This document shows, piece after piece, positions 1 through 64,000 of a DNA stretch of 64,000 bases. Within the stretch, counting starts at the first letter, position 1. Each line of letters starts with the position of its first letter. Under the pieces are notes generated by a model, which saw only the letters and a program-made list of their open reading frames with translations, did not search any database and was not told the DNA's origin. This stretch comes from Marispirochaeta aestuarii (GTDB lineage: Bacteria > Spirochaetota > Spirochaetia > JC444 > Marispirochaetaceae), in the NCBI RefSeq assembly GCF_002087085.1, contig NZ_MWQY01000012.1, positions 1 through 64,000 of the forward strand, written 5' to 3'. A program made the translations under genes and the position numbers.

Positions 1-1091
1 AATTTATCATAAAAAGGCCCTCTTTTTCATTTTATTTGTGAGAAATGCGGGTTAGGTACCATGTATTTGGTCGTTCCCAAGCTCCGCAAAGGCGGGTATA
101 TACCCTTCTTTGTTACCGAGAAGAAACGGTCCGAACAGGCTCTCTTACAGGTTGTTCAAGAAGCATTCATTAACGGTGTATCTACCAGGAAAATAGATCG
201 CCTGGCGAAGCAGTTAGGAATTGAGAACATCTCAGCCAGCCAAGTCTCAGAGATCAATAAAGGGCTCGATGCACAGGTTGAACAGTTCCGAAATCGTCCC
301 TTGGAAGCAGAATATCCAGTCATATGGGTGGATGCTTTGTACGAGAAGATCCGTGTTGATCGTCGAGTCGTAAACTCCGCTGTAATGGTCGTCTGCGGCC
401 TCTCACGGACCGGAGAGCGCGAAATATTGGCTATCGAGGCCATGGATGCGGAGAACGAAGATAACTACCGCCAGCTGTTCATGAAGCTCAAGGAACGCGG
501 CCTCAAGAATGTGTGGCTTGCTGTTTCTGACGCTCACCAAGGATTAAAGAATGCCATTCGGAAAGAGTTCATTGGCAGCAGCTGGCAACGATGCAAGGTT
601 CACTTCATGAGGGACATCCTCGCCAAGGTTCGAGGAAAAAACAAGTAGTATGTTGCCAGTAAAATAAAGCATATTTGGCTGCAACCAACGCTTGTAGATG
701 CGCGAAAATATGCCAAGGATCTCATGGTAGAACTTGCTGGTAAGCACCCTGAAGCGATGGATATTCTGGATGAGGGCTTAGAGGATTCTCTGCAGTTCTT
801 TGGCTTTGAGAAGATAGATCATCGTAAAGTTGCATCTACTAATATGCTTGAACGCCTGAATAACGAAATCAGGAGGCGATCACGGGTTGTTGGGATCTTT
901 CCCTCGGCTGAGTCGTACATTCGACTAGTGACCTGTTACCTGATTGAATACACCGAAGACTGGACAACAAGCAGATCCTACATTAAAAAGGAAGTACTGG
1001 ATGAGCAGAGAGAGCTCATCCTAGACAAGGCCGCGTAATCCACTTCGGGGGAAGGCTCCTAGGTGAAATTGCGAACTTAATTGGACACTAG
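1..1091 (+). mobile_element. Decayed IS256-family insertion sequence, 3' part
   Basis: This is the right-hand part of an IS256-family element. The transposase remnant occupies most of it, and about 50 non-coding bases follow the stop codon. The right boundary near 1091 is an estimate. Minus-strand coding sequence resembling a helicase starts to make sense immediately beyond it, which suggests the element inserted into that gene. The left end lies outside the window or is lost, since the expected N-terminal 60 to 70 residues of the transposase are absent. Confidence 0.65.
61..1038 (+). pseudogene. IS256-family transposase, truncated and with an internal amber codon
   Basis: This would be a DDE transposase (mutator/IS256 family) that cuts and pastes its element. 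The N-terminal part is missing: the homologous reading begins at about position 50, and an in-frame TAA lies at 10-12. The catalytic core is readable: first Asp in VIWVDALY (residue 91 from position 61), second Asp in VSDAHQG (about 157), then the Glu in NMLERLNNEIRRR after the break. A single in-frame TAG at 646-648 splits the frame. The reading resumes in the same frame without loss, so this is a nonsense mutation, not a frameshift. The C-terminus ends normally with TAA at 1036-1038. Without suppression and without its N-terminus the protein should be inactive. Confidence 0.85.
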
Positions 1092-1193
1092 CTTTTGACG
1101 CAGGCTTTCAAAAAGACTGACAATATTGTTTACACAGTCTTCCTGATATGCTTGTATTTCGTATTGAAACTGCTTGGTTTCGGTTCTTGTCAT
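1084..1193 (-). pseudogene. N-terminal fragment of a helicase / type III restriction-like protein
   Basis: On the minus strand an ATG at 1193 follows a GGGA-type ribosome site and opens a frame of about 36 codons. The frame runs into the right end of the IS256 element and stops there. The peptide contains FQYEIQAYQEDCV and IVSLFESL, which resemble the extreme N-termini of DEAD-box type III restriction (Res) subunits as I remember them. I infer that the IS insertion removed the rest of the gene. The match is short and from memory, so the identity is tentative; the truncation at the element boundary is the firmer observation. Confidence 0.45.
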
Positions 1194-1318
1194 AAATATC
1201 TACATTCCCTTTGTCTTGTACGAGTCATGGACGCCGAGCATCCAAGACGGGCAAGTTTTTTCTTCTTTTTCTTCGCACATGTATTTTACCAAAATAAATC
1301 TAGCCTCCCAAGCATTTC

Positions 1319-1406
1319 GCACAACGTCCCGGGAATATACGACGTTCGGCGTAAGCCGAATGTGGCGTAGCCCGGAACGAAGTGGAGCGTATATTCCCTG
1401 TTATAC
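1319..1406 (-). other. attC-like recombination site of an integron cassette
   Basis: Read on the minus strand, the 88-nt site starts with GTATAAC (1406-1400) and ends with GTTGTGC (1325-1319). Just inside these lie perfect 11-bp arms, GGGAATATACG at 1331-1341 and CGTATATTCCC at 1388-1398. The centre contains a further hairpin, TTCGGC-GTAA-GCCGAA (1345-1360). This R''-L''-stem-L'-R' layout and length are those of integron attC sites. The core triplets AAC and GTT are kept; the flanking core bases differ from the strict RYYYAAC/GTTRRRY consensus. The strongest support is that the extended inverse core GTCGTATAAC (minus strand, 1409-1400) is the exact complement of the cassette start at 1859-1850. 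Confidence 0.6.
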
Positions 1407-1858
1407 GACCGCGACAGCGGCAAGCACCTTCAGGTGCGTAGCGTATTTTTTGGGGCATAATACTACTGGAATTTTCCATATGCATTCTTCCAGTTATCTG
1501 CTATTTCAAAAAACTTCTCATATCCATTTTTTTTAATGTAATAAACAGCCTCTTTATATTTCCTGTATTTATAACCGTTTTTTGAGTACCACTCACCAAT
1601 AATATTGCAAGACTCTAACTCAGAACAATCTGCACAGGTGTCTTTTCCTTTATCTCTAAAACAACATAATTTAATTTTACATTTTGCCTTGTTTATATCT
1701 CGTTCACCTGTATCAAAACCAATTTTGCAACCTTTACAAACTCCTTCTAAAAAAGGTTTACATGTCTTGCAATATGCACCGCAGCATCCAGCATAACGAT
1801 TTGGATTCATTCTACCCCCCTACTTTATTCTTTATGCCCCAAGAAATATGTCGTATAA
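1325..1858 (-). mobile_element. Integron-type gene cassette carrying a DUF3795 gene
   Basis: The proposed cassette is 534 bp. It runs on the minus strand from the crossover base after G at 1859 to the G of the 3' core at 1325. It contains one gene, transcribed from the cassette start towards the attC-like site, about 50 nt from the start, which is the standard cassette arrangement. The ends also share a second inverted match, TTATGCCCCAA at 1832-1842 against TTGGGGCATAA at 1450-1460. Two small hairpins (AGGTG-type and CGCTGTCGCGG-type) sit between the gene and the inverse core. An alternative reading is a gene framed by long terminal inverted repeats from a non-integron element. Confidence 0.55.
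1463..1810 (-). CDS. DUF3795-family cysteine-rich small protein
   Basis: This encodes a 115-residue, lysine- and cysteine-rich protein. The N-terminus has CCGAYCKTCKPF followed by CKGCK, and a second cysteine group (CKIKLCC, CADCSELESC) sits in the middle. This pattern matches the DUF3795 family, small proteins presumed to bind metal through the cysteines; their function is unknown. A strong GGGGGG ribosome site precedes the ATG. The gene fills a cassette-like element that faces away from the adjacent tyrosine recombinase. From memory, DUF3795 genes occur in mobile cassettes elsewhere. Base composition is visibly more AT-rich than the core genes to the right, consistent with acquisition. Confidence 0.7.
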   Translation of the reverse strand: MNPNRYAGCCGAYCKTCKPFLEGVCKGCKIGFDTGERDINKAKCKIKLCCFRDKGKDTCADCSELESCNIIGEWYSKNGYKYRKYKEAVYYIKKNGYEKFFEIADNWKNAYGKFQ

Positions 1859-1859
1859 C

Positions 1860-1927
1860 TCCCCTTACCCGCATTATACAATAAGTTTCCCTTTCTCAGA
1901 AGCGAAACCCGTATTGCCTCGGTTATA
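1860..1927. other. Possible attI-like segment between cassette and recombinase gene
   Basis: This 68-bp segment separates the first core site of the cassette (GTTATAC, minus strand at 1859-1853) from the start of the divergent recombinase gene. In a classical integron this is where attI and the cassette promoter lie. I see no convincing second core site or DR1/DR2 pair here. A TATAAT at 1924-1929 overlaps the recombinase start codon. The assignment rests on position only. Confidence 0.3.
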
Positions 1928-2749
1928 ATGGCTATGAACAGTACATTTTGTGACTCTTTGTTACAGAAGCTGAGGGAACACCTGCTTATGCGCAATTACT
2001 CTCCCCGCACGATCAAGGCGTATACCCGCTATTGCTCCGAATTCTGCACTTTCTGCCTGGATAATCCGTCCCTTGCGCGGGAGCAGAAGATTATCCGTTT
2101 TCTGAATACATACCCGGATCCCGCAACAAAAGCTGTTGCACGTTCAGCCCTAAAGTACCTGTATGCTAACATCCTTAAACTTCCGGCACCTGTTCTGCTG
2201 ACAAGAACCCGAAAAACCCGGAAACTACCGACTGTTTTAACCCGGGACCAGGTAGCAATGATTTTAAATACAATTCAAAACCCGAAACACCGTGCCATGA
2301 TCGCCATGATGTACGGGTCGGGACTGCGAGTCAGCGAGGTTGTCAAACTTAAAGTAGGAGATGTCAATCTGGCAAGAAACCGCATTCACGTACGTCAATC
2401 AAAAAACCTGAAAGACCGAATTACGGTTTTATCACCCTTATTGACGGATTATCTCAAGCTGATTACAAAAAACCGGCAGCCAAAAGAGTTTCTCTTTCAG
2501 ACCCAATGCAGTAACAGATATTCCGTAAGGACGCTCCAGACAATTTTCAAGCGGGCGCTTTCCAAATCCGGAATTTCCCTTGCGGCGTCCTGCCACAGCC
2601 TGCGACACTCCTTCGCCACAAGCCTGTTGGAAAGCGGTGTAGATATCCGCATTATCCAGGCTCAGCTGGGGCACTCAAACATCAAGACGACAATGCTATA
2701 TACACAGATTACCAGTGTAATAGAGGAATCCCTGTATTCGCCGCTTTAA
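1928..2749 (+). CDS. Tyrosine recombinase (phage integrase / XerC-like)
   Basis: This is a 273-residue site-specific recombinase that would cut and rejoin DNA through a phosphotyrosine. An N-terminal SAM-like core-binding domain (about 5-85, with YSPRTIKAYTRY) is followed by the catalytic domain. The full active-site set is visible: R134 (GSGLRVSE), K159 (QSKNLKDR), H223 and R226 (HSLRHSFAT), H249 (LGHSN), Y258 (MLYTQ). It occupies the place of an integron integrase, divergent from a cassette. It lacks the extra helix insertion between the Lys motif and HxLR that defines IntI proteins, and at 273 residues is shorter than IntI (about 320-340). No Shine-Dalgarno site precedes the ATG at 1928; a second ATG at 1934 is equally possible. 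The last three codons and the stop belong to a 63-nt direct repeat. Confidence 0.85.
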   Translation: MAMNSTFCDSLLQKLREHLLMRNYSPRTIKAYTRYCSEFCTFCLDNPSLAREQKIIRFLNTYPDPATKAVARSALKYLYANILKLPAPVLLTRTRKTRKLPTVLTRDQVAMILNTIQNPKHRAMIAMMYGSGLRVSEVVKLKVGDVNLARNRIHVRQSKNLKDRITVLSPLLTDYLKLITKNRQPKEFLFQTQCSNRYSVRTLQTIFKRALSKSGISLAASCHSLRHSFATSLLESGVDIRIIQAQLGHSNIKTTMLYTQITSVIEESLYSPL

Positions 2750-2800
2750 CGCATTGCGCAAAAGCTCCTTCTCCTGAATACTTTCTGAATTTCGCATAAG
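2738..2800. repeat. Direct repeat A (63 nt) overlapping recombinase 3' end
   Basis: This segment begins in the last codons of the recombinase gene (TCG CCG CTT TAA) and continues 51 nt downstream. It matches repeat B (3616-3678) without gaps at 51 of 63 positions. Shared blocks include TTAACGCATTGCGCA and GCATAAG. It may be the recombinase's own attachment site or a fossil of its 3' end. Confidence 0.7.
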
Positions 2801-2876
2801 TGTCTGCAATCCGGCATAATCATCTCAAGCTGTTTTATAGAAATGTTGAGCAAAATATGCCTATAATCCGAATATC

Positions 2877-3587
2877 ATGGAAAAAGAAATACTCATCGTT
2901 AAAAACATAAGCCGCGAAGGTCCGGGTCTCCTGGAAGAGGTAATAAAAGAATGCGGCATTGCATACACGATTATCGACCTCGATCAGGGGCAAAATTTCC
3001 CTCCCGTTGAAAATTTCGGAGCAGTGGTTGTTCTCGGCGGTCCCGACAGTGCCAACGATACAAGTGAAAAGATGAAAAGCGAATTAGCCCGTATCCGCGA
3101 AGCGATTGAATCGAATATTCCATATCTCGGCATTTGTCTCGGCCTTCAGACTCTTGTCAAGGCAGCCGGCGGCACTATCATAATAAGTCCAACCAGGGAA
3201 GTAGGTTTCATTGATCCTGAAGGTAGAAATTTCACGACTGAACTTACTGCCGAGGGTAAAAGGGATCCGCTGTTTGATGGCCTCGACCATTCATTCAAGG
3301 TTTTCCATCTTCACGGTGAAACCGTCGAACTCACAAACGACATGACACTGCTGTCGGTTGGTAAATTCTGCCGTAACCAGGTCGTAAAGGTTGGCAAAAA
3401 TGCCTATGGTATGCAATGCCACTTCGAACTCACGCCGGAAATGATCGAGACCTGGATTAACGAGGACCCGGATCTTCTTTTACTCGACAAAAAGCAGCTT
3501 AAAGAGAACTTTGCGGCAATCCAGGATGACTACAGACGAACAGGACAGACGCTGTTTAATAACTTTTTACAGATAGCAGAGTTTTGA
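2877..3587 (+). CDS. Class I glutamine amidotransferase (GMP synthase-type domain)
   Basis: A 236-residue stand-alone glutaminase domain of the GATase1 family, as in the N-terminal half of GuaA. The nucleophile elbow is IPYLGICLGLQ with Cys87; the remaining catalytic residues are His182 and Glu184 in GMQCHFE. The N-terminus has the family pattern VVVLGGPDS. No synthetase partner lies nearby, so the ammonia acceptor is unknown; such free-standing proteins include gamma-glutamyl peptidases acting on small peptides or polyamines. There is no clear ribosome site. A TATAAT at 2862-2867 would give an almost leaderless transcript. The gene lies between two 63-nt direct repeats next to a tyrosine recombinase, so it may have been acquired as a unit. 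Confidence 0.8.
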   Translation: MEKEILIVKNISREGPGLLEEVIKECGIAYTIIDLDQGQNFPPVENFGAVVVLGGPDSANDTSEKMKSELARIREAIESNIPYLGICLGLQTLVKAAGGTIIISPTREVGFIDPEGRNFTTELTAEGKRDPLFDGLDHSFKVFHLHGETVELTNDMTLLSVGKFCRNQVVKVGKNAYGMQCHFELTPEMIETWINEDPDLLLLDKKQLKENFAAIQDDYRRTGQTLFNNFLQIAEF

Positions 3588-3615
3588 GATCTACGCTTTC
3601 AGTCGCATCGCACCC

Positions 3616-3678
3616 TCGCCGCATTAACGCATTGCGCATAAGCTTCTTTGCCGGATAGTTTTCCGAATTTTGCATAAG
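3616..3678. repeat. Direct repeat B (63 nt), downstream of the amidotransferase gene
   Basis: This is the second copy of the repeat at 2738-2800, same length and orientation, with 12 mismatches. It again starts with TCGCCGC, which in repeat A encodes the end of the recombinase, so this copy could be the fossil 3' end of a second recombinase gene. It closes an 878-bp repeat unit containing the amidotransferase gene. Confidence 0.7.
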
Positions 3679-3772
3679 CACCAGCTTTCTATATGCATTC
3701 AAAGACATTTTCGTAGCGCTTCAGGGGAAAACACTGTTTCTGACAGTATTTTTCCGTTAAACTCCACGGTGT

Positions 3773-4849
3773 ATGACCGGATACATCTGGCAGGTGGAAA
3801 AAACGCAGAATCCCCGCTTTCCCTACCGGATTTCGATCCTTGAAGATGCACGCACTGTCCTCGCCCTGCGCGTTCAGGACAAGTGGCCGGGACAGAAGGG
3901 AAACATCTTCTGTATCCGGGAATACGGTGCACCCGACGACGGCGAGAATCTGGAACAGATCGAATCGGTCCCCATAGCCTTTCTGCGCAGGCAGGGAAAG
4001 CGGGTGGAGATTGTCCTCGACCGCCACAACCGCAAGCGCTGCGATTTTCTGTTCCTTAAAAAAGTATCCCCCTCCGGGGAAGCCCAGGAGCAGATCTTTT
4101 TCCGGACCCAGACGGGCCTGCGTTCCCACCGCAGTAAGGGCAGCCCTCTTTTGTACGGTTCGGAAAAACTCGAGATTGTTATCGACAGTTCAGAGCGCTA
4201 TCCCTGGCGCTTTCCGTCTGCAAACCTTGGCCGAAGCAGGCTTCCCGCAGGGGATTACGCCCTGGTGTGGGAAAACCGCTATATCGCTGTGGTCGAACGC
4301 AAGACCTTCGAGAATCTGCTTCACGACCTTTACGAAATCAGGATACTCCACCAGAAGCTGTCGGAGCTCTCATCCTTTCCCAATCCTGCGGTTGTAATTG
4401 AGGCCCAGTATGGGGATTATTCCGATACGGCCAGAATTGGAGACAGCTTATCAGCTCCCCACATTAACCGGCTGATCGGGGAGATTTCCGCCCTGCACCC
4501 GGGGGTTCAGCTTATTTTCGCCGGCAACCGCAAGCTCGCGAATGCCTGGACAAGCCGCTTTTTCGCAGCGGTCCGCAGACGCATAGCCGATTCCGGGCAG
4601 AACTCTGACGAAGCGGCGCAACGTCCGCCCACCTTTCTCAGTACTCCGGTCAGGCAGGACCTGGAAATTCGGAAAAAAATCCTGGAAGAGTACGCTCTGC
4701 GACCGGATGGTTTCAGCATGAAGGAACTCAAGGCAGATCTGGGTACTGCAGACACCGCACCCTTACGCAGAATAATCCAACAGCTTAAACGGGAAGAAAA
4801 AATACACTCCAGCGGAAAGGCAAGCGCCACCCGATGGCATATCTTATAG
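3773..4849 (+). CDS. ERCC4-type nuclease with C-terminal winged helix
   Basis: A 358-residue protein. The middle (about 133-280) is an ERCC4/XPF-type nuclease domain with IVIDSSER (D138), AGDYALVW (D161) and VVERKTFENLL (E175, R176, K177). These match the GD...ERK metal-binding core of structure-specific endonucleases, except that the final Asp of the usual ERKx3D is Asn181. Residues 1-130 are not recognised. The last 60 residues (RKKILEEYALRPDGFSMKEL onward) look like a winged helix for DNA binding. XPF/Mus81-like enzymes cut branched DNA in repair. Here the gene stands alone, so the substrate is unknown. The start lacks a clear ribosome site. Confidence 0.75.
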   Translation: MTGYIWQVEKTQNPRFPYRISILEDARTVLALRVQDKWPGQKGNIFCIREYGAPDDGENLEQIESVPIAFLRRQGKRVEIVLDRHNRKRCDFLFLKKVSPSGEAQEQIFFRTQTGLRSHRSKGSPLLYGSEKLEIVIDSSERYPWRFPSANLGRSRLPAGDYALVWENRYIAVVERKTFENLLHDLYEIRILHQKLSELSSFPNPAVVIEAQYGDYSDTARIGDSLSAPHINRLIGEISALHPGVQLIFAGNRKLANAWTSRFFAAVRRRIADSGQNSDEAAQRPPTFLSTPVRQDLEIRKKILEEYALRPDGFSMKELKADLGTADTAPLRRIIQQLKREEKIHSSGKASATRWHIL

Positions 4850-4881
4850 GCGAGGGGATCAGTCGGACTGCAGATTGGCCC

Positions 4882-6276
4882 TTAAACACCTGAATTTACC
4901 TTGTTCCGACCTTCATGTTTTGCCCTGTACATTGCCTGATCCGCCCGGGAAAGGGCCGTGGTAAAATCTTCGTTGTCCCGCATCTCAACCACCCCGATTG
5001 TAACGGTGACAGAGCTTTCCTGCTCAATCCTGGCCCTGATTCTCTCGCTTATATCCAGAGCCCTCTGCATACCTGTGTGGACGACAAGAACAAACTCATC
5101 GCCGCCCCAGCGTACAATAAAGTCTTCATCCCGGATCTGGTTCTTGGCGAGACGGGAGACTTCCTTCAAAATAAAGTCTCCAGCCAGGTGGCCAAGATTG
5201 TCGTTCACCTCTTTAAAATGGTCGATATCCAGAGTCATCAGTGATATTTGACGCTGGTTGCGGTTACTTCTGCCGAAATACTCCTCCAGAAAATGCCGGT
5301 TATAGCTTTCCGTCAGGGAATCGGTATAACCCTTGATCGATAATTTCCTGCCAGCCCGGGAAACCAGAATATGATTGAGTGCCACAAGCAGCAGAGAAAA
5401 CACCATTCCCGCCGCAAAGGTTATAATACTCTGGCGCTGAAGGTCCTTATATGAATCTGTAATGTCGTGCTCGATAATAAGGTAGCGTTCTATTTCAGGG
5501 ATAAAACGGATATACAGCATCAGGGTAGATCCACCCTTCTCGGCCAGATAATGGGACCCATCGCCAAGGCTTTCTGCGGGGCCGTCAAGATTATATTCAT
5601 CAAAAAATGAGCGTCCCCGGTAATCAAGGGGAAGTCTCAGTTCCCCGTCCGGTTCAGCAAAAAGCATCCTGGTTTTTCTCTTTTCGCCTGCAATGTTCAG
5701 CGAAAAGCTGTCCAGGGAAATCCCGGTCCCGATAATTCCCGAAAGCTCCCCGGAGTCGCTTACAATCTTGCTGTCGAAAAAAAAGGAATAGAGTTCCACG
5801 GAGTTATCCGGATCATACAGACTGAATCGGTCCGTCTCAGGAGCGTCAAGAAAATCCTGCACCCAGCTGTCCCGGTCAGAGGAATAATCCAGCTCAAGGA
5901 TGTGACCGAAGGAATCGTAATACGTATCCGTTTCAAGAAAAACCAGACCCACGTTCTTGGCCCCGAGTTCGATCCTTTTCCTCCGTACAAAATCAAGAAT
6001 TCTGTCGGCATCCTCTCTGCCGTTCACACGGAACCGGGAAAGATCGACGGAATCGGCGATAAGGCGGTTTGCCAGGGAATATTTTTCTTTTACTCCATTA
6101 ATTTTTCCCACAACAGTATCGGCACAGGCGGGCAGGACCGATCCGGTAAGGTTTGCACTGAATACCCTCCGGGACATTCTGAAGTGGACGTAATTAATTA
6201 TAAAAAAACCGAAAAAAAAGATTATTGCCGAGAGTAAAATGATACGGTTTCGTTTATTTGCCTTTACATGCTGCAT
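4882..6276 (-). CDS. Membrane-bound diguanylate cyclase (GGDEF)
   Basis: A 464-residue sensor enzyme predicted to make cyclic di-GMP. A first membrane helix (about 11-31) and a second (about 280-300) frame a periplasmic sensor region of about 240 residues, probably Cache-like. The C-terminal GGDEF domain carries an intact RWGGDEF active site near residue 392 and the inhibitory I-site RDED five residues before it. The gene begins 30 bp after the ABC-transporter ATPase gene on the same strand, so transporter and cyclase probably share a transcript. The periplasmic domain might sense the transported solute or its binding protein, which is inference. Confidence 0.9.
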   Translation of the reverse strand: MQHVKANKRNRIILLSAIIFFFGFFIINYVHFRMSRRVFSANLTGSVLPACADTVVGKINGVKEKYSLANRLIADSVDLSRFRVNGREDADRILDFVRRKRIELGAKNVGLVFLETDTYYDSFGHILELDYSSDRDSWVQDFLDAPETDRFSLYDPDNSVELYSFFFDSKIVSDSGELSGIIGTGISLDSFSLNIAGEKRKTRMLFAEPDGELRLPLDYRGRSFFDEYNLDGPAESLGDGSHYLAEKGGSTLMLYIRFIPEIERYLIIEHDITDSYKDLQRQSIITFAAGMVFSLLLVALNHILVSRAGRKLSIKGYTDSLTESYNRHFLEEYFGRSNRNQRQISLMTLDIDHFKEVNDNLGHLAGDFILKEVSRLAKNQIRDEDFIVRWGGDEFVLVVHTGMQRALDISERIRARIEQESSVTVTIGVVEMRDNEDFTTALSRADQAMYRAKHEGRNKVNSGV

Positions 6277-6306
6277 GTGTATTCAGGATCTCCGCCTCAG
6301 ATTAGA

Positions 6307-7098
6307 TCAGGACAGCAGCACCTCGTCATTCTCAAATTCCTTCTTCCTGATGGCATGAAACTTGTCCACAAGCTTTTCCACCGTCATATCCTGCTTTTCC
6401 CTGCCTTCGATGTCCAGGATTATTTCTCCTGCGTCCATCATCAGAAGCCGGTTTCCGTAGGCGATGGCGTTGGCCATGTTGTGGGTAATCATGATGGCGG
6501 TAAGCCTGTACTCTTCAATAAAGCGCTTGGTGAGTTCCAGGACCTTGGCGGCGTTCCTGGGGTCCAGGGCTGCAGTGTGTTCGTCCAGCAAAATCAGCGC
6601 CGGCCTTGACAGGACCATCATCAGCAGGGTAAGGGCCTGCCTCTGACCGCCGGAGAGCAGGTTTACGTTGTTCTTCAGCCGGGATTCAAGCCCCATATCC
6701 AGCACCTCGAGCTCCTTTCTGAACCTCTCCCTGAGCCGGCTGTTCAGGCTTATTCCGAGACCTTTGAAGCCCTTTTTGTGGCTGATGGTCATGTTGTCTT
6801 CCAGGCTCATGTTTCCCGCGGTTCCTAAAAGAGGATTCTGAAAAATGCGTCCGATATATTTGGCCCGTTTGTACTCGGGGGTTCTGGTAATATCCGCATC
6901 GTTGACGAAAATCTTCCCCTCCGTGGGAGCGTAGGTGCCGGCAATCAGATTGAAGAGAGTCGATTTACCCGCACCGTTGGAACCGATCACGGTAATAAAA
7001 TCCCCTTCTTTTACATTGAGGTTCACATTATGAATCGCCCTGGTTTCGTTGACAGTCCCTTCGTTGAATACCTTGGATACCTGTTCAAGCCTGATCAT
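6307..7098 (-). CDS. ABC transporter ATP-binding protein (COG1101-type)
   Basis: A 263-residue ATPase of an uptake ABC transporter. It has Walker A GSNGAGKST (about 39-47), Q-loop IFQNPLLG, signature LLSGGQRQA and Walker B LILLDEHTAALDP. The family, always paired with a permease and a COG2984 binding protein, is linked in some bacteria to tryptophan, tyrosine or other small-molecule uptake (TrpXYZ). Its ATG overlaps the permease stop by 4 nt. The substrate here cannot be read from the sequence. Confidence 0.88.
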   Translation of the reverse strand: MIRLEQVSKVFNEGTVNETRAIHNVNLNVKEGDFITVIGSNGAGKSTLFNLIAGTYAPTEGKIFVNDADITRTPEYKRAKYIGRIFQNPLLGTAGNMSLEDNMTISHKKGFKGLGISLNSRLRERFRKELEVLDMGLESRLKNNVNLLSGGQRQALTLLMMVLSRPALILLDEHTAALDPRNAAKVLELTKRFIEEYRLTAIMITHNMANAIAYGNRLLMMDAGEIILDIEGREKQDMTVEKLVDKFHAIRKKEFENDEVLLS

Positions 7099-7994
7099 AC
7101 CGCTGCCTGCCTTGTTCGTTTTCCGGATCTTATCTTTGTCATGATCAGGGACAGAATTATCAGAAGGCCGGTTATCAGTTTAAGATCATTGGGGGTCATT
7201 TTGATGATGTAGCCGTAGTATCGCCCCAGAAACATGATTCCCTTGAACACCACCGAGCCGATTACCACCCGCAGCAGCAGGGGCCATATTTTATTCGAAC
7301 GGATAAAAAACTCCCCGATCATCACCGAGGCAAGGCCTGTTACCACGATTCCCTGACCCAGGTTGGCGTCTGCAAATCCCTGGTACTGGGCAGCCAGGGC
7401 TCCGGCTATGCCCACAAGACCGTTGGAGAGGCCCACACCGATTATCTTCATAAGTTCCGGGTTCACTCCCTGGGAAATAACCATCTGCTGGTTGTTTCCC
7501 ATGGCCCCCAGGGTAAGCCCCAGGTCGGTATGAAAAAAGAGGTCCAAGACAAGGATAATACCCCCCACAACGAACAGCAGAAAAAGGAGTACTCCGTATT
7601 CCGCAGGGATTCCAAGTCCCTCGCTCAAATCCTGGATAGCGCTGAAGGCGGTGGTCACCTGCAGAAGGGGCAGGTTGGCCCGGTTTCCCAGTACCCTGAT
7701 ATTCACGGAGTAGAGCATGGTCATGGTCAGGATTCCCGCCAGGAGATTCGGTACCTTCAGCTTGTTGTGGATAAGGGCGGTGACGATTCCCGCCAGGATT
7801 CCCCCCAGAAGGGCCAGCAGTATCGCGATCAGCACCGGTAGCCCGGCGGTAATGGCGGACGCCGCAATGGCCGCTCCAAAGGGAAAACTCCCGTCCACCG
7901 TCAGGTCCGGAAAATCAAGAATCCTGAAGGTAATAAATACCCCCAGGGCCAGTATGCCGTAAATCAATCCTTCGTGGAGAATACCTTCAATCAC
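7095..7994 (-). CDS. ABC transporter permease (COG4120-type)
   Basis: A 299-residue inner-membrane permease with eight or so hydrophobic segments and the branched-chain amino acid permease-like fold. The N-terminus is GILHEGLIYGILALGVFITF, followed by repeated Leu/Ile/Gly-rich helices and a basic C-terminus. It forms the transmembrane channel of the importer whose binding protein and ATPase are encoded on either side. A terminator-like hairpin separates it from the upstream binding-protein gene. Binding protein should therefore be made in excess over channel, a common arrangement in such operons. Confidence 0.88.
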   Translation of the reverse strand: MIEGILHEGLIYGILALGVFITFRILDFPDLTVDGSFPFGAAIAASAITAGLPVLIAILLALLGGILAGIVTALIHNKLKVPNLLAGILTMTMLYSVNIRVLGNRANLPLLQVTTAFSAIQDLSEGLGIPAEYGVLLFLLFVVGGIILVLDLFFHTDLGLTLGAMGNNQQMVISQGVNPELMKIIGVGLSNGLVGIAGALAAQYQGFADANLGQGIVVTGLASVMIGEFFIRSNKIWPLLLRVVIGSVVFKGIMFLGRYYGYIIKMTPNDLKLITGLLIILSLIMTKIRSGKRTRQAAV

Positions 7995-8045
7995 CTGTGT
8001 ATGCCTTCCTGTTCAATCATCCAGAGTATCTTCGCTGCAGGATAC

Positions 8046-8072
8046 AAAAGGTCCGCCGAAAGCGGACCTTTT
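8046..8072 (-). terminator. Hairpin between binding-protein and permease genes
   Basis: A perfect 11-bp stem (AAAAGGTCCGC / GCGGACCTTTT) with a CGAAA loop lies in the 137-bp gap. It is symmetrical, ending in T's on either strand, and probably terminates part of the transcripts coming from the binding-protein gene. Confidence 0.75.
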
Positions 8073-8131
8073 AATTATATCAGAGTATCTTTGATTAAAA
8101 ACCCTTTGAGGGGCTTAATTTTACCCCTGTT

Positions 8132-9133
8132 TCAGCGGCTTCGGGCTTCACCGTTTTCGATGATTACCGAGGCCCGGTCAATAATATCGGCAGGTACGGT
8201 AACGCCGATCTTCTTTGCCACATCCAGATTCAGGATCAGCTGATCCAGGTCTCCGGGATCCGACATGAACTGCGTGGGAATATTTGAAGGGTCTTCTCCC
8301 TCCAGAACTCTGGCTATCAGTCGGCCGGTTGCCCGTCCATGCCTGTAGTAATCGAATCCCAGGGCGGCGAAAACCTCATAATCAACTGCCGAAGTCGGGT
8401 CAGCTGACATAACGGGAATGTTCTTATCCAGAGCCGTCTGCACAACCGACTGCAGGGCGGAAAAGACGGTATTGTCGGTGCTCACATATATGGCATCGAC
8501 CCGGTTCAGGATGGCCTGGGTCGCCTGCTTTACTTCCGAGGAGTTGGTCACCGTGGATTCCACAAACTCTATACCCATGTCGGCGCACACATCCCTGGCG
8601 ATTCCCGCCAGCACAACGGCATTGGCTTCTCCGGTGGAGTAGACATGGCCGAGGCGCTCTACCTTCATAAGCCGGGTCAGCAGTTCGATCTGCTCCCGTA
8701 CCGGAGTCATGTCGGAGTAGCCGGTAATGTTGTCTCCGCCCTCATTCAGGGAGGTAACCAGCCCGGCACCCACGGGATCTGTCACCGCCGAGTAGATTAC
8801 CGGAAAATCGGTAATCGTCGATGCCAGGGCCTGGCTTGTGGGGGTCGCTATACCGACAGCGATATCCACTTTGTCGTTCTTGAACTTTATCGCGATTTGT
8901 TTTGCCGTGTTGGGGTCTCCATTGGCATTCTGCAGATCATAGCGGATGTCCGGGTAACCCAGCTCCGCCAGTTCGTCCTGAATTCCCTTCTCGATGGAAT
9001 CCAGAGCCGGATGGCTGACAATCTTCGAGATTCCGATGCTGATAGCGCCGTCATCGGCCTGTTCGGCACTGCCTTCGGCGAACAGACAGACTGCCGTCAA
9101 AGCCGCAAGCAGAATGCAGGTAATCTTTTTCAT
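8132..9133 (-). CDS. ABC transporter substrate-binding protein (COG2984-type)
   Basis: A 333-residue exported binding protein of the ABC_sub_bind family with two lobes. I place the start at the ATG at 9133, which has AGGAGA 8 nt upstream and begins the signal peptide MKKITCILLAALTAVCLFAEG; a longer frame to 9205 has no such support. The Cys in LTAVC could be a lipidation site under the relaxed spirochaete lipobox, otherwise cleavage follows CLFAEG. Recognisable family text includes AVTDPVGAGLV and YVSTDNTVFSAL. It delivers an unidentified small molecule to the permease encoded downstream. Confidence 0.85.
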   Translation of the reverse strand: MKKITCILLAALTAVCLFAEGSAEQADDGAISIGISKIVSHPALDSIEKGIQDELAELGYPDIRYDLQNANGDPNTAKQIAIKFKNDKVDIAVGIATPTSQALASTITDFPVIYSAVTDPVGAGLVTSLNEGGDNITGYSDMTPVREQIELLTRLMKVERLGHVYSTGEANAVVLAGIARDVCADMGIEFVESTVTNSSEVKQATQAILNRVDAIYVSTDNTVFSALQSVVQTALDKNIPVMSADPTSAVDYEVFAALGFDYYRHGRATGRLIARVLEGEDPSNIPTQFMSDPGDLDQLILNLDVAKKIGVTVPADIIDRASVIIENGEARSR

Positions 9134-9270
9134 AGTATTCTCCTGTTCCGGTTTTTCCTGTTCTAATGTTACTTTACATAGAAACACATTTACAATACGG
9201 CACAATCTGCCCTTCCGTCAAGTGCTTTCAGCTGGACTTTTCCCTTTTCCCGGGCTACTTTTCATATACC

Positions 9271-10074
9271 ATGACAATTTCACCAAAAGAACGTTCATTA
9301 AACAGAAAAATTCTCAAGCGACTCAAAGCCTATCCCCACAGCCTGGCGGAAATTCTGCTGGAAGACCCGGAGGTCCGGGCCATGCAGGAGTACGCCAATA
9401 CGGTATCGATAAAACGCCTCGGCTTCAACGATCACGGCCCGGTACACATGCGGGTAGTACTGATGAACGCCATTACCATGATGGAACTTCTGCGCGATGC
9501 GGGAATACCCACAAGTCTTGAGACCGAGGAGACCGGCGATTTTAACGACAGCCTGAGCGCCGTAATGCTGGCCTCCTTTCTGCACGACCTGGGCATGAGT
9601 ATCGGCCGGCAGGACCACGAGCTGCACAGCACCTACCTGGCCTATCCCATAATCGACCGCCTCCTGAAGGAGGTCTACCCCGATGATCTGCAGAAGCGGG
9701 TGGCCCTCCGATCCCTGGCAATCGAGGGCATCGTCGGGCACATGGCCCACCACACCATCCATTCCCTGGAGGCGGGGGTCATCCTGGTTGCCGACGGCTG
9801 CGATATGGAGCGGGGCAGGGCAAGGATACCCATGTTTCTGAACACCTCCCCCAAGGTGGGGGATATTCACAAATACTCCGCCAATTCAATTGAAAAGGTG
9901 ACCATCGAGGCCGGGAAGGAACTTCCCGTCAGGATTCAGGTGGACATGTCCACGGAGGTGGGATTCTTTCAGGTTGAGGAGGTGCTCCTGACCAAGATCG
10001 CCAGGAGCACCATGAAACCCTATATAGAACTCTTTGCCGGGGTAATCGGCGGAGAGCTTAAACGCTACCTTTAG
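9271..10074 (+). CDS. HD-domain phosphohydrolase-like protein
   Basis: A 267-residue soluble protein with an HD metal-binding core: [11 protein letters not shown] (first His), then [17 protein letters not shown] (HD pair), then IVGHMAHHT and VADGCDME (final Asp). This spacing is typical of HD phosphohydrolases that act on nucleotides or phosphoesters. The substrate is not known. I chose the ATG at 9271, at the beginning of the conserved-looking helical part; an ATG-like start at 9166 would add 35 residues without similarity. It is divergent from the ABC operon, and its stop codon overlaps the aspS stop, read on the opposite strand, at 10071-10074. Confidence 0.8.
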
Positions 10075-11849
10075 AGCTCTTCATCGGGCAGTTCCACCCG
10101 GATGTGGAGCTCCTCCAGCTGTTTCTCCGAGACTTCCCGGGGGGAACCCATCATCGGTTCCTGGGCCTTCTGGTTCATCGGAAAAGCCACGATCTCCCGC
10201 AGGTTCTCAACATTCGCCAGCAGCATTATGATACGGTCCAGCCCGGGGGCGATTCCCCCGTGGGGGGGTGCACCGTAACGGAAGGCGTTGATCATCCCCG
10301 CAAACTGGGAGTCAACCTCTTCCCGGGTGTAGCCTCCGATCTCGAAGGCCCGGTACATCACTTCGGGCTGATGGTTCCTGATTGCTCCTGAAGAGAGCTC
10401 CTCTCCGTTGCAGACCAGGTCGTACTGGAAGGCCAGGACCTCCAGGGGATCCTTTTCGTTCAGCGCCTCGAGGCCTCCCTGGGGCATGGAAAAGGGATTG
10501 TGGCTGAACTCGATTTTCCCGGTGTGTTCGTCCCGCTCGTACATGGGGTAATCGACGATCCAGCAGAAGCGGAAGCTGTTCTTTTCAAGCAGGTCCAGGT
10601 CCCTGCCCAGTTTGTTGCGTACCTGTCCGGCGATGGCGGCGGCGCTTCTGCTCTGGTCGCAGACAAAGAAAACCACGTCCCCGTCGCTCACGTCGCAGGC
10701 ATCGGCAATGGCCTTTATCCTCTCCTCGGAGAGAAACTTGGCGATGGGGCTCTTGACCTCACCGTCGGTCCAGGTAATATAGGCCAGTCCCTTGGAACCT
10801 ACGGACTGGGCATACTCGATGAGTTTGTCAAAGAAGGAGCGGGGCTGCCCGGCAATACCCTTGACCGGCAGAGCCCGTACCACCGCACCGGAGGCGATAG
10901 CCCCGGCGAAAGCCTTGAAATCCGAGCCCTTGAAGGCTTCGGTCACATCCCGGATAACGATGGGGTTCCGCAGGTCCGGTTTGTCCGAACCGTACTTCAG
11001 CATTGCTTCGGCGTAGGGAATCCTCTCAAAAGGCGCGGACGAGATTTTCCAGTCCGAGAACTCGCTGAAAAGCCCGGTCATCAGCTCTTCGATTACGGCA
11101 AAGACCTCATCCTGTTCGACAAAGGACATCTCCATGTCGATCTGATAGAACTCTCCGGGGCTGCGATTGGCCCGGGCGTCCTCGTCGCGAAAGCAGGGGG
11201 CTATCTGAAAGTAGCGGTCAAAACCGGCCACCATCATAAGCTGCTTGTACTGCTGCGGCGCCTGGGGCAGGGCATAGAACTGACCGGGATGCAGCCGGGA
11301 AGGAACCAGGAAGTCCCGGGCGCCTTCGGGGCTGGAAGCGGTCAGAATCGGCGTCTGGAACTCGGTAAACCTGAGGGCCTCCATGCGGCGTCGTACCGAA
11401 GAGATAACCTTTGAACGCATCAGGATGTTCCTGTGGATAGTCTCCCGCCGCAGATCCAGGTAGCGGTAGGTCAGACGCAGCTCCTCGGGCTCCTTGTCTT
11501 CGGGGAAAACCTGGAAGGGCAGGGGACTGCACTTTCCCAGAATCTCGTAGTTCTTTATCTCTACCTCGATCTCTCCGGTCTCGATCTTCGGATTCACCGT
11601 TTCCGGGTCCCGGCGCTTGACCGTTCCCGTCACACGGATGCAGTTTTCCTTCTGCAGATGGGCGACTTCGTATTTGAAACCCGATTCGGGGTAGCTGACC
11701 AGCTGGGTAATCCCGTAATTGTCCCGCAGGTCGATAAAGAGGACTCCCCCATGGTCCCGATGGTTATTAATCCACCCGGAAAGGGTCACCTCCTGCCCGA
11801 CATGGGACTCCCGTAATTCATTCAAGCGGTGAGTGCGGTACATACTCAT
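10071..11849 (-). CDS. aspS: Aspartyl-tRNA synthetase
   Basis: A 592-residue bacterial-type class II synthetase that charges tRNA with aspartate. It has the N-terminal OB-fold anticodon-binding domain ([23 protein letters not shown]). The catalytic core has motif 2 [17 protein letters not shown], the bacterial GAD insert, and motif 3 [10 protein letters not shown] near the end. It is encoded just downstream of gatCAB on the same strand. With the GatCAB amidotransferase present it may be non-discriminating and also supply Asp-tRNA(Asn), an inference from context. Length and motifs are normal. Confidence 0.97.
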
Positions 11850-11942
11850 GTTTTACCCCGTTGTAGTGTGAAAAAACTGGAAAAAGTTTCCTGATATTAT
11901 CAGATTTAAAACTATCGTTGCAATAAAGCCTCAAGACCCTTT

Positions 11943-13367
11943 TTAAAGACCGAAGCGGTCGCGGATCAGGGCCTGCACCGCCTGGGGGTCCGCCTTGCCG
12001 CCTGAAGCACGCATGATCTGACCCACAAAAAAGCCGATGGGCTTCATGTCGCCGTTTTTCAGCTGCTCCACCGCCTGGGGGTTTTCCGCGGCAATTTTGT
12101 CCACAAGGGCCGCAAGCTCCTCGGAATTGTCCTCCTGCTCGAGGCCACGCTCGGCGACGATGCTCTCAGGGTCCCGGTCCTCTTCCAGCACCGCCTCCAG
12201 AACCTCCCGTGCCCCGTTGCGGTTGATCCGGTTCTCATCCACAAGGCGGATAAGCGTCGCAAGGCGTTCGGGACTCAGGCTGCTCGAGGCGATCTCCTCC
12301 TCCCGCCTCTTCAGGTATTTCTGCACGTCTCCGGTAATCCAGGCGGCGGCGTTCTGAGGCTCCGATCCCAGGGCGACAACGGCTTCAAAATAATCAGCCG
12401 TGCTTTTTTCCTCCGTCAGGAGTTCAGCCTGAACCGCCTTGAGCCCCAGTTCCTCGACAAAGCGGGTCCGCCGCGCCAGGGGCAGTTCAGTCATGGCCCC
12501 GTCCACCCGGGACAGAAAAGCCTCGTCCGGCCGGAAAGGGGGCAGGTCGGGTTCGGGAAAATAACGGTAATCGTGGGCGCTCTCCTTGGACCGCATGGAT
12601 TCGGTCCTGGCCGACGCTTCGTCCCAGAGACGGGTCTCCTGTACGACCTTCTCGCCTCGTTCAAGGAGTTTCTTCTGTCGGCGGATCTCGTGATTCAGCG
12701 CCAGGCGCAGGAACTTCGAGGAGTTGACGTTCTTGATCTCCGTTTTGGTCCCCAGTCCCTTTCCCGTCAGGTTCACGGAGATGTTTCCGTCGCAGCGCAG
12801 GGAACCTTCTTCCATGTTGCCGTCGCAGACCCCCAGGTAGCGTACCAGGCTGCGGAACTGCTGCAGAAAGGCTTCGGCATCCTCTCCGGTCGTCAGGTCC
12901 GGTTCGGTAACGATTTCCAGCAGGGCGGTTCCGGCGCGGTTGTAATCCAGGAGGCTCCCTGAAGCGGAGTGGATCATCTTGCCGGCATCCTCTTCCAGGT
13001 GAATGTCGTGTATCCTGACCCGTTTTACCTGGCCTTCCACATCGATATCGAACCAGCCGCCGGTCCCCACGGGGGAATGGAACTGGGATATCTGGTAGTT
13101 CTTTGTCATGTCGGGGTAAAAGTAGTTCTTTCGGTCGAAGATTGCAGATTCTGCCGGTGTGCAGTTCAGGGCCTTCCCCACCAGATAGGACATGAACATG
13201 GCCTCTTCGTTCAGGGCCGGCAGAACCCCGGGGTAGCCCATACAGACGGGACAGACATTGGTGTTCGGTTCGTCTCCAAAACGGGAGGCGCAATCGCAAA
13301 AAACCTTGCTTGCAGTAAGCAGATGTATATGAATCTCAAGACCGATAAAGGATTGATACTTGCTCAT
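11943..13367 (-). CDS. gatB: Aspartyl/glutamyl-tRNA amidotransferase subunit B
   Basis: A 474-residue GatB, the tRNA-binding kinase subunit of GatCAB, which converts mischarged Asp-tRNA(Asn) or Glu-tRNA(Gln) to the amide form. It starts with the family hallmark FIGLEIHIHL and has the zinc cysteines (CDCASRF, CPVCMGYPG), the kinase loop RKNYFYPDMTKNYQISQF, and the C-terminal YqeY-like helical domain. Its ATG overlaps the gatA stop by 4 nt, so subunits A and B are translationally coupled. Confidence 0.97.
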   Translation of the reverse strand: MSKYQSFIGLEIHIHLLTASKVFCDCASRFGDEPNTNVCPVCMGYPGVLPALNEEAMFMSYLVGKALNCTPAESAIFDRKNYFYPDMTKNYQISQFHSPVGTGGWFDIDVEGQVKRVRIHDIHLEEDAGKMIHSASGSLLDYNRAGTALLEIVTEPDLTTGEDAEAFLQQFRSLVRYLGVCDGNMEEGSLRCDGNISVNLTGKGLGTKTEIKNVNSSKFLRLALNHEIRRQKKLLERGEKVVQETRLWDEASARTESMRSKESAHDYRYFPEPDLPPFRPDEAFLSRVDGAMTELPLARRTRFVEELGLKAVQAELLTEEKSTADYFEAVVALGSEPQNAAAWITGDVQKYLKRREEEIASSSLSPERLATLIRLVDENRINRNGAREVLEAVLEEDRDPESIVAERGLEQEDNSEELAALVDKIAAENPQAVEQLKNGDMKPIGFFVGQIMRASGGKADPQAVQALIRDRFGL

Positions 13368-14752
13368 GAGGGCTCCTTGAATCCCGGGCAGCGCGCCGGT
13401 TCATACACGGAAAGGAACTCCCGGGCGGCGGAAAAGAGCCGTTCTTCGCAGAAGGCCGGGGCGAGAAGCTGCATGCCCACCGGAACATTACCGTCCATCC
13501 CGGCCGGAATACTGAGCCCGGGAATCCCCGCCAGGTTGGCCGCGGCGGTAAACTTGTCCGCCAGTTTCTGCTGGAAGGCATCCATTCCCGACTCACCGTG
13601 GGGAAAAGCGGCCACCGGAAAGGTGGGCATAAGGAGCATCTCCGCTCCCTGGAAAACTTTGGAAAACTCGTCGCCTATCAATGTACGGATCCGCTGGGCC
13701 CGGCCGTAGTACTGGTCCTGAAAACCCGAACGAAGCACATAGGTTCCCAGGAGTATCCTGAGCTTGACCTCGTGTCCGAACCCCTCGCTCCGGGTGTTTC
13801 GCACCATATCGGCGTGGTCCTCCCCTTCTGCCCGGTAGCCGTAGCGTATACCGGTGTAGCGGGCCAGGTTCGCCGAGGCTTCGGCGGTGGCGATGGTATA
13901 GTAGGCGGGGACCACGTAGTCCAGGGTCTTCAGCCTGACCGGGACAATCTCCCAGCCGATCTCCCTGAATCCTTCCAGGGATTTGCGATAAACCGCATCC
14001 ACTCCGGGACTCAGGTCCGAAAGATCCTCCAGAACTGCAATTCGGCGGGATGAAGATTCCCCCGACCGGTCCTCCCAGGGAACGCTGGTCTGATCTTTGG
14101 GGTCCTCCCCTTTTATCGAGTCAAAAACCTGGCGGCAGGTATCTACGTCTCCGGCCAGGATCCCGATGCTCTCCAGGGAGGATGCATAGGCCACAAGGCC
14201 GTAGCGGGAAACCGCACCGTAGGTGGGTTTGAGTCCGTAGACCCCGCAGAAGGAGGCGGGCTGCCGCACCGATCCGCCGGTGTCGCTGCCCAGGGCAAAG
14301 GGCACCAGCCCAGCGGCCACCGCCGCAGCCGAACCACCGGAGGAGCCGCCGGGAACCCTCGCCGGGTCCCAGGGATTGGAACTTGCCCCGTGTACTGAGT
14401 TCTCGCAGGAGGAACCCATGCCGAACTCATCCAGGTTGCACTTTCCGTAGACCCGGGCGCCGGTGGCTTCCAGCCGTTCCACCGCGGTGGCGGTATATGG
14501 CGAGATAAACCCCTCCAGTATCTTTGACCCGCAGCTCAAACCGAGGCCTTTAACAGCGATATTGTCCTTGACCCCGTAGGGAACCCCCGCCAGGGCCCCC
14601 TCCCCGTTTCCGGGCCGGGGATCTATCTGAACAAAGGAATTGATCTTCTTTTCCCATTCGTCAACGTAGCTTCGGTGAGCCGCTGCCCGGCGGGGATCGT
14701 CCAGCATGCCGCGCCAGGAAGCCGGTATTGCGTTTGTTCGTGTGTTTTTCAT
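13364..14752 (-). CDS. gatA: Aspartyl/glutamyl-tRNA amidotransferase subunit A
   Basis: A 462-residue amidase-signature enzyme that releases ammonia from glutamine for GatB. The catalytic Ser-cisSer-Lys set is present: VPYGVKDNI (Lys), PGGSSGGSAAAVAAG with the linker serine, and GSDTGGSVRQPASFCG with the nucleophile. It lies between gatC and gatB in the usual C-A-B order. Length is slightly under the common 480-490 residues, with no missing motif. Confidence 0.96.
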   Translation of the reverse strand: MKNTRTNAIPASWRGMLDDPRRAAAHRSYVDEWEKKINSFVQIDPRPGNGEGALAGVPYGVKDNIAVKGLGLSCGSKILEGFISPYTATAVERLEATGARVYGKCNLDEFGMGSSCENSVHGASSNPWDPARVPGGSSGGSAAAVAAGLVPFALGSDTGGSVRQPASFCGVYGLKPTYGAVSRYGLVAYASSLESIGILAGDVDTCRQVFDSIKGEDPKDQTSVPWEDRSGESSSRRIAVLEDLSDLSPGVDAVYRKSLEGFREIGWEIVPVRLKTLDYVVPAYYTIATAEASANLARYTGIRYGYRAEGEDHADMVRNTRSEGFGHEVKLRILLGTYVLRSGFQDQYYGRAQRIRTLIGDEFSKVFQGAEMLLMPTFPVAAFPHGESGMDAFQQKLADKFTAAANLAGIPGLSIPAGMDGNVPVGMQLLAPAFCEERLFSAAREFLSVYEPARCPGFKEPS

Positions 14753-14767
14753 ACCCTGATCCCGTCC

Positions 14768-15049
14768 TTATCCGAGGACCTTGGGAATCCGGAAGAAACG
14801 TTCCTGCCGGTCCGGACTGTTGGACAGGATCCCTTCCGAGAGGTCCCCGGTTCGAGCCTGATCCGGACGGGTCCGGTTGCCCCGGAGTCCCACGTGGGTG
14901 GTAGCTTCAATACCTTCCACGTCGATGCCCTTCATCAATTCAAAATATTCCAGAATGCGGCCGACCTCATCCTCGAAGGCTGCCCGTTCATCCCCGGACA
15001 GATTCAGGTTTGCCAGTTCGGCGGTAACGTCGAGTTCTTTTTCTTCCAT
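14768..15049 (-). CDS. gatC: Aspartyl/glutamyl-tRNA amidotransferase subunit C
   Basis: A 93-residue GatC, the small subunit that wraps around GatA and stabilises the GatCAB complex. The N-terminal helix DVTAELANLNLSGDER matches the family pattern, and the C-terminal part ends in a proline- and arginine-rich tail. I chose the ATG at 15049; a GTG at 15061 would add four residues, and neither has a strong ribosome site. It is the first gene of the gatCAB-aspS series. Confidence 0.88.
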   Translation of the reverse strand: MEEKELDVTAELANLNLSGDERAAFEDEVGRILEYFELMKGIDVEGIEATTHVGLRGNRTRPDQARTGDLSEGILSNSPDRQERFFRIPKVLG

Positions 15050-15172
15050 GATTGGAGCCACTCTACCGGAGTATTCTTCCCTCTGTCAATACAAGAAGCT
15101 AACTGTTTACACGACAACGGATTAAATAGTTTTCGCCGCCCATCGAAACTCTCTCCCGGTGGTCCGACCGAT

Positions 15173-15201
15173 TTGACTTTTTATCCGCAATACTGTATTC
15201 T
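15173..15201 (+). promoter_or_regulatory. Sigma70-type promoter for the 15.3-18.3 kb operon
   Basis: TTGACT at 15173-15178 and TATTCT at 15196-15201 are separated by 17 nt. The site lies about 100 nt before the GTG start of the glycoside-hydrolase-like gene. A TATAAT nearer the gene lacks a matching -35 element. Confidence 0.5.
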
Positions 15202-15307
15202 TAAAACTTATCCTGCAACATAACCTTTTATCGACTATAAAAATACACAGAACGGTTTTAGTGTATTATAATTGTCGTGTATACCCCGATACGGGTAAGG
15301 AGTATTC

Positions 15308-16732
15308 GTGGTCAAGACGGGCTTTCCCACTATTCACTTCTATGACCAAGATTTTGTAGATCTTTACGATCGGACCTGGGCCTGGCTCGAAGACTTCTGG
15401 GCCAGGGGGACGAAAAAAAACGGCCTTGAATCACGCTTTTTCTGTTATCCCTCCAGTGAGACGGTAAACCAGTTCGACGCCTGCCTCTCCACCTTCTTTC
15501 TGGTCTACAGCAACAAGGTGTACCCGGCGTCTCCCTCGCTGGATAACTTCTATGCCAAGCAGGAGGAATCCGGAGCCATCCGCGGGGAATACAATATCGC
15601 CAGCGGTAAAGCGGTTCTCACAGACGAGAACCCCGAAGGTGCCGCTCCGCCCCTTTTTTCCTACGCCGAGTACAACCTCTATCATAAAGAGGGAAACAAG
15701 AAGCGCCTGAAAGAGGTCATGCCGATCCTGGAAAAGTACTTCGACTGGCTGGAGACAACCTTCAAGGACGATACAGGGATGTACAGCGTACCCTTCGCGG
15801 CCCTCTACATGCCCAACGCTCCCCGGACACAGGCCAAATACCCGGTGGATTTCAATACCCAGCAGGCCATCAACGCCCTCTATATGTCCGCCATCGGAGA
15901 CGTATTGAACGACAAGGAGATGAGCTTCAAATACAAGAGGCACTATTTCTCCCTGAAAACCCGCATAAACTCCCAGATGTGGGACAGCGAAACCGGCTTC
16001 TATCATGATCTGGACGAGAACCAGCAGCGCCTTCCCCAGAAGACCATCGCCGGATTCTGGCCCCTCCTGGCGGAGATTCCCAACGAAGACCGGGCCAACA
16101 GCATGATAGACCACCTGAAGAATCCCAGTACCTTCGGCCTGGAAAACCCCTTTCCGACCCTTTCGGCGGATGATCCCGATTTCTCCGAGGAGGGTGAGGG
16201 CTGCCGCGGATCGGTGGTGCCGGCTTTTACCTTTATGGTCGTCAAAGGACTGGAAAAATTCGCCCGCTACGAGCTGGCCCGGGAATGCGCCATCCGTCAC
16301 CTCTACTATATGCTGGACACCCTGCATCCCGAAGGCAAGGAGAAGGGCAACATCTACGAGGCCTATGCACCCCGGCGGGACGGACCGGCCAAATGGACAG
16401 GGAACCCCGACTACCCCCGGCCGCTCTACCTGGCGTATGCCGCCCTCTCGGCAGTGACCCTGATGATCGAAAACATCATCGGTCTGTACATAAGCCTGCC
16501 CCGCAAGACCGTGGACTGGATAATCCCGACCCTGGAGATCATGGGTATAGAGGGACTCTCCCTGAAGCGGAACATGATCACCATCCTCAGCAACAAGAGC
16601 GGACGGGGCTGGGAAATCAGGCTGGAATCGGAAAAGCTCTACTACTTTACCATTAATATCCTGAGCGAGCGCAAAAAGAAGACCCTGCCCATCCCCTCGG
16701 GCAAGTGCTCCATGCTGATCGATAAGCTGTAG
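15308..16732 (+). CDS. Glycoside hydrolase-like (alpha/alpha)6 barrel protein
   Basis: A 474-residue protein resembling GH63/GH37-type or MGH1-like glycosidases. The family text includes DQDFVDLYDRTWAWLEDFW at the start, helices with QMWDSETGFYHDLDE and KTIAGFWPLLAEIP, and NIYEAYAP near the C-terminus, where acidic catalytic residues would sit. A 60-residue C-terminal beta-like tail follows (SNKSGRGWEIRLESEKLYYF). No signal peptide is present, so it should act in the cytoplasm on an imported or stored saccharide, not identified. The GTG start is supported by AAGGAG 7 nt upstream. It leads an operon with a TerB-DnaJ protein and a Mut7-C protein. Confidence 0.75.
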   Translation: MVKTGFPTIHFYDQDFVDLYDRTWAWLEDFWARGTKKNGLESRFFCYPSSETVNQFDACLSTFFLVYSNKVYPASPSLDNFYAKQEESGAIRGEYNIASGKAVLTDENPEGAAPPLFSYAEYNLYHKEGNKKRLKEVMPILEKYFDWLETTFKDDTGMYSVPFAALYMPNAPRTQAKYPVDFNTQQAINALYMSAIGDVLNDKEMSFKYKRHYFSLKTRINSQMWDSETGFYHDLDENQQRLPQKTIAGFWPLLAEIPNEDRANSMIDHLKNPSTFGLENPFPTLSADDPDFSEEGEGCRGSVVPAFTFMVVKGLEKFARYELARECAIRHLYYMLDTLHPEGKEKGNIYEAYAPRRDGPAKWTGNPDYPRPLYLAYAALSAVTLMIENIIGLYISLPRKTVDWIIPTLEIMGIEGLSLKRNMITILSNKSGRGWEIRLESEKLYYFTINILSERKKKTLPIPSGKCSMLIDKL

Positions 16733-16744
16733 GGGTAAAAGGGC

Positions 16745-17518
16745 ATGAGTTTTTTCGGCAAGTTCATCGGCGGAACCATCGGCTTTCTGATGGGCGGCCC
16801 CCTGGGGGCGATTGCGGGAGTGGCCTTTGCCCACGTTCTGCAGCAGTCCCAGGATGCGGACCGGATCTCCGGGTCCTCCTACTTCCGCAACTACAACCGC
16901 CGCATGAACACCACCGAACACTCCCACATGACCTTCTTTGTGGGAGCCTTCTCCCTGCTGGCCAAACTGGCCAATGTGGACGGAGAGCTGACCCGCAACG
17001 AAGAGGCGACCATCCGGCGTTTCATGATCGAAGAGCTCAGGCTCGATCCCACCTCCCAGTACACCGCCCTCAGGATATTCGACGCAGCCCTCAGCACCGA
17101 TCAGGACTACGGCGACATCGCCCGCCAGTTTTACCGGGAGTTCCGTAACCGTCCCCAGATCCTGGAGCTGATGATCGACATCCTCTTCCGTGTGGCCATA
17201 GCCGACGGGGGTGTGAACAAAGCCGAGGGAAGCATGATCCTGAACATCGCCAGGATCTTCAACTTTCAGCAGTACCAGTACGACCGGATCAAGGAACGCT
17301 ACGTCGCGAACACCAACAAGTACTACGCCATCCTGAACTGCCGCCCGGAAGACAACGACGAGACCATAAAAAAGTCCTACCGCAAGCTGGTCCGGGAAAA
17401 CCACCCCGACGCCATCGCCGCCAAGGGACTTCCGGACGAATTCCAGAAGGTCGCGGCTGACAAGTTTCGCCAGATCCAGGACGCCTACGAGCATATCCGC
17501 AAGGAGCGCGGATTCTAG
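16745..17518 (+). CDS. TerB/J-domain protein (DjlA-like co-chaperone)
   Basis: A 257-residue protein. It starts with a glycine-rich hydrophobic stretch (FIGGTIGFLMGGPLGAIAGV) that may associate with the membrane, followed by a TerB-type helical domain (about 60-175, with KLANVDGELTRNEE and VAIADGGVNKAEGS). It ends with a J domain containing the HPD motif (ENHPDAIAA, about residue 220). J domains stimulate DnaK ATPase. The layout is that of DjlA, which links DnaK to the envelope. The gene lies 12 bp after the glycoside-hydrolase gene and 6 bp before the next, indicating one transcript. Confidence 0.85.
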   Translation: MSFFGKFIGGTIGFLMGGPLGAIAGVAFAHVLQQSQDADRISGSSYFRNYNRRMNTTEHSHMTFFVGAFSLLAKLANVDGELTRNEEATIRRFMIEELRLDPTSQYTALRIFDAALSTDQDYGDIARQFYREFRNRPQILELMIDILFRVAIADGGVNKAEGSMILNIARIFNFQQYQYDRIKERYVANTNKYYAILNCRPEDNDETIKKSYRKLVRENHPDAIAAKGLPDEFQKVAADKFRQIQDAYEHIRKERGF

Positions 17519-17524
17519 TACAGC

Positions 17525-18280
17525 ATGATCCGGCTGCGCTTTTACGAGGAGCTGAACGACTTTCTCGACCCGGAACGCCGCAAGTGCAGCTTCTCGATTC
17601 CCTTCAATTTTACCAGGAGCGTAAAGGACCTCATTGAATCCCTGGGAGTCCCCCACGTGGAGGTCGATCTTATCCTGGTCAACGGGGAATCCGTGGGCTT
17701 CGACTACCTGGTACAGGACGGCGACCTGATCAGTGTTTACCCCGTCTTCGAAGGCCTGGATATCTCCGAGGTTACCCGGCTGCGGCCTCAGCCCCTGCGG
17801 GAGTCCCGCTTTATAGCCGACGTGCATCTAAAAACCCTGGTGCGAAAACTCAGGATGCTGGGTTTCGATACCCTCTACGATCCCTCCTGGGACGATCCGG
17901 AGCTGGCGGCGGTCTCCAACAGGGAGGAGCGGATACTCCTTACCCGGGACCGGGGATTATTGAAGCGCAGTATAGTACGCCGCGGACTCTATATCCGGTC
18001 CCACCGTCCCGATGAACAGCTTCGGGAGGTGATTCGTCGCCTGGATCTTTCAAAAAGCGCCCGGCCCCTCAGCCGCTGCATACGCTGCAACGGGCCTCTG
18101 GAACGCATCGGTCTGCAGAAAGCCCTGGACGAGAACAGCGACGGGGCTCCAATCCCCCGGGATGTTCAGGAGGAGCAGAAGGAGATATCCCGCTGTACCC
18201 GCTGCGGAAAGTTCTACTGGCGGGGCAGTCACTACGACAGGATGATTGCCCAGATAAGAAGTATCCTATTTTCTGCTTGA
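17525..18280 (+). CDS. Ubiquitin-like plus Mut7-C RNase domain protein
   Basis: A 251-residue protein with two parts. Residues 1-85 resemble a beta-grasp (Mut7-C ubiquitin) domain. Residues about 95-245 form a Mut7-C domain: FIADVHLKTLVRKLRMLGFDT, then LLTRDRGLLKR, with conserved Asp residues of the PIN-like fold, and a C-terminal zinc ribbon (CIRCNGPL, CTRCGKFYWRGSHYDRM). Mut7-C proteins are predicted RNases; a biological role in bacteria is not established as far as I know. It is the third gene of a tightly spaced operon. Confidence 0.85.
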   Translation: MIRLRFYEELNDFLDPERRKCSFSIPFNFTRSVKDLIESLGVPHVEVDLILVNGESVGFDYLVQDGDLISVYPVFEGLDISEVTRLRPQPLRESRFIADVHLKTLVRKLRMLGFDTLYDPSWDDPELAAVSNREERILLTRDRGLLKRSIVRRGLYIRSHRPDEQLREVIRRLDLSKSARPLSRCIRCNGPLERIGLQKALDENSDGAPIPRDVQEEQKEISRCTRCGKFYWRGSHYDRMIAQIRSILFSA

Positions 18281-18321
18281 GTGCCGGCATCGGCCATGGT
18301 AGTATCTGACAGAGGAAAAAA

Positions 18322-19128
18322 ATGGTCAAAACAGACGAACACCCGTACTTGATGGAACACAGCGGAGAAGGTGAACGGCTGGTCCGGAAAACCCGGGCCG
18401 AAAGGGTCATACAGCAGGCTCGCTGGGCGGGATTGAAACCTGGAATGCGGGTGCTGGATGTTGGCTGCGGTGCAGGCTTCACCACCTCCCTGCTGGCGGA
18501 AATCTCAGGCAGCGCCGAGGGACTCGATCTCTCCCTGGAGCGTATAGAGAGCGCCAGAAAAAGTTATCCGGAACTCAGCTTTCATCAGCGGGACATCTAC
18601 CAGTCCCTGGAGGGACTTGGTCCCTATGATTTTATCTGGATCCGCTTTTTTCTTGAGTACCACCGCCGCTCCTCCGCGGAAATCATACAGCGAATCTCCG
18701 GGCTCCTTGCAGAGAGGGGGATTCTCTGTGTCGCGGAGCTTGACCATCACAGCCTGAACCATTATCCCATGGACGAGCGGATGCAGCGGACCCTCAGCGG
18801 GCTTTCCGAGTATCTGCAGAAGCATGCCGACTGGGACCCCTATGCAGGACGCAAGCTCTATACACACTTCTATGATGCGGGATTTGAGAATATTGAACTG
18901 CGTTTTGACGCCCATCACCTGATCTACGGAAAAATGGAGAGTGTCCAGGAAAGCGACTGGCTCACCAAGCTGAATGTGGCGGCACGGAAATGCGGATATC
19001 CCTTTGATGAATACGAGGGGGGATTTGACGAGTTTCTTGTGGATGCAGAGAACCTTCTCGTAAACCCGAGACGCTTTACCTATACACCGATAATCATCTG
19101 CCGGGGAATCAGGCCAGACGCTCGATAA
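18322..19128 (+). CDS. Class I SAM-dependent methyltransferase
   Basis: A 268-residue Rossmann-fold methyltransferase. Motif I is MRVLDVGCGAGFTTSLLAE (about 48-66), motif II EGLDLSLERIE, motif III DIYQSLEGLGPYDFIWIRFFLEY, then GILCVAELDH. The second half is a helical substrate-binding region. Good AGGAAA ribosome site. The acceptor (small molecule or macromolecule) cannot be told. The 3' end overlaps the convergent HD-GYP gene by 20 bp. Confidence 0.85.
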   Translation: MVKTDEHPYLMEHSGEGERLVRKTRAERVIQQARWAGLKPGMRVLDVGCGAGFTTSLLAEISGSAEGLDLSLERIESARKSYPELSFHQRDIYQSLEGLGPYDFIWIRFFLEYHRRSSAEIIQRISGLLAERGILCVAELDHHSLNHYPMDERMQRTLSGLSEYLQKHADWDPYAGRKLYTHFYDAGFENIELRFDAHHLIYGKMESVQESDWLTKLNVAARKCGYPFDEYEGGFDEFLVDAENLLVNPRRFTYTPIIICRGIRPDAR

Positions 19129-21070
19129 AGTCCGGAACGTGCTGGACCAGATCATTTTTCTGCAGGTATAGAAAGAAGGCAATAATCACCCGTCTGTCCA
19201 GATGATGGTCCGCCTCACGCATCAGCAGCTCCAGGGCATCGTCAGCCAGCATCGGCTGCCGGTAGTGGCGCTGTGAGGTAATGGCATCGTAAAAATCCGC
19301 AACCGCTATTATCCGCGCCCCCAGGGGGATTTCGTTTCCCTTGAGACCGTTGGGGTAGCCCTTGCCGTCCAGCCGTTCATGGTGTGACGAGGCAATTTTG
19401 GGGACCTGGGTATAAATACCATCAAAGGCAATCTGGCTCAGGATGGCATGGGTCTTGGCGGCATGGGTCTTGATTTCCGCATACTCCACCGGGCTCAGTT
19501 CCCCCTGTTTTTTCAGGATGGAATCGGGAACGCCTATCTTGCCGTAATCATGCAGCAGGGCGGCTATACGGATCATCTCCTGAAAATCCTTGCTCAGTCC
19601 CAGCTCCCGGCTTATACCCAGGGCATATTCGGTAACCTTTTCCGAATGGCCTGCGGTAAGATTGTCCCGGGCGTCGATGCTGGTTGCAAGCACCTTGATG
19701 ATGGATTTGAACTGCTCCTCCCGGCTCTCTATCAACCGGGCATTCTTGATGCTCATTCCGATGACCGAGGCTATTCCCCTCAGCATATTCAGGTCGCTGC
19801 TTAAAAGGGGCTGTTTGCTCTGCACATTGTCCACGGCCAGGATCCCCAGGGACTCCTCCTCACAGACGATGGGACAGCAGATAAAGGAACGGGTTCCGGT
19901 ACTGCGGGCAAATGCGAGGCTCCTGGCGGAGAGGTCTTTTTCAATCTCGTTGAGATCGTTCACCAGAAAGGAACGCCGCTCCCGGTAACTCAGAACAAAA
20001 ACACCCCGGGAACCCTTTTTGTCCAGGTGAAACATCGTGTCTTTCAAAAGGGCCAGGTGTTCCCGGCTGTAGCCGAATCCGGCGCGGAACTCGAGGCGGG
20101 AGCCGTCTTCATTGGACAGCATTATCACGCCCCGGTCGTAATTCAGAAGCTTTTCGAAGATCTGGGCGACATTACTCAGCACCTCGTCAATGTTCGTGTA
20201 CTTGCTGATTGCCTCGCCCACCTCGTGGGAAACCGTGGTGTTGTTATAGTTTATCCTGGTCTGCAGTGCCAGCTCCTCCGTGGACTGCCTCAGCTCGTCC
20301 AGGGTCTTCATCATGTGATGGTTCTCCCGGTTTTTCGCCAGAAAGCTCAACAGAAGGTTCGAGGACAGAAGACTGAGGGAAAAAATCAGCCAGTTCGAAA
20401 AAGAGAGCAGGGGAAGACTTCCCGCACCAAGAAGGATTGCCGCTGCGGCGAAGCTGTTCCGCAACATTCTCAAAGGAACCAGGGAGTTCGCCTCCCAGCG
20501 AATCAGATACCTGCAGCTCTTGTCGCCCCGGAAGATGCACTCCCGGTGATCGATCTTCGGCAGATGATGCGTAAAAGCCAGCGCAATGGACTCGATTATT
20601 CCCGTCCTGTTTTCGCACTGATAGGGCTTTTCCATCACTCCGGGCAGCGGAGTCACTACTATTTCTACAGAATTGGAATCGATCTTGCGGACCTTGAACG
20701 TTGAGGAGCGTGTAATCAGGGCCGAGGAGCGGTCCAGCATGGCGTAGGCCTGCTGGGGACCAAGAAATCCGAGCATGTAACGGCGGATCATCGATTTGGT
20801 CTCGACGGCTGTGGCAAAACGCCCGGCCTCCCGGGCTATGGTAAGATTCCTGGTAAGCTGGACGGTTTTTTCATAGAAACGGTCAATCTGACTCTGGGTA
20901 AACCAGTGTCCGTCGTCGTTGACTTCGTAGGACTTCATTCCGGCGTAGTCCAGGATACGGCCAATACTTACATCGGGATACCGCTTTTCAAGAAAACGTA
21001 TCCATACCTGTATGTTACGGCTGTTATACAATCTGCTTATGCTATCCGGGCCGTCGTCCATTGACCGCAC
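19109..21070 (-). CDS. V4R-like / GAF / HD-GYP c-di-GMP phosphodiesterase
   Basis: A 653-residue multidomain protein. Residues about 20-190 resemble a V4R/heme-NO-binding-like sensor, ending with ECIFRGDKSCRYLIRWE. Two adjacent membrane helices follow (about 200-245), then a GAF domain (about 280-435, RGVIMLSNEDG to ILAVDNVQSKQP). The C-terminal HD-GYP domain has LLHDYGKIGVPDSIL and SHHERLDGKGYPNGL; the GYP motif is intact. HD-GYP enzymes hydrolyse cyclic di-GMP. The PilZ-domain gene 5 bp upstream on the same strand suggests enzyme and effector are produced together. Confidence 0.9.
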   Translation of the reverse strand: MRSMDDGPDSISRLYNSRNIQVWIRFLEKRYPDVSIGRILDYAGMKSYEVNDDGHWFTQSQIDRFYEKTVQLTRNLTIAREAGRFATAVETKSMIRRYMLGFLGPQQAYAMLDRSSALITRSSTFKVRKIDSNSVEIVVTPLPGVMEKPYQCENRTGIIESIALAFTHHLPKIDHRECIFRGDKSCRYLIRWEANSLVPLRMLRNSFAAAAILLGAGSLPLLSFSNWLIFSLSLLSSNLLLSFLAKNRENHHMMKTLDELRQSTEELALQTRINYNNTTVSHEVGEAISKYTNIDEVLSNVAQIFEKLLNYDRGVIMLSNEDGSRLEFRAGFGYSREHLALLKDTMFHLDKKGSRGVFVLSYRERRSFLVNDLNEIEKDLSARSLAFARSTGTRSFICCPIVCEEESLGILAVDNVQSKQPLLSSDLNMLRGIASVIGMSIKNARLIESREEQFKSIIKVLATSIDARDNLTAGHSEKVTEYALGISRELGLSKDFQEMIRIAALLHDYGKIGVPDSILKKQGELSPVEYAEIKTHAAKTHAILSQIAFDGIYTQVPKIASSHHERLDGKGYPNGLKGNEIPLGARIIAVADFYDAITSQRHYRQPMLADDALELLMREADHHLDRRVIIAFFLYLQKNDLVQHVPDFIERLA

Positions 21071-21075
21071 ATCCT

Positions 21076-23160
21076 TCAGGGCTTGACTGTTCGCAGGATA
21101 GATTGAATATGCTCAAAGTACTTATCGCCGATCATCGTGTCCATGACCCAGGCGACGTAAATCTTTTCATATTCTACCCCGACTTTATCGGCAGATTCCC
21201 GCGGAAAAACAAGTACCGGCGATAAACTATTTACACCTTCCCGGCATAAACTCGTAAAAGCGCGGGATAATATTTCCTTAGAGATCAACTCAGGTTTAAG
21301 TAAAAACAAAGTTGTGGAGTTTGTCAACTCTGAAAGATTAATACCCGTATCCGATCGGTTTACAATGAAGATTGCCGTCAGCCGCCCGTTGTGCTTCAGG
21401 GCCCGTACCTGTATATCCCTGAGGATTCCCAGCTCCCTGTAAGCCTCCCGCACTTCCCTATTGGAGATCTCAAGATCCGCAAAGGGCGGCAGATGCATGG
21501 CGTTCAGGAGCAGCCCTCCGGAGACCTCTTCGTAAAAACAGTTCAGCCGGATATAGTCGTCTTCCTTCGCCTCCTCGAGACTCCAGAGAGGATCTTCCCG
21601 CAGATCCGTATTTTCGGACCGTAAAGAGCAGTAGGCGACTTCATCATCGGAACAGATCTTTCTGTCCTTGGCGTAATCAACGAGTCCGCCGAATATCCGA
21701 TTGGGAAAGTGGTTTTCCCGCCGGAAATAGCACATCATGTAATCCAGGTTCATCCGGCCAAAGCGGCAACTGTCATTCACATAGCTTCCGACCTGGTGCA
21801 GAACACTGATTCCGGCGTTTCTGCCCCTCATACCCGCCGAAGCATGGTGATGAAGCAGCCAGGTCCGCTCGTAAAATCGGACCATCGACAGATGGCCCAG
21901 AATATCGTCATCCTTCTGGTAGATAAAATGACGGGCCACGTTATTACGCTGGGTGTAGAGTTTTTCAAAGGAGGCACGGATCTCCTCCTTCTGACGCTGC
22001 AGCAGGGTATATTTTTCCGGATAGATAAACCCGGATTCGAAAAAGAAGCGCCACAGACGTTCCAGATCCACCTTCTTGCAGAGGCTTGCATAAATGTCGA
22101 AGGACTGATGCACCAGGGACAGCAGTACCAGGTGATCCTGGGGATCGATGTCCAGGATGCAGAGACCGTAGCGTACGGATCCTTCCGTACTGTCAGGGGT
22201 ATGGTGGATTACCTGGGCCTTAACTTTCAGGTCGGCGTAATCGGGAAAAAAGAGTTCAACCCGGGGAATGATCAGTCCCGCCGGCAGACGGCAGGTACCT
22301 TTTTCATCGAGAAAGGAGAAGCCCGATCCCGAGAGGTCGCCGATGCGCCGTTCAATGGTCCTCCCCGACAAGGGATGCCGGAAACTCACCCGGGGGCTCA
22401 TCTCCAGACTTTTCCGGCTGCTGCGGAACTGGCGGGAGCGGTAACGCCGCACGGAGGTGGCTCCGATCCCCAGGCTGAAGCATCTGTCGCTCCGGGAGGA
22501 AAAAGCGCTGTCCACCCGGCATATCTCGGAATAGACGGGTTCTTCGCTGTTGCTGAGGGTCACATGAACCGGATAATCCCCTTCAATCCAGCGAATCCCC
22601 GCAGAATCCCTCAGGCGCACCATCAGGGTGGATTCGGAAAAGCTGACCAGCTCGCCCGAGGCGGCTATACCGCTCTGGGAAACCGTGCAGGTGATATCCC
22701 TGGCAGTCTCGCTTATCTCCGGATCAACCTCAAAAATCCTGGCCTGCTTCGGCAGGATAAAGGTCAGCCCCTCGGGGCCCATCTGATAGTCCTCCGGTTC
22801 GATAACGATGAGCTGCTGGTCCTCCAGGTTTATTCTGATGCTGTCCAGCTGGTATCCTGAAGGAACGGTGCCTTCGGGGCCCGCCTTTTCTGCCCAGACA
22901 AAATCGCAGCGCTCGCTGCTGCACGGCTGTGGATGAGCCATTACGCTGCGGGTGTGGGCAAATTCGCTGCTGCAGAAGAGAAGTTCCACCGGAATCGAAC
23001 TGAAATTCAGGTGATTGAGCTTGTTTATCAGGAATTTTTGGTTCAGAGTGTGCACATTTTTCGGAGGAGTATCGGATGAAGACCTGGCAAAGCCCTTGTC
23101 TTCCTCTGAACGAGAATCCTGCGGTATTTCTTCCGCTATTTCATTCATCTGTTCTATCAC
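21076..23160 (-). CDS. PilZ-domain protein with GNAT-like C-terminal region
   Basis: A 694-residue cytoplasmic protein. A PilZ domain lies at about 255-365 with both c-di-GMP binding motifs: RVSFR (RxxxR) and DLSGSG (DxSxxG). Upstream (about 110-250) is a second beta-rich region like the PilZ-adjacent YcgR-N fold. The C-terminal 280 residues include HLSMVRFYERTWLLHHHAS, reminiscent of GNAT-fold acyltransferases, though no acetyl-CoA loop is obvious. It would read c-di-GMP levels and change the activity of that C-terminal domain, which is inference. It precedes the HD-GYP gene in the same operon. Confidence 0.75.
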   Translation of the reverse strand: MIEQMNEIAEEIPQDSRSEEDKGFARSSSDTPPKNVHTLNQKFLINKLNHLNFSSIPVELLFCSSEFAHTRSVMAHPQPCSSERCDFVWAEKAGPEGTVPSGYQLDSIRINLEDQQLIVIEPEDYQMGPEGLTFILPKQARIFEVDPEISETARDITCTVSQSGIAASGELVSFSESTLMVRLRDSAGIRWIEGDYPVHVTLSNSEEPVYSEICRVDSAFSSRSDRCFSLGIGATSVRRYRSRQFRSSRKSLEMSPRVSFRHPLSGRTIERRIGDLSGSGFSFLDEKGTCRLPAGLIIPRVELFFPDYADLKVKAQVIHHTPDSTEGSVRYGLCILDIDPQDHLVLLSLVHQSFDIYASLCKKVDLERLWRFFFESGFIYPEKYTLLQRQKEEIRASFEKLYTQRNNVARHFIYQKDDDILGHLSMVRFYERTWLLHHHASAGMRGRNAGISVLHQVGSYVNDSCRFGRMNLDYMMCYFRRENHFPNRIFGGLVDYAKDRKICSDDEVAYCSLRSENTDLREDPLWSLEEAKEDDYIRLNCFYEEVSGGLLLNAMHLPPFADLEISNREVREAYRELGILRDIQVRALKHNGRLTAIFIVNRSDTGINLSELTNSTTLFLLKPELISKEILSRAFTSLCREGVNSLSPVLVFPRESADKVGVEYEKIYVAWVMDTMIGDKYFEHIQSILRTVKP

Positions 23161-23234
23161 TAAACTCCACCAACTTTTGGCTTTTCTATTATATCGGAAA
23201 AAACTGCTTCGTGGTGAATAGTATAGGGGAGAAT

Positions 23235-23822
23235 CTACATTTTTGTGCGGCCCTTGAGGGACCGGGCCAGGGTAAGGCGGTCAGCGTATTCCAGATCACC
23301 CCCCACCGGCAACCCGGAGGCAAGCCTTGAAACGGTCAACCCCATATCTTTTACAAGACTCACCAGATACAGGGCAGTGGTATCGCCCTCCACGGAAGGA
23401 TTGGTGGCGATTATTACCTCGTTGATGCCCCCCGCCTTCAGCCGTCTGAGCAGGGAGTCGATATTCAGTTCCGCCGGACCGATTCCGTCGATGGGAGAGA
23501 GTGCTCCGCCGAGGATATGATACCTGCCCTCGTATTCCCCGGTAGATTCTATTATGCCCACATCCTGGGACTGCTCCACAACGCAGAGGATCCGGGAATC
23601 CCGGCGGGTATCGCTGCAGTAGTCACAGGGATCTGCCTCGGTATAGATTCCACAGACCGAGCAGTGACGTATCCTGGCCTTCAGGGTACCGATCTGCTCT
23701 GAAAGAGCCCGCAGGTACTCATCGTCGCTCTGAAGCAGGAAATAGGCCATTCTGGTGGCGCTCTTTTTTCCTACCCCGGGAAAACGCGACAGGCTCCGGA
23801 TCAGCTGGTCCAGTACGGTCAT
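23235..23822 (-). CDS. recR: Recombination mediator RecR
   Basis: A 195-residue RecR that helps load RecA at gaps together with RecF and RecO. It has the helix-hairpin-helix (LSRFPGVGKKSATRMAYFLL), the four-Cys zinc finger (CSVCGIYTEADPCDYC) and the Toprim domain (ILCVVEQSQDVGIIESTG). Its ATG directly follows the TAG of ybaB, so the two are coupled. Normal family length. recF is 15 kb away near the origin. Confidence 0.97.
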   Translation of the reverse strand: MTVLDQLIRSLSRFPGVGKKSATRMAYFLLQSDDEYLRALSEQIGTLKARIRHCSVCGIYTEADPCDYCSDTRRDSRILCVVEQSQDVGIIESTGEYEGRYHILGGALSPIDGIGPAELNIDSLLRRLKAGGINEVIIATNPSVEGDTTALYLVSLVKDMGLTVSRLASGLPVGGDLEYADRLTLARSLKGRTKM

Positions 23823-24140
23823 CTACATGCCCATAAAGCCCGGAGGAATCGGCATGCCGCCGGTCATTGAGGAAACCTCCTGCTGGATGGCCTCCTTGAT
23901 CTTTGCCATGGCGTCACTCAGGGCCGCACGGACCAGATCCTCGAGCATGCCGACATCCTCGGGATCCACCGCCTCCGGTTCTATATGTACCCCGGTTACC
24001 ATCATCTGACCGTTCATGCTGACCCGGACCATTTCGCCCCCGGCGGTGCCGGTGACGTTTATCTCTGCCAGTTTTCCCTGCATCTCCTGCATACCGCTCT
24101 GCAGTGACTGGAGGTTTTTCAACATTTCAAAGGGGTTCAT
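23823..24140 (-). CDS. ybaB: Nucleoid-associated protein YbaB/EbfC
   Basis: A 105-residue DNA-binding protein of the YbaB/EbfC family. The N-terminal helix is rich in Met and Gln (MLKNLQSLQSGMQEMQGKL) and the beta-hairpin region has GTAGGEMVRVSMNGQ. In Borrelia the homologue EbfC binds DNA and affects gene expression. The gene lies in the widespread dnaX-ybaB-recR order with ATGA overlap to dnaX. The C-terminus is Met/Pro/Gly-rich. Confidence 0.95.
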   Translation of the reverse strand: MNPFEMLKNLQSLQSGMQEMQGKLAEINVTGTAGGEMVRVSMNGQMMVTGVHIEPEAVDPEDVGMLEDLVRAALSDAMAKIKEAIQQEVSSMTGGMPIPPGFMGM

Positions 24141-25675
24141 CGTGACTCTCCTCGCACTATCTCCCCCCGGAAGACCTTCTGTACCAGGGCAACCTGGTCA
24201 TCCTCTTCCCGGGGTTCTTCATAATCGGTATCACTGTTTTCCTGTATATGCACTATTTCAAGCCTGGCCTGAAGTCCGGAGATTTCGTTGAAGACCTGGA
24301 TTACCTCGGCGCTCTCCCGGCGCAGGAGATTTTCGGAGAAGGAATCTGAAAAAGAGAGACGCAGGACATCTCCCTCCAGGACCCAGGAAACCGCCTTTTC
24401 AAGGGCCGCCGAAAGGGTCAGTTTTTTTTTTCTCATGGTCTCCATGACCTGTTCGCGGAAGGCATCGTTTTGCGGTACCGCTTCGGAAGCCTTCCCACCC
24501 ATACCATCGGAGCCTTCGGATCCCATGGAACCGGAGACCAGTTCCCCCCGCAGGGTATGGATCTGGTCGAGAATCTCCCGGGAATTGAGGTAGCCCTTCA
24601 AGTCGCTGAGCCGGGAAAGAAGCAGTTCAAGCTCGAAGCGCTGATTAAGGGAGTAGCGGACATTCCTGTAGAGTTCAAGAATCAGTCTGAGGGCATGTTC
24701 AAGCTGGCTTCGGGAAAAACCCTCCCGCACGGCGGTTGAAAATCTGTCGGCCGCATAACCGAGAATCGTCTCCCTGTGTATCCCGCTGTTGATAAACAGA
24801 ATAATCCGGAAAAACTCTGCCAGGTCCATGATGAGCTGTTCGACCGCGACCCCGTTCATCAGGATCTCGTCGCTCTTTTCCAGCACCCTGGTTGCATTGC
24901 CCGCCGCCATGGCTTCCGCCAGTTCATTCAGATCATCAAGACCCACAAGGCCGAGTTTTTCCCGGATCTTTTCCAGGGTGATGTGCCCGCCGGAAAAGGA
25001 GACAACCTGGTCGAAGAGGGTATAGGCGTCCCTGAGACTCCCGGTGGCCTCCTTGGCTATCCAGAACAGGGCATCCTCATCAGCCTTGACGCCGATTTCG
25101 CCGGTAACCATCTCGAGGCGTTCCTTGATGACCTCCACGTTCACCAGGCGAAAATTGAACTGCTGGCAGCGGGAGCGGATGGTCGCCGGGACCTTGTGGA
25201 TCTCCGTGGTGGCGAAAACGAATACGATATAGGGGGGAGGTTCCTCGATGGTCTTCAGCAGGGCGTTAAAGGCACTGTTGGAGAGCATATGGACCTCGTC
25301 GATTATATAGACCTTGTAGCGGGAGGAGTTGGGGGCAAAAAGCACCTCATCCTTTATTTCCCGTACATCGTTGACAGAGGTGTTGCTTGCGCCGTCTATT
25401 TCGATTACATCCAGGGAGTTGCCCCTGCTTATTTCGAGGCAGTTGGAGCAGACATTACAGGGAGTTTCCGTGGGGCCGTTCTGGCAATTCAGGGATTTGG
25501 CAAGGATACGTGCCGCAGAAGTTTTTCCAACCCCCCGGGGACCGGAAAAAAGATAGGCGTGGGCAATGCGCCCTGCCTGAACAGAACTCTTCAGGGTCGA
25601 GACAACGAAATCCTGACCGGCCAGGTCATCAAAAGATTGTGGCCGTTTTTTCGTCGCCGTTACCTCGAAATTCAT
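24137..25675 (-). CDS. dnaX: DNA polymerase III subunit tau/gamma
   Basis: A 512-residue clamp-loader ATPase. Walker A is GPRGVGKTSAARIL (about 45), the zinc module CQNGPTETPCNVCSNC follows, and there is a Walker B/DExH region IDEVHMLS and sensor 1 FATTEIHK. Domains I-III end near residue 370, and a linker plus short C-terminal domain follow. At residue about 415 the coding strand has a run of ten A's where slippage would give a shorter gamma-type protein. The gene overlaps ybaB by 4 nt, and the SRP RNA gene lies just upstream. Confidence 0.96.
   Translation of the reverse strand: MNFEVTATKKRPQSFDDLAGQDFVVSTLKSSVQAGRIAHAYLFSGPRGVGKTSAARILAKSLNCQNGPTETPCNVCSNCLEISRGNSLDVIEIDGASNTSVNDVREIKDEVLFAPNSSRYKVYIIDEVHMLSNSAFNALLKTIEEPPPYIVFVFATTEIHKVPATIRSRCQQFNFRLVNVEVIKERLEMVTGEIGVKADEDALFWIAKEATGSLRDAYTLFDQVVSFSGGHITLEKIREKLGLVGLDDLNELAEAMAAGNATRVLEKSDEILMNGVAVEQLIMDLAEFFRIILFINSGIHRETILGYAADRFSTAVREGFSRSQLEHALRLILELYRNVRYSLNQRFELELLLSRLSDLKGYLNSREILDQIHTLRGELVSGSMGSEGSDGMGGKASEAVPQNDAFREQVMETMRKKKLTLSAALEKAVSWVLEGDVLRLSFSDSFSENLLRRESAEVIQVFNEISGLQARLEIVHIQENSDTDYEEPREEDDQVALVQKVFRGEIVRGESR
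24422..24431 (-). other. A10 slippage tract in dnaX
   Basis: On the coding strand the codons AGA AAA AAA AAA CTG form ten A's in a row. Loss of one A gives AAC TGA, an immediate stop. Gain of one gives ACT GAC CCT TTC GGC GGC CCT TGA, a stop after seven further codons. Both alternative frames therefore end at once, yielding a gamma-like product of about 415-422 residues. dnaX in Thermus makes gamma by transcriptional slippage on an A run, and E. coli uses ribosomal frameshifting. Confidence 0.6.
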
Positions 25676-25707
25676 TCGCTCCCTACCATTTCTGCTGAAG
25701 AAAAGAA

Positions 25708-25832
25708 CCCCTCAAGCTCCAGCCAAGTGAGCTGCGGCTCACCGATCAGTCGCTTACCGCTGCTACCTTCCGGTCCTGACGGGGTTGGGCGATAACCGGT
25801 AGCACAGTACCTGGCTATCAACGCCTGAGGGG
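25708..25832 (-). ncRNA. ffs: Signal recognition particle RNA (4.5S type)
   Basis: On the minus strand the segment starts and ends with complementary sequences (CCCCTCAGGC and GCTTGAGGGG). It contains the SRP domain IV hallmark GTCAGGACCGGAAGGTAGCAG with its asymmetric and symmetric loops. The RNA pairs with Ffh to target nascent membrane proteins. The approximately 125-nt span is estimated from the terminal helix. It lies between dnaX and a serine tRNA, a neighbourhood common for ffs. Confidence 0.92.
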
Positions 25833-25837
25833 AAATA

Positions 25838-25925
25838 CGGAGAGAGAGGGATTCGAACCCTCGGAACCCGGTTAGAGTTCACACGCTTTCCAAGCGTGCA
25901 CCTTCGACCACTCGGTCATCTCTCC
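25838..25925 (-). tRNA. tRNA-Ser (anticodon GGA)
   Basis: Cloverleaf with 7-bp acceptor GGAGAGA/TCTCTCC and discriminator G, anticodon stem CACGC/GCGTG and loop TTGGAAA, a long variable arm, and T-arm GGTTCGAATCC. It reads UCC and UCU codons. CCA is not encoded. Confidence 0.95.
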
Positions 25926-26176
25926 AAAACTGTAATACTTTTACCAGAGAGTGCGGAGGAACACCGGAGTATTCCCTCTCCCGTACGGAGAGAGAGGGAT
26001 TCGCCTTCCACTGTTCGACTTCGTGTCTCACAGCTCCAGGCCGCCGCGCTCGCTGGCGCCCGGCATCCTGCCGGGCTTCCGGCCCTCATCGGGCCGCGCT
26101 CTGGCCTGGTCGGAAGCTACGCTTCCTGCTCGGCCATGCGACCTGCTATTTTCGAATCCCCTGTTCTCTTTCCTCT
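25926..26176. other. Spacer with duplicated tRNA-Ser 3' end
   Basis: This 251-bp spacer between two serine tRNAs holds a 20-nt exact copy of the tRNA-Ser(GGA) 3' end, TACGGAGAGAGAGGGATTCG, at 25984-26003 (the original is 25836-25855). A structured element begins within this copy. No gene is seen. Confidence 0.7.
25996..26160. repeat. Structured inter-tRNA element, copy 1
   Basis: A 165-nt element bounded by GGGATTCG and CGAATCCC, inverted copies of a tRNA T-arm. Inside are hairpin 1 (GCCCGGCA, loop TCC, TGCCGGGC; 26058-26076), hairpin 2 (GGCCC, loop TCATC, GGGCC; 26081-26095) and a third GGAAGC/GCTTCC hairpin. Copy 2 (26509-26629) keeps the loops and folds with compensatory changes. Confidence 0.65.
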
Positions 26177-26264
26177 CGGAGAGAGAGGGATTCGAACCCT
26201 CGGTACCGACTAGCGGTACAACGGCTTTCGAGGCCGCCCGATTCAACCACTCTCGCATCTCTCC
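26177..26264 (-). tRNA. tRNA-Ser (anticodon CGA)
   Basis: Acceptor GGAGAGA/TCTCTCC with discriminator G, anticodon loop CTCGAAA, long variable arm, standard T-arm. It reads UCG. The acceptor matches that of tRNA-Ser(GGA). CCA is not encoded. Confidence 0.95.
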
Positions 26265-26272
26265 AGAAATAG

Positions 26273-26346
26273 CGTACCCAAGAGGACTCGAACCTCTGAC
26301 CTTTAGGTCCGCAACCTAACGCTCTATCCAACTGAGCTATGGGTAC
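26273..26346 (-). tRNA. tRNA-Arg (anticodon GCG)
   Basis: 74-nt tRNA with acceptor GTACCCA/TGGGTAC, D-arm GCTCAGTTGGATAGAGC, anticodon stem TTAGG/CCTAA and loop TTGCGGA. The first anticodon base is G, so it would read CGC and CGU without A-to-I editing; most bacteria use ACG. Base 37 is G, as expected after G36. Confidence 0.9.
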
Positions 26347-26353
26347 AAATAAG

Positions 26354-26440
26354 CGGAGAGGGAGGGATTCGAACCCTCGGTGCAGTTACCCACACAACTC
26401 CTTAGCAGGGAGCCCGATTCAACCACTCTCGCACCTCTCC
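26354..26440 (-). tRNA. tRNA-Ser (anticodon GCT)
   Basis: Acceptor GGAGAGG/CCTCTCC, discriminator G, anticodon loop CTGCTAA, long variable arm, T-arm GGTTCGAATCC. It reads AGC and AGU. CCA is not encoded. Confidence 0.95.
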
Positions 26441-26508
26441 AACTACATACACGATAATAAAGGACGCATCCTGCAGGGCGCTGCCGCGCTCCGCCGTCTA
26501 AAGATGGT

Positions 26509-26629
26509 GGGATTCCCTTCGCTGCTCGACATCGTCTCTCGCAGCTCCAGTCCGCCGTATTTGCTGATGGCCGGCGTCCTGTCGGCCTTCAGCGCCTCAT
26601 CGGCGCGTGCTCATTACGGATCGAATCCC
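26509..26629. repeat. Structured inter-tRNA element, copy 2
   Basis: A 121-nt element similar to copy 1, bounded by GGGATTC and CGAATCCC. Hairpin 1 is GGCCGGCG, loop TCC, TGTCGGCC (26569-26587). Hairpin 2 is GCGCC, loop TCATC, GGCGC (26592-26606). The preceding conserved block CAGCTCCAG..CCGCCG matches copy 1. Its left flank resembles the 3' end of the neighbouring tRNA-Ser(TGA). Confidence 0.65.
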
Positions 26630-26666
26630 GCCTCTCGTTACGCCCAGGACCTGAGTCCTTAGCTAT

Positions 26667-26751
26667 CGGAGAAGGTGGGATTCGAACCCACGGAGCCTCT
26701 CGGCTCAACGGTTTTCAAGACCGCCTCCTTCGACCACTCGGACACCTCTCC
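26667..26751 (-). tRNA. tRNA-Ser (anticodon TGA)
   Basis: Acceptor GGAGAGG/CTTCTCC with one G-U pair, discriminator G, anticodon loop CTTGAAA, long variable arm. It reads UCA and other UCN codons. Together with the three above this completes the serine isoacceptor set in one 0.9-kb stretch. Confidence 0.95.
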
Positions 26752-26796
26752 AGTCTATCGATCGGGTTCACACTATAGATGTTGACGGATTCTTTG

Positions 26797-27666
26797 TCAA
26801 TCAGGGGAGACAATTTCGAGGATTCTGTCCAGGTCATCCAGGGAGAAATAAGAGATCTCTATGCGCCCTTTTTTTGCCGAGCCCTTCACCGAAACCTTGG
26901 TTCCGAAAAGGTCAATCAGGCGCTCCTCAATCTTCGACAGTTCCGGGTCCTGGCGCTTCATGGATGCATGCTTCTCGGTCGATCCCGAGGCCCTGCCGCC
27001 CCGGTTCAGTTCTCCCGCCTGGGCTTCCGCTTCCCGTACACTCAGGCCATCCTTCAGAATGCGGTTGAAGAGTATCATCTGGTCCGCAGGATTCAGGACC
27101 GACAGAAGTGCCCGGGCATGTCCCGCGGTCATATCTCCTGAAACCAGGGCCTCCTGCATCGGTTCCGGCATTTTGAGCAGGCGCAGGCTGTTGGCAACAG
27201 TCGATCGGTTCTTGCCGACCTTCTGGGCCAGTTCTTCCTGGCTCAATCCGGCCTCTTCCATAAGCTGACGGTATCCGTTGGCCTCTTCGATGGGATTCAA
27301 ATCTTCCCGCTGGATATTCTCTATAAGAGCGATTTCCAGCTTCTCTTCTTCGGTGAAGGACCTGACCAGAACGGGAACTTCAGCCAGGTGGGCCATCTGG
27401 GCCGCCCTGAAGCGTCGCTCCCCAGCAACGATGCGGTACCCGGATCCGTACTCTTCGACAATAATTGGCTGGATAATGCCCTGCTCCCGCACCGAGTCAG
27501 CCAGTTCCTTAAGGCGTTCTTCGTTGAAAGCCTTACGCGGTTGGTCAGGATTAGGATAAATCTTGTTTAAGGGAACATAACGCTCCGTGGATTTTGTTGT
27601 CTCTTCGCTCTCTGTAGAAGACTGCAACAATGCCTCTATGCCTTTGCCCAAGGCGCGTTTAGACAC
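26797..27666 (-). CDS. parB: Chromosome partitioning protein ParB
   Basis: A 289-residue CTP-dependent DNA clamp that loads at parS and organises the origin region. It has the N-terminal IYPNPDQPRKAFNEE box, the GERRFRA CTP-binding motif, ALIENIQREDLNPIEEA, the helix-turn-helix (LSQEELAQKVGKNRSTVANSLRLLKMP) and a C-terminal dimerisation domain. It overlaps parA by 8 nt. Two parS sites lie 2.3 and 3.9 kb away. Confidence 0.96.
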   Translation of the reverse strand: MSKRALGKGIEALLQSSTESEETTKSTERYVPLNKIYPNPDQPRKAFNEERLKELADSVREQGIIQPIIVEEYGSGYRIVAGERRFRAAQMAHLAEVPVLVRSFTEEEKLEIALIENIQREDLNPIEEANGYRQLMEEAGLSQEELAQKVGKNRSTVANSLRLLKMPEPMQEALVSGDMTAGHARALLSVLNPADQMILFNRILKDGLSVREAEAQAGELNRGGRASGSTEKHASMKRQDPELSKIEERLIDLFGTKVSVKGSAKKGRIEISYFSLDDLDRILEIVSPD

Positions 27667-28414
27667 GTTTGATTACCTCTTCCGCCAACTCCTTGTAACT
27701 CCGGGCGCCGGAACAGGAGGCGTTATATTGATTGATCGGAACCCCGTGAGAAGGGGCTTCGGAAAGTCGAATGTTTCGCGGAATTATCGTTCTGAATACC
27801 TTGTCCTTGAAATAATTCGTAACCTCCTGAACCACCTCGTTAGCCAGCTTGGTACGGGAGTCGTACATGGTAAAAACAATACCTGCTATGGAAAGTTCGG
27901 GATTCAGATTCTTCTGTACCCGCTGAATAGTCTGAAGCAGCAGGGTTAAACCCTCAAGGGCAAAATATTCACACTGCAGGGGTACAAGTACATAGTCCGC
28001 GGCAACCAGTCCGTTTACCGTCAGGAGCCCGAGGGAAGGCGGACAGTCGATCAGGATATAGTCCCATTCCTCGTGAATGCTATTGAGAACTTTTTTCAAA
28101 AAGAACTCCCGTTCCTTTTCCTCAATCAGCTCCACATTGGCACCGGTCAAATCGATATTAGAAGGAACAACGAAGAGGTTCTTGACCGTTGTCTCCTGGA
28201 TTACTTCCTTTATGGGAATACCCTTGGTAACGACATCGTAAATGCTGTCCTCTTCCACATGGGCCCCTACACTGGAGGAAAGGTTCCCCTGGGGATCAAA
28301 ATCTACCAGCAGAACCCGTTTGCCAGCCTCTGCAAGATATGCTCCGAGATTCGCGGTTGTGGTGGTCTTGCCGACGCCACCTTTCTGATTTGCAAAAACG
28401 ATTACCTTTCCCAT
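27659..28414 (-). CDS. parA: Chromosome partitioning ATPase ParA/Soj
   Basis: A 251-residue deviant-Walker ATPase that moves ParB-parS complexes and, in the Soj type, also affects DnaA. It has KGGVGKTTTTANLGAYLA (Walker A with the signature Lys), VDFDPQGNLSS (A') and ILIDCPPSLGLLTVN (Walker B). The size is that of chromosomal ParA without an N-terminal DNA-binding extension. parAB lies about 8 kb from the predicted origin, the usual placement. Confidence 0.96.
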   Translation of the reverse strand: MGKVIVFANQKGGVGKTTTTANLGAYLAEAGKRVLLVDFDPQGNLSSSVGAHVEEDSIYDVVTKGIPIKEVIQETTVKNLFVVPSNIDLTGANVELIEEKEREFFLKKVLNSIHEEWDYILIDCPPSLGLLTVNGLVAADYVLVPLQCEYFALEGLTLLLQTIQRVQKNLNPELSIAGIVFTMYDSRTKLANEVVQEVTNYFKDKVFRTIIPRNIRLSEAPSHGVPINQYNASCSGARSYKELAEEVIKRV

Positions 28415-28530
28415 AGCGCGAGCACATTATATCGTAAAGAGTTAACCGTGTCATTTCTTTATCGCACTCTTGACCAAAAAAAGTCCCTTCTATAGCTTAT
28501 TTAAGTATATTAATCGCGAGGAGAATATAA

Positions 28531-28752
28531 ATGCGCGAAGAGGTTATAAAGGCCATACAGGACGTACGTCCCTCTCTTCAGGCTGACGGCGGCGACATCG
28601 AGTTTGTTGACGTTTCCGACAGCGGAGAAGTTACGGTCAGACTGATGGGTGCGTGTAACGGATGCCCAATGGCACAGATGACCCTGAAGCAGGGTGTAGA
28701 ACAGTACCTGAAAGAAAAAGTACCAGGCGTAGTATCTGTTGATTCAGTATAA
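28531..28752 (+). CDS. NifU-like / Nfu iron-sulfur scaffold protein
   Basis: A 73-residue single-domain Nfu protein that carries an Fe-S cluster for delivery to apoproteins. The ligand motif is ACNGCPMAQMTL (CxxC), preceded by RPSLQADGGDIEFVDV, both diagnostic. It is divergent from parA and has a GAGGAG ribosome site. No other Fe-S assembly gene is nearby. The family is often fused to other domains; here it is free-standing. Confidence 0.93.
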   Translation: MREEVIKAIQDVRPSLQADGGDIEFVDVSDSGEVTVRLMGACNGCPMAQMTLKQGVEQYLKEKVPGVVSVDSV

Positions 28753-28770
28753 AGAAGTACATGATATATG

Positions 28771-28799
28771 CCCTTCCTTACGGGTAACGGGAGGAAGGG
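28771..28799 (+). terminator. Hairpin after the Nfu gene
   Basis: An 8-bp stem CCCTTCCT/AGGAAGGG lies 18 nt after the stop codon. It lacks a clear T run, so it may be a weak terminator or an RNA-stabilising 3' hairpin. Confidence 0.45.
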
Positions 28800-28896
28800 T
28801 AAATATCTATCTAAAAAATTCAATAAAATCTCTCTATATGCCGTTAATATCTTTGAGAGTGTTGCTTTCCACTATATCACACAATAAGATGGTCAA

Positions 28897-29961
28897 ATGC
28901 AACAGGTGAAAGATAAAGAACGAACCAGAATAGAAAAACTGATCAGAAGCATCCCCAAAACTGAGATCCATCTCCACCTGGAAGGTCTGGTGAGTGTGGA
29001 TACATTATGGTATTTGATCAATCATAACAAACTTGAATTTGATGGGATTAATACCCGTCAGGACCTGGAACGACAGTTCAATTTCAATAATCTGGACGAG
29101 TTCATCTGGTTTTTTATCAATGTTCTTCAGAATACCTTTAAAACCTCGGAAGATCTCAAGTGTCTGATAAGCGACGCAAAATCATATCTGTCGCGAAACA
29201 ATATTGTCTATGCAGAGATATTCTTTGCCCCGTCTAAATTTCTCCAGAACGGTCTTGATTTCGGGGAGATGATGGGAATTCTCCATGAAGGCGCTCAAAA
29301 AATAAAGTTGGAAGACAATATCGAGATCAAGTTCATCATTGATGTATCCCGAACTTATGGCGTAGAGAATGCTGAACAGAATCTTGCCCTGATCCTTGAG
29401 AATTTTAATGATTCGATAATTGGAATTGGGTTGGGAGGCTCTGAAAGCCAGGGACCCGCAGAACAGTTTGCCACAGTATTTGAAAAAGCCAGAAAAAAGG
29501 GGCTCAAGGTTGTTGCCCATGCAGGGGAAGATGTCGATGCGAGCTCTATCTGGAACAGCCTGAAGAGATTAAAGGCCCAGCGTATAGGCCACGGGATAAG
29601 TGCAAAAGACGACCCCAAACTGATTGAATACCTCAGAAAAACCTGGATTCCCCTCGAGATCTGCCCTACCAGCAACGTATTCACCAGGAAATATGTTCAA
29701 CGTCTTCAAGACCACCCGATTCGCCTGTTTTTCGACAGCGGAGTTAACGTTACTCTCAACACGGATGATCCGACACTTTTTAATATTGAACTGGTTGAGG
29801 AATACTATAACCTGTACCACTACCTGGATTTTACCCTTGAAGAGCTGTTTCAGATAATGAAGAACACCCTCTTTGCGACCTTCCTGCCTGATGAAAAAAA
29901 GGAAGCCCTGTGGGAAAAAACCGCAACTGCTATTAAACGCTCAGGATATCTGGCGCCGTAA
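28897..29961 (+). CDS. add: Adenosine deaminase family protein
   Basis: A 354-residue zinc amidohydrolase that converts adenosine to inosine. The metal and active-site residues are present: TEIHLHLEG (HxH), VVAHAGED (His, Glu), RIGHGIS, and LNTDDP (Asp). Some family members act on other substrates, such as adenine or modified adenosines, so substrate specificity is probable but not proven. ahcY, which yields adenosine, and an adenosine-kinase-like gene also lie in the window. A parS site starts 25 bp after the stop codon. Confidence 0.88.
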   Translation: MQQVKDKERTRIEKLIRSIPKTEIHLHLEGLVSVDTLWYLINHNKLEFDGINTRQDLERQFNFNNLDEFIWFFINVLQNTFKTSEDLKCLISDAKSYLSRNNIVYAEIFFAPSKFLQNGLDFGEMMGILHEGAQKIKLEDNIEIKFIIDVSRTYGVENAEQNLALILENFNDSIIGIGLGGSESQGPAEQFATVFEKARKKGLKVVAHAGEDVDASSIWNSLKRLKAQRIGHGISAKDDPKLIEYLRKTWIPLEICPTSNVFTRKYVQRLQDHPIRLFFDSGVNVTLNTDDPTLFNIELVEEYYNLYHYLDFTLEELFQIMKNTLFATFLPDEKKEALWEKTATAIKRSGYLAP

Positions 29962-29985
29962 TCCCCCGGAAACCTCTTAACAGTA

Positions 29986-30001
29986 TGTTTCACGTGAAAC
30001 C
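29986..30001. other. parS: parS site 1
   Basis: TGTTTCACGTGAAACC matches the conserved 16-bp parS palindrome at 15 positions, differing only in the last base. It lies just downstream of the adenosine deaminase gene, at the left edge of a tandem repeat array. Confidence 0.9.
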
Positions 30002-30059
30002 TGCATTGTAGGATTTCTTTTCCGATTGCATCAGCTATACAGTCCATTTCTTTTCGAAC

Positions 30060-30425
30060 GCTAAATATCCGCGCAGAGTGCGCAGAGGTACGCGATAACA
30101 TTACCCTTTTCCCTATCCTCTGCGGCCTCAGCGTGGTTTTTCTTATTCATTCACACATACCATGAATATACAGTCCATCTCTGTTCACACCCACAACATC
30201 CGGGCAGAGTACGCAGAGAGTTTTTGAACGATATTGCTCTCTTCCAGTCTCAGCGGCCTTTGCGTGGTTTTTCTTATTCATATACACATACCATGAGCAT
30301 ACAGTCCATTTCTGTCCAAATAAACAATGTGCGCGCAGAGTACGCAGAGGTCTGCACCGAAGAGCTTTCCTTTCCTCTACAGCCATTGCCTGCACCTCAA
30401 CTTACCAGTATCAAATATTTATAAA
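30060..30425. repeat. Tandem repeat array, left part (3 units of 131 bp)
   Basis: Three units with an exact 131-bp period; the GCGCAGAG-type anchor is at 30071, 30202 and 30333. Each begins with CGCAGAGTACGCAGAGG and, about 30 nt later, carries the imperfect complement CCTCTGCG.CCTCAGCG, so each unit can form a stem-loop. The third unit decays after about 60 bp. No gene is convincing in this stretch. Confidence 0.8.
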
Positions 30426-30533
30426 GCCATATCTGAGATTAACGGTAATAACAGTTTCAAATAAAGACGATGTTTATTCCAGGAATACTGCCATTCATGA
30501 AGCAATATCAGTTTGTCCTGGTTATATACAGTT
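30426..30533. other. Intergenic segment before the GxxExxY gene
   Basis: About 108 bp of AT-rich DNA between the third repeat unit and the GxxExxY gene. No promoter or hairpin stands out. Confidence 0.4.
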
Positions 30534-30962
30534 ATGGAAGAACACAGCAAAATACCAATAATTGATCTTTCCCGCGGATACCAGCGACGGGAAGATATTT
30601 TAACGGAAAAAGTAATCGGAATAGCAATGAAGATCCACAGTTTCTTTGGGCCTGGACTTCTGGAATCATGTTACGAAGGTGCCCTCTGTTACGAACTGCT
30701 TCAGGAAGGCATCTCCTTTGAGCGTCAAAAAGAGATCTTCTGCGTATATAGAGGCGTAGATCTTGGAATAGCATACCGCGCCGACATCATTCTGGAAAAC
30801 CGGGTGGTAATTGAACTGAAAAGCTGTGAGCGGAACCATCCTGTTTTTTGCCGCCAGTTGCTGTCATATCTGAAACTGGCAAATATATCCGTTGGGCTGC
30901 TGATAAATTTTAATGTCCCGCGGTTAGTTGATGGCATTCAGAGAATCGTAAATAATTATTGA
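30534..30962 (+). CDS. GxxExxY protein (PD-(D/E)XK-like), copy 1
   Basis: A 142-residue protein of the GxxExxY family. The name motif appears as GPGLLESCYEGAL, followed by a nuclease-like core YRADIILENRVVIELKSCE (D...ExK), and QLLSYLKLANISVGLLINFNV. The fold resembles PD-(D/E)XK nucleases; function is not established. The start is the ATG at 30534; the frame is open upstream but without support. It interrupts a tandem repeat array between two parS sites. A second family member is at 49.2 kb. Confidence 0.85.
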   Translation: MEEHSKIPIIDLSRGYQRREDILTEKVIGIAMKIHSFFGPGLLESCYEGALCYELLQEGISFERQKEIFCVYRGVDLGIAYRADIILENRVVIELKSCERNHPVFCRQLLSYLKLANISVGLLINFNVPRLVDGIQRIVNNY

Positions 30963-30964
30963 GT

Positions 30965-31562
30965 CAAAAGACACGATTCAAACGACCAATATCCGTACAG
31001 TTACGCGGGGGTTTATACGATATTACCCTCTTCCGGTATCAGCGACCTCGGCATGGTTTCTTCATCGTTCACACATACCAGGTTCAAACAGCCTGTTTCT
31101 GTCCAATCGACAATGTCCGCGCAGAGTGCGCCGAGAACATTTTAGGGTATTGCTCTCTTATTTCCTCTGCGACATCAGCGTGGTTTTTATCGTTCACCCA
31201 TACCAGGATCAAACAGCCTGTTTCTGTCCAAACGACACTTACACCGCGTAGAGTACGCAGAGGTACGCGATGACATTAACCTTTTCCCTAGCCTCTGCGT
31301 CCTCAGCGTGGTTTCTTTATCGTTCACACATACCAGATTCAAACAACCTGTTTCTGTCCAAACGACAATGTCACCGCGTAGAGTACGCAGAGGTACGCGA
31401 TGAAATTACCCTTCTCCCTAGCCTCTGCGGCCTCAACATGGTTTTTCCTTATCGTTTCCACATACCATGGTCGAACAGGCTTTTCTGCACACACGCCCGA
31501 TATCCGCGCAGATTACCCAGAGGTGTACGCGTTGACGCGACCCTTTTCCTTCCCTCTCTTCT
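30965..31562. repeat. Tandem repeat array, right part (5 units of 124-130 bp)
   Basis: Five further units of the same repeat, with anchors at 30995, 31119, 31246, 31376 and 31506. Units share CGCAGAGG, a CCTCTGCG..CCTCAGCG arm, TGGTTTTT and a CACACATACCA...CTGTTTCTGTCCAAACGACA segment. Units at 31246 and 31376 are nearly identical over their first half. Open frames here follow the period and are not credible genes. Confidence 0.8.
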
Positions 31563-31568
31563 TCGCAT

Positions 31569-31600
31569 AAAAAAAGCCCCCCTGTGCGGGAGGCTCTTTT
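31569..31600 (-). terminator. gyrA terminator
   Basis: On the minus strand a GC-rich stem (AGCC.CCC / GGG.GGCT) is followed by seven T's (the A's at 31569-31575). It lies 16 bp past the gyrA stop, after a parS site. Confidence 0.8.
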
Positions 31601-31616
31601 TGTTTCACGTGAAACA
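31601..31616. other. parS: parS site 2 (perfect)
   Basis: TGTTTCACGTGAAACA is the exact parS consensus. It directly abuts the gyrA stop codon (31617-31619) and sits between that codon and the gyrA terminator. Confidence 0.95.
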
Positions 31617-34079
31617 TTACTCTTTTTCGGTTTCCGGCTCTTTCTCTTCTTCGTCTTCCTTAACTACCCTGGCCATTCCAATTACAACATCCGGAGGTGT
31701 AATATTGACGATTCGTACCCCAAAGGCCGCTTTTCCCATAACAGAAACATCAGTGGATCGAATTTTTATCGTGTTTCCCTGGGAAGTTATGCATACAATC
31801 TCATCTTCTTCTCTCAGAGATGATACACCCACGACTTCTCCGGTCTTCTCTGATATTTTGTAGGCGATCTGACCGCGGGTTGCCCGTCCGTGGGGATTGA
31901 AATTATCGTAATCGATACGCTTCCCATAACCGTATTCCGAAAGAAGCATCATCTTCTCTTCAGAATGAACGCATAAAACACCTGCAAGTTCATCCTCTTT
32001 CTGCAGTTTTATTCCCTGCACTCCCCGGGACGCCCTTCCCATGGCTCTCACAGCCTCTTCATGAAAGCGCAATGCCATACCATGCTTCGAGACCATCACC
32101 AGATCATTATCTCCTCCGGTGAGCTGTGCACTGATTAACCGATCCCCGGAATCCAGGTTAATAGCCCGGATACCGCGGGTACGGGCGTTGGAAAAGTCGC
32201 TGATTTTTACCTTCTTAACCACGCCCCTGCTGGTTCCCATAAACAGGTACCCTTTCTGTTCAAAATCAGTTATCGAAACAACTGCAGTGATCTCTTCGTC
32301 AGCGGATATCTGCAGCAGAGCTCGGATATTCGTTCCCCTGGCATGACGGGACCCTTCGGGTATCTCATGTACCTTAAGCCAGTAGGCTTTACCTTCACTG
32401 GTGATAAACAGGATATAATCATGGGTAGAGGCAATAAACAGGTTCTCGATAAAGTCCTCATCACGAAGATTTGCGGACATCGATCCCTTGCCGCCACGGC
32501 CCTGATTCTTGTAGGCACTAACCGGAACACGTTTTATCATGCCCCGATTCGTAGTCAAAACCACCATGTCCTCTTTCTTGATCAGGTCTTCAATATTGAT
32601 CTCTTCGACCTCGTCAATAAGGATCTCTGTTCGCCGGTCGTCCCCGAATTTCTCCGCGATTTCCAGGGTTTCCTCTTTAACAACATTCAGGATCTTTTTC
32701 GGATCAGACAGGAGATCCTTGAAATAGGCTATCTGGGCCCGTACCTCATTCAATTCGTCTATGATTTTCTGGGTTTCAAGGCTGGTCAGCTTCTGGAGGC
32801 GCATATCAAGAATCGCCTGGGCCTGCTTTTCTGAAAGCTCAAAAGCCTTCATCAGGTTTTCCCGTGCGGTATCGACATTGCGGGAAGATTTAATAATCTG
32901 GATAACCTCGTCTATATTGTCCAGAGCAATCTTCAATCCGATCAGGATATGTTCCCGCTCCTCCGCCCTGCGCAGGTCATATCTCGTTCTGCGGGTAACA
33001 ACCTCTTCCCGGTGCTCGACAAAATAGACAACAGCATCTTTCAGGGTAAGTACCTGTGGTCTTCCCTTTACAAGAGCCAGGTTGTTGACATTAAAATTCT
33101 GCTGCAGTGCCGTATGGGTAAAGAGCTGATTCAGAATGATCTTTGGAATCGCACCTTTTTTCAGTTCGATCACCATACGCATTCCGTTCCGGTCAGATTC
33201 ATCCCGCAGATCAGATATACCGTCGATCTTGCGGTCCCGGGTCAGCTCTGCGATCCGGATAAGAAGATTTGCCTTGTTAACCGCATAGGGCAGCTCGGTT
33301 ACGATTATTCGCTCCCTGCCGTTCTTCATCTGTTCAAGCACAAAGCGCGCCCGAACAACGATTTTTCCTTTCCCGGTCTTGCAGGCTTTCTTTATTCCCC
33401 GTCGGCCGAAGATGATTCCACCGGTGGGAAAATCAGGTCCCTTAATGTACTGCATCAGCTCATCGATGGTAATTTCCGGATTCTCGATGTAGGCTGCTAT
33501 CCCTTTACAGATTTCATTCAGGTTGTGAGGAGGAATATTGGTGGCCATACCCACGGCGATTCCGCTTGCTCCGTTTGCCAGCATGTAGGGAAAGGCCGCA
33601 GGCAGTACCAGCGGTTCATCCATGGAATCGTCATAGTTGGGACCAAAATCGACGGTTTCCTTCTTGATATCCCGAACCATCTCTTCTGCAACACGCTGCA
33701 ACCGAGATTCGGTGTATCGCATTGCCGCCGGGGGATCCCCGTCGATAGAACCAAAGTTGCCCTGTCCGTTGACCACCGGGTAGCGCATGGAAAAATCCTG
33801 GGCCAATCGAACCAGGGCATCATATACCGAGGCATCACCATGGGGATGAAATTTACCCAGAACATCCCCGACAATACGCGCACACTTCTTGGGCGGCCGG
33901 TCATAGCGGAGTCCCATCTCGCTCATACCGTAGAGAATCCGGCGGTGAACCGGCTTCAACCCGTCCCGTACATCAGGAAGAGCCCGGCTTACGATGACCG
34001 ACATGGCATAGTTTAAATAGGATTCCTTAATTTCATCCTCAATGGCTATGGGTATAGTTTTCCCGACAGTCTCTTCCAT
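31617..34079 (-). CDS. gyrA: DNA gyrase subunit A
   Basis: An 820-residue breakage-reunion subunit of gyrase. The catalytic tyrosine is Y122 ([10 protein letters not shown]), preceded by [11 protein letters not shown]. The C-terminal beta-pinwheel carries a GyrA-box-like QGRGGKGS, which separates it from ParC. The quinolone region reads [10 protein letters not shown], with Ala where E. coli has Ser83. From knowledge of gyrase, Ala at this position lowers fluoroquinolone sensitivity, so intrinsic resistance is plausible. It lies 21 bp after gyrB on the same strand. Confidence 0.96.
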
Positions 34080-34100
34080 CTGGATCTCCTTAGTTAACTG

Positions 34101-36408
<2,308 letters not shown>

Positions 36409-37860
36409 ATGAACAGCGTCGACTGGGACTATAGTCTGTTCTGGAAAGAGGCTTTGCAGCAGCTACGTCATGATCTCTCTGAACAGGAGTTCATGATGTG
36501 GTTCAAGAATTTACGATACGAGTCCTCCAGACAGGATTCAATCATACTCGCCGTTCCTTCTGTCTTTTACCGGGATCAGGTAAAACAGCGCTACCAGCGT
36601 ATAATCGAATCAAAATTGCAGGAACTGAGCGGAAGTCCCATCGGTATTGATTATGTAATACAGGCTATGGAAAGTGCTGTTCCCACCGACAACAACGGGA
36701 ACAACGGCAACATAAAAGAAATAAGAACAGAAGAAGTCTCCAGAGCGGTTCAGCCCAACGCTGCCCCGCCAATCCAGACCAGAGCCTCCGTGGCTGCAGA
36801 AAGAACCCTGCCCCGGCAGAAGCACCCCCATCTGCGGGGAGATTACACTTTCGAAAACTTCGTCATTGGAGAGAACAACTCCTTTGCCGCCAATGCGGCC
36901 ATTGCAATTGCCAAGAATCCCGGTACCTCCTACAACCCCTGTCTGATCTACGGCGGAGTCGGTCTTGGCAAGACGCATCTTGTCCAGTCCATTGGAAATG
37001 CTGCTCATATGAACTTTGACGCCTTCAAGGTGGTCTATGTCACCTCCGAAACCTTTACCAACGAGTTCATCCAGGCCATCAAGGATGGTAAGAACGCCCA
37101 GTTCAAAAGCCGCTATCGAAACGTTGACCTGCTGCTGATCGACGACATCCAGTTTCTCCAGGGAAAGGACCAGACCCAGGAGGAGCTCTTCCACACCTTT
37201 AACGCCCTCTACGACGCCAACAAGCAGATGGTCTTTACCTGCGATCGTCCGGTATCGGAACTGAAAAACCTTACCGCCCGTTTGCAGAGCAGGTTCGAGC
37301 GGGGTCTGAATGTAGACCTTCAGCCTCCCAACTTCGAAACACGCTACGCCATTCTGAAGCGAAAGATAGAAGAAAAAGGGGTGGATATATCCGACGAGGT
37401 AATTACCCTCATCTGCAATCGGATTACCACGAATGTCCGTGATCTCGAGGCGGCCCTCACCAAACTGATCGCCTATGCGGATCTCCTGAATAAGCGGGTT
37501 ACCCTGGAGATTGCCGAACAGCAGTTGAAGGATGTTTTTAACAACACCCGAACGGGAAATATCTCCATCGATGTAATACAGAAGGTCGTGGCGGATCACT
37601 ACAGTCTTTCTCATAACGACATGCGGGGAAAAAAGCGTACCAAAGCCATCGCCTTCCCCCGGCAGATTGCCATGTACATCGTCAGGGAGATTACCGAATA
37701 CTCCACCACCGAGGTAGGACTCGCCTTCGGAGGACGAGACCATACTACGGTCATGCACGCCTGCCAGCGGGTGGAGAGTCGCATGAAGACCGATTCTGCT
37801 CTGGAACCGACAATTCAGCAGCTGATCAGGTCAATAAAAGAGTATGGAACAAACTCTTAG
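36409..37860 (+). CDS. dnaA: Replication initiator DnaA
   Basis: A 483-residue AAA+ initiator. Domain I is DYSLFWKEALQQLRHDLSEQEF, and a poorly conserved linker follows. Domain III has Walker A GGVGLGKTHLVQ (about 182-193) and Walker B LLLIDDIQFLQGK. Domain IV carries the DnaA signature GGRDHTTVMHAC. I start at the ATG at 36409, which has GGAG 9 nt upstream and begins at domain I; an in-frame ATG at 36286 would add 41 residues unlike DnaA. Confidence 0.97.
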   Translation: MNSVDWDYSLFWKEALQQLRHDLSEQEFMMWFKNLRYESSRQDSIILAVPSVFYRDQVKQRYQRIIESKLQELSGSPIGIDYVIQAMESAVPTDNNGNNGNIKEIRTEEVSRAVQPNAAPPIQTRASVAAERTLPRQKHPHLRGDYTFENFVIGENNSFAANAAIAIAKNPGTSYNPCLIYGGVGLGKTHLVQSIGNAAHMNFDAFKVVYVTSETFTNEFIQAIKDGKNAQFKSRYRNVDLLLIDDIQFLQGKDQTQEELFHTFNALYDANKQMVFTCDRPVSELKNLTARLQSRFERGLNVDLQPPNFETRYAILKRKIEEKGVDISDEVITLICNRITTNVRDLEAALTKLIAYADLLNKRVTLEIAEQQLKDVFNNTRTGNISIDVIQKVVADHYSLSHNDMRGKKRTKAIAFPRQIAMYIVREITEYSTTEVGLAFGGRDHTTVMHACQRVESRMKTDSALEPTIQQLIRSIKEYGTNS

Positions 37861-38068
37861 AAACATGGTAATACTATGGGGATAACATCAGAAAGCCAAA
37901 GTTTCCGGGGATACTGTGTATGAATTGTGGAATCAGGATGCCTGTTTATTCAGATACCAAAGGCTTGTCAAAACAGGATTTATACGGCTTTTCCACAAAC
38001 TCACAGGCCCTACTACTATTACTGCTATATTTATTAAAAAATAAGATAATACAAGGAGACATGAAAAT
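37861..38068. promoter_or_regulatory. dnaA-dnaN intergenic region with DnaA-box-like site
   Basis: A 208-bp gap with TTTTCCACA at 37989-37997 (one mismatch to the DnaA box), a weaker TTGTGGAA near 37925, and an AT-rich stretch just before the dnaN ribosome site (AAGGAG). In several bacteria, including some spirochaetes, the origin lies in this gap, so it may contribute. Confidence 0.45.
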
Positions 38069-39172
38069 ATGAAATTTACCTGCGATAAAGCGAGTATTCT
38101 TCGGGAAGTTTCCGTTGCCCAGGAGATCATCTCATCTCGAAACGCCCTCTCCATACTATCCAACGTCCTGATCGAAGTCGCGGATAACACCCTAACCCTG
38201 AAAGCTACGGATCTGAAGGTCGGCTTTGAGACGCAGGTTCCTGTAGAGGTCGCGGTCCCCGGCAGTACCACGATCTACTGTGACAAATTCCTTGGAATTC
38301 TCCGCAGTCTGCCCGACGGTGAGATTGAGTTCGAACAGCAGGATAATCGGCTTATTATCCGGCCTCTCTTTAAAAAGATTGATTTTCAGCTCAAGAGCAT
38401 CACCTCGGACAAATATCCGGAGATTCAGGATGTCTCTCAGGACGCCTATTTTCAGGTCCCTCAGAACGACCTGATCGAGATGATCAATCAGACCATCTTT
38501 GCCATCTCCGACGACGAGACCCGTTTCTTCATGAACGGGGTCTATTTCGAAAAGAGCGATTCCTCCCTTGTAATGGTCGCCACCGACGGAAGGAGGCTGT
38601 CCTACATCATGAAAGAGGTCGACGGCAGTATCCCTGATTTCAACGGCGTGATTATTCCGCCGAAGATCCTCAACCTGGTACGGAAACTGGCTTCCGGCCA
38701 GGGAAGCATCAGCATCGCCGTTACGGACAAGAATATCTTTATGCAGTTTGACAACCAGAAGGTTTCGTCCAACCTTATCGAAGGGCAGTTTCCCAATTAC
38801 AGGCGGGTTATTCCCGATTCTCAGGAGTATCGCATCGTAATCAACCGGAATGAGCTGATGGACGCCCTCCGGCGCGTATCGCTGCTGGTGGAACAGAAAT
38901 CACGACGGGTCTACCTGACCCTGAATGAGAACAGCCTGGTGCTGAACTCCGAAGAGAGCGAAATCGGTGTTGCCAGGGAAGAGATCACCTGTGAATATTC
39001 AGGTCCGGAGGCTACTATTGCTCTGAACTACCTGTATCTTACGGATCCCCTCAAGGTGATCGACAACGAAGAAATTGCCATTGAGTATACCGAAGCAAAC
39101 AAGGCCATATCCATTATGTCGATTCCTGCGGGGGACTACTTCCATATTGTAATGCCCATGCAGCTTGACTGA
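38069..39172 (+). CDS. dnaN: DNA polymerase III beta subunit (sliding clamp)
   Basis: A 367-residue clamp of three repeated domains that tethers the polymerase to DNA. It begins MKFTCDKASILREVSVAQ and ends with the clamp C-terminus YFHIVMPMQLD. Family motifs include SNVLIEV, EFEQQDNRLIIRP and FMNGVYFE. recF begins on the last base of the stop codon, so the two are coupled. Confidence 0.97.
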   Translation: MKFTCDKASILREVSVAQEIISSRNALSILSNVLIEVADNTLTLKATDLKVGFETQVPVEVAVPGSTTIYCDKFLGILRSLPDGEIEFEQQDNRLIIRPLFKKIDFQLKSITSDKYPEIQDVSQDAYFQVPQNDLIEMINQTIFAISDDETRFFMNGVYFEKSDSSLVMVATDGRRLSYIMKEVDGSIPDFNGVIIPPKILNLVRKLASGQGSISIAVTDKNIFMQFDNQKVSSNLIEGQFPNYRRVIPDSQEYRIVINRNELMDALRRVSLLVEQKSRRVYLTLNENSLVLNSEESEIGVAREEITCEYSGPEATIALNYLYLTDPLKVIDNEEIAIEYTEANKAISIMSIPAGDYFHIVMPMQLD

Positions 39173-40251
39173 TGGGTTTCCGTCGCGTCGCCGTCTACGG
39201 ATATCGTAATCTTCAGGATGCGGCTGTTGACACCGGGGCGGAGGAAATTTTTCTTGTCGGGGAAAACGGCCAGGGAAAGACAAACTTTCTCGAGGCCGTT
39301 TATTTTCTCTCCTTTGGAAGTTCCTTCCGTTCAGCGGCGGATTTCCTGGTTCCCCGGGATGATGGAAAGGAATTTTCCGTCCGGGGAATCTTCCAGGACA
39401 GTGAACGGGAGATCGATATCGCCCTAAAATATCAGGGCAGAAAAAAAGAGATCCGCCTGGACGGTAAACAGATCAGGGACCGGAAGGAACTGGTATCCAA
39501 CGTACCCTGTATTGTATTTACCCACGGGGATATCGATTTTGTCGCCGGCCGTCCGGAGCGGCGGCGCTGGTTTATCAATCAGATCATGAGTCTTTTCAAT
39601 CCCCTCTTCATCGATCTTTTGCGCAGTTATAACCGTCTGATAAAACAGAAGAATCAGGTTCTCAAGGAGGGACCGGCATCACTGCTGGACAGCTATGATC
39701 TGCAGATAGCCCGGGCGGGCCTCGAGATTCAGCGCCGACGCCGGGAGACCATTCAGGATTTTAATCGTACCTTCAGTCGTCTCTTCGGGGAAATTTCAAG
39801 ATTTTCCGGAGAACTGACGATTGAATATCGTCCGTCCTGGAAGGCAGCAGAGGATGAGGAGCATGTTGTACGTCTCCTCGCATCTCAGCGGGGTCGCGAC
39901 CTTGACCAGGGCATGTGCACCAGCGGCCCCCACCGTGACCGAATTCGCTTTGTCCACCAGGGCAACGACTACGTTCAGACCGCCTCCACCGGGCAGCTGA
40001 GGCTGATTTCTCTTGTACTCCGGGTTGCTCAGAGCATCTTTTTTTCCGAAAAAACCCGCAAAAAGCCGGTTCTTCTTCTGGACGATGTACTCCTTGAGCT
40101 GGATCTTGAACGGCGAAAACGCTTTCTTGCCTCCCTGCCCGCGTATGAACAGGCTTTTTTTACCTTCCTTCCGGATGAACCCTACCGGGAATACCGCAAA
40201 CCCGGGACCCTGATTTTACAGGTAAAATCTGGTATACTGACGCCCGTATGA
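39172..40251 (+). CDS. recF: Recombination protein RecF
   Basis: A 359-residue SMC-like ATPase that acts with RecO and RecR at single-strand gaps. Walker A is VGENGQGKTNFLEA (about 27-40), the signature region TASTGQLRLISLVLR, and Walker B LLLDDVLLELD. It sits in the usual dnaA-dnaN-recF order, overlapping its neighbours on both sides. Confidence 0.96.
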   Translation: MGFRRVAVYGYRNLQDAAVDTGAEEIFLVGENGQGKTNFLEAVYFLSFGSSFRSAADFLVPRDDGKEFSVRGIFQDSEREIDIALKYQGRKKEIRLDGKQIRDRKELVSNVPCIVFTHGDIDFVAGRPERRRWFINQIMSLFNPLFIDLLRSYNRLIKQKNQVLKEGPASLLDSYDLQIARAGLEIQRRRRETIQDFNRTFSRLFGEISRFSGELTIEYRPSWKAAEDEEHVVRLLASQRGRDLDQGMCTSGPHRDRIRFVHQGNDYVQTASTGQLRLISLVLRVAQSIFFSEKTRKKPVLLLDDVLLELDLERRKRFLASLPAYEQAFFTFLPDEPYREYRKPGTLILQVKSGILTPV

Positions 40252-40703
40252 AACGGGCCCGGGAACTTGTAGAACAGCTTTTCCAGAACATAAATCATGA
40301 GGATCTGAAGATCTACGGACGAATCTTCTCATCCTGGACAGACCTTGCGGGAACCGATCTTGCGGCCCATTCAAGAATCCTCGAAATCGACCGGGGTATC
40401 GTCTTTGTCGGGGTCGATCACCCGGGCTGGATGCAGATGATCAGCATGCGCAAGGCACGTATCCTGTCGGGCATAAAAAAGCAGTATCCTTCCCTGGAGA
40501 TCCGGGATCTGCGTTTTCTTCTGATCGACGGAGTACCCGAAGAGGAGCTTCAGAAACGTTTCGGTGCTGTGCAGCCGGAAAAAACTGAAGCCGCACAACA
40601 GGAAACGGACAGTAGCGAAGGAGCTCAGGAAGCGAAACCGCCGGAAGACTTCAAAAAAAAGCTTGAGAAACTGGGTAAATCCATCGAAAAGAAGTGGAAA
40701 TAG
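40248..40703 (+). CDS. DUF721/DciA-like protein
   Basis: A 151-residue protein whose first 95 residues match DUF721 (LFQNINHEDLKIYGRIFSSW, VGVDHPGWMQMISMRKARIL). DciA, a member of this family, loads the replicative helicase in bacteria without DnaC/DnaI. The position next to recF near the origin fits that role. The last 50 residues are charged and low in complexity (Glu, Lys, Gln). The start overlaps the recF stop by 4 nt. Confidence 0.85.
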   Translation: MKRARELVEQLFQNINHEDLKIYGRIFSSWTDLAGTDLAAHSRILEIDRGIVFVGVDHPGWMQMISMRKARILSGIKKQYPSLEIRDLRFLLIDGVPEEELQKRFGAVQPEKTEAAQQETDSSEGAQEAKPPEDFKKKLEKLGKSIEKKWK

Positions 40704-40722
40704 GGGGGCGCGAATGAAGCAT

Positions 40723-40782
40723 GCGGAACGGACGAAACCGCCTGCACTCGGGATAACGTTTCAGCGGCTTCGCCCGTTCCGC
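40723..40782. repeat. 19-bp inverted repeat after the DUF721 gene
   Basis: Arms of 19 nt (GCGGAACGGACGAAACCGC at 40723-40741; its near-complement at 40764-40782) pair with only two G-T pairs around a 22-nt loop. No T run follows. It could be a REP-like palindrome or a cruciform; no gene is evident. Confidence 0.6.
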
Positions 40783-40898
40783 ACTTCGTTGCTGGTGGAT
40801 GTTTTATGCAGCATACCCCTAAAAAAATGCTAAAAAGGTGCCGTGGTTCCGTCAGAAGATCACCTATGAAAGCAGGGGAGCTAAACGGCGGATAGATT

Positions 40899-40973
40899 CT
40901 GATCAGAGAAAACGGCAAAGACCGCGAAACGTTCTCCTGAGTGAAGCGGTCTTTAGTTGTTTTCTCTGATCAG
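40899..40973. terminator. Long two-part hairpin upstream of rpmH
   Basis: An outer stem of 15 bp (CTGATCAGAGAAAAC / GTTTTCTCTGATCAG) and an inner stem of 9 bp (AAAGACCGC / GCGGTCTTT) enclose a 20-nt loop. It separates the dnaA-DUF721 unit from the rpmH promoter and probably acts as a bidirectional terminator or boundary. The rest of the 391-bp gap holds only the inverted repeat at 40723 and the promoter. Confidence 0.6.
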
Positions 40974-40997
40974 CGACTTTGAAGGCTGAGCACTCCA

Positions 40998-41026
40998 TTG
41001 ACGGAGACAGGATGAATTCGTATACT
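40998..41026 (+). promoter_or_regulatory. Promoter of the rpmH operon
   Basis: TTGACG at 40998-41003 and TATACT at 41021-41026 with a 17-nt spacer, about 70 nt before rpmH. A strong sigma70-type match. Confidence 0.7.
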
Positions 41027-41094
41027 ACGGCACCTGAATTATCATGTCATCATAATGCGCTTGAAATGCGCGAGAAGATAGAAGGAGATTCCTG

Positions 41095-41250
41095 ATGAAG
41101 AGAACGTACCAGCCGAGCAAGGTTAAGCGGAACAGAAAATTCGGTTTCCGTGCCCGCATGAAGACTGTCGGCGGCAGACTCGTCCTTGCCCGGCGCCGGC
41201 GAAAGGGACGGAAAAAACTCTCCGTCGCCGATGAGAAAAAGCCCTACTAG
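41095..41250 (+). CDS. rpmH: Ribosomal protein bL34
   Basis: A 51-residue large-subunit protein beginning [20 protein letters not shown] with [22 protein letters not shown], the typical bL34 sequence. The ATG at 41095 is preceded by GGAG. The C-terminus is slightly extended (SVADEKKPY), and the last 20 nt of the gene overlap the start of rnpA in another frame. Confidence 0.97.
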
Positions 41251-41584
41251 TTTATCCAGAGACGAACGCCTTCGGCGACGGGGGGATATCACATCCCTTT
41301 TCGCCGCCGGAAAATCCGTTTCCGGAGGAGCATTACGGTTGGTATACCGTTCCAATGGTTCAGATACCAGCCGTCTGCTTGTAACCCTGCGTAGAAAATT
41401 CGGAACAGCAGTAGAACGGAACAGAGCGCGGCGCCTGGTTAAAGAGGCGTACCGGATTCAGAAAAGCAATATTCGATCCGGCTACGACATCGGTTTTGTA
41501 GTGTATCAAAAGAGCATGAGTTATACCGAAACAGCGGAAGCTATGCTGAGTTTGCTTAAACGGGCAGGACTATATGAAAATTAG
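41231..41584 (+). CDS. rnpA: Ribonuclease P protein component
   Basis: A 117-residue basic protein that assists the RNase P RNA in 5' maturation of tRNAs. The RNR signature is [17 protein letters not shown] chose the ATG at 41231 ([19 protein letters not shown]), matching family N-termini and overlapping rpmH by 20 nt; an upstream in-frame start at 41186 would lie inside rpmH. Overlap of rpmH and rnpA is known in some bacteria. Confidence 0.95.
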
Positions 41585-41801
41585 GGATATTTTCAGTTTT
41601 CCCCTTATCCTCCTGGTCAGGCTGTACCGTTTTGCTATATCTCCCCTCTTACCTCCATCGTGTCGCTTTTATCCAACCTGCTCCGCCTACACCCTTGAGG
41701 CACTGCAAAAACACGGCCCCGTCAAGGGTCTCGGGTTGTCGGTACGCCGTATTCTGCGGTGTCACCCCTTTAATCCCGGCGGACACGATCCTGTTCCCTA
41801 A
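41574..41801 (+). CDS. yidD: Membrane protein insertion efficiency factor YidD
   Basis: A 75-residue protein with the YidD core [26 protein letters not shown] and [18 protein letters not shown], including the three conserved Cys. It is thought to assist YidC-dependent insertion at the membrane. It overlaps rnpA by 11 nt and lies 6 nt before yidC. Confidence 0.96.
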
Positions 41802-41807
41802 GGAGTA

Positions 41808-43550
41808 ATGATGGACAAAAATACCCTGCTGGCGGTGGTCCTTTCGGTAATCGTGATTACCATTGGATTTTCCGTACAGTCAACCTTTTTTCCTCCTGAG
41901 CCGCCCCGGCCTCAGCAGGATCAGACCGCCGTTGTACCCGCGGAAAGCGCTGACGAGGAGACCGCACCGGAAACTGCGGTAACCGGGGTCAGGCAGGTTG
42001 CCAATATAAAACGGGTTGATTCGGCAACAGTCAAAGAAGAAACTGTACTTATTGAAACCAACATCTTTCAGGCGACCTTCTCGAACCGTGGAGGCGTTCT
42101 CACATCCCTGAAGCTGAAGGAGCATGAAGACAACGGTAAGCCACTGGAGATGATCTACACCGGAGAGAGCAACGAAACGGCTTTCAACCTTCACTTCGGC
42201 GGACCGGACCGGGAAGCGGTGAATGATCTTTTCCGTGTAGTGCGTCTGGACGGATCCTCCGTCCGCTTCGAAGGGGATTTTACCTACCGGGACGACAATG
42301 GAAACAACGTACCCTTTACTCTGCAGAAAACCTACACCTTCAAACCTGACGACTACCTCTTTGAGCTGGATATAAGCATTATCAACAGTATCAATGATAT
42401 ACCCAGGCTGGAGAACGATGGATTCGCCTATACCCTGAGTTACGGACCCCAGATCGGTCCGGAATTCAGTTCCCTGGGAGGCCGGCAGGAGTACCGCAGG
42501 TTTTATCAGTATGACGGCAGCAAACGCCATACCGTCAAGATAGACAAGGATACCCAATACTCCACCACCAATGAACGCTACGTCTGGGCGGCGATAGCGG
42601 GTAAGTATTTTACGGTAATCGCTGTTCCCGGGGCTGCTTCCTACTCCACTACCTATTCGTCCAGACCGATTCCGGGACTCGAGGATACGGCGAAAATCCA
42701 TTTTTCCCGCCCCGTTATCAAGAGTTCCAGAAATACCGATACCTTCCGCTTCTACTTCGGGCCCAAAACCGCCAGGATCCTGGAAAAATATAACGAAGCC
42801 GAAAAGAACGGTTTCAACATGCAGGACCTCGATCTGGACGAGGTCATTGATCAGGGCCGGATCCTCGGCTGGCTGGAGAACATTCTCAAGTTTATCCTGC
42901 TTACCTTCTACAAGGTTATTCCCAACTACGGTGTGGCCATCATCCTGCTGACGATTTTCATCAAGATCGTACTCTTTCCCTTTACTCACAAGAGCTACGA
43001 GTCTACCAGCAAGATGCAGTCCATAGGGCCCAAGATCAACGAGCTCAGGGAAAAGTACAAGGACAATCCCAACAAGATGAACGCCGAAATGGCCGCCATG
43101 TACAAACGGGAAGGTATCAATCCCATGGGAGGCTGTCTGCCCATCCTGTTCCAGATGCCCATCTTCATTGCCCTGTACGGTCTTCTGAACAAGCACTTCG
43201 ATCTTCGGGGGGCGGTCTTTATTGAAGGCTGGATTACCGACCTGTCCAGTCCGGAGACGATCTTTACCCTGCCTTTTACCATCCCGATTCTGGGCTGGAG
43301 CGAGATCCACCTTCTGCCGTTCCTCTTTGTCGGGACCCAGCTCTGGTCTTCGAAGCAGATGAGCGCAGGAAGCATGGCGTCGAACAACCAGATGAAGATG
43401 ATGACCTATCTTATGCCCATCATGTTCTTCTTTATCCTGTACGATATGCCGTCGGGACTGCTGCTTTACTGGACGGTCACCAACCTCCTGACCACGGTAC
43501 AGCAGTTGTTTATTACGCGACACCAGAAAACACATCCGAAAGGGGCCTGA
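41808..43550 (+). CDS. yidC: Membrane protein insertase YidC
   Basis: A 580-residue insertase of the long Gram-negative type. It has an N-terminal membrane helix (LLAVVLSVIVITIGFSVQS), a large periplasmic beta domain (about 75-340), then the conserved five-helix region starting with VIPNYGVAIILLTIFIKI and containing KYKDNPNKMNAEMAAMYKREGINPMGGCLP, and a C-terminal helix before a basic tail. It inserts inner-membrane proteins with or without Sec. Confidence 0.97.
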   Translation: MMDKNTLLAVVLSVIVITIGFSVQSTFFPPEPPRPQQDQTAVVPAESADEETAPETAVTGVRQVANIKRVDSATVKEETVLIETNIFQATFSNRGGVLTSLKLKEHEDNGKPLEMIYTGESNETAFNLHFGGPDREAVNDLFRVVRLDGSSVRFEGDFTYRDDNGNNVPFTLQKTYTFKPDDYLFELDISIINSINDIPRLENDGFAYTLSYGPQIGPEFSSLGGRQEYRRFYQYDGSKRHTVKIDKDTQYSTTNERYVWAAIAGKYFTVIAVPGAASYSTTYSSRPIPGLEDTAKIHFSRPVIKSSRNTDTFRFYFGPKTARILEKYNEAEKNGFNMQDLDLDEVIDQGRILGWLENILKFILLTFYKVIPNYGVAIILLTIFIKIVLFPFTHKSYESTSKMQSIGPKINELREKYKDNPNKMNAEMAAMYKREGINPMGGCLPILFQMPIFIALYGLLNKHFDLRGAVFIEGWITDLSSPETIFTLPFTIPILGWSEIHLLPFLFVGTQLWSSKQMSAGSMASNNQMKMMTYLMPIMFFFILYDMPSGLLLYWTVTNLLTTVQQLFITRHQKTHPKGA

Positions 43551-43573
43551 AAAGGGGCCAGCAGGAGATTGAT

Positions 43574-44224
43574 ATGATAAAAGAATTCGAGGGAAAAAGT
43601 GAGCAGGAGGCGATAGATAAAGCCATCGCCGATCTGAACCTCGACCGGGAGGAGTTCGATGTGGAAATCGTCGAGTCCTCCCGACGGAGCCTGTTCCGAA
43701 AAGGTCCGGTAAAAATCCGGGTCCATATTACCGAAGAAGATGAAGAGGACGACGAAACTGTCCAGCTGCCCGCGGAGGGACAGGAAGAAGAACTGATCTC
43801 GTTTCTGGAAACCCTGATGTCAAAGATGGGTTTTCCCGGGACCGTTACGGTTGCCGGACGGGAAGCCCGAAAAACAATTGTCCGCATAGATTCCGATCAT
43901 TCGGGAATCCTTATAGGACGTAAGGGAAAAAATCTTGATGCACTGCAGGTCCTGGTGAATGTTTTTGCCGGGAAGCTGGGGTTTCCCAACCGGGTTGTGG
44001 TGGATACCGAAAACTACCGCAGCCGCAGGGAGGAGAACCTGGTGCGTATGGCCAGAAAAACCGCTGATCAGGTCCGGCGCAGCAGGGACAGCCGCCTGCT
44101 GGAACCCATGAATCCCTTTGAACGGAGGATTATCCATACCACGCTGAATGGTCTGGAGGATATCGAAACAAAAAGCGAGGGAGAGGGGCTCTTCAAGCAG
44201 GTGCGTATTATCTACCGTGGATAA
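43574..44224 (+). CDS. jag: RNA-binding protein Jag/KhpB
   Basis: A 216-residue protein with an N-terminal Jag domain (IKEFEGKSEQEAIDKAI), an acidic linker, a KH domain (about 95-150, GILIGRKGKNLDALQVLVN) and a C-terminal R3H domain (LEPMNPFERRIIHTTLNG). It binds RNA. It is the last gene of the rpmH-rnpA-yidD-yidC-jag unit and is followed by a terminator. Confidence 0.95.
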   Translation: MIKEFEGKSEQEAIDKAIADLNLDREEFDVEIVESSRRSLFRKGPVKIRVHITEEDEEDDETVQLPAEGQEEELISFLETLMSKMGFPGTVTVAGREARKTIVRIDSDHSGILIGRKGKNLDALQVLVNVFAGKLGFPNRVVVDTENYRSRREENLVRMARKTADQVRRSRDSRLLEPMNPFERRIIHTTLNGLEDIETKSEGEGLFKQVRIIYRG

Positions 44225-44232
44225 TGGAAAAC

Positions 44233-44252
44233 TGTTAACAAGTTGTGGATAA
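44233..44252. repeat. 20-nt DnaA-box repeat, jag copy
   Basis: An exact copy of the origin block at 36152-36171, with a perfect DnaA box at 44244-44252. Another perfect box, TGTGGATAA, lies at 44393-44401 in the same intergenic region. Confidence 0.8.
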
Positions 44253-44294
44253 ATTTTTTTCCGAGAATTGGATACCGGAATAAAGTCATAGCAG

Positions 44295-44337
44295 AAAGCG
44301 GATTACCGGAAAAAACTCCGGAAATCCGCTTTTTTTC
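44295..44337 (+). terminator. Terminator after jag
   Basis: A stem-loop of AAAGCGGATT.CCGG with CCGG.AATCCGCTTT around an AAAAAACT loop, followed by seven T's. It ends the rpmH-jag operon. Confidence 0.85.
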
Positions 44338-44392
44338 TTACCGGATTTATAGTAAATAATAGAAGCACCTTCTGCTTTCGTTTTTAACTTCC

Positions 44393-44401
44393 TGTGGATA
44401 A
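44393..44401. other. DnaA box upstream of ahcY
   Basis: A perfect TGTGGATAA between the jag terminator and ahcY, 149 bp from the box at 44244. It may titrate DnaA or regulate ahcY; no promoter elements are clear nearby. Confidence 0.5.
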
Positions 44402-44466
44402 GGTGTTAGCAAAAACCGAAAAAAGAGTAGTCAATAACGTGTGCCCCTGGGTACATTGGAGGAAAC

Positions 44467-45903
44467 ATGGAATACATGATCAAGGATATAGGCCTTGCTG
44501 AATGGGGCCGAAAAGAGATCGAGATAGCAGAAAAAGAGATGCCCGGCCTGATGGCCATACGTCAGAAATATTCATCGTCAAAGCCCCTGAAAGGGGTAAA
44601 GATTACCGGGTCGCTGCACATGACCGTCCAGACCGCGGTGCTGATCGAGACCCTGGTCAGCCTGGGGGCCCGGGTCCGCTGGGCAAGCTGCAATATCTTT
44701 TCCACCCAGGACCATGCCGCAGCAGCGGTGGTTGTCGGGCGCCCCGAGGCCGGTGGAAGCGCTAAAAAACCGGCGGGAGTTCCGGTTTTCGCCTGGAAGG
44801 GGGAAACCCTGGAGGAGTACTGGGACTGCACCTACAGGGCCTTGAGTTTCGGGGACGGTTCGGGTCCCAATCTTATTGTAGATGACGGCGGGGATGCGAC
44901 CCTGCTGGTCCATAAGGGATTTGAACTGGAAGAAAGCAGCTCCTGGACAGAGGAACCTGCGGCAAGCCGCGAAGAGGGGGTTGTAAAGAAGCTCCTGAAG
45001 CGAATCGAGGCCGAACGGCCGGGATGGTGGAAGACCGTCGTGCCGGAGTTGAAGGGAGTGTCTGAAGAGACCACCACCGGGGTTCATCGGCTCTATCAGC
45101 GAAAAGAGGAAGGTACCCTGCTTTTCCCGGCCATCAATGTCAACGATTCGGTTACCAAGAGCAAGTTCGACAACCTCTATGGCTGCCGGGAGTCCCTGGC
45201 GGACGGCATCAAGCGGGCCACCGATGTTATGGTGGCGGGCAAGGTTGTGGTTGTCTGCGGATACGGCGATGTCGGCAAGGGCTGCGCCCAGTCCATGCGG
45301 GGCTTCGGCGCCCGGGTCATCGTCACCGAGGTTGATCCCATCTGCGCCCTGCAGGCTGCCATGGAGGGATTTCAGGTAACTACCGTGGAGGAGACCCTCG
45401 GCGAGGCGGACATCTACGTTACCGCCACGGGGAACCGGGACATCATTACCACCGAGCACATGGCTCGTATGAAGGACCAGGCGATTATCTGCAACATCGG
45501 CCACTTTGACAACGAGATCCAGGTGGACAAGCTGAACAGCCTGCCGGGGGTCGAGAAGATTACCATCAAACCCCAGGTAGACAAGTACCTGTACCCCGAC
45601 GGGCACGCCATCTTTCTGCTCGCCGAAGGACGCCTGGTGAACCTGGGCTGTGCCACCGGACATCCGAGTTTCGTCATGTCCAACTCCTTCTCCAATCAGA
45701 CCCTGGCACAGCTGGACCTCTGGGAGCATCGGAACGAGTATGACAAGGATGTGTACCGGCTGCCCAAGCGCCTGGACGAGGAGGTCGCCCGGCTTCATCT
45801 TGATAAAATCGGCGTAAAGCTCACGAAGATGAGCCCGGAACAGGCTGAGTATATCGGGGTAAAACCGGAAGGGCCCTTTAAACCGGAGCACTACCGCTAT
45901 TAG
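44467..45903 (+). CDS. ahcY: Adenosylhomocysteinase
   Basis: A 478-residue NAD-dependent enzyme that splits S-adenosylhomocysteine into homocysteine and adenosine. The NAD-binding loop is [22 protein letters not shown] (second half), with substrate residues in [21 protein letters not shown] and the C-terminal dimer tail ending FKPEHYRY. It is followed by metK, and metF lies about 4 kb on, so the methyl cycle is grouped here. A GGAGG ribosome site precedes the ATG. Confidence 0.97.
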
Positions 45904-45939
45904 TATGTACGGCGGTTGCTGATATTGTAAGTTCGCTGC

Positions 45940-45985
45940 CCCCTTACCGGAGTTTCCTTTGCTTGCTTGATTTCTCCGGAAGGGG
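45940..45985 (+). other. Leader hairpin between ahcY and metK
   Basis: CCCCTT.CCGGAG pairs with CTCCGGAAGGGG around a 21-nt loop, 34 nt before metK. It lacks the conserved elements of the SAM or SAH riboswitches I know. It may be a processing or attenuation hairpin. Confidence 0.45.
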
Positions 45986-46019
45986 CGTATTGCCTGCTTA
46001 AAAAATCTAAGGAGTTTCT

Positions 46020-47192
46020 ATGAAGCAACGAAACTATCTGTTCACCTCTGAAAGCGTATCGGAAGGTCACCCGGACAAGCTGGCTGACCAGGTCTCCGAT
46101 GCTGTCCTCGACGCCTGTCTGGCGGGAGACCCGGAATCCCGGGTGGCCTGCGAAACCTTTACCACCACCGGTATGGTACTCGTCGGCGGGGAGATCACAA
46201 CCAACACTTACGTGGATATCCAGGAGATCGCCCGGGGGGTCGCCAAATCCATCGGCTATGACAAGCCGGAGTACGGCCTTGATTTCGAGTCCATGGCGGT
46301 TATGAGCACCATTCACAGCCAGAGTCCCGATATAAGCCAGGGAGTATCCGGGCACGGCCTCAAGGAGTATGAAGGCAAGCAGGGCGCCGGCGACCAGGGC
46401 ATGATGTTCGGTTTTGCCTGCAGGGAGAACGACGAACTCATGCCCGCTCCCATTACCCTGGCCCACAAGCTGCTGATGCATGCGGCCAAAGTGCGGAAAA
46501 CCGGCAAAATCACCTGGCTGCGGCCGGACTCCAAGAGCCAGGTTACCGTGGAATACGAAGGACATACCCCCAAACGGATCGACACCGTCGTTGTGAGTCA
46601 TCAGCATGACGAAGGCATCGGTTACGAGGAGCTGAAGGCCGAGATTATCGCCAAGATCATCAAACCGGTGCTTGAGCCCACGGGACTCCTTGCGGAAAAT
46701 ACCCGCTATTTTATCAATCCCACCGGCCGCTTTGTTATCGGCGGACCTCACGGGGATTCTGGGCTCACCGGACGCAAGATAATCGTCGACACCTACGGCG
46801 GCATGGGTCGTCACGGTGGCGGTGCCTTCTCGGGCAAGGATCCGAGCAAGGTGGACCGCTCGGCAGCTTATATGGCCCGCTACGCGGCCAAGAACATTGT
46901 CGCCGCCGGGCTCTGCGAGCGCTGCGAACTGCAGCTCTCCTACGCCATCGGGGTGCCCGAGCCGGTGAGCATAATGGTGGAGGCTTTCGGTACTGAGAAT
47001 GTGGCCATCGAAAGGATAGAGAAGGCGGCACGGGAGGTGTTCGATTTCAGTCCCTCGGGGATTATCCGGACCCTGGACCTGATGCGGCCCATTTACCAGG
47101 AGACCGCAGCCTACGGCCACTTCGGCCGGGACAGCTTTTCCTGGGAAAAGACCGACAGGGTGGATGACCTGAAAACAGCCTGCGGCGTTTAG
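46020..47192 (+). CDS. metK: S-adenosylmethionine synthetase
   Basis: A 390-residue enzyme making SAM from methionine and ATP. Motifs are present: [54 protein letters not shown] and [19 protein letters not shown]. The ATG is preceded by AAGGAG. It follows ahcY by 116 bp and is closed by a terminator, suggesting a two-gene unit that makes and recycles the methyl donor. Confidence 0.97.
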
Positions 47193-47217
47193 ATCAGTTA
47201 CTCAGTAATAAATTCGA

Positions 47218-47246
47218 CCCCGTCCGGGAATGGGCGGGGTTTTTTT
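47218..47246 (+). terminator. metK terminator
   Basis: An 8-bp GC-rich stem (CCCCGTCC / GGGCGGGG) followed by seven T's. It ends 3 bp before the convergent kinase gene stops, so one hairpin may serve both directions. Confidence 0.85.
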
Positions 47247-47248
47247 AT

Positions 47249-48244
47249 TCAGCCGGAGACTTTCCACTCCCCGGCCTCGAGCCCCTGCCTGACGGCTTCA
47301 AACTCCCGGGGACTGAACTGGGCTCCTTTTATCTGGACGATTTTTCCGGCGAGCCATGAAGCGCAGAGACCTGCTTCCCTCGGCCCCAGTCCCTGAATAA
47401 GACCGTAGAGAAATCCCGCGGCATACATATCCCCGGCGCCGGTGGAGTCGAGCGCGGTGGCGGGAAAAATGGGAATACTGTATTCAGCGCCGTTTGAATA
47501 CACAACGGAGCCGTGGCGTCCGTTTTTAATAACCCCGGTATCGCAGCGTTTTTTCAGCGCCGCCAGGCAGCCCTCCATGGAGTCGGATCCGAAAAGGATT
47601 CCCGCCTCCTCGCGGTTTGCGAAAAGGATATCCACATGGGAGTCCAGGAGCTGCAGAAACTCGAGCCTGTTGCGGTTTACCGCAAAGGGGTCCGCCGCGT
47701 CAAAGACGATTTTTGTGCCTGCGTTACGACAGGCCCCCAGGGCCGCCAGGATGGCCGCTTTCTGGGCGTCCGTATCCCACATGTAGCCGGTAAAGTAGAA
47801 GTAGTCGGCGTTTCGAACCAGGTCCAGGTCAAGATCGTCCAGACTGAACTCCCGGTTCGCTCCCAGAAAGGTGTTCATGGTACGTTCCGTATCCGGGGTT
47901 ATCAGGATTATACTGGAACCGGTGGCCTCCTGACCCCGGGCCAGGGTGGAAGCGGAAGAGAAACTGGCAAGCTGCCGGATATATTCATCCCCTTCCTTGT
48001 CGGGGCCCACCTTTCCGCCGAGGACAGCGTCGATCCCCAGGGATGCCAGGGCTATTATGGTGTTGGGGCAGGAACCGCCGCAGCGGTATTCCACCGGTAG
48101 TCCTGCGCAGTGAGTGAGGATCCGTGACCGTTCGCTGCTGTCCACAAGGTGCATGGTCCCCTTGGAAAGCCCCAGGGCACTGATGTCTTCTTCGCTGACC
48201 TGGATCAGAATGTCTATCAGGGGATTGCCAATTCCGTATACCAT
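47249..48244 (-). CDS. PfkB-family carbohydrate/adenosine kinase
   Basis: A 331-residue ribokinase-fold kinase. It has the N-terminal GGSCPNTIIALASLG substrate loop and the C-terminal anion-hole motif DSTGAGDMYAAGFLYG with the catalytic Asp. Sequence features and the neighbouring ahcY, which releases adenosine, point to adenosine kinase, returning adenosine to AMP; other nucleoside or sugar substrates remain possible. It converges on metK across a shared terminator. Confidence 0.85.
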   Translation of the reverse strand: MVYGIGNPLIDILIQVSEEDISALGLSKGTMHLVDSSERSRILTHCAGLPVEYRCGGSCPNTIIALASLGIDAVLGGKVGPDKEGDEYIRQLASFSSASTLARGQEATGSSIILITPDTERTMNTFLGANREFSLDDLDLDLVRNADYFYFTGYMWDTDAQKAAILAALGACRNAGTKIVFDAADPFAVNRNRLEFLQLLDSHVDILFANREEAGILFGSDSMEGCLAALKKRCDTGVIKNGRHGSVVYSNGAEYSIPIFPATALDSTGAGDMYAAGFLYGLIQGLGPREAGLCASWLAGKIVQIKGAQFSPREFEAVRQGLEAGEWKVSG

Positions 48245-48586
48245 CCGGCTGCTCCATTGAATATTATTCAGACTGATTCACAGTATACGGATTCCCGGGA
48301 TTTCTGAGAAGCCAAAGAGGTCTGATATCTCCTCATAGCCCATTAATAATCCTGTGGAAGCGGCTGAAAATAATCGGAGGATTCCGGGTGATTGATCAGC
48401 ATAGATCTTGAATAATCAGGCCAGTGTGATATTATTGTTCGTAGTTTGAACAATCCCTGAATTGTTTGCCAACAATATACTCACCGAATTATATCGGCAG
48501 TCTGTTTCGGCGGCGTCGACGGTATCGGCGGGGCGCAGCTACTCGGTTTACATGGGGGCACGACATTTTTCGTCCGGTGCCATCAG
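48245..48586. other. Intergenic region with operator-like repeats
   Basis: A 342-bp divergent gap between the kinase and the winged-helix gene. Apart from two ATTGTT palindromes (48434-48476) it shows no gene. The right third is GC-rich and open in several frames; if the regulator started upstream, this part could be coding. Confidence 0.5.
48434..48476. promoter_or_regulatory. Pair of ATTGTT/AACAAT palindromes (putative operators)
   Basis: ATTGTTC-7 nt-GAACAAT (48434-48454) is followed 6 bp later by ATTGTT-TGCC-AACAAT (48461-48476). Two dyads sharing a half-site, upstream of a winged-helix gene, suggest autoregulation. Confidence 0.5.
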
Positions 48587-49144
48587 GTGAACTGTGTGCC
48601 CGGTGCGGCAAGTTTGAAAATAACAGTGAACCACGAAGACAAAGAACTGGAAATCCTGGAAAACATCTATCACTCCTCCTCATCCGTACGCCAGCGGGAC
48701 CTGGCGGAGATTGTCGGGCTCTCCCTGGGCATGACCAACGCGATTCTCAAGCGGCTTGTCAAGAAAGGCCTGCTGACGGTCAGAAAGGTCAATAACAGGA
48801 ATATCCGCTATGCTGTTTCCCCCGCCGGTGTGGAGGCCATTACCCGCAAAAGCTATCGCTACTTCAAGCGGACCATAAAAAACGTGGTCTTTTACAAGGA
48901 GTCCATCGAACGGCTTGTACAGGAAGGGAAAGAGAGCGGTTACGACGGCATCTTCCTCAAAGGCAGGAGTGATCTGGACTTCATTGTCGAGCACAGCTGT
49001 ATCTCCAACGGTCTCGACTACGTGCGGGACCCTGACAGCTACGTCGGCAGACTCTTCACCATCTACGCAGAAAGCTACATCCCGGACTCCGAAACCCGGG
49101 AACAGGGAGCCTCCTTCCTGCAGGAGCTGTTTGTAACACCCTAG
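48587..49144 (+). CDS. Winged-helix (MarR-like) transcriptional regulator
   Basis: A protein of about 185 residues. A winged helix lies at about 18-80 (ELEILENIYHSSSSVRQRDLAEIVGLSLGMTNAILKRLVKKGLLT), where the recognition helix is clear. The C-terminal 100 residues are not recognised. The GTG start at 48587 is uncertain. The gene stands between methyl-cycle and nucleotide-sugar genes, and its targets cannot be told. Confidence 0.75.
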   Translation: MNCVPGAASLKITVNHEDKELEILENIYHSSSSVRQRDLAEIVGLSLGMTNAILKRLVKKGLLTVRKVNNRNIRYAVSPAGVEAITRKSYRYFKRTIKNVVFYKESIERLVQEGKESGYDGIFLKGRSDLDFIVEHSCISNGLDYVRDPDSYVGRLFTIYAESYIPDSETREQGASFLQELFVTP

Positions 49145-49150
49145 GGTTTT

Positions 49151-49184
49151 GGAACAAGGATGTACAGGATAAGAAGGATATGAA
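49151..49184 (+). repeat. Left inverted repeat of the GxxExxY element
   Basis: This segment begins GGAACAAGGATG and contains AGGATAA. It pairs with the inverted sequence at 49591-49624 at about 23 of 30 positions. Confidence 0.55.
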
Positions 49185-49207
49185 GAAAAACACTCGTGAA
49201 AAAGTCT

Positions 49208-49588
49208 ATGGAAACAGATCAGATTACAGAACTAATTATTGGTGCATCCTTTGAGGTAATGAACGAGCTTGGCGCCGGTTTTCTTGAGAAAGTATATGAA
49301 AATGCGCTGCTGGCTGAATTAAAAGAACACAGTATTTTCGCTGAACAGCAGAAAGAAATCTGTGTCTGGTACAAGAATAATAGAGTTGGTACATATCTTG
49401 CCGATCTTGTGGTTGAAAACTCTGTTATTGTTGAGTTAAAGGCTGTTAACAAGCTTGATGCAGTTCACTCTGCACAGCTTATCAACTACCTGCGGGCGTC
49501 TGATTTTGAAACAGGATTGCTGATTAATTTTGGAAATCCAAGGGTTGAAATTAAACGTCTGTTTAACAAGATTTCTTCGAGAGAATAA
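49208..49588 (+). CDS. GxxExxY protein (PD-(D/E)XK-like), copy 2
   Basis: A 126-residue protein with the family motif GAGFLEKVYENAL and the nuclease-like core TYLADLVVENSVIVELKAVN, then QLINYLRASDFETGLLINFGN. Function is unknown. ATG at 49208 chosen; a GTG at 49196 would add four residues. The gene is AT-rich compared with its neighbours and lies between imperfect 30-nt inverted repeats, so it may be a small mobile unit. Confidence 0.85.
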   Translation: METDQITELIIGASFEVMNELGAGFLEKVYENALLAELKEHSIFAEQQKEICVWYKNNRVGTYLADLVVENSVIVELKAVNKLDAVHSAQLINYLRASDFETGLLINFGNPRVEIKRLFNKISSRE

Positions 49589-49590
49589 AG

Positions 49591-49624
49591 GATTTTATCT
49601 TGTTATCCTCCCCATCTTTGTTTC
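49591..49624 (-). repeat. Right inverted repeat of the GxxExxY element
   Basis: Read on the minus strand it begins GAAACAAAGATG and contains AGGATAACAAG, mirroring the left repeat. Together they bound a segment of about 474 bp containing only the GxxExxY gene. Confidence 0.55.
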
Positions 49625-49651
49625 AATATTTCTCGATTTCAAGGAGTTCCC

Positions 49652-50530
49652 GTGTCGCTTCCAGGTAATCAGCGTGTTAATCATCCGAGCATCAGCTTCG
49701 AGTTTTTCCCCCCAAAGACGGAGAAGGGTTTCGCTGCCTTAAAAAGGCGCATCGTCGATGATTTTGTTCCCTTGAAGCCCTCCTACGTTTCCATTACCTA
49801 CGGGGCCGGCGGCTCCACCCGGGAGCTTACCCGGGAGACAACCCTTGCAATTAACACAGAAACCCGGCTCCCGGTGGTATCCCACCTTACCTGCGTGGGG
49901 TCCTCTCGGAACGATATCGCCCAGGTTCTGGATGAGTACCAGGAGGCGGGTATCAGCAATATCCTGGCCCTGCGGGGGGATCCACCAAAGGGAAGCGATG
50001 AAAAGACCGGGGACTTTGCCTGGGCCGCGGAACTGGTGGCCTTCGTAAAGAAGGGCTGGCCCGGAATGAACATCGGGGTGGCGGGATTCCCCGAAGGTCA
50101 TCCGGCTACACCCAATCGCCTTGTGGAAATGGATCACCTGAAAGCCAAGGTCGATGCCGGAGCGGATTATATCTGTACCCAGCTCTTCTTTGATAACCGG
50201 GATTTTTTCGATTTTACCGAACGCTGCCGCATTGCGGGCATCAATGTGCCGGTTATCGCGGGAATCATGCCTGTGGTAAGCCGGGCAAACCTGCAGCGAA
50301 TGGCGGAACTCTCCCCGGGCACCCGCTTTCCCGCAGGCCTTTTAAAGAGCATTGCCAGGACCCGCAGCGACGAACAGGTGGAACGGGTGGGCATACACTG
50401 GGCCACCCAGCAGGTCATGGAGCTTCTGGCTGCGGATGTTGCTGGAATTCACCTCTACACCCTGAACCAGTCCCGGGCGGTCCTTGATATCTATCGTGCC
50501 CTGGGAATCGAAGATTCACGGCAGCTGTAA
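49652..50530 (+). CDS. metF: Methylenetetrahydrofolate reductase
   Basis: A 292-residue flavoprotein that reduces 5,10-methylene-THF to 5-methyl-THF for methionine synthesis. Motifs are SFEFFPPKTEKGF, YVSITYGAGGSTR, HLTCVGSS, ILALRGDPPKG and DYICTQLFFDN. The GTG start at 49652 has AAGGAG 7 nt upstream. It supplies the methyl group for the cycle served by metK and ahcY. Confidence 0.96.
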   Translation: MSLPGNQRVNHPSISFEFFPPKTEKGFAALKRRIVDDFVPLKPSYVSITYGAGGSTRELTRETTLAINTETRLPVVSHLTCVGSSRNDIAQVLDEYQEAGISNILALRGDPPKGSDEKTGDFAWAAELVAFVKKGWPGMNIGVAGFPEGHPATPNRLVEMDHLKAKVDAGADYICTQLFFDNRDFFDFTERCRIAGINVPVIAGIMPVVSRANLQRMAELSPGTRFPAGLLKSIARTRSDEQVERVGIHWATQQVMELLAADVAGIHLYTLNQSRAVLDIYRALGIEDSRQL

Positions 50531-50565
50531 AAGCAGAAAGCAAACGCAAATAAGGAATATAGTCT

Positions 50566-51897
50566 ATGGCGGTAAATGTCTGTGTTGTGGGAACCGGGTA
50601 CGTAGGATTAATCGCGGCCCTGGGTCTCGCCGATTTCGGCAACAGCGTTGTGGGCGTCGATGTGGACGCCAAAAAGATCGAGTCCCTGAACAAGGGTATT
50701 CCCACCATCTACGAACCGGGCTGTGAGGAGTACCTGCGCCGGAATCTGGAATCCGGACGTCTGCAGTTTTCCACCGATATCGGCGCCTCCATAGCGCGGG
50801 CCGATGTTGTCTTCATCGCCGTGGGAACCCCTCCGAAGGAGGACGGCAGCGCGGATCTGCAATACGTCGAGATGGTCGCCCGCTCGGTGGCGGAGAACCT
50901 GGACGGCTACACCGTGGTCGTGACCAAGTCTACCGTACCGGTAGGGACCAACCGCTGGGTTGCAGAACGCATCAAGGCCTTCAACCCCAAAGCGAAGGAG
51001 GGGGAAAATTACGATGTGGTCTCCAATCCGGAGTTCCTGCGGGAAGGCAAAGCGGTACAGGACTTCTTCCATCCCGACAGGATCGTCATCGGTACCGGGT
51101 CTCCGAAAGCCCGGGAGGTCATGGAGGAGCTCTACCGGGCCCTCTACCTGATCCAGACCCCCTTCGTCTGGTGTTCCCTGGAGACCGCGGAGCTTATAAA
51201 ATACGCTGCCAACGCCTTCCTGGCGGTTAAGATCACCTTTATCAACCAGATGGCCAACCTGGCCGAAGCGGTGAATGGAGACATCCACCAGATTGCCAAG
51301 GCCATGGGCATGGACGGACGCATAAGTCCGAAATTCCTGCATCCCGGACCCGGTTACGGCGGAAGCTGCTTTCCCAAGGACACCAGGGCCATTGTTTCCA
51401 CCGGAGAGCAGCACGGTGTGGATATGAGCCTGATCAAGTCCGCGGTGGAGGCCAACGATGCCCAGAAGGAGCGGATGGTCGCGAAGCTGGAGGCCATGTT
51501 CGAAACGGCCGGCACCCCGGGCCTTGCGGACAAGACCGTTGCGGTGCTGGGGCTGGCCTTCAAGGCTGAGACCGACGATATTCGTGAAACCCCGGCCCTG
51601 AACATGGTGGGAAGACTCCTTGAAAAAGGAACCAGGGTACAGGCCCACGATCCCAAGGCGATGGATAATTTCTCCCGGGAGTTCGACGAGGTTCTCTACT
51701 GCGCTTCCGAGTTCGATGCCGCCAAAGGGGCGGACGCCCTTGTCATAATGACGGAGTGGAACATCTACCGCAACATCGATACCGACCGGCTCAGGAAGCT
51801 GATGAGGGGACGCATAATCCTGGATACCCGCAATGTACTGGATGCAGAACGGGTCAAGGAGGCGGGCTTCCTCTACCAGGGAGTCGGCCGGGGATGA
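50566..51897 (+). CDS. ugd: UDP-glucose 6-dehydrogenase
   Basis: A 443-residue NAD-dependent enzyme forming UDP-glucuronate. It has the N-terminal VVGTGYVGLIAALGLADFG nucleotide fold, VGTPPKEDGSADL, STVPVGTN, the catalytic Cys in GYGGSCFPKDTRA, and the C-terminal TDDIRETPAL domain. It starts a nucleotide-sugar block; its TGA overlaps the ATG of the GHMP kinase gene. Confidence 0.96.
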   Translation: MAVNVCVVGTGYVGLIAALGLADFGNSVVGVDVDAKKIESLNKGIPTIYEPGCEEYLRRNLESGRLQFSTDIGASIARADVVFIAVGTPPKEDGSADLQYVEMVARSVAENLDGYTVVVTKSTVPVGTNRWVAERIKAFNPKAKEGENYDVVSNPEFLREGKAVQDFFHPDRIVIGTGSPKAREVMEELYRALYLIQTPFVWCSLETAELIKYAANAFLAVKITFINQMANLAEAVNGDIHQIAKAMGMDGRISPKFLHPGPGYGGSCFPKDTRAIVSTGEQHGVDMSLIKSAVEANDAQKERMVAKLEAMFETAGTPGLADKTVAVLGLAFKAETDDIRETPALNMVGRLLEKGTRVQAHDPKAMDNFSREFDEVLYCASEFDAAKGADALVIMTEWNIYRNIDTDRLRKLMRGRIILDTRNVLDAERVKEAGFLYQGVGRG

Positions 51898-52889
51898 TTA
51901 TAAAGACGGTCTCCTACCCCCGGGCTGCGCTTATAGGGAATCCTTCCGACGGATACTACGGCAAAACCATTGCCTTTACCTTTGCCGACTTCCAGGCAGA
52001 CATCACCCTCTACCAGAGTCCGGAACTGGAGATCCTTCCCGGCCGGAGGGACACCACCAAGTTTGCCGGCCTGAAGGATCTGGCGGAGGATGTGGCCCAT
52101 TACGGATACTACGGCGGAGTACGCCTCCTCAAAGCGACCATAAAACGCTTTTACGACTACTGCACCGAACAGGGGATCGATCTTGATGAGCGGAATTTTA
52201 CCATTCGCTATCACTCTTCCATTCCCCTTCATCTTGGACTTGCGGGTTCCTCTGCGATAATCACCGCCTGCATGCGGGCCCTGATGAACTATTATTCCGT
52301 TTCCATTCCCGATCATACCCTTCCGAATCTTGTCCTGTCGGTGGAACGGCAGGAACTGGGCATAGGCGGCGGGCTGCAGGACCGGGTTGCCCAGGCCTAT
52401 CAGGGAATTGTCTACATGGATTTTGACCGGGGGCTGATGGAGAGCAGGGGCTACGGAGGCTATGAACGCCTGGAACCGGGAAAAATGCCCAGGCTTTTTA
52501 TCGCCTACAAGCCTGAACTCAGCGAAGGAAGCGAAGTGGTCCACAATGATCTGCGCTACCGCTTCGACAACGGAGAGGAAAAGGTCCTGAAGGCCATGGT
52601 ACAGTTCGGCGAATACGCCCGGCAGGTACGGGAGATGTTCATCAGCGGAGATTATTCCGATCTCGGCAGGATCATGAACGCCAACTTCGATCTGCGCCGC
52701 AGTATCTGCGCCATAAGCAGGGAGAACGAGGCCATGGTGGAGGCCGCCAGAAGCACCGGTGCCTCGGCAAAGTTTACCGGCTCCGGAGGAGCGATTATCG
52801 GAACCTATGCCGATGAGGCCCAGTATACGGCGGTAAAAGAGGCCATGCGCGCAATCGGGGCAATCGCCATAAAACCGGAAATCCGCTAA
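51894..52889 (+). CDS. GHMP kinase, glucuronokinase-like
   Basis: A 331-residue GHMP-superfamily small-molecule kinase. The ATP loop is IPLHLGLAGSSAIITACM (about 110), the N-terminus RAALIGNPSDGYYGKTIAF, and the C-terminal motif AKFTGSGGAIIG. The N-terminal pattern resembles plant glucuronokinases. With UDP-glucose dehydrogenase before it (4-nt overlap) and galU after it, a role in making a sugar 1-phosphate such as glucuronate 1-phosphate is plausible, not proven. The start at 51894 fits both the overlap and the domain start. Confidence 0.8.
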   Translation: MIIKTVSYPRAALIGNPSDGYYGKTIAFTFADFQADITLYQSPELEILPGRRDTTKFAGLKDLAEDVAHYGYYGGVRLLKATIKRFYDYCTEQGIDLDERNFTIRYHSSIPLHLGLAGSSAIITACMRALMNYYSVSIPDHTLPNLVLSVERQELGIGGGLQDRVAQAYQGIVYMDFDRGLMESRGYGGYERLEPGKMPRLFIAYKPELSEGSEVVHNDLRYRFDNGEEKVLKAMVQFGEYARQVREMFISGDYSDLGRIMNANFDLRRSICAISRENEAMVEAARSTGASAKFTGSGGAIIGTYADEAQYTAVKEAMRAIGAIAIKPEIR

Positions 52890-52906
52890 GCAGGAGTTGG
52901 ACGGCC

Positions 52907-53776
52907 ATGGTCAGAAAAGCAGTTATTCCCGCGGCGGGCTACGGAACCCGCTTTTTGCCGGCGACAAAATCGCAGCCCAAGGAGATGCTCCCGGTTGTCG
53001 ATACCCCCACCATCCAGTATGTGGTCAACGAAGCGGTGGAATCGGGAATCAAGGATATCCTCCTGATAATCGGCCGGGGAAAACGGGCCATCGAGGAGCA
53101 TTTTGCCCGGAACTATGAGCTCGAAGAGCTTCTGAAGGCCAAGGGTAAGGAAGAGGAACTCAGGCTGATCCAGGCTGTACCCGGGGACGTGAACATCCAT
53201 TTTGTCTGGCAGCATGAACAGAACGGACTGGGAGACGCCATACGCTATGCCCGGGACCACGTGGGAAACGAGCCCTTTGCGGTACTGCTGGGGGATACTG
53301 TCCTCGAGAGCAGCGAGGAGCGCCCGGTAACCCGGCAGCTGATGGATGTCTACAATCGCTATGAGGAACTTGTCGTCGCCCTGGAGGAGGTTCCGAGGGA
53401 GCGGGTCAGCAGGTACGGCGTAATCGACGGAAAGGAGATCGGCTCAGGAGTCTATCTGGTGGAAGACATGGTGGAAAAACCCTCTCCCGCCGAAACTCCG
53501 TCAAATCTGGTGATAGCCAGCCGCTATATACTGCCGCCGGAAATTTTCCGGGCCCTTGAGAATACGAAACCCGGAAAGGGCGGCGAGATCCAGCTGACCG
53601 ACGCCATGCGTATTCTGCTCGCCGACCGGGCCATGTACGGCTATCGCTTCAAGGGCCGGCGTCATGATCTGGGGGACAAGCTGGAGTTTCTCAAGACCAG
53701 CATTCTCTATGCCCTCAAGCGGGAGGATATGCGGGATCCCCTTCTTGCATGGATGAGGGATCTTGTGCAAAATTGA
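52907..53776 (+). CDS. galU: UTP-glucose-1-phosphate uridylyltransferase
   Basis: A 289-residue enzyme making UDP-glucose, the substrate of the dehydrogenase encoded upstream. Motifs are IPAAGYGTRFLPATKSQPKEM, VVNEAVESGIKDI, WQHEQNGLGDAI, VLLGDTVL and RYILPPEIF. Spacing of 17 bp from the GHMP kinase gene suggests one transcript. A MITE lies between this gene and rfbA. Confidence 0.95.
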   Translation: MVRKAVIPAAGYGTRFLPATKSQPKEMLPVVDTPTIQYVVNEAVESGIKDILLIIGRGKRAIEEHFARNYELEELLKAKGKEEELRLIQAVPGDVNIHFVWQHEQNGLGDAIRYARDHVGNEPFAVLLGDTVLESSEERPVTRQLMDVYNRYEELVVALEEVPRERVSRYGVIDGKEIGSGVYLVEDMVEKPSPAETPSNLVIASRYILPPEIFRALENTKPGKGGEIQLTDAMRILLADRAMYGYRFKGRRHDLGDKLEFLKTSILYALKREDMRDPLLAWMRDLVQN

Positions 53777-53794
53777 TTACAGGTAAATAATTAT

Positions 53795-53943
53795 GGGTAC
53801 CTCTAAAAACTACTCTTTTCCCCATATCCTGTGTCGTCAAGATCTCCCGCGGTCCTCAACTCTTGTTACCACAAGAGTCTGCGGGCGCTACAAAATCTTT
53901 CCTCCTTGACTATGGTAAAAATACCACGTTTTTAGAGATGCCC
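53795..53943. mobile_element. 149-bp MITE with IS5-type ends
   Basis: The left end GGGTACCTCTAAAAAC (53795-53810) and right end GTTTTTAGAGATGCCC (53928-53943) form 16-bp inverted repeats with three mismatches. TAT flanks both sides (53792-53794 and 53944-53946), a 3-bp target duplication. The interior contains a two-part hairpin (CCCGC...CTCTTG / CAAGAG...GCGGG). There is no gene. Ends of this kind occur in some IS5-group elements. Confidence 0.8.
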
Positions 53944-53965
53944 TATAGTAAAAAAGGTGGCAAGC

Positions 53966-54832
53966 ATGAAAGCGATTATACTCTCCGGCGGGACGGCAAC
54001 CCGGCTGTTTCCGTCGACCCTAGCAATCTCCAAGCAGATTCTGCCGGTCTACGACAAACCCATGATCTATTACCCCCTGTCGACGCTGATGCTGGCAGGT
54101 ATCCGGGAGGTACTGATCATCTCCACTCCCCGGGACATTGGCCCCTTTGAAGAGCTGCTGGGAGACGGGAAAGCCCTGGGGATGTCCTTCTCCTACGCGG
54201 TGCAGGAGAAACCCCGGGGGCTGGCGGACGCATTTATCGTGGGTCAGGATTTTATCGGCGGCGACCGGGTCGCCATGATCCTTGGAGACAACATGTTCTA
54301 CGGTCAGGGATTCAGCGCCATGCTTAAAAAAGCCGCAGAGCGCGAGGAGGGGGCCACGATCTTCGGCTACCCGGTAAAGGACCCCCGGGCCTACGGCGTG
54401 GTGGAGTTCGACACAGAGGGCAATGTGCTCTCCATTGAGGAGAAACCAGAGCAGCCGAAATCCCGCTATGCCGTTCCGGGCCTCTATTTTTACGACAATG
54501 ACGTGGTGGAAATCGCGAAGAAAACGCAACCCTCCGCCCGGGGGGAGATCGAGATCACCAGCGTGAATAACGAATACCTGCGGCGGGGAAAACTGAAGGT
54601 GGAACTTTTCGGACGCGGTTTTGCCTGGCTCGATACCGGGAACCCCGCGGACCTTCTGAACGCGGCCAACTTTATCGAGACCGTGCAGACCCGGCAGGGT
54701 ATGTACGTTGCCTGCATCGAGGAGATCGCCTTTAACAACGGCTGGATAGATAAAGAAGGCCTCCTCAAACAGGCTGAAGCCCTGGGCAAAACCGACTATG
54801 CCGGATATCTGCGTTCCCTTGTCCGGGAGTGA
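53966..54832 (+). CDS. rfbA: Glucose-1-phosphate thymidylyltransferase
   Basis: A 288-residue enzyme making dTDP-glucose, the first step of dTDP-rhamnose synthesis. It has [30 protein letters not shown] and [18 protein letters not shown]. The nucleotide loop reads [10 protein letters not shown] where most enzymes have GGSGTRLYP, so a Gly is replaced by Ala. The ATG at 53966 has AGGTGG upstream; a GTG at 53957 is less likely. Confidence 0.95.
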
Positions 54833-54838
54833 CACTGT

Positions 54839-55378
54839 ATGCCCTTCAGTTTTTTTTCCGGAGAGCTTCCCGGACTTATAATAATAGAACCCCGGGTTTT
54901 CCCGGATGACCGGGGCTTTTTTCTGGAAACCTTCAAGGAGTCTGATTTTACCCCGGCAGGGATTTCCGGCCCCTTTGTTCAGGACAACCACTCCCGCTCA
55001 TCCCGCGGTGTCCTGAGGGGTCTTCATTTTCAGAAAGAACCCCACGCCCAGGGGAAACTTGTGCGGGTAAGCCGCGGCGTGGCCTGGGATGTTGCGGTGG
55101 ATTTGCGAAATAGCTCCCCTGCGTATGGAAAGTGGACTGCCCTGGAGCTCTCGGAAGATAATCAGCGCATGGTCTATATTCCCCCCGGTTTCGCCCACGG
55201 TTTTCTTGCCCTGGAGGACGATACCGAGCTTCAGTACAAATGCACCGCCGAATACAAGGGCGACGCCGATGCCGGCGTCCGCTGGGACGATCCGGATATC
55301 GCGATAGACTGGCCCTTTACCGACGTAATCGTGTCTGAAAAGGACATGAGCCTGCCGTATCTGAAGGACCTTGCGTGA
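54839..55378 (+). CDS. rfbC: dTDP-4-dehydrorhamnose 3,5-epimerase
   Basis: A 179-residue cupin-fold epimerase. Motifs are DDRGFFLETFKESDF, QDNHSRSSRGVLRGLHFQ (catalytic His) and YIPPGFAHGFLALED. It is encoded 6 bp after rfbA and overlaps rfbD by 4 nt. Confidence 0.96.
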   Translation: MPFSFFSGELPGLIIIEPRVFPDDRGFFLETFKESDFTPAGISGPFVQDNHSRSSRGVLRGLHFQKEPHAQGKLVRVSRGVAWDVAVDLRNSSPAYGKWTALELSEDNQRMVYIPPGFAHGFLALEDDTELQYKCTAEYKGDADAGVRWDDPDIAIDWPFTDVIVSEKDMSLPYLKDLA

Positions 55379-56253
55379 TCTGGATAATCGGCAACCAGGG
55401 TATGCTGGGAAAGGAGCTCTCCCGCTATTTTGATGAAGCCGGCCTTCCACACGTCGGGAGTGACCGGGAGGTCAGCATTCTCGAACCATCAGCCCTGCGG
55501 AACTTTACGAAGAAGCATAGACCTGACTGGATCGTCAACTGCTCGGCCTATACCGCGGTGGACAAGGCGGAGGAGGAAGAGTCTTCAGCCTTCGCGCTGA
55601 ACCGGGACGGCCCTGCATATATTGCCGAAGCTGCCGCAGATCATAACATCCCGCTTATCCACATATCCACAGACTACGTTTTTGACGGCAGCTCTGCCGA
55701 ACCCCTGGCTGAAGACGCTGCCACAGGTCCGCAGAGCGTCTACGGAAGAAGCAAGCTGGCGGGAGAAGAGGCGGTCCGGAAGATAACGGAACGGCACTTT
55801 ATTATCCGCACCGCCTGGCTCTACGGGGAATTCGGCAGTAACTTTGTCTACACCATGCTGAAACTGATGGAGAGTCGGGACAGCATCAAGGTGGTGAATG
55901 ATCAGAAAGGCTCTCCCACCTGGGCGCGGGAACTCGCCCTGCTTATCTCTGTAATTATCGGCTCAGGAAGTACAGCATATGGCACCTACCACTTTTCCGG
56001 CGAGGGAGAGTGCAGCTGGTACGGCTTTGCCCGGGAGATTTACCGCCTGGGCAGGGAAAAAGGTGTACTTACCTCGGAATGCGAAATAAACCCCTGCCCG
56101 TCTTCGGAGTTTCCCACTCCCGCCAGACGGCCCCGCTATTCCCTGCTTTGCAAGGAGAAAGTCAAGCGAGAATTTGGCCTTGAGATACCGGACTGGAAAG
56201 ACTCATTGGCCGAGTTCTTTTCCTCTGCGGATATTCCGCTGAATGCGGTATGA
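55375..56253 (+). CDS. rfbD: dTDP-4-dehydrorhamnose reductase
   Basis: A 292-residue short-chain reductase completing dTDP-L-rhamnose. Motifs are IIGNQGMLGKELSRYF (nucleotide fold), NCSAYTAVDKAEE, ISTDYVFDG, and the YGRSKLAGEE catalytic Tyr/Lys. The start codon here is GTG at 55375, overlapping the rfbC stop. Confidence 0.95.
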   Translation: MIWIIGNQGMLGKELSRYFDEAGLPHVGSDREVSILEPSALRNFTKKHRPDWIVNCSAYTAVDKAEEEESSAFALNRDGPAYIAEAAADHNIPLIHISTDYVFDGSSAEPLAEDAATGPQSVYGRSKLAGEEAVRKITERHFIIRTAWLYGEFGSNFVYTMLKLMESRDSIKVVNDQKGSPTWARELALLISVIIGSGSTAYGTYHFSGEGECSWYGFAREIYRLGREKGVLTSECEINPCPSSEFPTPARRPRYSLLCKEKVKREFGLEIPDWKDSLAEFFSSADIPLNAV

Positions 56254-56311
56254 AAAGCAGAGATCTAAGGATGGATACAATCGAAGATTCCATATGGGGA
56301 GTAAAAATAGT

Positions 56312-57379
56312 ATGAGATCATTGAAAAGTGTACTGGTTACCGGCGGGGCGGGTTTTATCGGGGTCAATTTTATCCGCTATCTCTTTGAGAAGGCTGGTTT
56401 TACCGGCAGACTCGTTAATCTTGACATGCTGACCTACGCGGGAAACCCTGCGAGTCTTGCGGATTTCGAAGAGAAGTATCCTGAACGCTACATTTTTGTC
56501 CGGGGCGACATCCGGGATCGAAAGACGGTGGAGCGGATTTTTACCGAGCATGCAATTGATACGGTGGTCCACTTTGCCGCCGAAAGCCACGTGGACCGCT
56601 CGATCCTGGGTCCTGAGGCCTTCATAAGCACTAACGTTATGGGTACCTTTACCCTGCTGGAGGCTGCCCGGAACTCCTGGAACGGCAGCCATGAGGTGCT
56701 GTTCCATCACGTCAGCACCGATGAGGTCTACGGCTCTCTGGGAGAGGAAGGCTACTTTACCGAGACTACCCCCTACGACCCCCGGAGTCCCTATTCGGCG
56801 AGCAAGGCGGGGAGCGATCATCTCGTGCAGGCCTATCATCATACCTACGGACTGCCGGTAACCCTGTCAAACTGTTCCAATAATTACGGACCCTACCAGT
56901 TTCCGGAGAAACTGATTCCCCTGATGATCATGAACATGCTGGAAGGAAAAGCCCTGCCGGTGTACGGGGACGGAAAAAACATCCGGGACTGGCTCTATGT
57001 GGAAGACCATGCCTCGGCTGTCTGGCAGGTCATCCGGGATGCCCCTGCGGGAGAGAGCTACAACGTGGGGGGCGAGAACGAGTGGGAAAACATTACCCTT
57101 CTTAATCGCCTGATAGAAATAGTGGCGGCAAAAAGCGGAAAAGACCCGGAAAGAATCCGGCAGACCATTACCTATGTAAAAGACCGGCCCGGCCACGACC
57201 GCCGCTACGCCATTGATTGCGAAAAAATCAAGCGGGACCTGGGCTGGAAACAGTCGGTCAGCTTTGAAGAGGGATTGTCCCGTACTGTCGACTGGTATTT
57301 GAACAATCCGGAATGGACCGAATCCATACGAAGCGGCGAGTACCAGGACTGGATAGCAAAGAATTACGGCAGCCGTTAG
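56312..57379 (+). CDS. rfbB: dTDP-glucose 4,6-dehydratase
   Basis: A 355-residue NAD-dependent dehydratase. Motifs are VLVTGGAGFIGVNFIRYL, HFAAESHVDRSI, VSTDEVYGSL, YSASKAGSDHL (catalytic Tyr/Lys) and NNYGPYQFPEKLIP. I start at the ATG at 56312, with GGGGAG upstream, because the fold begins at once; the frame is open from 56243, overlapping rfbD. It completes the rfbACDB set. Confidence 0.95.
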   Translation: MRSLKSVLVTGGAGFIGVNFIRYLFEKAGFTGRLVNLDMLTYAGNPASLADFEEKYPERYIFVRGDIRDRKTVERIFTEHAIDTVVHFAAESHVDRSILGPEAFISTNVMGTFTLLEAARNSWNGSHEVLFHHVSTDEVYGSLGEEGYFTETTPYDPRSPYSASKAGSDHLVQAYHHTYGLPVTLSNCSNNYGPYQFPEKLIPLMIMNMLEGKALPVYGDGKNIRDWLYVEDHASAVWQVIRDAPAGESYNVGGENEWENITLLNRLIEIVAAKSGKDPERIRQTITYVKDRPGHDRRYAIDCEKIKRDLGWKQSVSFEEGLSRTVDWYLNNPEWTESIRSGEYQDWIAKNYGSR

Positions 57380-57386
57380 AATAAGC

Positions 57387-58022
57387 ATGCGATTTATCGG
57401 AATTTTTCTTCTCTTCTCATGTCTGGTGTTTACTGCCTCCGCGGAGGACGATCAGCTTGATCTCATTCTTTCGAATATCAGCGGCGAATCAGGCGTTCTG
57501 CGTCCGCTTGATCTTGAAATTCTTACCAGGATGCTGGAATATGCCGATAAACAGGGAAAGACGATTTTTGAGCTTCTGAATGAATCGTTCCTCTATCTGC
57601 AGGACCGGGGTCTTCGGATCCGACTGGACGGTGATGATCTGCGGGACCTTAACAGCCGCTTTGAGCTTGGGGGAAGGCGGGTAAATACGCTGCTGCCGGT
57701 GGAGAAGATCGATCATATCGAGATAGGGTCTGTTCTTCAGAAAAATCAGGCGGCCATGGAGGTTTTTCTCTTTGAAAAACACTCCGATTTTCTTGAGCTG
57801 GGGGATTTTTACCTTTCCGAGCACTTCGGTTTTACGGGCCTTGAAGAAGGCTGGTACCGCGGAGGCTTCGGCGTCAAGGTCAGGTACCTGTTCATGTCCC
57901 TGGAGCTCGAGGCACTGAACCTCTACGAAGAACGGAAGATCGCCATCTGGGTACAGGGATTTCCCCGGCCCAAACGCTGGCGGATAGATCCCATCAGGGA
58001 ACGGAGAGATTTTTCTGAGTAA
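57387..58022 (+). CDS. Exported protein of unknown function
   Basis: A 211-residue protein with a clear signal peptide (MRFIGIFLLFSCLVFTASA then EDD). The mature part is mixed helix and strand with no recognised domain. It lies 7 bp after rfbB and 21 bp before an export permease gene. It is therefore probably a periplasmic or outer-membrane-associated partner of the downstream system, from position only. Confidence 0.65.
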   Translation: MRFIGIFLLFSCLVFTASAEDDQLDLILSNISGESGVLRPLDLEILTRMLEYADKQGKTIFELLNESFLYLQDRGLRIRLDGDDLRDLNSRFELGGRRVNTLLPVEKIDHIEIGSVLQKNQAAMEVFLFEKHSDFLELGDFYLSEHFGFTGLEEGWYRGGFGVKVRYLFMSLELEALNLYEERKIAIWVQGFPRPKRWRIDPIRERRDFSE

Positions 58023-58043
58023 GTATAATCAAAAGGACATTCA

Positions 58044-59537
58044 ATGCTCTTTTCTCTAGCCTTCCGCAATGTGATACGCAATATAAGGCGCCTGGGACCG
58101 ATGATCTTCAGTCTGGTCCTTATTTTCTGCCTGCTGGTTATCGGAAACGCGGTACTCAACACAACGGTGGAATCCCTGTATCGGGTCTATGCCCGGAACA
58201 TTACGGGGGATTTTACCGTTGGTCCCGTGGCGGAGGACAACTTTACCGTCTTCGGCTCCGACCAGCTCCTGGTGGGACAGTACCTTATTCCCCCGACGCT
58301 GATCGATTTTCCCGAAATGCAGGAACTCGTCGCCTCCTGGCCGGAAATCAGGGCCACCGCCGGCTTGATAACTTCCGGAGCACGGATACAGTTTGAGGGC
58401 AGTTCCCAGGATTCCACCGTTTTCGGGGTTGATTTTACCGATTACCCTGAGCTTGTACCCGGCCTGCGTCTGGAGGAGGGATCCTTTCCCGAAGCGGGCA
58501 AACCGGGTATCGTGCTGCAGAAACAGAGCGCCCTCGGCAGAATGGAAGAGATCGTCGGTAAAAGCGTTCTTCTGGCCTCCGGGCTGGGAAGGAGCTTTAC
58601 CCTGCGGGAGGTCCCCGTTACCGGGCTCATGAGCTACCCCGTGCGGGACTCCATGCTGGACAGCGTGGTCCTGGTGGATTCCAATACCGCCCGGGCCCTG
58701 AACGGATACCTCTACAGCTCCGTGGATACGGAGGATTTTTCCCGGGAGGATCAGTCGGCCCTGGCCTCCGACCTCGACAGCCTTTTCGGCGGGGGCGGCG
58801 ATGACGCCTTTTTTGGAGAGCAGACGGAAAGCCCGGTCGATGAAGGGGATTCCGGGGCCATCGATCCCGCGGCTCTGCTGGCCGGTGATGCCGCTGAACA
58901 GCCGGAGACTTCAGTGCCTGTCGATATTCCCGGCGTATCGGAGTCAAAAGACGACGGAGCCTGGAACTTTCTGCTTGTCTCTCTGTATAAGCCCGGAGAT
59001 GCAAAAGCGGTAATGTCCCGGCTGAGCGGCGAGGGATTCAACCCGGACAGGGGATATCTGGTACGGGACTGGAGCAAAAGCGTCGGCGGAACCGCCCTGC
59101 TGGCTCAGTTTCTCCAGCTCATGCTGAATATAGGCCTCATGTTCGTCTCCCTGGGGGCGGTAATCATTACCACCAACGCCCTGTTGCTTTCGGTGCTGGA
59201 ACGGACCGGAGAAATCGGCACCCTGCGGGCCATGGGAGCCAGCCGGCCGCGTATATCCGTGATGATCTTTATCGAGACCCTGGTGGTTGTTTTCGGGAGC
59301 GCCCTGGTCGGCATAGCCCTGGGACGAATAGCTGTCGAACTGCTGAATGCCCTGGGGATCGTGGTGGACAATCCCTATATCCGGATACTCTTCGGCGGAG
59401 ATCCTGTCCGCGGCAATGTTACCCCGGGTCTCGTGGGCGGTCACCTGTTCGTTGCCCTGGTCCTGACCCTGCTGTCGATGATCTATCCTCTGAAACGTGC
59501 CCTGAGCATAGATCCGGTGGAGGCGATGTCGAAATGA
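58044..59537 (+). CDS. FtsX/MacB-type ABC permease 1
   Basis: A 497-residue inner-membrane permease of the LolC/E-MacB type. It has one N-terminal helix (about 15-36), a long periplasmic domain, and three C-terminal helices with the FtsX signature ERTGEIGTLRAMGASRPRI. The periplasmic domain contains an unusual acidic, low-complexity insert (about 230-310: DSLFGGGGDDAF, then Asp/Glu/Pro/Ala-rich text). It overlaps the second permease by 4 nt. Confidence 0.88.
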   Translation: MLFSLAFRNVIRNIRRLGPMIFSLVLIFCLLVIGNAVLNTTVESLYRVYARNITGDFTVGPVAEDNFTVFGSDQLLVGQYLIPPTLIDFPEMQELVASWPEIRATAGLITSGARIQFEGSSQDSTVFGVDFTDYPELVPGLRLEEGSFPEAGKPGIVLQKQSALGRMEEIVGKSVLLASGLGRSFTLREVPVTGLMSYPVRDSMLDSVVLVDSNTARALNGYLYSSVDTEDFSREDQSALASDLDSLFGGGGDDAFFGEQTESPVDEGDSGAIDPAALLAGDAAEQPETSVPVDIPGVSESKDDGAWNFLLVSLYKPGDAKAVMSRLSGEGFNPDRGYLVRDWSKSVGGTALLAQFLQLMLNIGLMFVSLGAVIITTNALLLSVLERTGEIGTLRAMGASRPRISVMIFIETLVVVFGSALVGIALGRIAVELLNALGIVVDNPYIRILFGGDPVRGNVTPGLVGGHLFVALVLTLLSMIYPLKRALSIDPVEAMSK

Positions 59538-60841
59538 AGGGACTTATTTTTGCCGCCTGGCGTAATTTTACCCGTAATCTCAAACGCTACCGGGTCCTGC
59601 TGATCGCGCTGGTTCTGATTACCGCTGTTCTGCTTGTTTTAATGGGTGTGGTACTGGGCCTGAGGGACGGACTCTACCAGAAGGCCAGCCGCTATTTTTC
59701 CGGCAACATCGTTGTGCTGGGCTACATCGGCGACGGGGATTCGGTTATCGAAGAGCCTGAAAAGGTGGTGGAAGCGGTCCATGCCCTCGAGGAGCGGGGC
59801 TTTTCCCTTAAGACCTACTCCCGGCGAAGCAGTTATTATGACAGGAAGAACATAGAACTTTTCTTTTCCGGGTACTATATTAATCAGCGTCGTATGGTTG
59901 GTGTTGAGTGGGAACTTGAAGCGCCTGTTCTCAGGGGATTTGACTTTTTCTCCGGCGGTGTACCTGCCGTTGAAGATGAGTCGGCGATACTGATATCCAC
60001 CGCCACTGCGGAGAAGCTGAACATCGACGTGGGTGACGAGCTGCTGGTTTCCATAGAGAGCGACCGGGGCCGGACCAACACGGCGGAACTGATTGTCTCC
60101 GGAATCTTTTCAGAATCCTCCTTTTTCGGCTACCAGATATATGTGCACCGAAAGACCCTTAACCGACTTCGGGAGGTTCCGGCGGACGAGATAAACGAGA
60201 TCGGGGTCTATCTTGAAGATCCCCTCAGGACCGAGGATTCCGCAGCCCGGGCCCTTGTGGGGGAGCTTGAAAAATCCCTCCCCACCTTCGGGGTAATAAA
60301 AACCCGGGATGAATACAGCGATCAGTCCCGTAAGGATCACGGTCAGAGAAGCTACGGCGTTGTGAGCGTCGGGGCTCAGCTTGCGGAGATCGATGACCTT
60401 CTGAACGCCATGACCATGATCGCCGGTCTTGTCATTCTCATGTTTTTATGTATTGTTGTGGTGGGGGTGGGAAACACCTTTTCCATGATTGTCTGGGAAC
60501 GGACCAGGGAAATCGGAACCCTGCGGGCCCTGGGAATGCAGCGTGAGCGGGCTGTGCTGACCTTTCTTGCGGAAGCGGGTTTTCTGGGACTTGGCAGCGT
60601 CCTGCTCGGTCTTCTTCTGGGGACCGCCGTACTTGAGCTTGTGCATCAGGTCTTGCGATTTCCTGCAAATCTTGTAACTACCCTTTTTCTCACCCGGGGA
60701 CGGCTGGAATGGCTGATGCCTCCCTGGGCGGTGGCGTCGATTTCCCTGCTCGTTATCGGGGCCTGTGTTCTCGGAAGCCTGCGGGCGGCCCTGAAGGCAG
60801 GTCAGATGAGCCCCGTCGAAGCCCTGAGTCACCAGAAATAG
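59534..60841 (+). CDS. FtsX/MacB-type ABC permease 2
   Basis: A 435-residue permease, same topology: N-terminal helix (LLIALVLITAVLLVLMGVVL), periplasmic domain of about 240 residues, then three helices with WERTREIGTLRALGMQRERAV. It probably forms a heterodimer with permease 1. This class does not carry substrate through the membrane but extracts or pushes it on the periplasmic side. Confidence 0.88.
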   Translation: MKGLIFAAWRNFTRNLKRYRVLLIALVLITAVLLVLMGVVLGLRDGLYQKASRYFSGNIVVLGYIGDGDSVIEEPEKVVEAVHALEERGFSLKTYSRRSSYYDRKNIELFFSGYYINQRRMVGVEWELEAPVLRGFDFFSGGVPAVEDESAILISTATAEKLNIDVGDELLVSIESDRGRTNTAELIVSGIFSESSFFGYQIYVHRKTLNRLREVPADEINEIGVYLEDPLRTEDSAARALVGELEKSLPTFGVIKTRDEYSDQSRKDHGQRSYGVVSVGAQLAEIDDLLNAMTMIAGLVILMFLCIVVVGVGNTFSMIVWERTREIGTLRALGMQRERAVLTFLAEAGFLGLGSVLLGLLLGTAVLELVHQVLRFPANLVTTLFLTRGRLEWLMPPWAVASISLLVIGACVLGSLRAALKAGQMSPVEALSHQK

Positions 60842-60861
60842 CAGCAGAATGGAGTACTTGT

Positions 60862-61665
60862 ATGAGTATAATGAATAGAAACAGAATCGGATTAATCCTG
60901 GTAGCGGGCATATTCTTTCTCGGAGGAGCTTTCCAGGTCTTTGGAAACTCCTTCAGCCTGGAAGAGAGCCGCCGGATCCTCAGCATGGTGGACGCCCTTG
61001 TCAGCTACGAGGAGTACGATTTTTCCGGAGAATACACGATCATCGACGATAAACCCGGCCAGGGGACAAGCCGCACAAAAACGACGATTTTCAGGCGTGA
61101 CCGGCAGAATACCTACACCATCATCGTAATGGAACCGGACAGCGACAAGGGAAAGGGCTACCTCCGGCAGGGCGACATGCTCTGGCTCTACGACCCGGTT
61201 CCCCGCAGGTTTACCGTAACCAGCGCAAGGGACCGGTTTCAGAACAGCAACGCCCGGAATTCGGACTTTACCAAATCAACCCTTGCACAGGACTACCGTA
61301 TTATCGCCCACAGTACCGAGAAACTCGGTGCCTACCATACGGATGTGTACGACCTTGAAGCCCTGACGGATGAAGTGAGCTACCCGAAGATGAAGATCTG
61401 GATTGACCAGGACAATCTTGTACGGAAGACGGAAGACTACAGCCTTTCCGGCCGGCACATGCGGACCACCGCCATTCTGGATTATACCCGCATACGGGAC
61501 AGATATGTTCCCGTCCGTATCGTAATTCAGGATGAGCTGCGGGGACGGGAGGTCAACGGGCAGTTCAAGAATTACCGGACCCTTATCTCCGTGGCGAAAC
61601 CTTCCTTCCAGGAGCTTCCTGATATGGTCTTTACCAAGGCCTACATCGAACGGGTCAGTAACTGA
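60862..61665 (+). CDS. LolA-like outer-membrane lipoprotein-sorting protein
   Basis: A 267-residue exported protein. The signal peptide is RIGLILVAGIFFLGGAFQVFG. The rest reads as a LolA/LolB-like half-barrel (COG2834-type): DFSGEYTIIDD, LRQGDMLWLYDPVPRRFTV, KMKIWIDQDNLVRKTEDYS. Such proteins carry lipid or lipoprotein in a hydrophobic cup. The ATG at 60862 has GGAG upstream. It likely works with the adjacent FtsX permeases. Confidence 0.82.
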   Translation: MSIMNRNRIGLILVAGIFFLGGAFQVFGNSFSLEESRRILSMVDALVSYEEYDFSGEYTIIDDKPGQGTSRTKTTIFRRDRQNTYTIIVMEPDSDKGKGYLRQGDMLWLYDPVPRRFTVTSARDRFQNSNARNSDFTKSTLAQDYRIIAHSTEKLGAYHTDVYDLEALTDEVSYPKMKIWIDQDNLVRKTEDYSLSGRHMRTTAILDYTRIRDRYVPVRIVIQDELRGREVNGQFKNYRTLISVAKPSFQELPDMVFTKAYIERVSN

Positions 61666-61668
61666 TCC

Positions 61669-62970
61669 GTGGGACGGCGCATTGTAACCTTAGGCCTTAT
61701 TGTTGTTGGAGTCTGTTTTTTTTCCGCCCCCCTCCTGTATTCCCAGCAGAATGACCAGGAGCAGGAGAGCGTAAATATCGATGACCTCTTCGATATGGAC
61801 CCCGAAGAGGTGTGGGACCCTGACGAGAATGCCCCAAAAGAGGAAGAGCCGGCAGGGATAGACCTTGAAGAGCTGACCACCGCTCCTCCGGATATACGGG
61901 GAGTCGTCAATGCCGGTGTCGGTCTCGGTATAGGACTGATCGAATGGCCCGGGAGCAATGAGGCCGACGGTCGGAGTACCCAGGAACTGACCCGCTTTTC
62001 CGGATTTTATTCCACAACCTCGGCCATAACCGTGGATGCCAGGCCGGAACCTCATCTAAGGTTTCACGGCAGCCTGGAAACCTCCCTTGATGCCGATACC
62101 CTGGAGTTCAAGAATCCCTATATCAGCGAACTGTTTATTGATTATACCCTGAACAATACCTTTTTCTTCCGGGTCGGAAAGCAGGAGCTTACCTGGGGGC
62201 AGGCCCTTCTGCTGGAGAATCCCGCCGACCTTGTATATCGTCTGGACGAAGGCGTGGGCGTACGGGGATCTGCTCCCGTGGGTCCGGGAACCGCGGAAGC
62301 TGTGGTCTACAGCAAGGCCAGATGGATCAGCGAGGATTTTGACAATACCGATCCCCGGGCCTTCGCGTACGCCGGTCAGTGGGCCATGAGCAGAGGTTCG
62401 TTTTTTCTGGGTTTCTCCGGGCATTACAAGATGAAGGATGATGAAGAAGGCGATCTGGCTACTGCGGCCTCCCTCTCTTTCGGTCTTGGACCCTTTGCCG
62501 TGGCCGGCGACTTTGTACAGCACTGGAAAACGCCGGAAGAGCTAGAGCCCGCTGACTGCTGGGATGCTCTGGGACAGATCATCTGGCAGAGTCCGAATCA
62601 GAGCTGGACTATTCTGGGAGAGTACTGGTTCGACTCCGAGATTATTGATTACAGCGGGCATTATGCCGGCCTGGGAATAAAACCGCCGAAGATATTCGGC
62701 AACAAGTGGCAGCCAGGTTTTACCTGGAAGCATGCCTTTCAGGACGAGTCGGGAGAAGTGGTGCTTGCCATGAGCGGAAAAGTCGCCCCCAACCTGCGGC
62801 TGACCCTGGGCGTTCCGGTTATCTACGGAGCGCCGGGTTCGTATTACCGGGAGGAGCTTGTCGAGCAGGTGGAAGAGGACGAGGTCCCCCTGGAATCCGA
62901 TGATGCCCGTATTCCGGTGGATAATGTGGTGAGTTTTCTGATCTCGTTGAGTTTCAGTTATTCATTCTAA
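61669..62970 (+). CDS. Outer-membrane beta-barrel protein
   Basis: A 433-residue exported protein with signal peptide, an acidic N-terminal segment (DDLFDMDPEEVWDPDENAP), and a C-terminal part of alternating strands ending in SFSYSF with a final Phe, the signal of outer-membrane barrels. The start is GTG, 3 nt after the previous stop. It may be the outer-membrane end of the export system. Confidence 0.8.
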   Translation: MGRRIVTLGLIVVGVCFFSAPLLYSQQNDQEQESVNIDDLFDMDPEEVWDPDENAPKEEEPAGIDLEELTTAPPDIRGVVNAGVGLGIGLIEWPGSNEADGRSTQELTRFSGFYSTTSAITVDARPEPHLRFHGSLETSLDADTLEFKNPYISELFIDYTLNNTFFFRVGKQELTWGQALLLENPADLVYRLDEGVGVRGSAPVGPGTAEAVVYSKARWISEDFDNTDPRAFAYAGQWAMSRGSFFLGFSGHYKMKDDEEGDLATAASLSFGLGPFAVAGDFVQHWKTPEELEPADCWDALGQIIWQSPNQSWTILGEYWFDSEIIDYSGHYAGLGIKPPKIFGNKWQPGFTWKHAFQDESGEVVLAMSGKVAPNLRLTLGVPVIYGAPGSYYREELVEQVEEDEVPLESDDARIPVDNVVSFLISLSFSYSF

Positions 62971-62984
62971 AAAGGGTGTAATTC

Positions 62985-63719
62985 ATGAATAATCCCGAGA
63001 ATCAGGTAAAGGAAAAGAGTAAAAACGCAGCCCCGGCCACGGAGCTGAGCAGCGTCTGGAAGATATACCACCTGGGAAAGACCGAGGTTCCCGCCATAAA
63101 GGGGGTGGACCTCAGTATAAAAGAGGGTGATTTTGCAACCATCGCCGGGCCCAGCGGCAGCGGAAAATCGACGCTGCTGAACCTTATCGGCTGCATCGAC
63201 GTACCCAGCCGCGGGGAGGTAAAGGTCGTTGGACACGATACCTCCTCCTTGAGCGACAGCGAGATAACACGGCTCCGTCACAGGGCCATCGGTTTTATTT
63301 TTCAGTCCTTTAACCTGATGCCGGTGCTGAACATCTACGAGAACGTGGAGTTTCCCCTGCTGCTGGGGCCCAAACCCCCGCCCAAAGCGGAACGCCGGGA
63401 ATACGCGGACTACCTTATTGAGCAGGTGGGGCTTACGGAGTGGCGTAAACACCGGCCCAACGAGCTCTCCGGCGGCCAGAGGCAGCGGGTGGCAATCGCC
63501 CGAGCCCTGGTTACAAAACCCTCCATAGTCCTGGCGGATGAACCCACGGCAAACCTGGATTCGAAGACCGGTACAGCCATTATCGAGCTTATGAAAAGCA
63601 TAAACGCCGAGCTGTCCACAACCTTCATATTCTCGACCCACGACCCTACAATCGTGGATATAGCAGACCATGTCATACGCCTGCACGACGGCGAGGTTAC
63701 CGAAGAACTGCGGCGGTAA
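62985..63719 (+). CDS. LolD/MacB-type ABC ATPase
   Basis: A 244-residue ATPase. Walker A is [15 protein letters not shown], the Q-loop [10 protein letters not shown], signature [17 protein letters not shown], Walker [13 protein letters not shown], and the switch His in STHD. This subclass powers FtsX-type permeases. It closes the cluster that begins with the two permeases. Confidence 0.93.
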
Positions 63720-63753
63720 GCGGAGTTTTATTGCCGAGGCGCTGAGGGTGCGG

Positions 63754-63788
63754 AGAGGAAACTACTGGGGCTATTTAGTAGTTCTCTC
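63754..63788. other. Hairpin and degenerate repeat after the ATPase gene
   Basis: GAGAG.AACTAC pairs with GTAGTT.CTCTC. The sequence just before it, with CCGAGGCGCTGAGG and GCGGAGAGG, looks like one decayed copy of the 131-bp satellite arms at 30-31.5 kb. No T run follows. Confidence 0.4.
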
Positions 63789-63867
63789 GGAATAAATTCA
63801 GGTATATTTGAAATCAGGAAATGATTCTTCGGGTTGTATAAGGAATGAACAATTCGAGGAGTTTTAG

Positions 63868-64000
63868 GTGGGAGATCCGGCAATGACCATTGGTCCTGAA
63901 GAACTGCAGAAAATCGGCGATTATGTGCGGCTGCATCTGGCTGAATGGATGGGGAACGTCCGCAGCGAACGGGACACTGGCCTTATGGAACGGTCGATCA
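63868..64000 (+). CDS. Start of an unidentified gene, cut by the window edge
   Basis: A GTG at 63868 with GAGGA upstream opens a frame of at least 44 codons to the end. The text (IGPEELQKIGDYVRLHLAEWM) is helical and not recognised. Confidence 0.5.
   Translation, partial: MGDPAMTIGPEELQKIGDYVRLHLAEWMGNVRSERDTGLMERSI

Follow-up and report, generated by a model that had tools for sequence, protein, structure and literature searches.

In canonical integrons, helix I2 of the integrase IntI docks bases that protrude from the short attC hairpin, and integron integrases are both defined and searched for by the extra domain thought to permit the use of such folded single-stranded sites. The literature describes helix I2 as an acquisition of the IntI ancestor, found nowhere else and with intermediates lacking (PMC7790495), and the IntI-specific domain that holds it is needed for canonical IntI activity according to Messier and Roy (2001), as cited in PMC3053210 and PMC9668308. 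Searches of the IntegronFinder type apply a two-profile rule, which combines PF00589 with the IntI-specific domain (PMC9668308), and attC clusters lacking integron-integrases are classified as CALIN (PMC9024848). In the literature searched, the scope of which left out preprints and most subscription papers, we found no earlier account of integrons whose integrases lack the IntI-specific domain.

Here, we analysed a 64,000-nt stretch of the Marispirochaeta aestuarii genome (hereafter, the window), which carries near its start what is very probably an integron platform, comprising a divergent integrase gene, an attI region, one complete cassette and the start of a second one (Table 1). The locus and its relatives resemble the canonical-IntI chromosomal integrons (V. 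cholerae 2a3v, IntI1, Treponema denticola) in possessing an integrase, attI, tandem cassettes, AAC/GTT cores and palindromic attC sites with a favoured folded bottom strand, as well as in gene orientation and cargo types, the likeness in divergent layout being limited to the clade of the window integrase. By contrast, the new platform has no I2 insert, its R arms extend over ~18 nt, compared with the 9–11 nt of head/tail complementarity in canonical cassettes (PMC2727003), its spacers measure 1 and 5 nt, and no single extrahelical G is found in the inner arms of the eight seed sites. Among the integron features tested, the IntI-specific domain is absent, whereas the others are present, except for the extrahelical base and a promoter, the scan for which gave no match. 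Taken together, the observations are, with high probability, best read as reflecting integrons in which I2-less integrases act on folded attC sites that are longer and more duplex-like.

The cassette, attI and attC of the window

Direct inspection bore out the core of the sequence-only reading, namely, that GTTATACGAC on the minus strand opens a 534-bp unit, which extends from G^TT to the next crossover, that GTCGTATAAC in its tail is the exact complement of this head, and that an 88-nt palindrome with AAC and GTT cores and 11-bp arms lies at the end of the unit. The complementarity is indeed exact over the proposed 10 bp but extends further, with 17 of 19 more bases pairing between TTATGCCCCAAAAAATACG and the head segment TTATGCCCCAAGAAATATG (1832–1850) past a 33-nt insertion in the tail. 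The cassette gene can be described as DUF3795-like, the Pfam match (E 0.02; 15.8 bits) falling below the cut-off of 22.6, and the core bases, said to be non-canonical, are so in the window, but this is largely a matter of species, because relatives show the canonical GTTAAGC/GCTTAAC at the same place. Contrary to what had been assumed, the cassette does not stand alone: R' is followed by a second, truncated one, which contains a 26-aa frame and a gene start (MTRTETKQFQYEIQAYQEDCVNNIVSLFESLRQK...) broken by the remnant of an IS256 copy. Pieces of the IS256 transposase occupy positions 61–648 and 724–1038, this broken copy lying at the contig start.

Table 1. Features of the integron-like locus, in coordinates of the window
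Feature	Position	Strand	Basis
Truncated second cassette with the start of a longer gene, interrupted by IS256 remnant	1091–1324 (left boundary approximate)	−	sequence after R' GTTGTGC
attC site, 88-nt palindrome	1319–1406	−	attC-like scans and covariance model
Complete gene cassette, 534 bp, bounded by GTT cores	1325–1858	−	exact head/tail complement
Cassette tail GTCGTATAAC, complementary to head	1400–1409	−	exact 10-bp complement of 1850–1859
Outer tail: 33-nt insertion with small hairpins, then TTATGCCCCAAAAAATACG	1410–1460	−	read from sequence
Cassette gene, 115 aa, DUF3795-like	1463–1810	−	ORF; Pfam below gathering score
Cassette head GTTATACGAC; its G belongs to attI	1850–1859	−	read from sequence
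attI region, integrase start to crossover; includes conserved TATAATGCGGRTAA	1860–1927	−	flank conserved with G003, G002
Short integron-type tyrosine recombinase, 273 aa, without IntI-specific insert	1928–2749	+	TIGR02249, 2a3v alignment, AF2

The attC site consists of R'' (GTATAAC, 1406–1400), a 1-nt spacer, an 11-bp arm (1398–1388), a bulge (about 1387–1365), a hairpin, the other 11-bp arm (1341–1331), a 5-nt spacer and R' (GTTGTGC, 1325–1319), and its inner arms pair perfectly. An 11-bp inverted repeat alone is not rare, with 7 matches in 64 kb (overlapping ones counted) and 0–5 in shuffles. The site was, however, the sole match to an attC-like scan of the first 12 kb (none in two shuffles) and to a stricter scan of the whole window (none in one shuffled window). 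It scores 80.2 bits against the covariance model described below, to the seed of which it belongs; an Rfam scan of the site gave no match. On its own, the integrated 88-nt site folds only slightly better than shuffled sequences do (z −2.1 and −2.8), and the fold signal comes instead from the circular form and from comparison. Within attI, a TATAAT at 1878–1873 is conserved in three genomes, and a consensus scan of attI found no match of the sigma-70 type.

A second attC of the new type is present elsewhere in the same genome (G000:C23:57089–57180; L206 10089–10180), near a contig end and beside a peptide-deformylase-like fragment. This contig end has 54 bp in common with the window start (1–54), inside an IS256-like stretch. 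Joining the broken array of the window to C23 through these 54 bp was considered and rejected, both contigs running in the same direction away from the shared stretch.

The short integrase and its phylogeny

The recombinase gene, located 69 bp from the cassette start in divergent orientation, had been passed over by the sequence-only reading, and with it the most interesting part of the locus, the absence of the IntI-specific domain. The best NCBIfam model for the 273-aa product is the TIGR02249 integron integrase, matched on both sides of the missing insert with 198.6 bits, which is under the cut-off of 265; PF00589 matches at 7e-41, and the catalytic residues R134, K159/K162, H223, R226, H249 and Y258 are kept. 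In the alignment with 2a3v, the structure of the V. cholerae integron integrase (IntI4/IntIA), query residues 177–201 face a gap at 178–245 of the chain, with the enzyme aligning on both sides, and the ~42 missing residues correspond to the IntI-specific domain with helix I2. The spacing between the KDR and HxLRH motifs is 61–67 aa in the short enzymes in which it could be measured, compared with 103 in IntI1 and canonical spirochaete IntIs, that of the window genome included; the insert being absent between these motifs, the region removed is the one called the IntI-specific domain. The AF2 model (pLDDT 91.9) has no helix between H170–180 and H200–214, and its nearest PDB structure is still 2a3v. 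Judged by these comparisons, the short integrase is a lineage close to canonical IntI that lacks the domain holding helix I2.

In a recombinase tree from which the columns of the insert were excluded, all 17 canonical IntIs constitute a single clade (100/100), which is neighboured by the window's clade of 12 short enzymes (94/91), the other short enzymes branching outside; short enzymes and IntI are set apart from XerC/XerD (100/99). The tree thus prefers IntI nested inside the short enzymes, but this is not secure, because the AU test does not reject a single clade of all short enzymes beside IntI (p 0.212). Consequently, the short enzymes may represent either a stage preceding I2 or a lineage that lost it. 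A more far-reaching scenario, which we consider conceivable but rather doubtful, is that the capture of cassettes from folded single-stranded sites preceded I2, that the short integrases are a surviving pre-I2 stage that gave rise to canonical IntI, and that part of the CALIN are complete short-enzyme integrons. The short enzymes share with XerC, XerD and XerA the length class and the lack of the I2 insert, and the longer duplex arms of the associated sites resemble dif-like core sites; they differ from XerC/XerD in grouping with IntI and in being associated with cassette arrays rather than with dif. In the window's clade, integrase and array are divergent, whereas in most of the other short-integrase loci both have the same orientation. 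The latter arrangement is the 'inverted' layout known from Treponema.

The attC type and its occurrence

Orthologues of the window integrase were identified in two genomes of the same genus (G002 and G003) and in one of the same family (G001). In all three, the integrase gene adjoins an attI boundary of the same kind, with a cassette that differs from locus to locus. The attI flank is conserved among the window genome (G000), G003 and G002 up to GTT, where the sequences diverge into different cassettes, and a cassette-type GTT boundary is found at the matching place in G001; in all four loci the short integrase is kept at the start of the array. Behind the G003 orthologue, the array contains at least nine clean attC sites, and its cassettes 1 and 4 are near-identical, each beginning exactly at GTT within a different context, which we count as suggestive of mobility. 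Tandem arrays were likewise found in G378, G384, G141 and other relatives, compared with one complete and one truncated cassette in the window. The cassettes carry genes for ParE/YoeB, PemK/MazF, antitoxin, GNAT, GFA and DUF1801 proteins, and for 24 of 26 cassettes the longest reading frame lies on the attC strand. Toxin-antitoxin, GNAT and GFA genes are usual integron cargo.

The sites share the layout R''-A-11 bp arm ... 11 bp arm-5 nt-R', and a covariance model built from eight seed sites matched 28 times in G003, twice in the window's genome and, overall, in 52 of 393 Spirochaetota genomes. Across 72 aligned sites, 14 pairs are 93.9% paired, with 213 double-change cells compared with 57 when shuffled; the alignment was fitted to the model, which favours structure, and sliding the partners by 1–3 columns destroys the covariation signal. 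A single extrahelical base in the L'' arm is absent from the 11-bp inner arms of the eight seed sites, and the spirochaete sites examined have in its place a bulge of 21–25 nt after the inner arm.

Within cassettes, heads match their own tails. For 28 cassettes shorter than 1.5 kb, the mean number of matches was 3.32 among the 4 variable core bases and 5.39 among the 8 outer ones, as opposed to 2.07 and 2.95 with shuffled tails, none of 2000 trials reaching the observed values; this result is not circular, because the covariance model uses neither head nor tail. The pairing extends to about 18 nt in 31 cassettes, a set drawn from pairs already showing a match and hence a measure of the extent of complementarity, not of its existence. 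A systematic departure occurs at position 11 in 25 of the 31, where the reverse-complemented head has T and the tail C, which corresponds to A.C in the top and G.T in the bottom strand. When the circular site was folded as single-stranded DNA, the bottom strand was the more stable in 31 of 31 (p 1.2e-6), with mean predicted folding energies of −35.7 and −30.9 kcal/mol for the bottom and the other strand, respectively. The head/tail rule also holds in two Flavobacteriales MAG loci with short integrases. Related platforms are present in many spirochaete genomes and at least two Bacteroidota MAGs. The identification of the window unit as an integron-type cassette, originally proposed from the unit itself, is backed by the neighbouring recombinase, the shared attI boundary, the array of the sister genome and the observance of the head/tail rule by about 30 cassettes.

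Of 36 short integrases, 16 have a genome-wide significant attC match within 12 kb, compared with none of 16 canonical IntIs and none of 18 other (Xer-like) recombinases. A more sensitive local search raised the count for short integrases to 24 of 36 (E <= 0.01), and several, if not many, of the 12 with no site detected nearby are at contig ends. About 76 of 296 Spirochaetota genomes score above 237 bits with the short-enzyme profile, Xer-like matches beginning near 223. In six genomes (G206, G256, G296, G338, G365 and G320), new-type attC matches occur, but no short integrase passed the thresholds applied.

Proposed mode of action and alternative explanations

The anatomy of the locus, the array with its fixed insertion point, the head/tail rule, the covariation and strand asymmetry of the sites, their association with short integrases and the absence of the insert are all properties of the sequences compared, and from them we infer recombination activity and a mode of substrate recognition for the short enzyme. 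Cassettes would be joined at G^TT, each ending in an attC the bottom strand of which would form a long hairpin, and the short integrase would recombine this folded strand with the double-stranded attI. Instead of docking by I2, it may use the longer paired arms, which measure ~18 bp on the outer side of the crossover and 11 bp on the inner side and would make the site more like a double-stranded core site. The unequal spacers (1 versus 5 nt) and the G.T pairs confined to the bottom strand might direct the choice of strand and discourage second strand exchange. On the other hand, the enzyme might be inactive on folded sites, because the IntI-specific domain is reported to be necessary in canonical IntI.

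A related alternative is that the array is the relic of a decayed canonical integron and the short integrase a nonfunctional deletion derivative of IntI. The presence of matches to TIGR02249 on either side of the missing insert would fit such an origin, and an old loss of the insert is compatible with the AU test; yet, the absence of the insert is common to dozens of intact reading frames, mostly 32–44% identical to the window's enzyme and with conserved catalytic residues, and the arrays are rich in sites that co-vary, which makes decay very unlikely. Somewhat less improbable, albeit still unlikely, is that the cassette was placed by a canonical IntI, the neighbouring recombinase being an unrelated enzyme of the Xer type. 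The window genome does encode a canonical 414-aa IntI (G000:C4:2826–4067), which aligns to 2a3v without the gap seen with the short enzyme and has its own array with a core, GTATAAC, resembling that of the window cassette (GTATAAC); G002 and G003 each hold a canonical IntI as well, and these enzymes could act in trans on cassettes of the window type. However, the C4 array is of a different attC type (about 170 nt, 3/3 spacers), the model found no match in the fetched flanks of canonical integrases (most only about 1.5 kb), and the short integrase stays at the array start in the four orthologous loci. Furthermore, the new-type sites are clustered with short integrases in genomes for which the search detected no canonical IntI; 39 of the 55 genomes searched have none at E 1e-45, and action in trans, possible for the window genome, is therefore unlikely as a general rule.

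The reading of the unit as a transposon or MITE-like element, with a gene framed by terminal inverted repeats, draws on the inverted repeats formed by cassette head and tail and on the adjacent IS256 copy, but it is hardly tenable. The palindrome lies wholly at one end of the unit, in arrays each head pairs with the tail of its own cassette across consecutive sites, and the ends are fixed at G^TT beside one shared attI with different cargo. The comparative loci thus refute the transposon-end reading: homologous loci with one and the same gene between these ends as transposon termini, which the sequence-only reading had named as evidence against a cassette, were not seen among the loci compared, in which the architecture frames different genes.

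If the platforms are indeed run by I2-less integrases, they would supply natural enzymes for testing the role ascribed to the extra domain and would point either to a route by which IntI evolved or to a substitute for I2. Current finders would then overlook integrons in Spirochaetota and perhaps in Bacteroidota. Arrays of the new type are what IntegronFinder would report as CALIN, provided that its attC model detects such sites; unlike in CALIN, an integrase is present here, but of a kind expected to escape the two-profile rule.

Several further observations concern the relatives. In the G003 array, four group II introns (L049 3178–3996, 5687–6504, 7647–8465 and 13279–14097, minus strand) are situated directly after R', and those examined start about 11 nt past it, consistent with attC-targeting introns; the position is the one reported for group IIC-attC introns of integrons, the G003 introns being known as group II only. 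In L018 (8821–10977) and L020 (10308–11630), the two Flavobacteriales MAG loci, the attC-like sites with the same head/tail rule lie downstream of short integrases whose N termini carry long extensions. The five-site array of L191 (G141:C136; 186–7135) faces the 3' end of the short integrase, unlike in the other loci. Finally, three near-identical genes for 303-aa tyrosine recombinases lie within 20 kb at G003:C1:1781003–1798399 (L202) and perhaps constitute a mobile element of their own.
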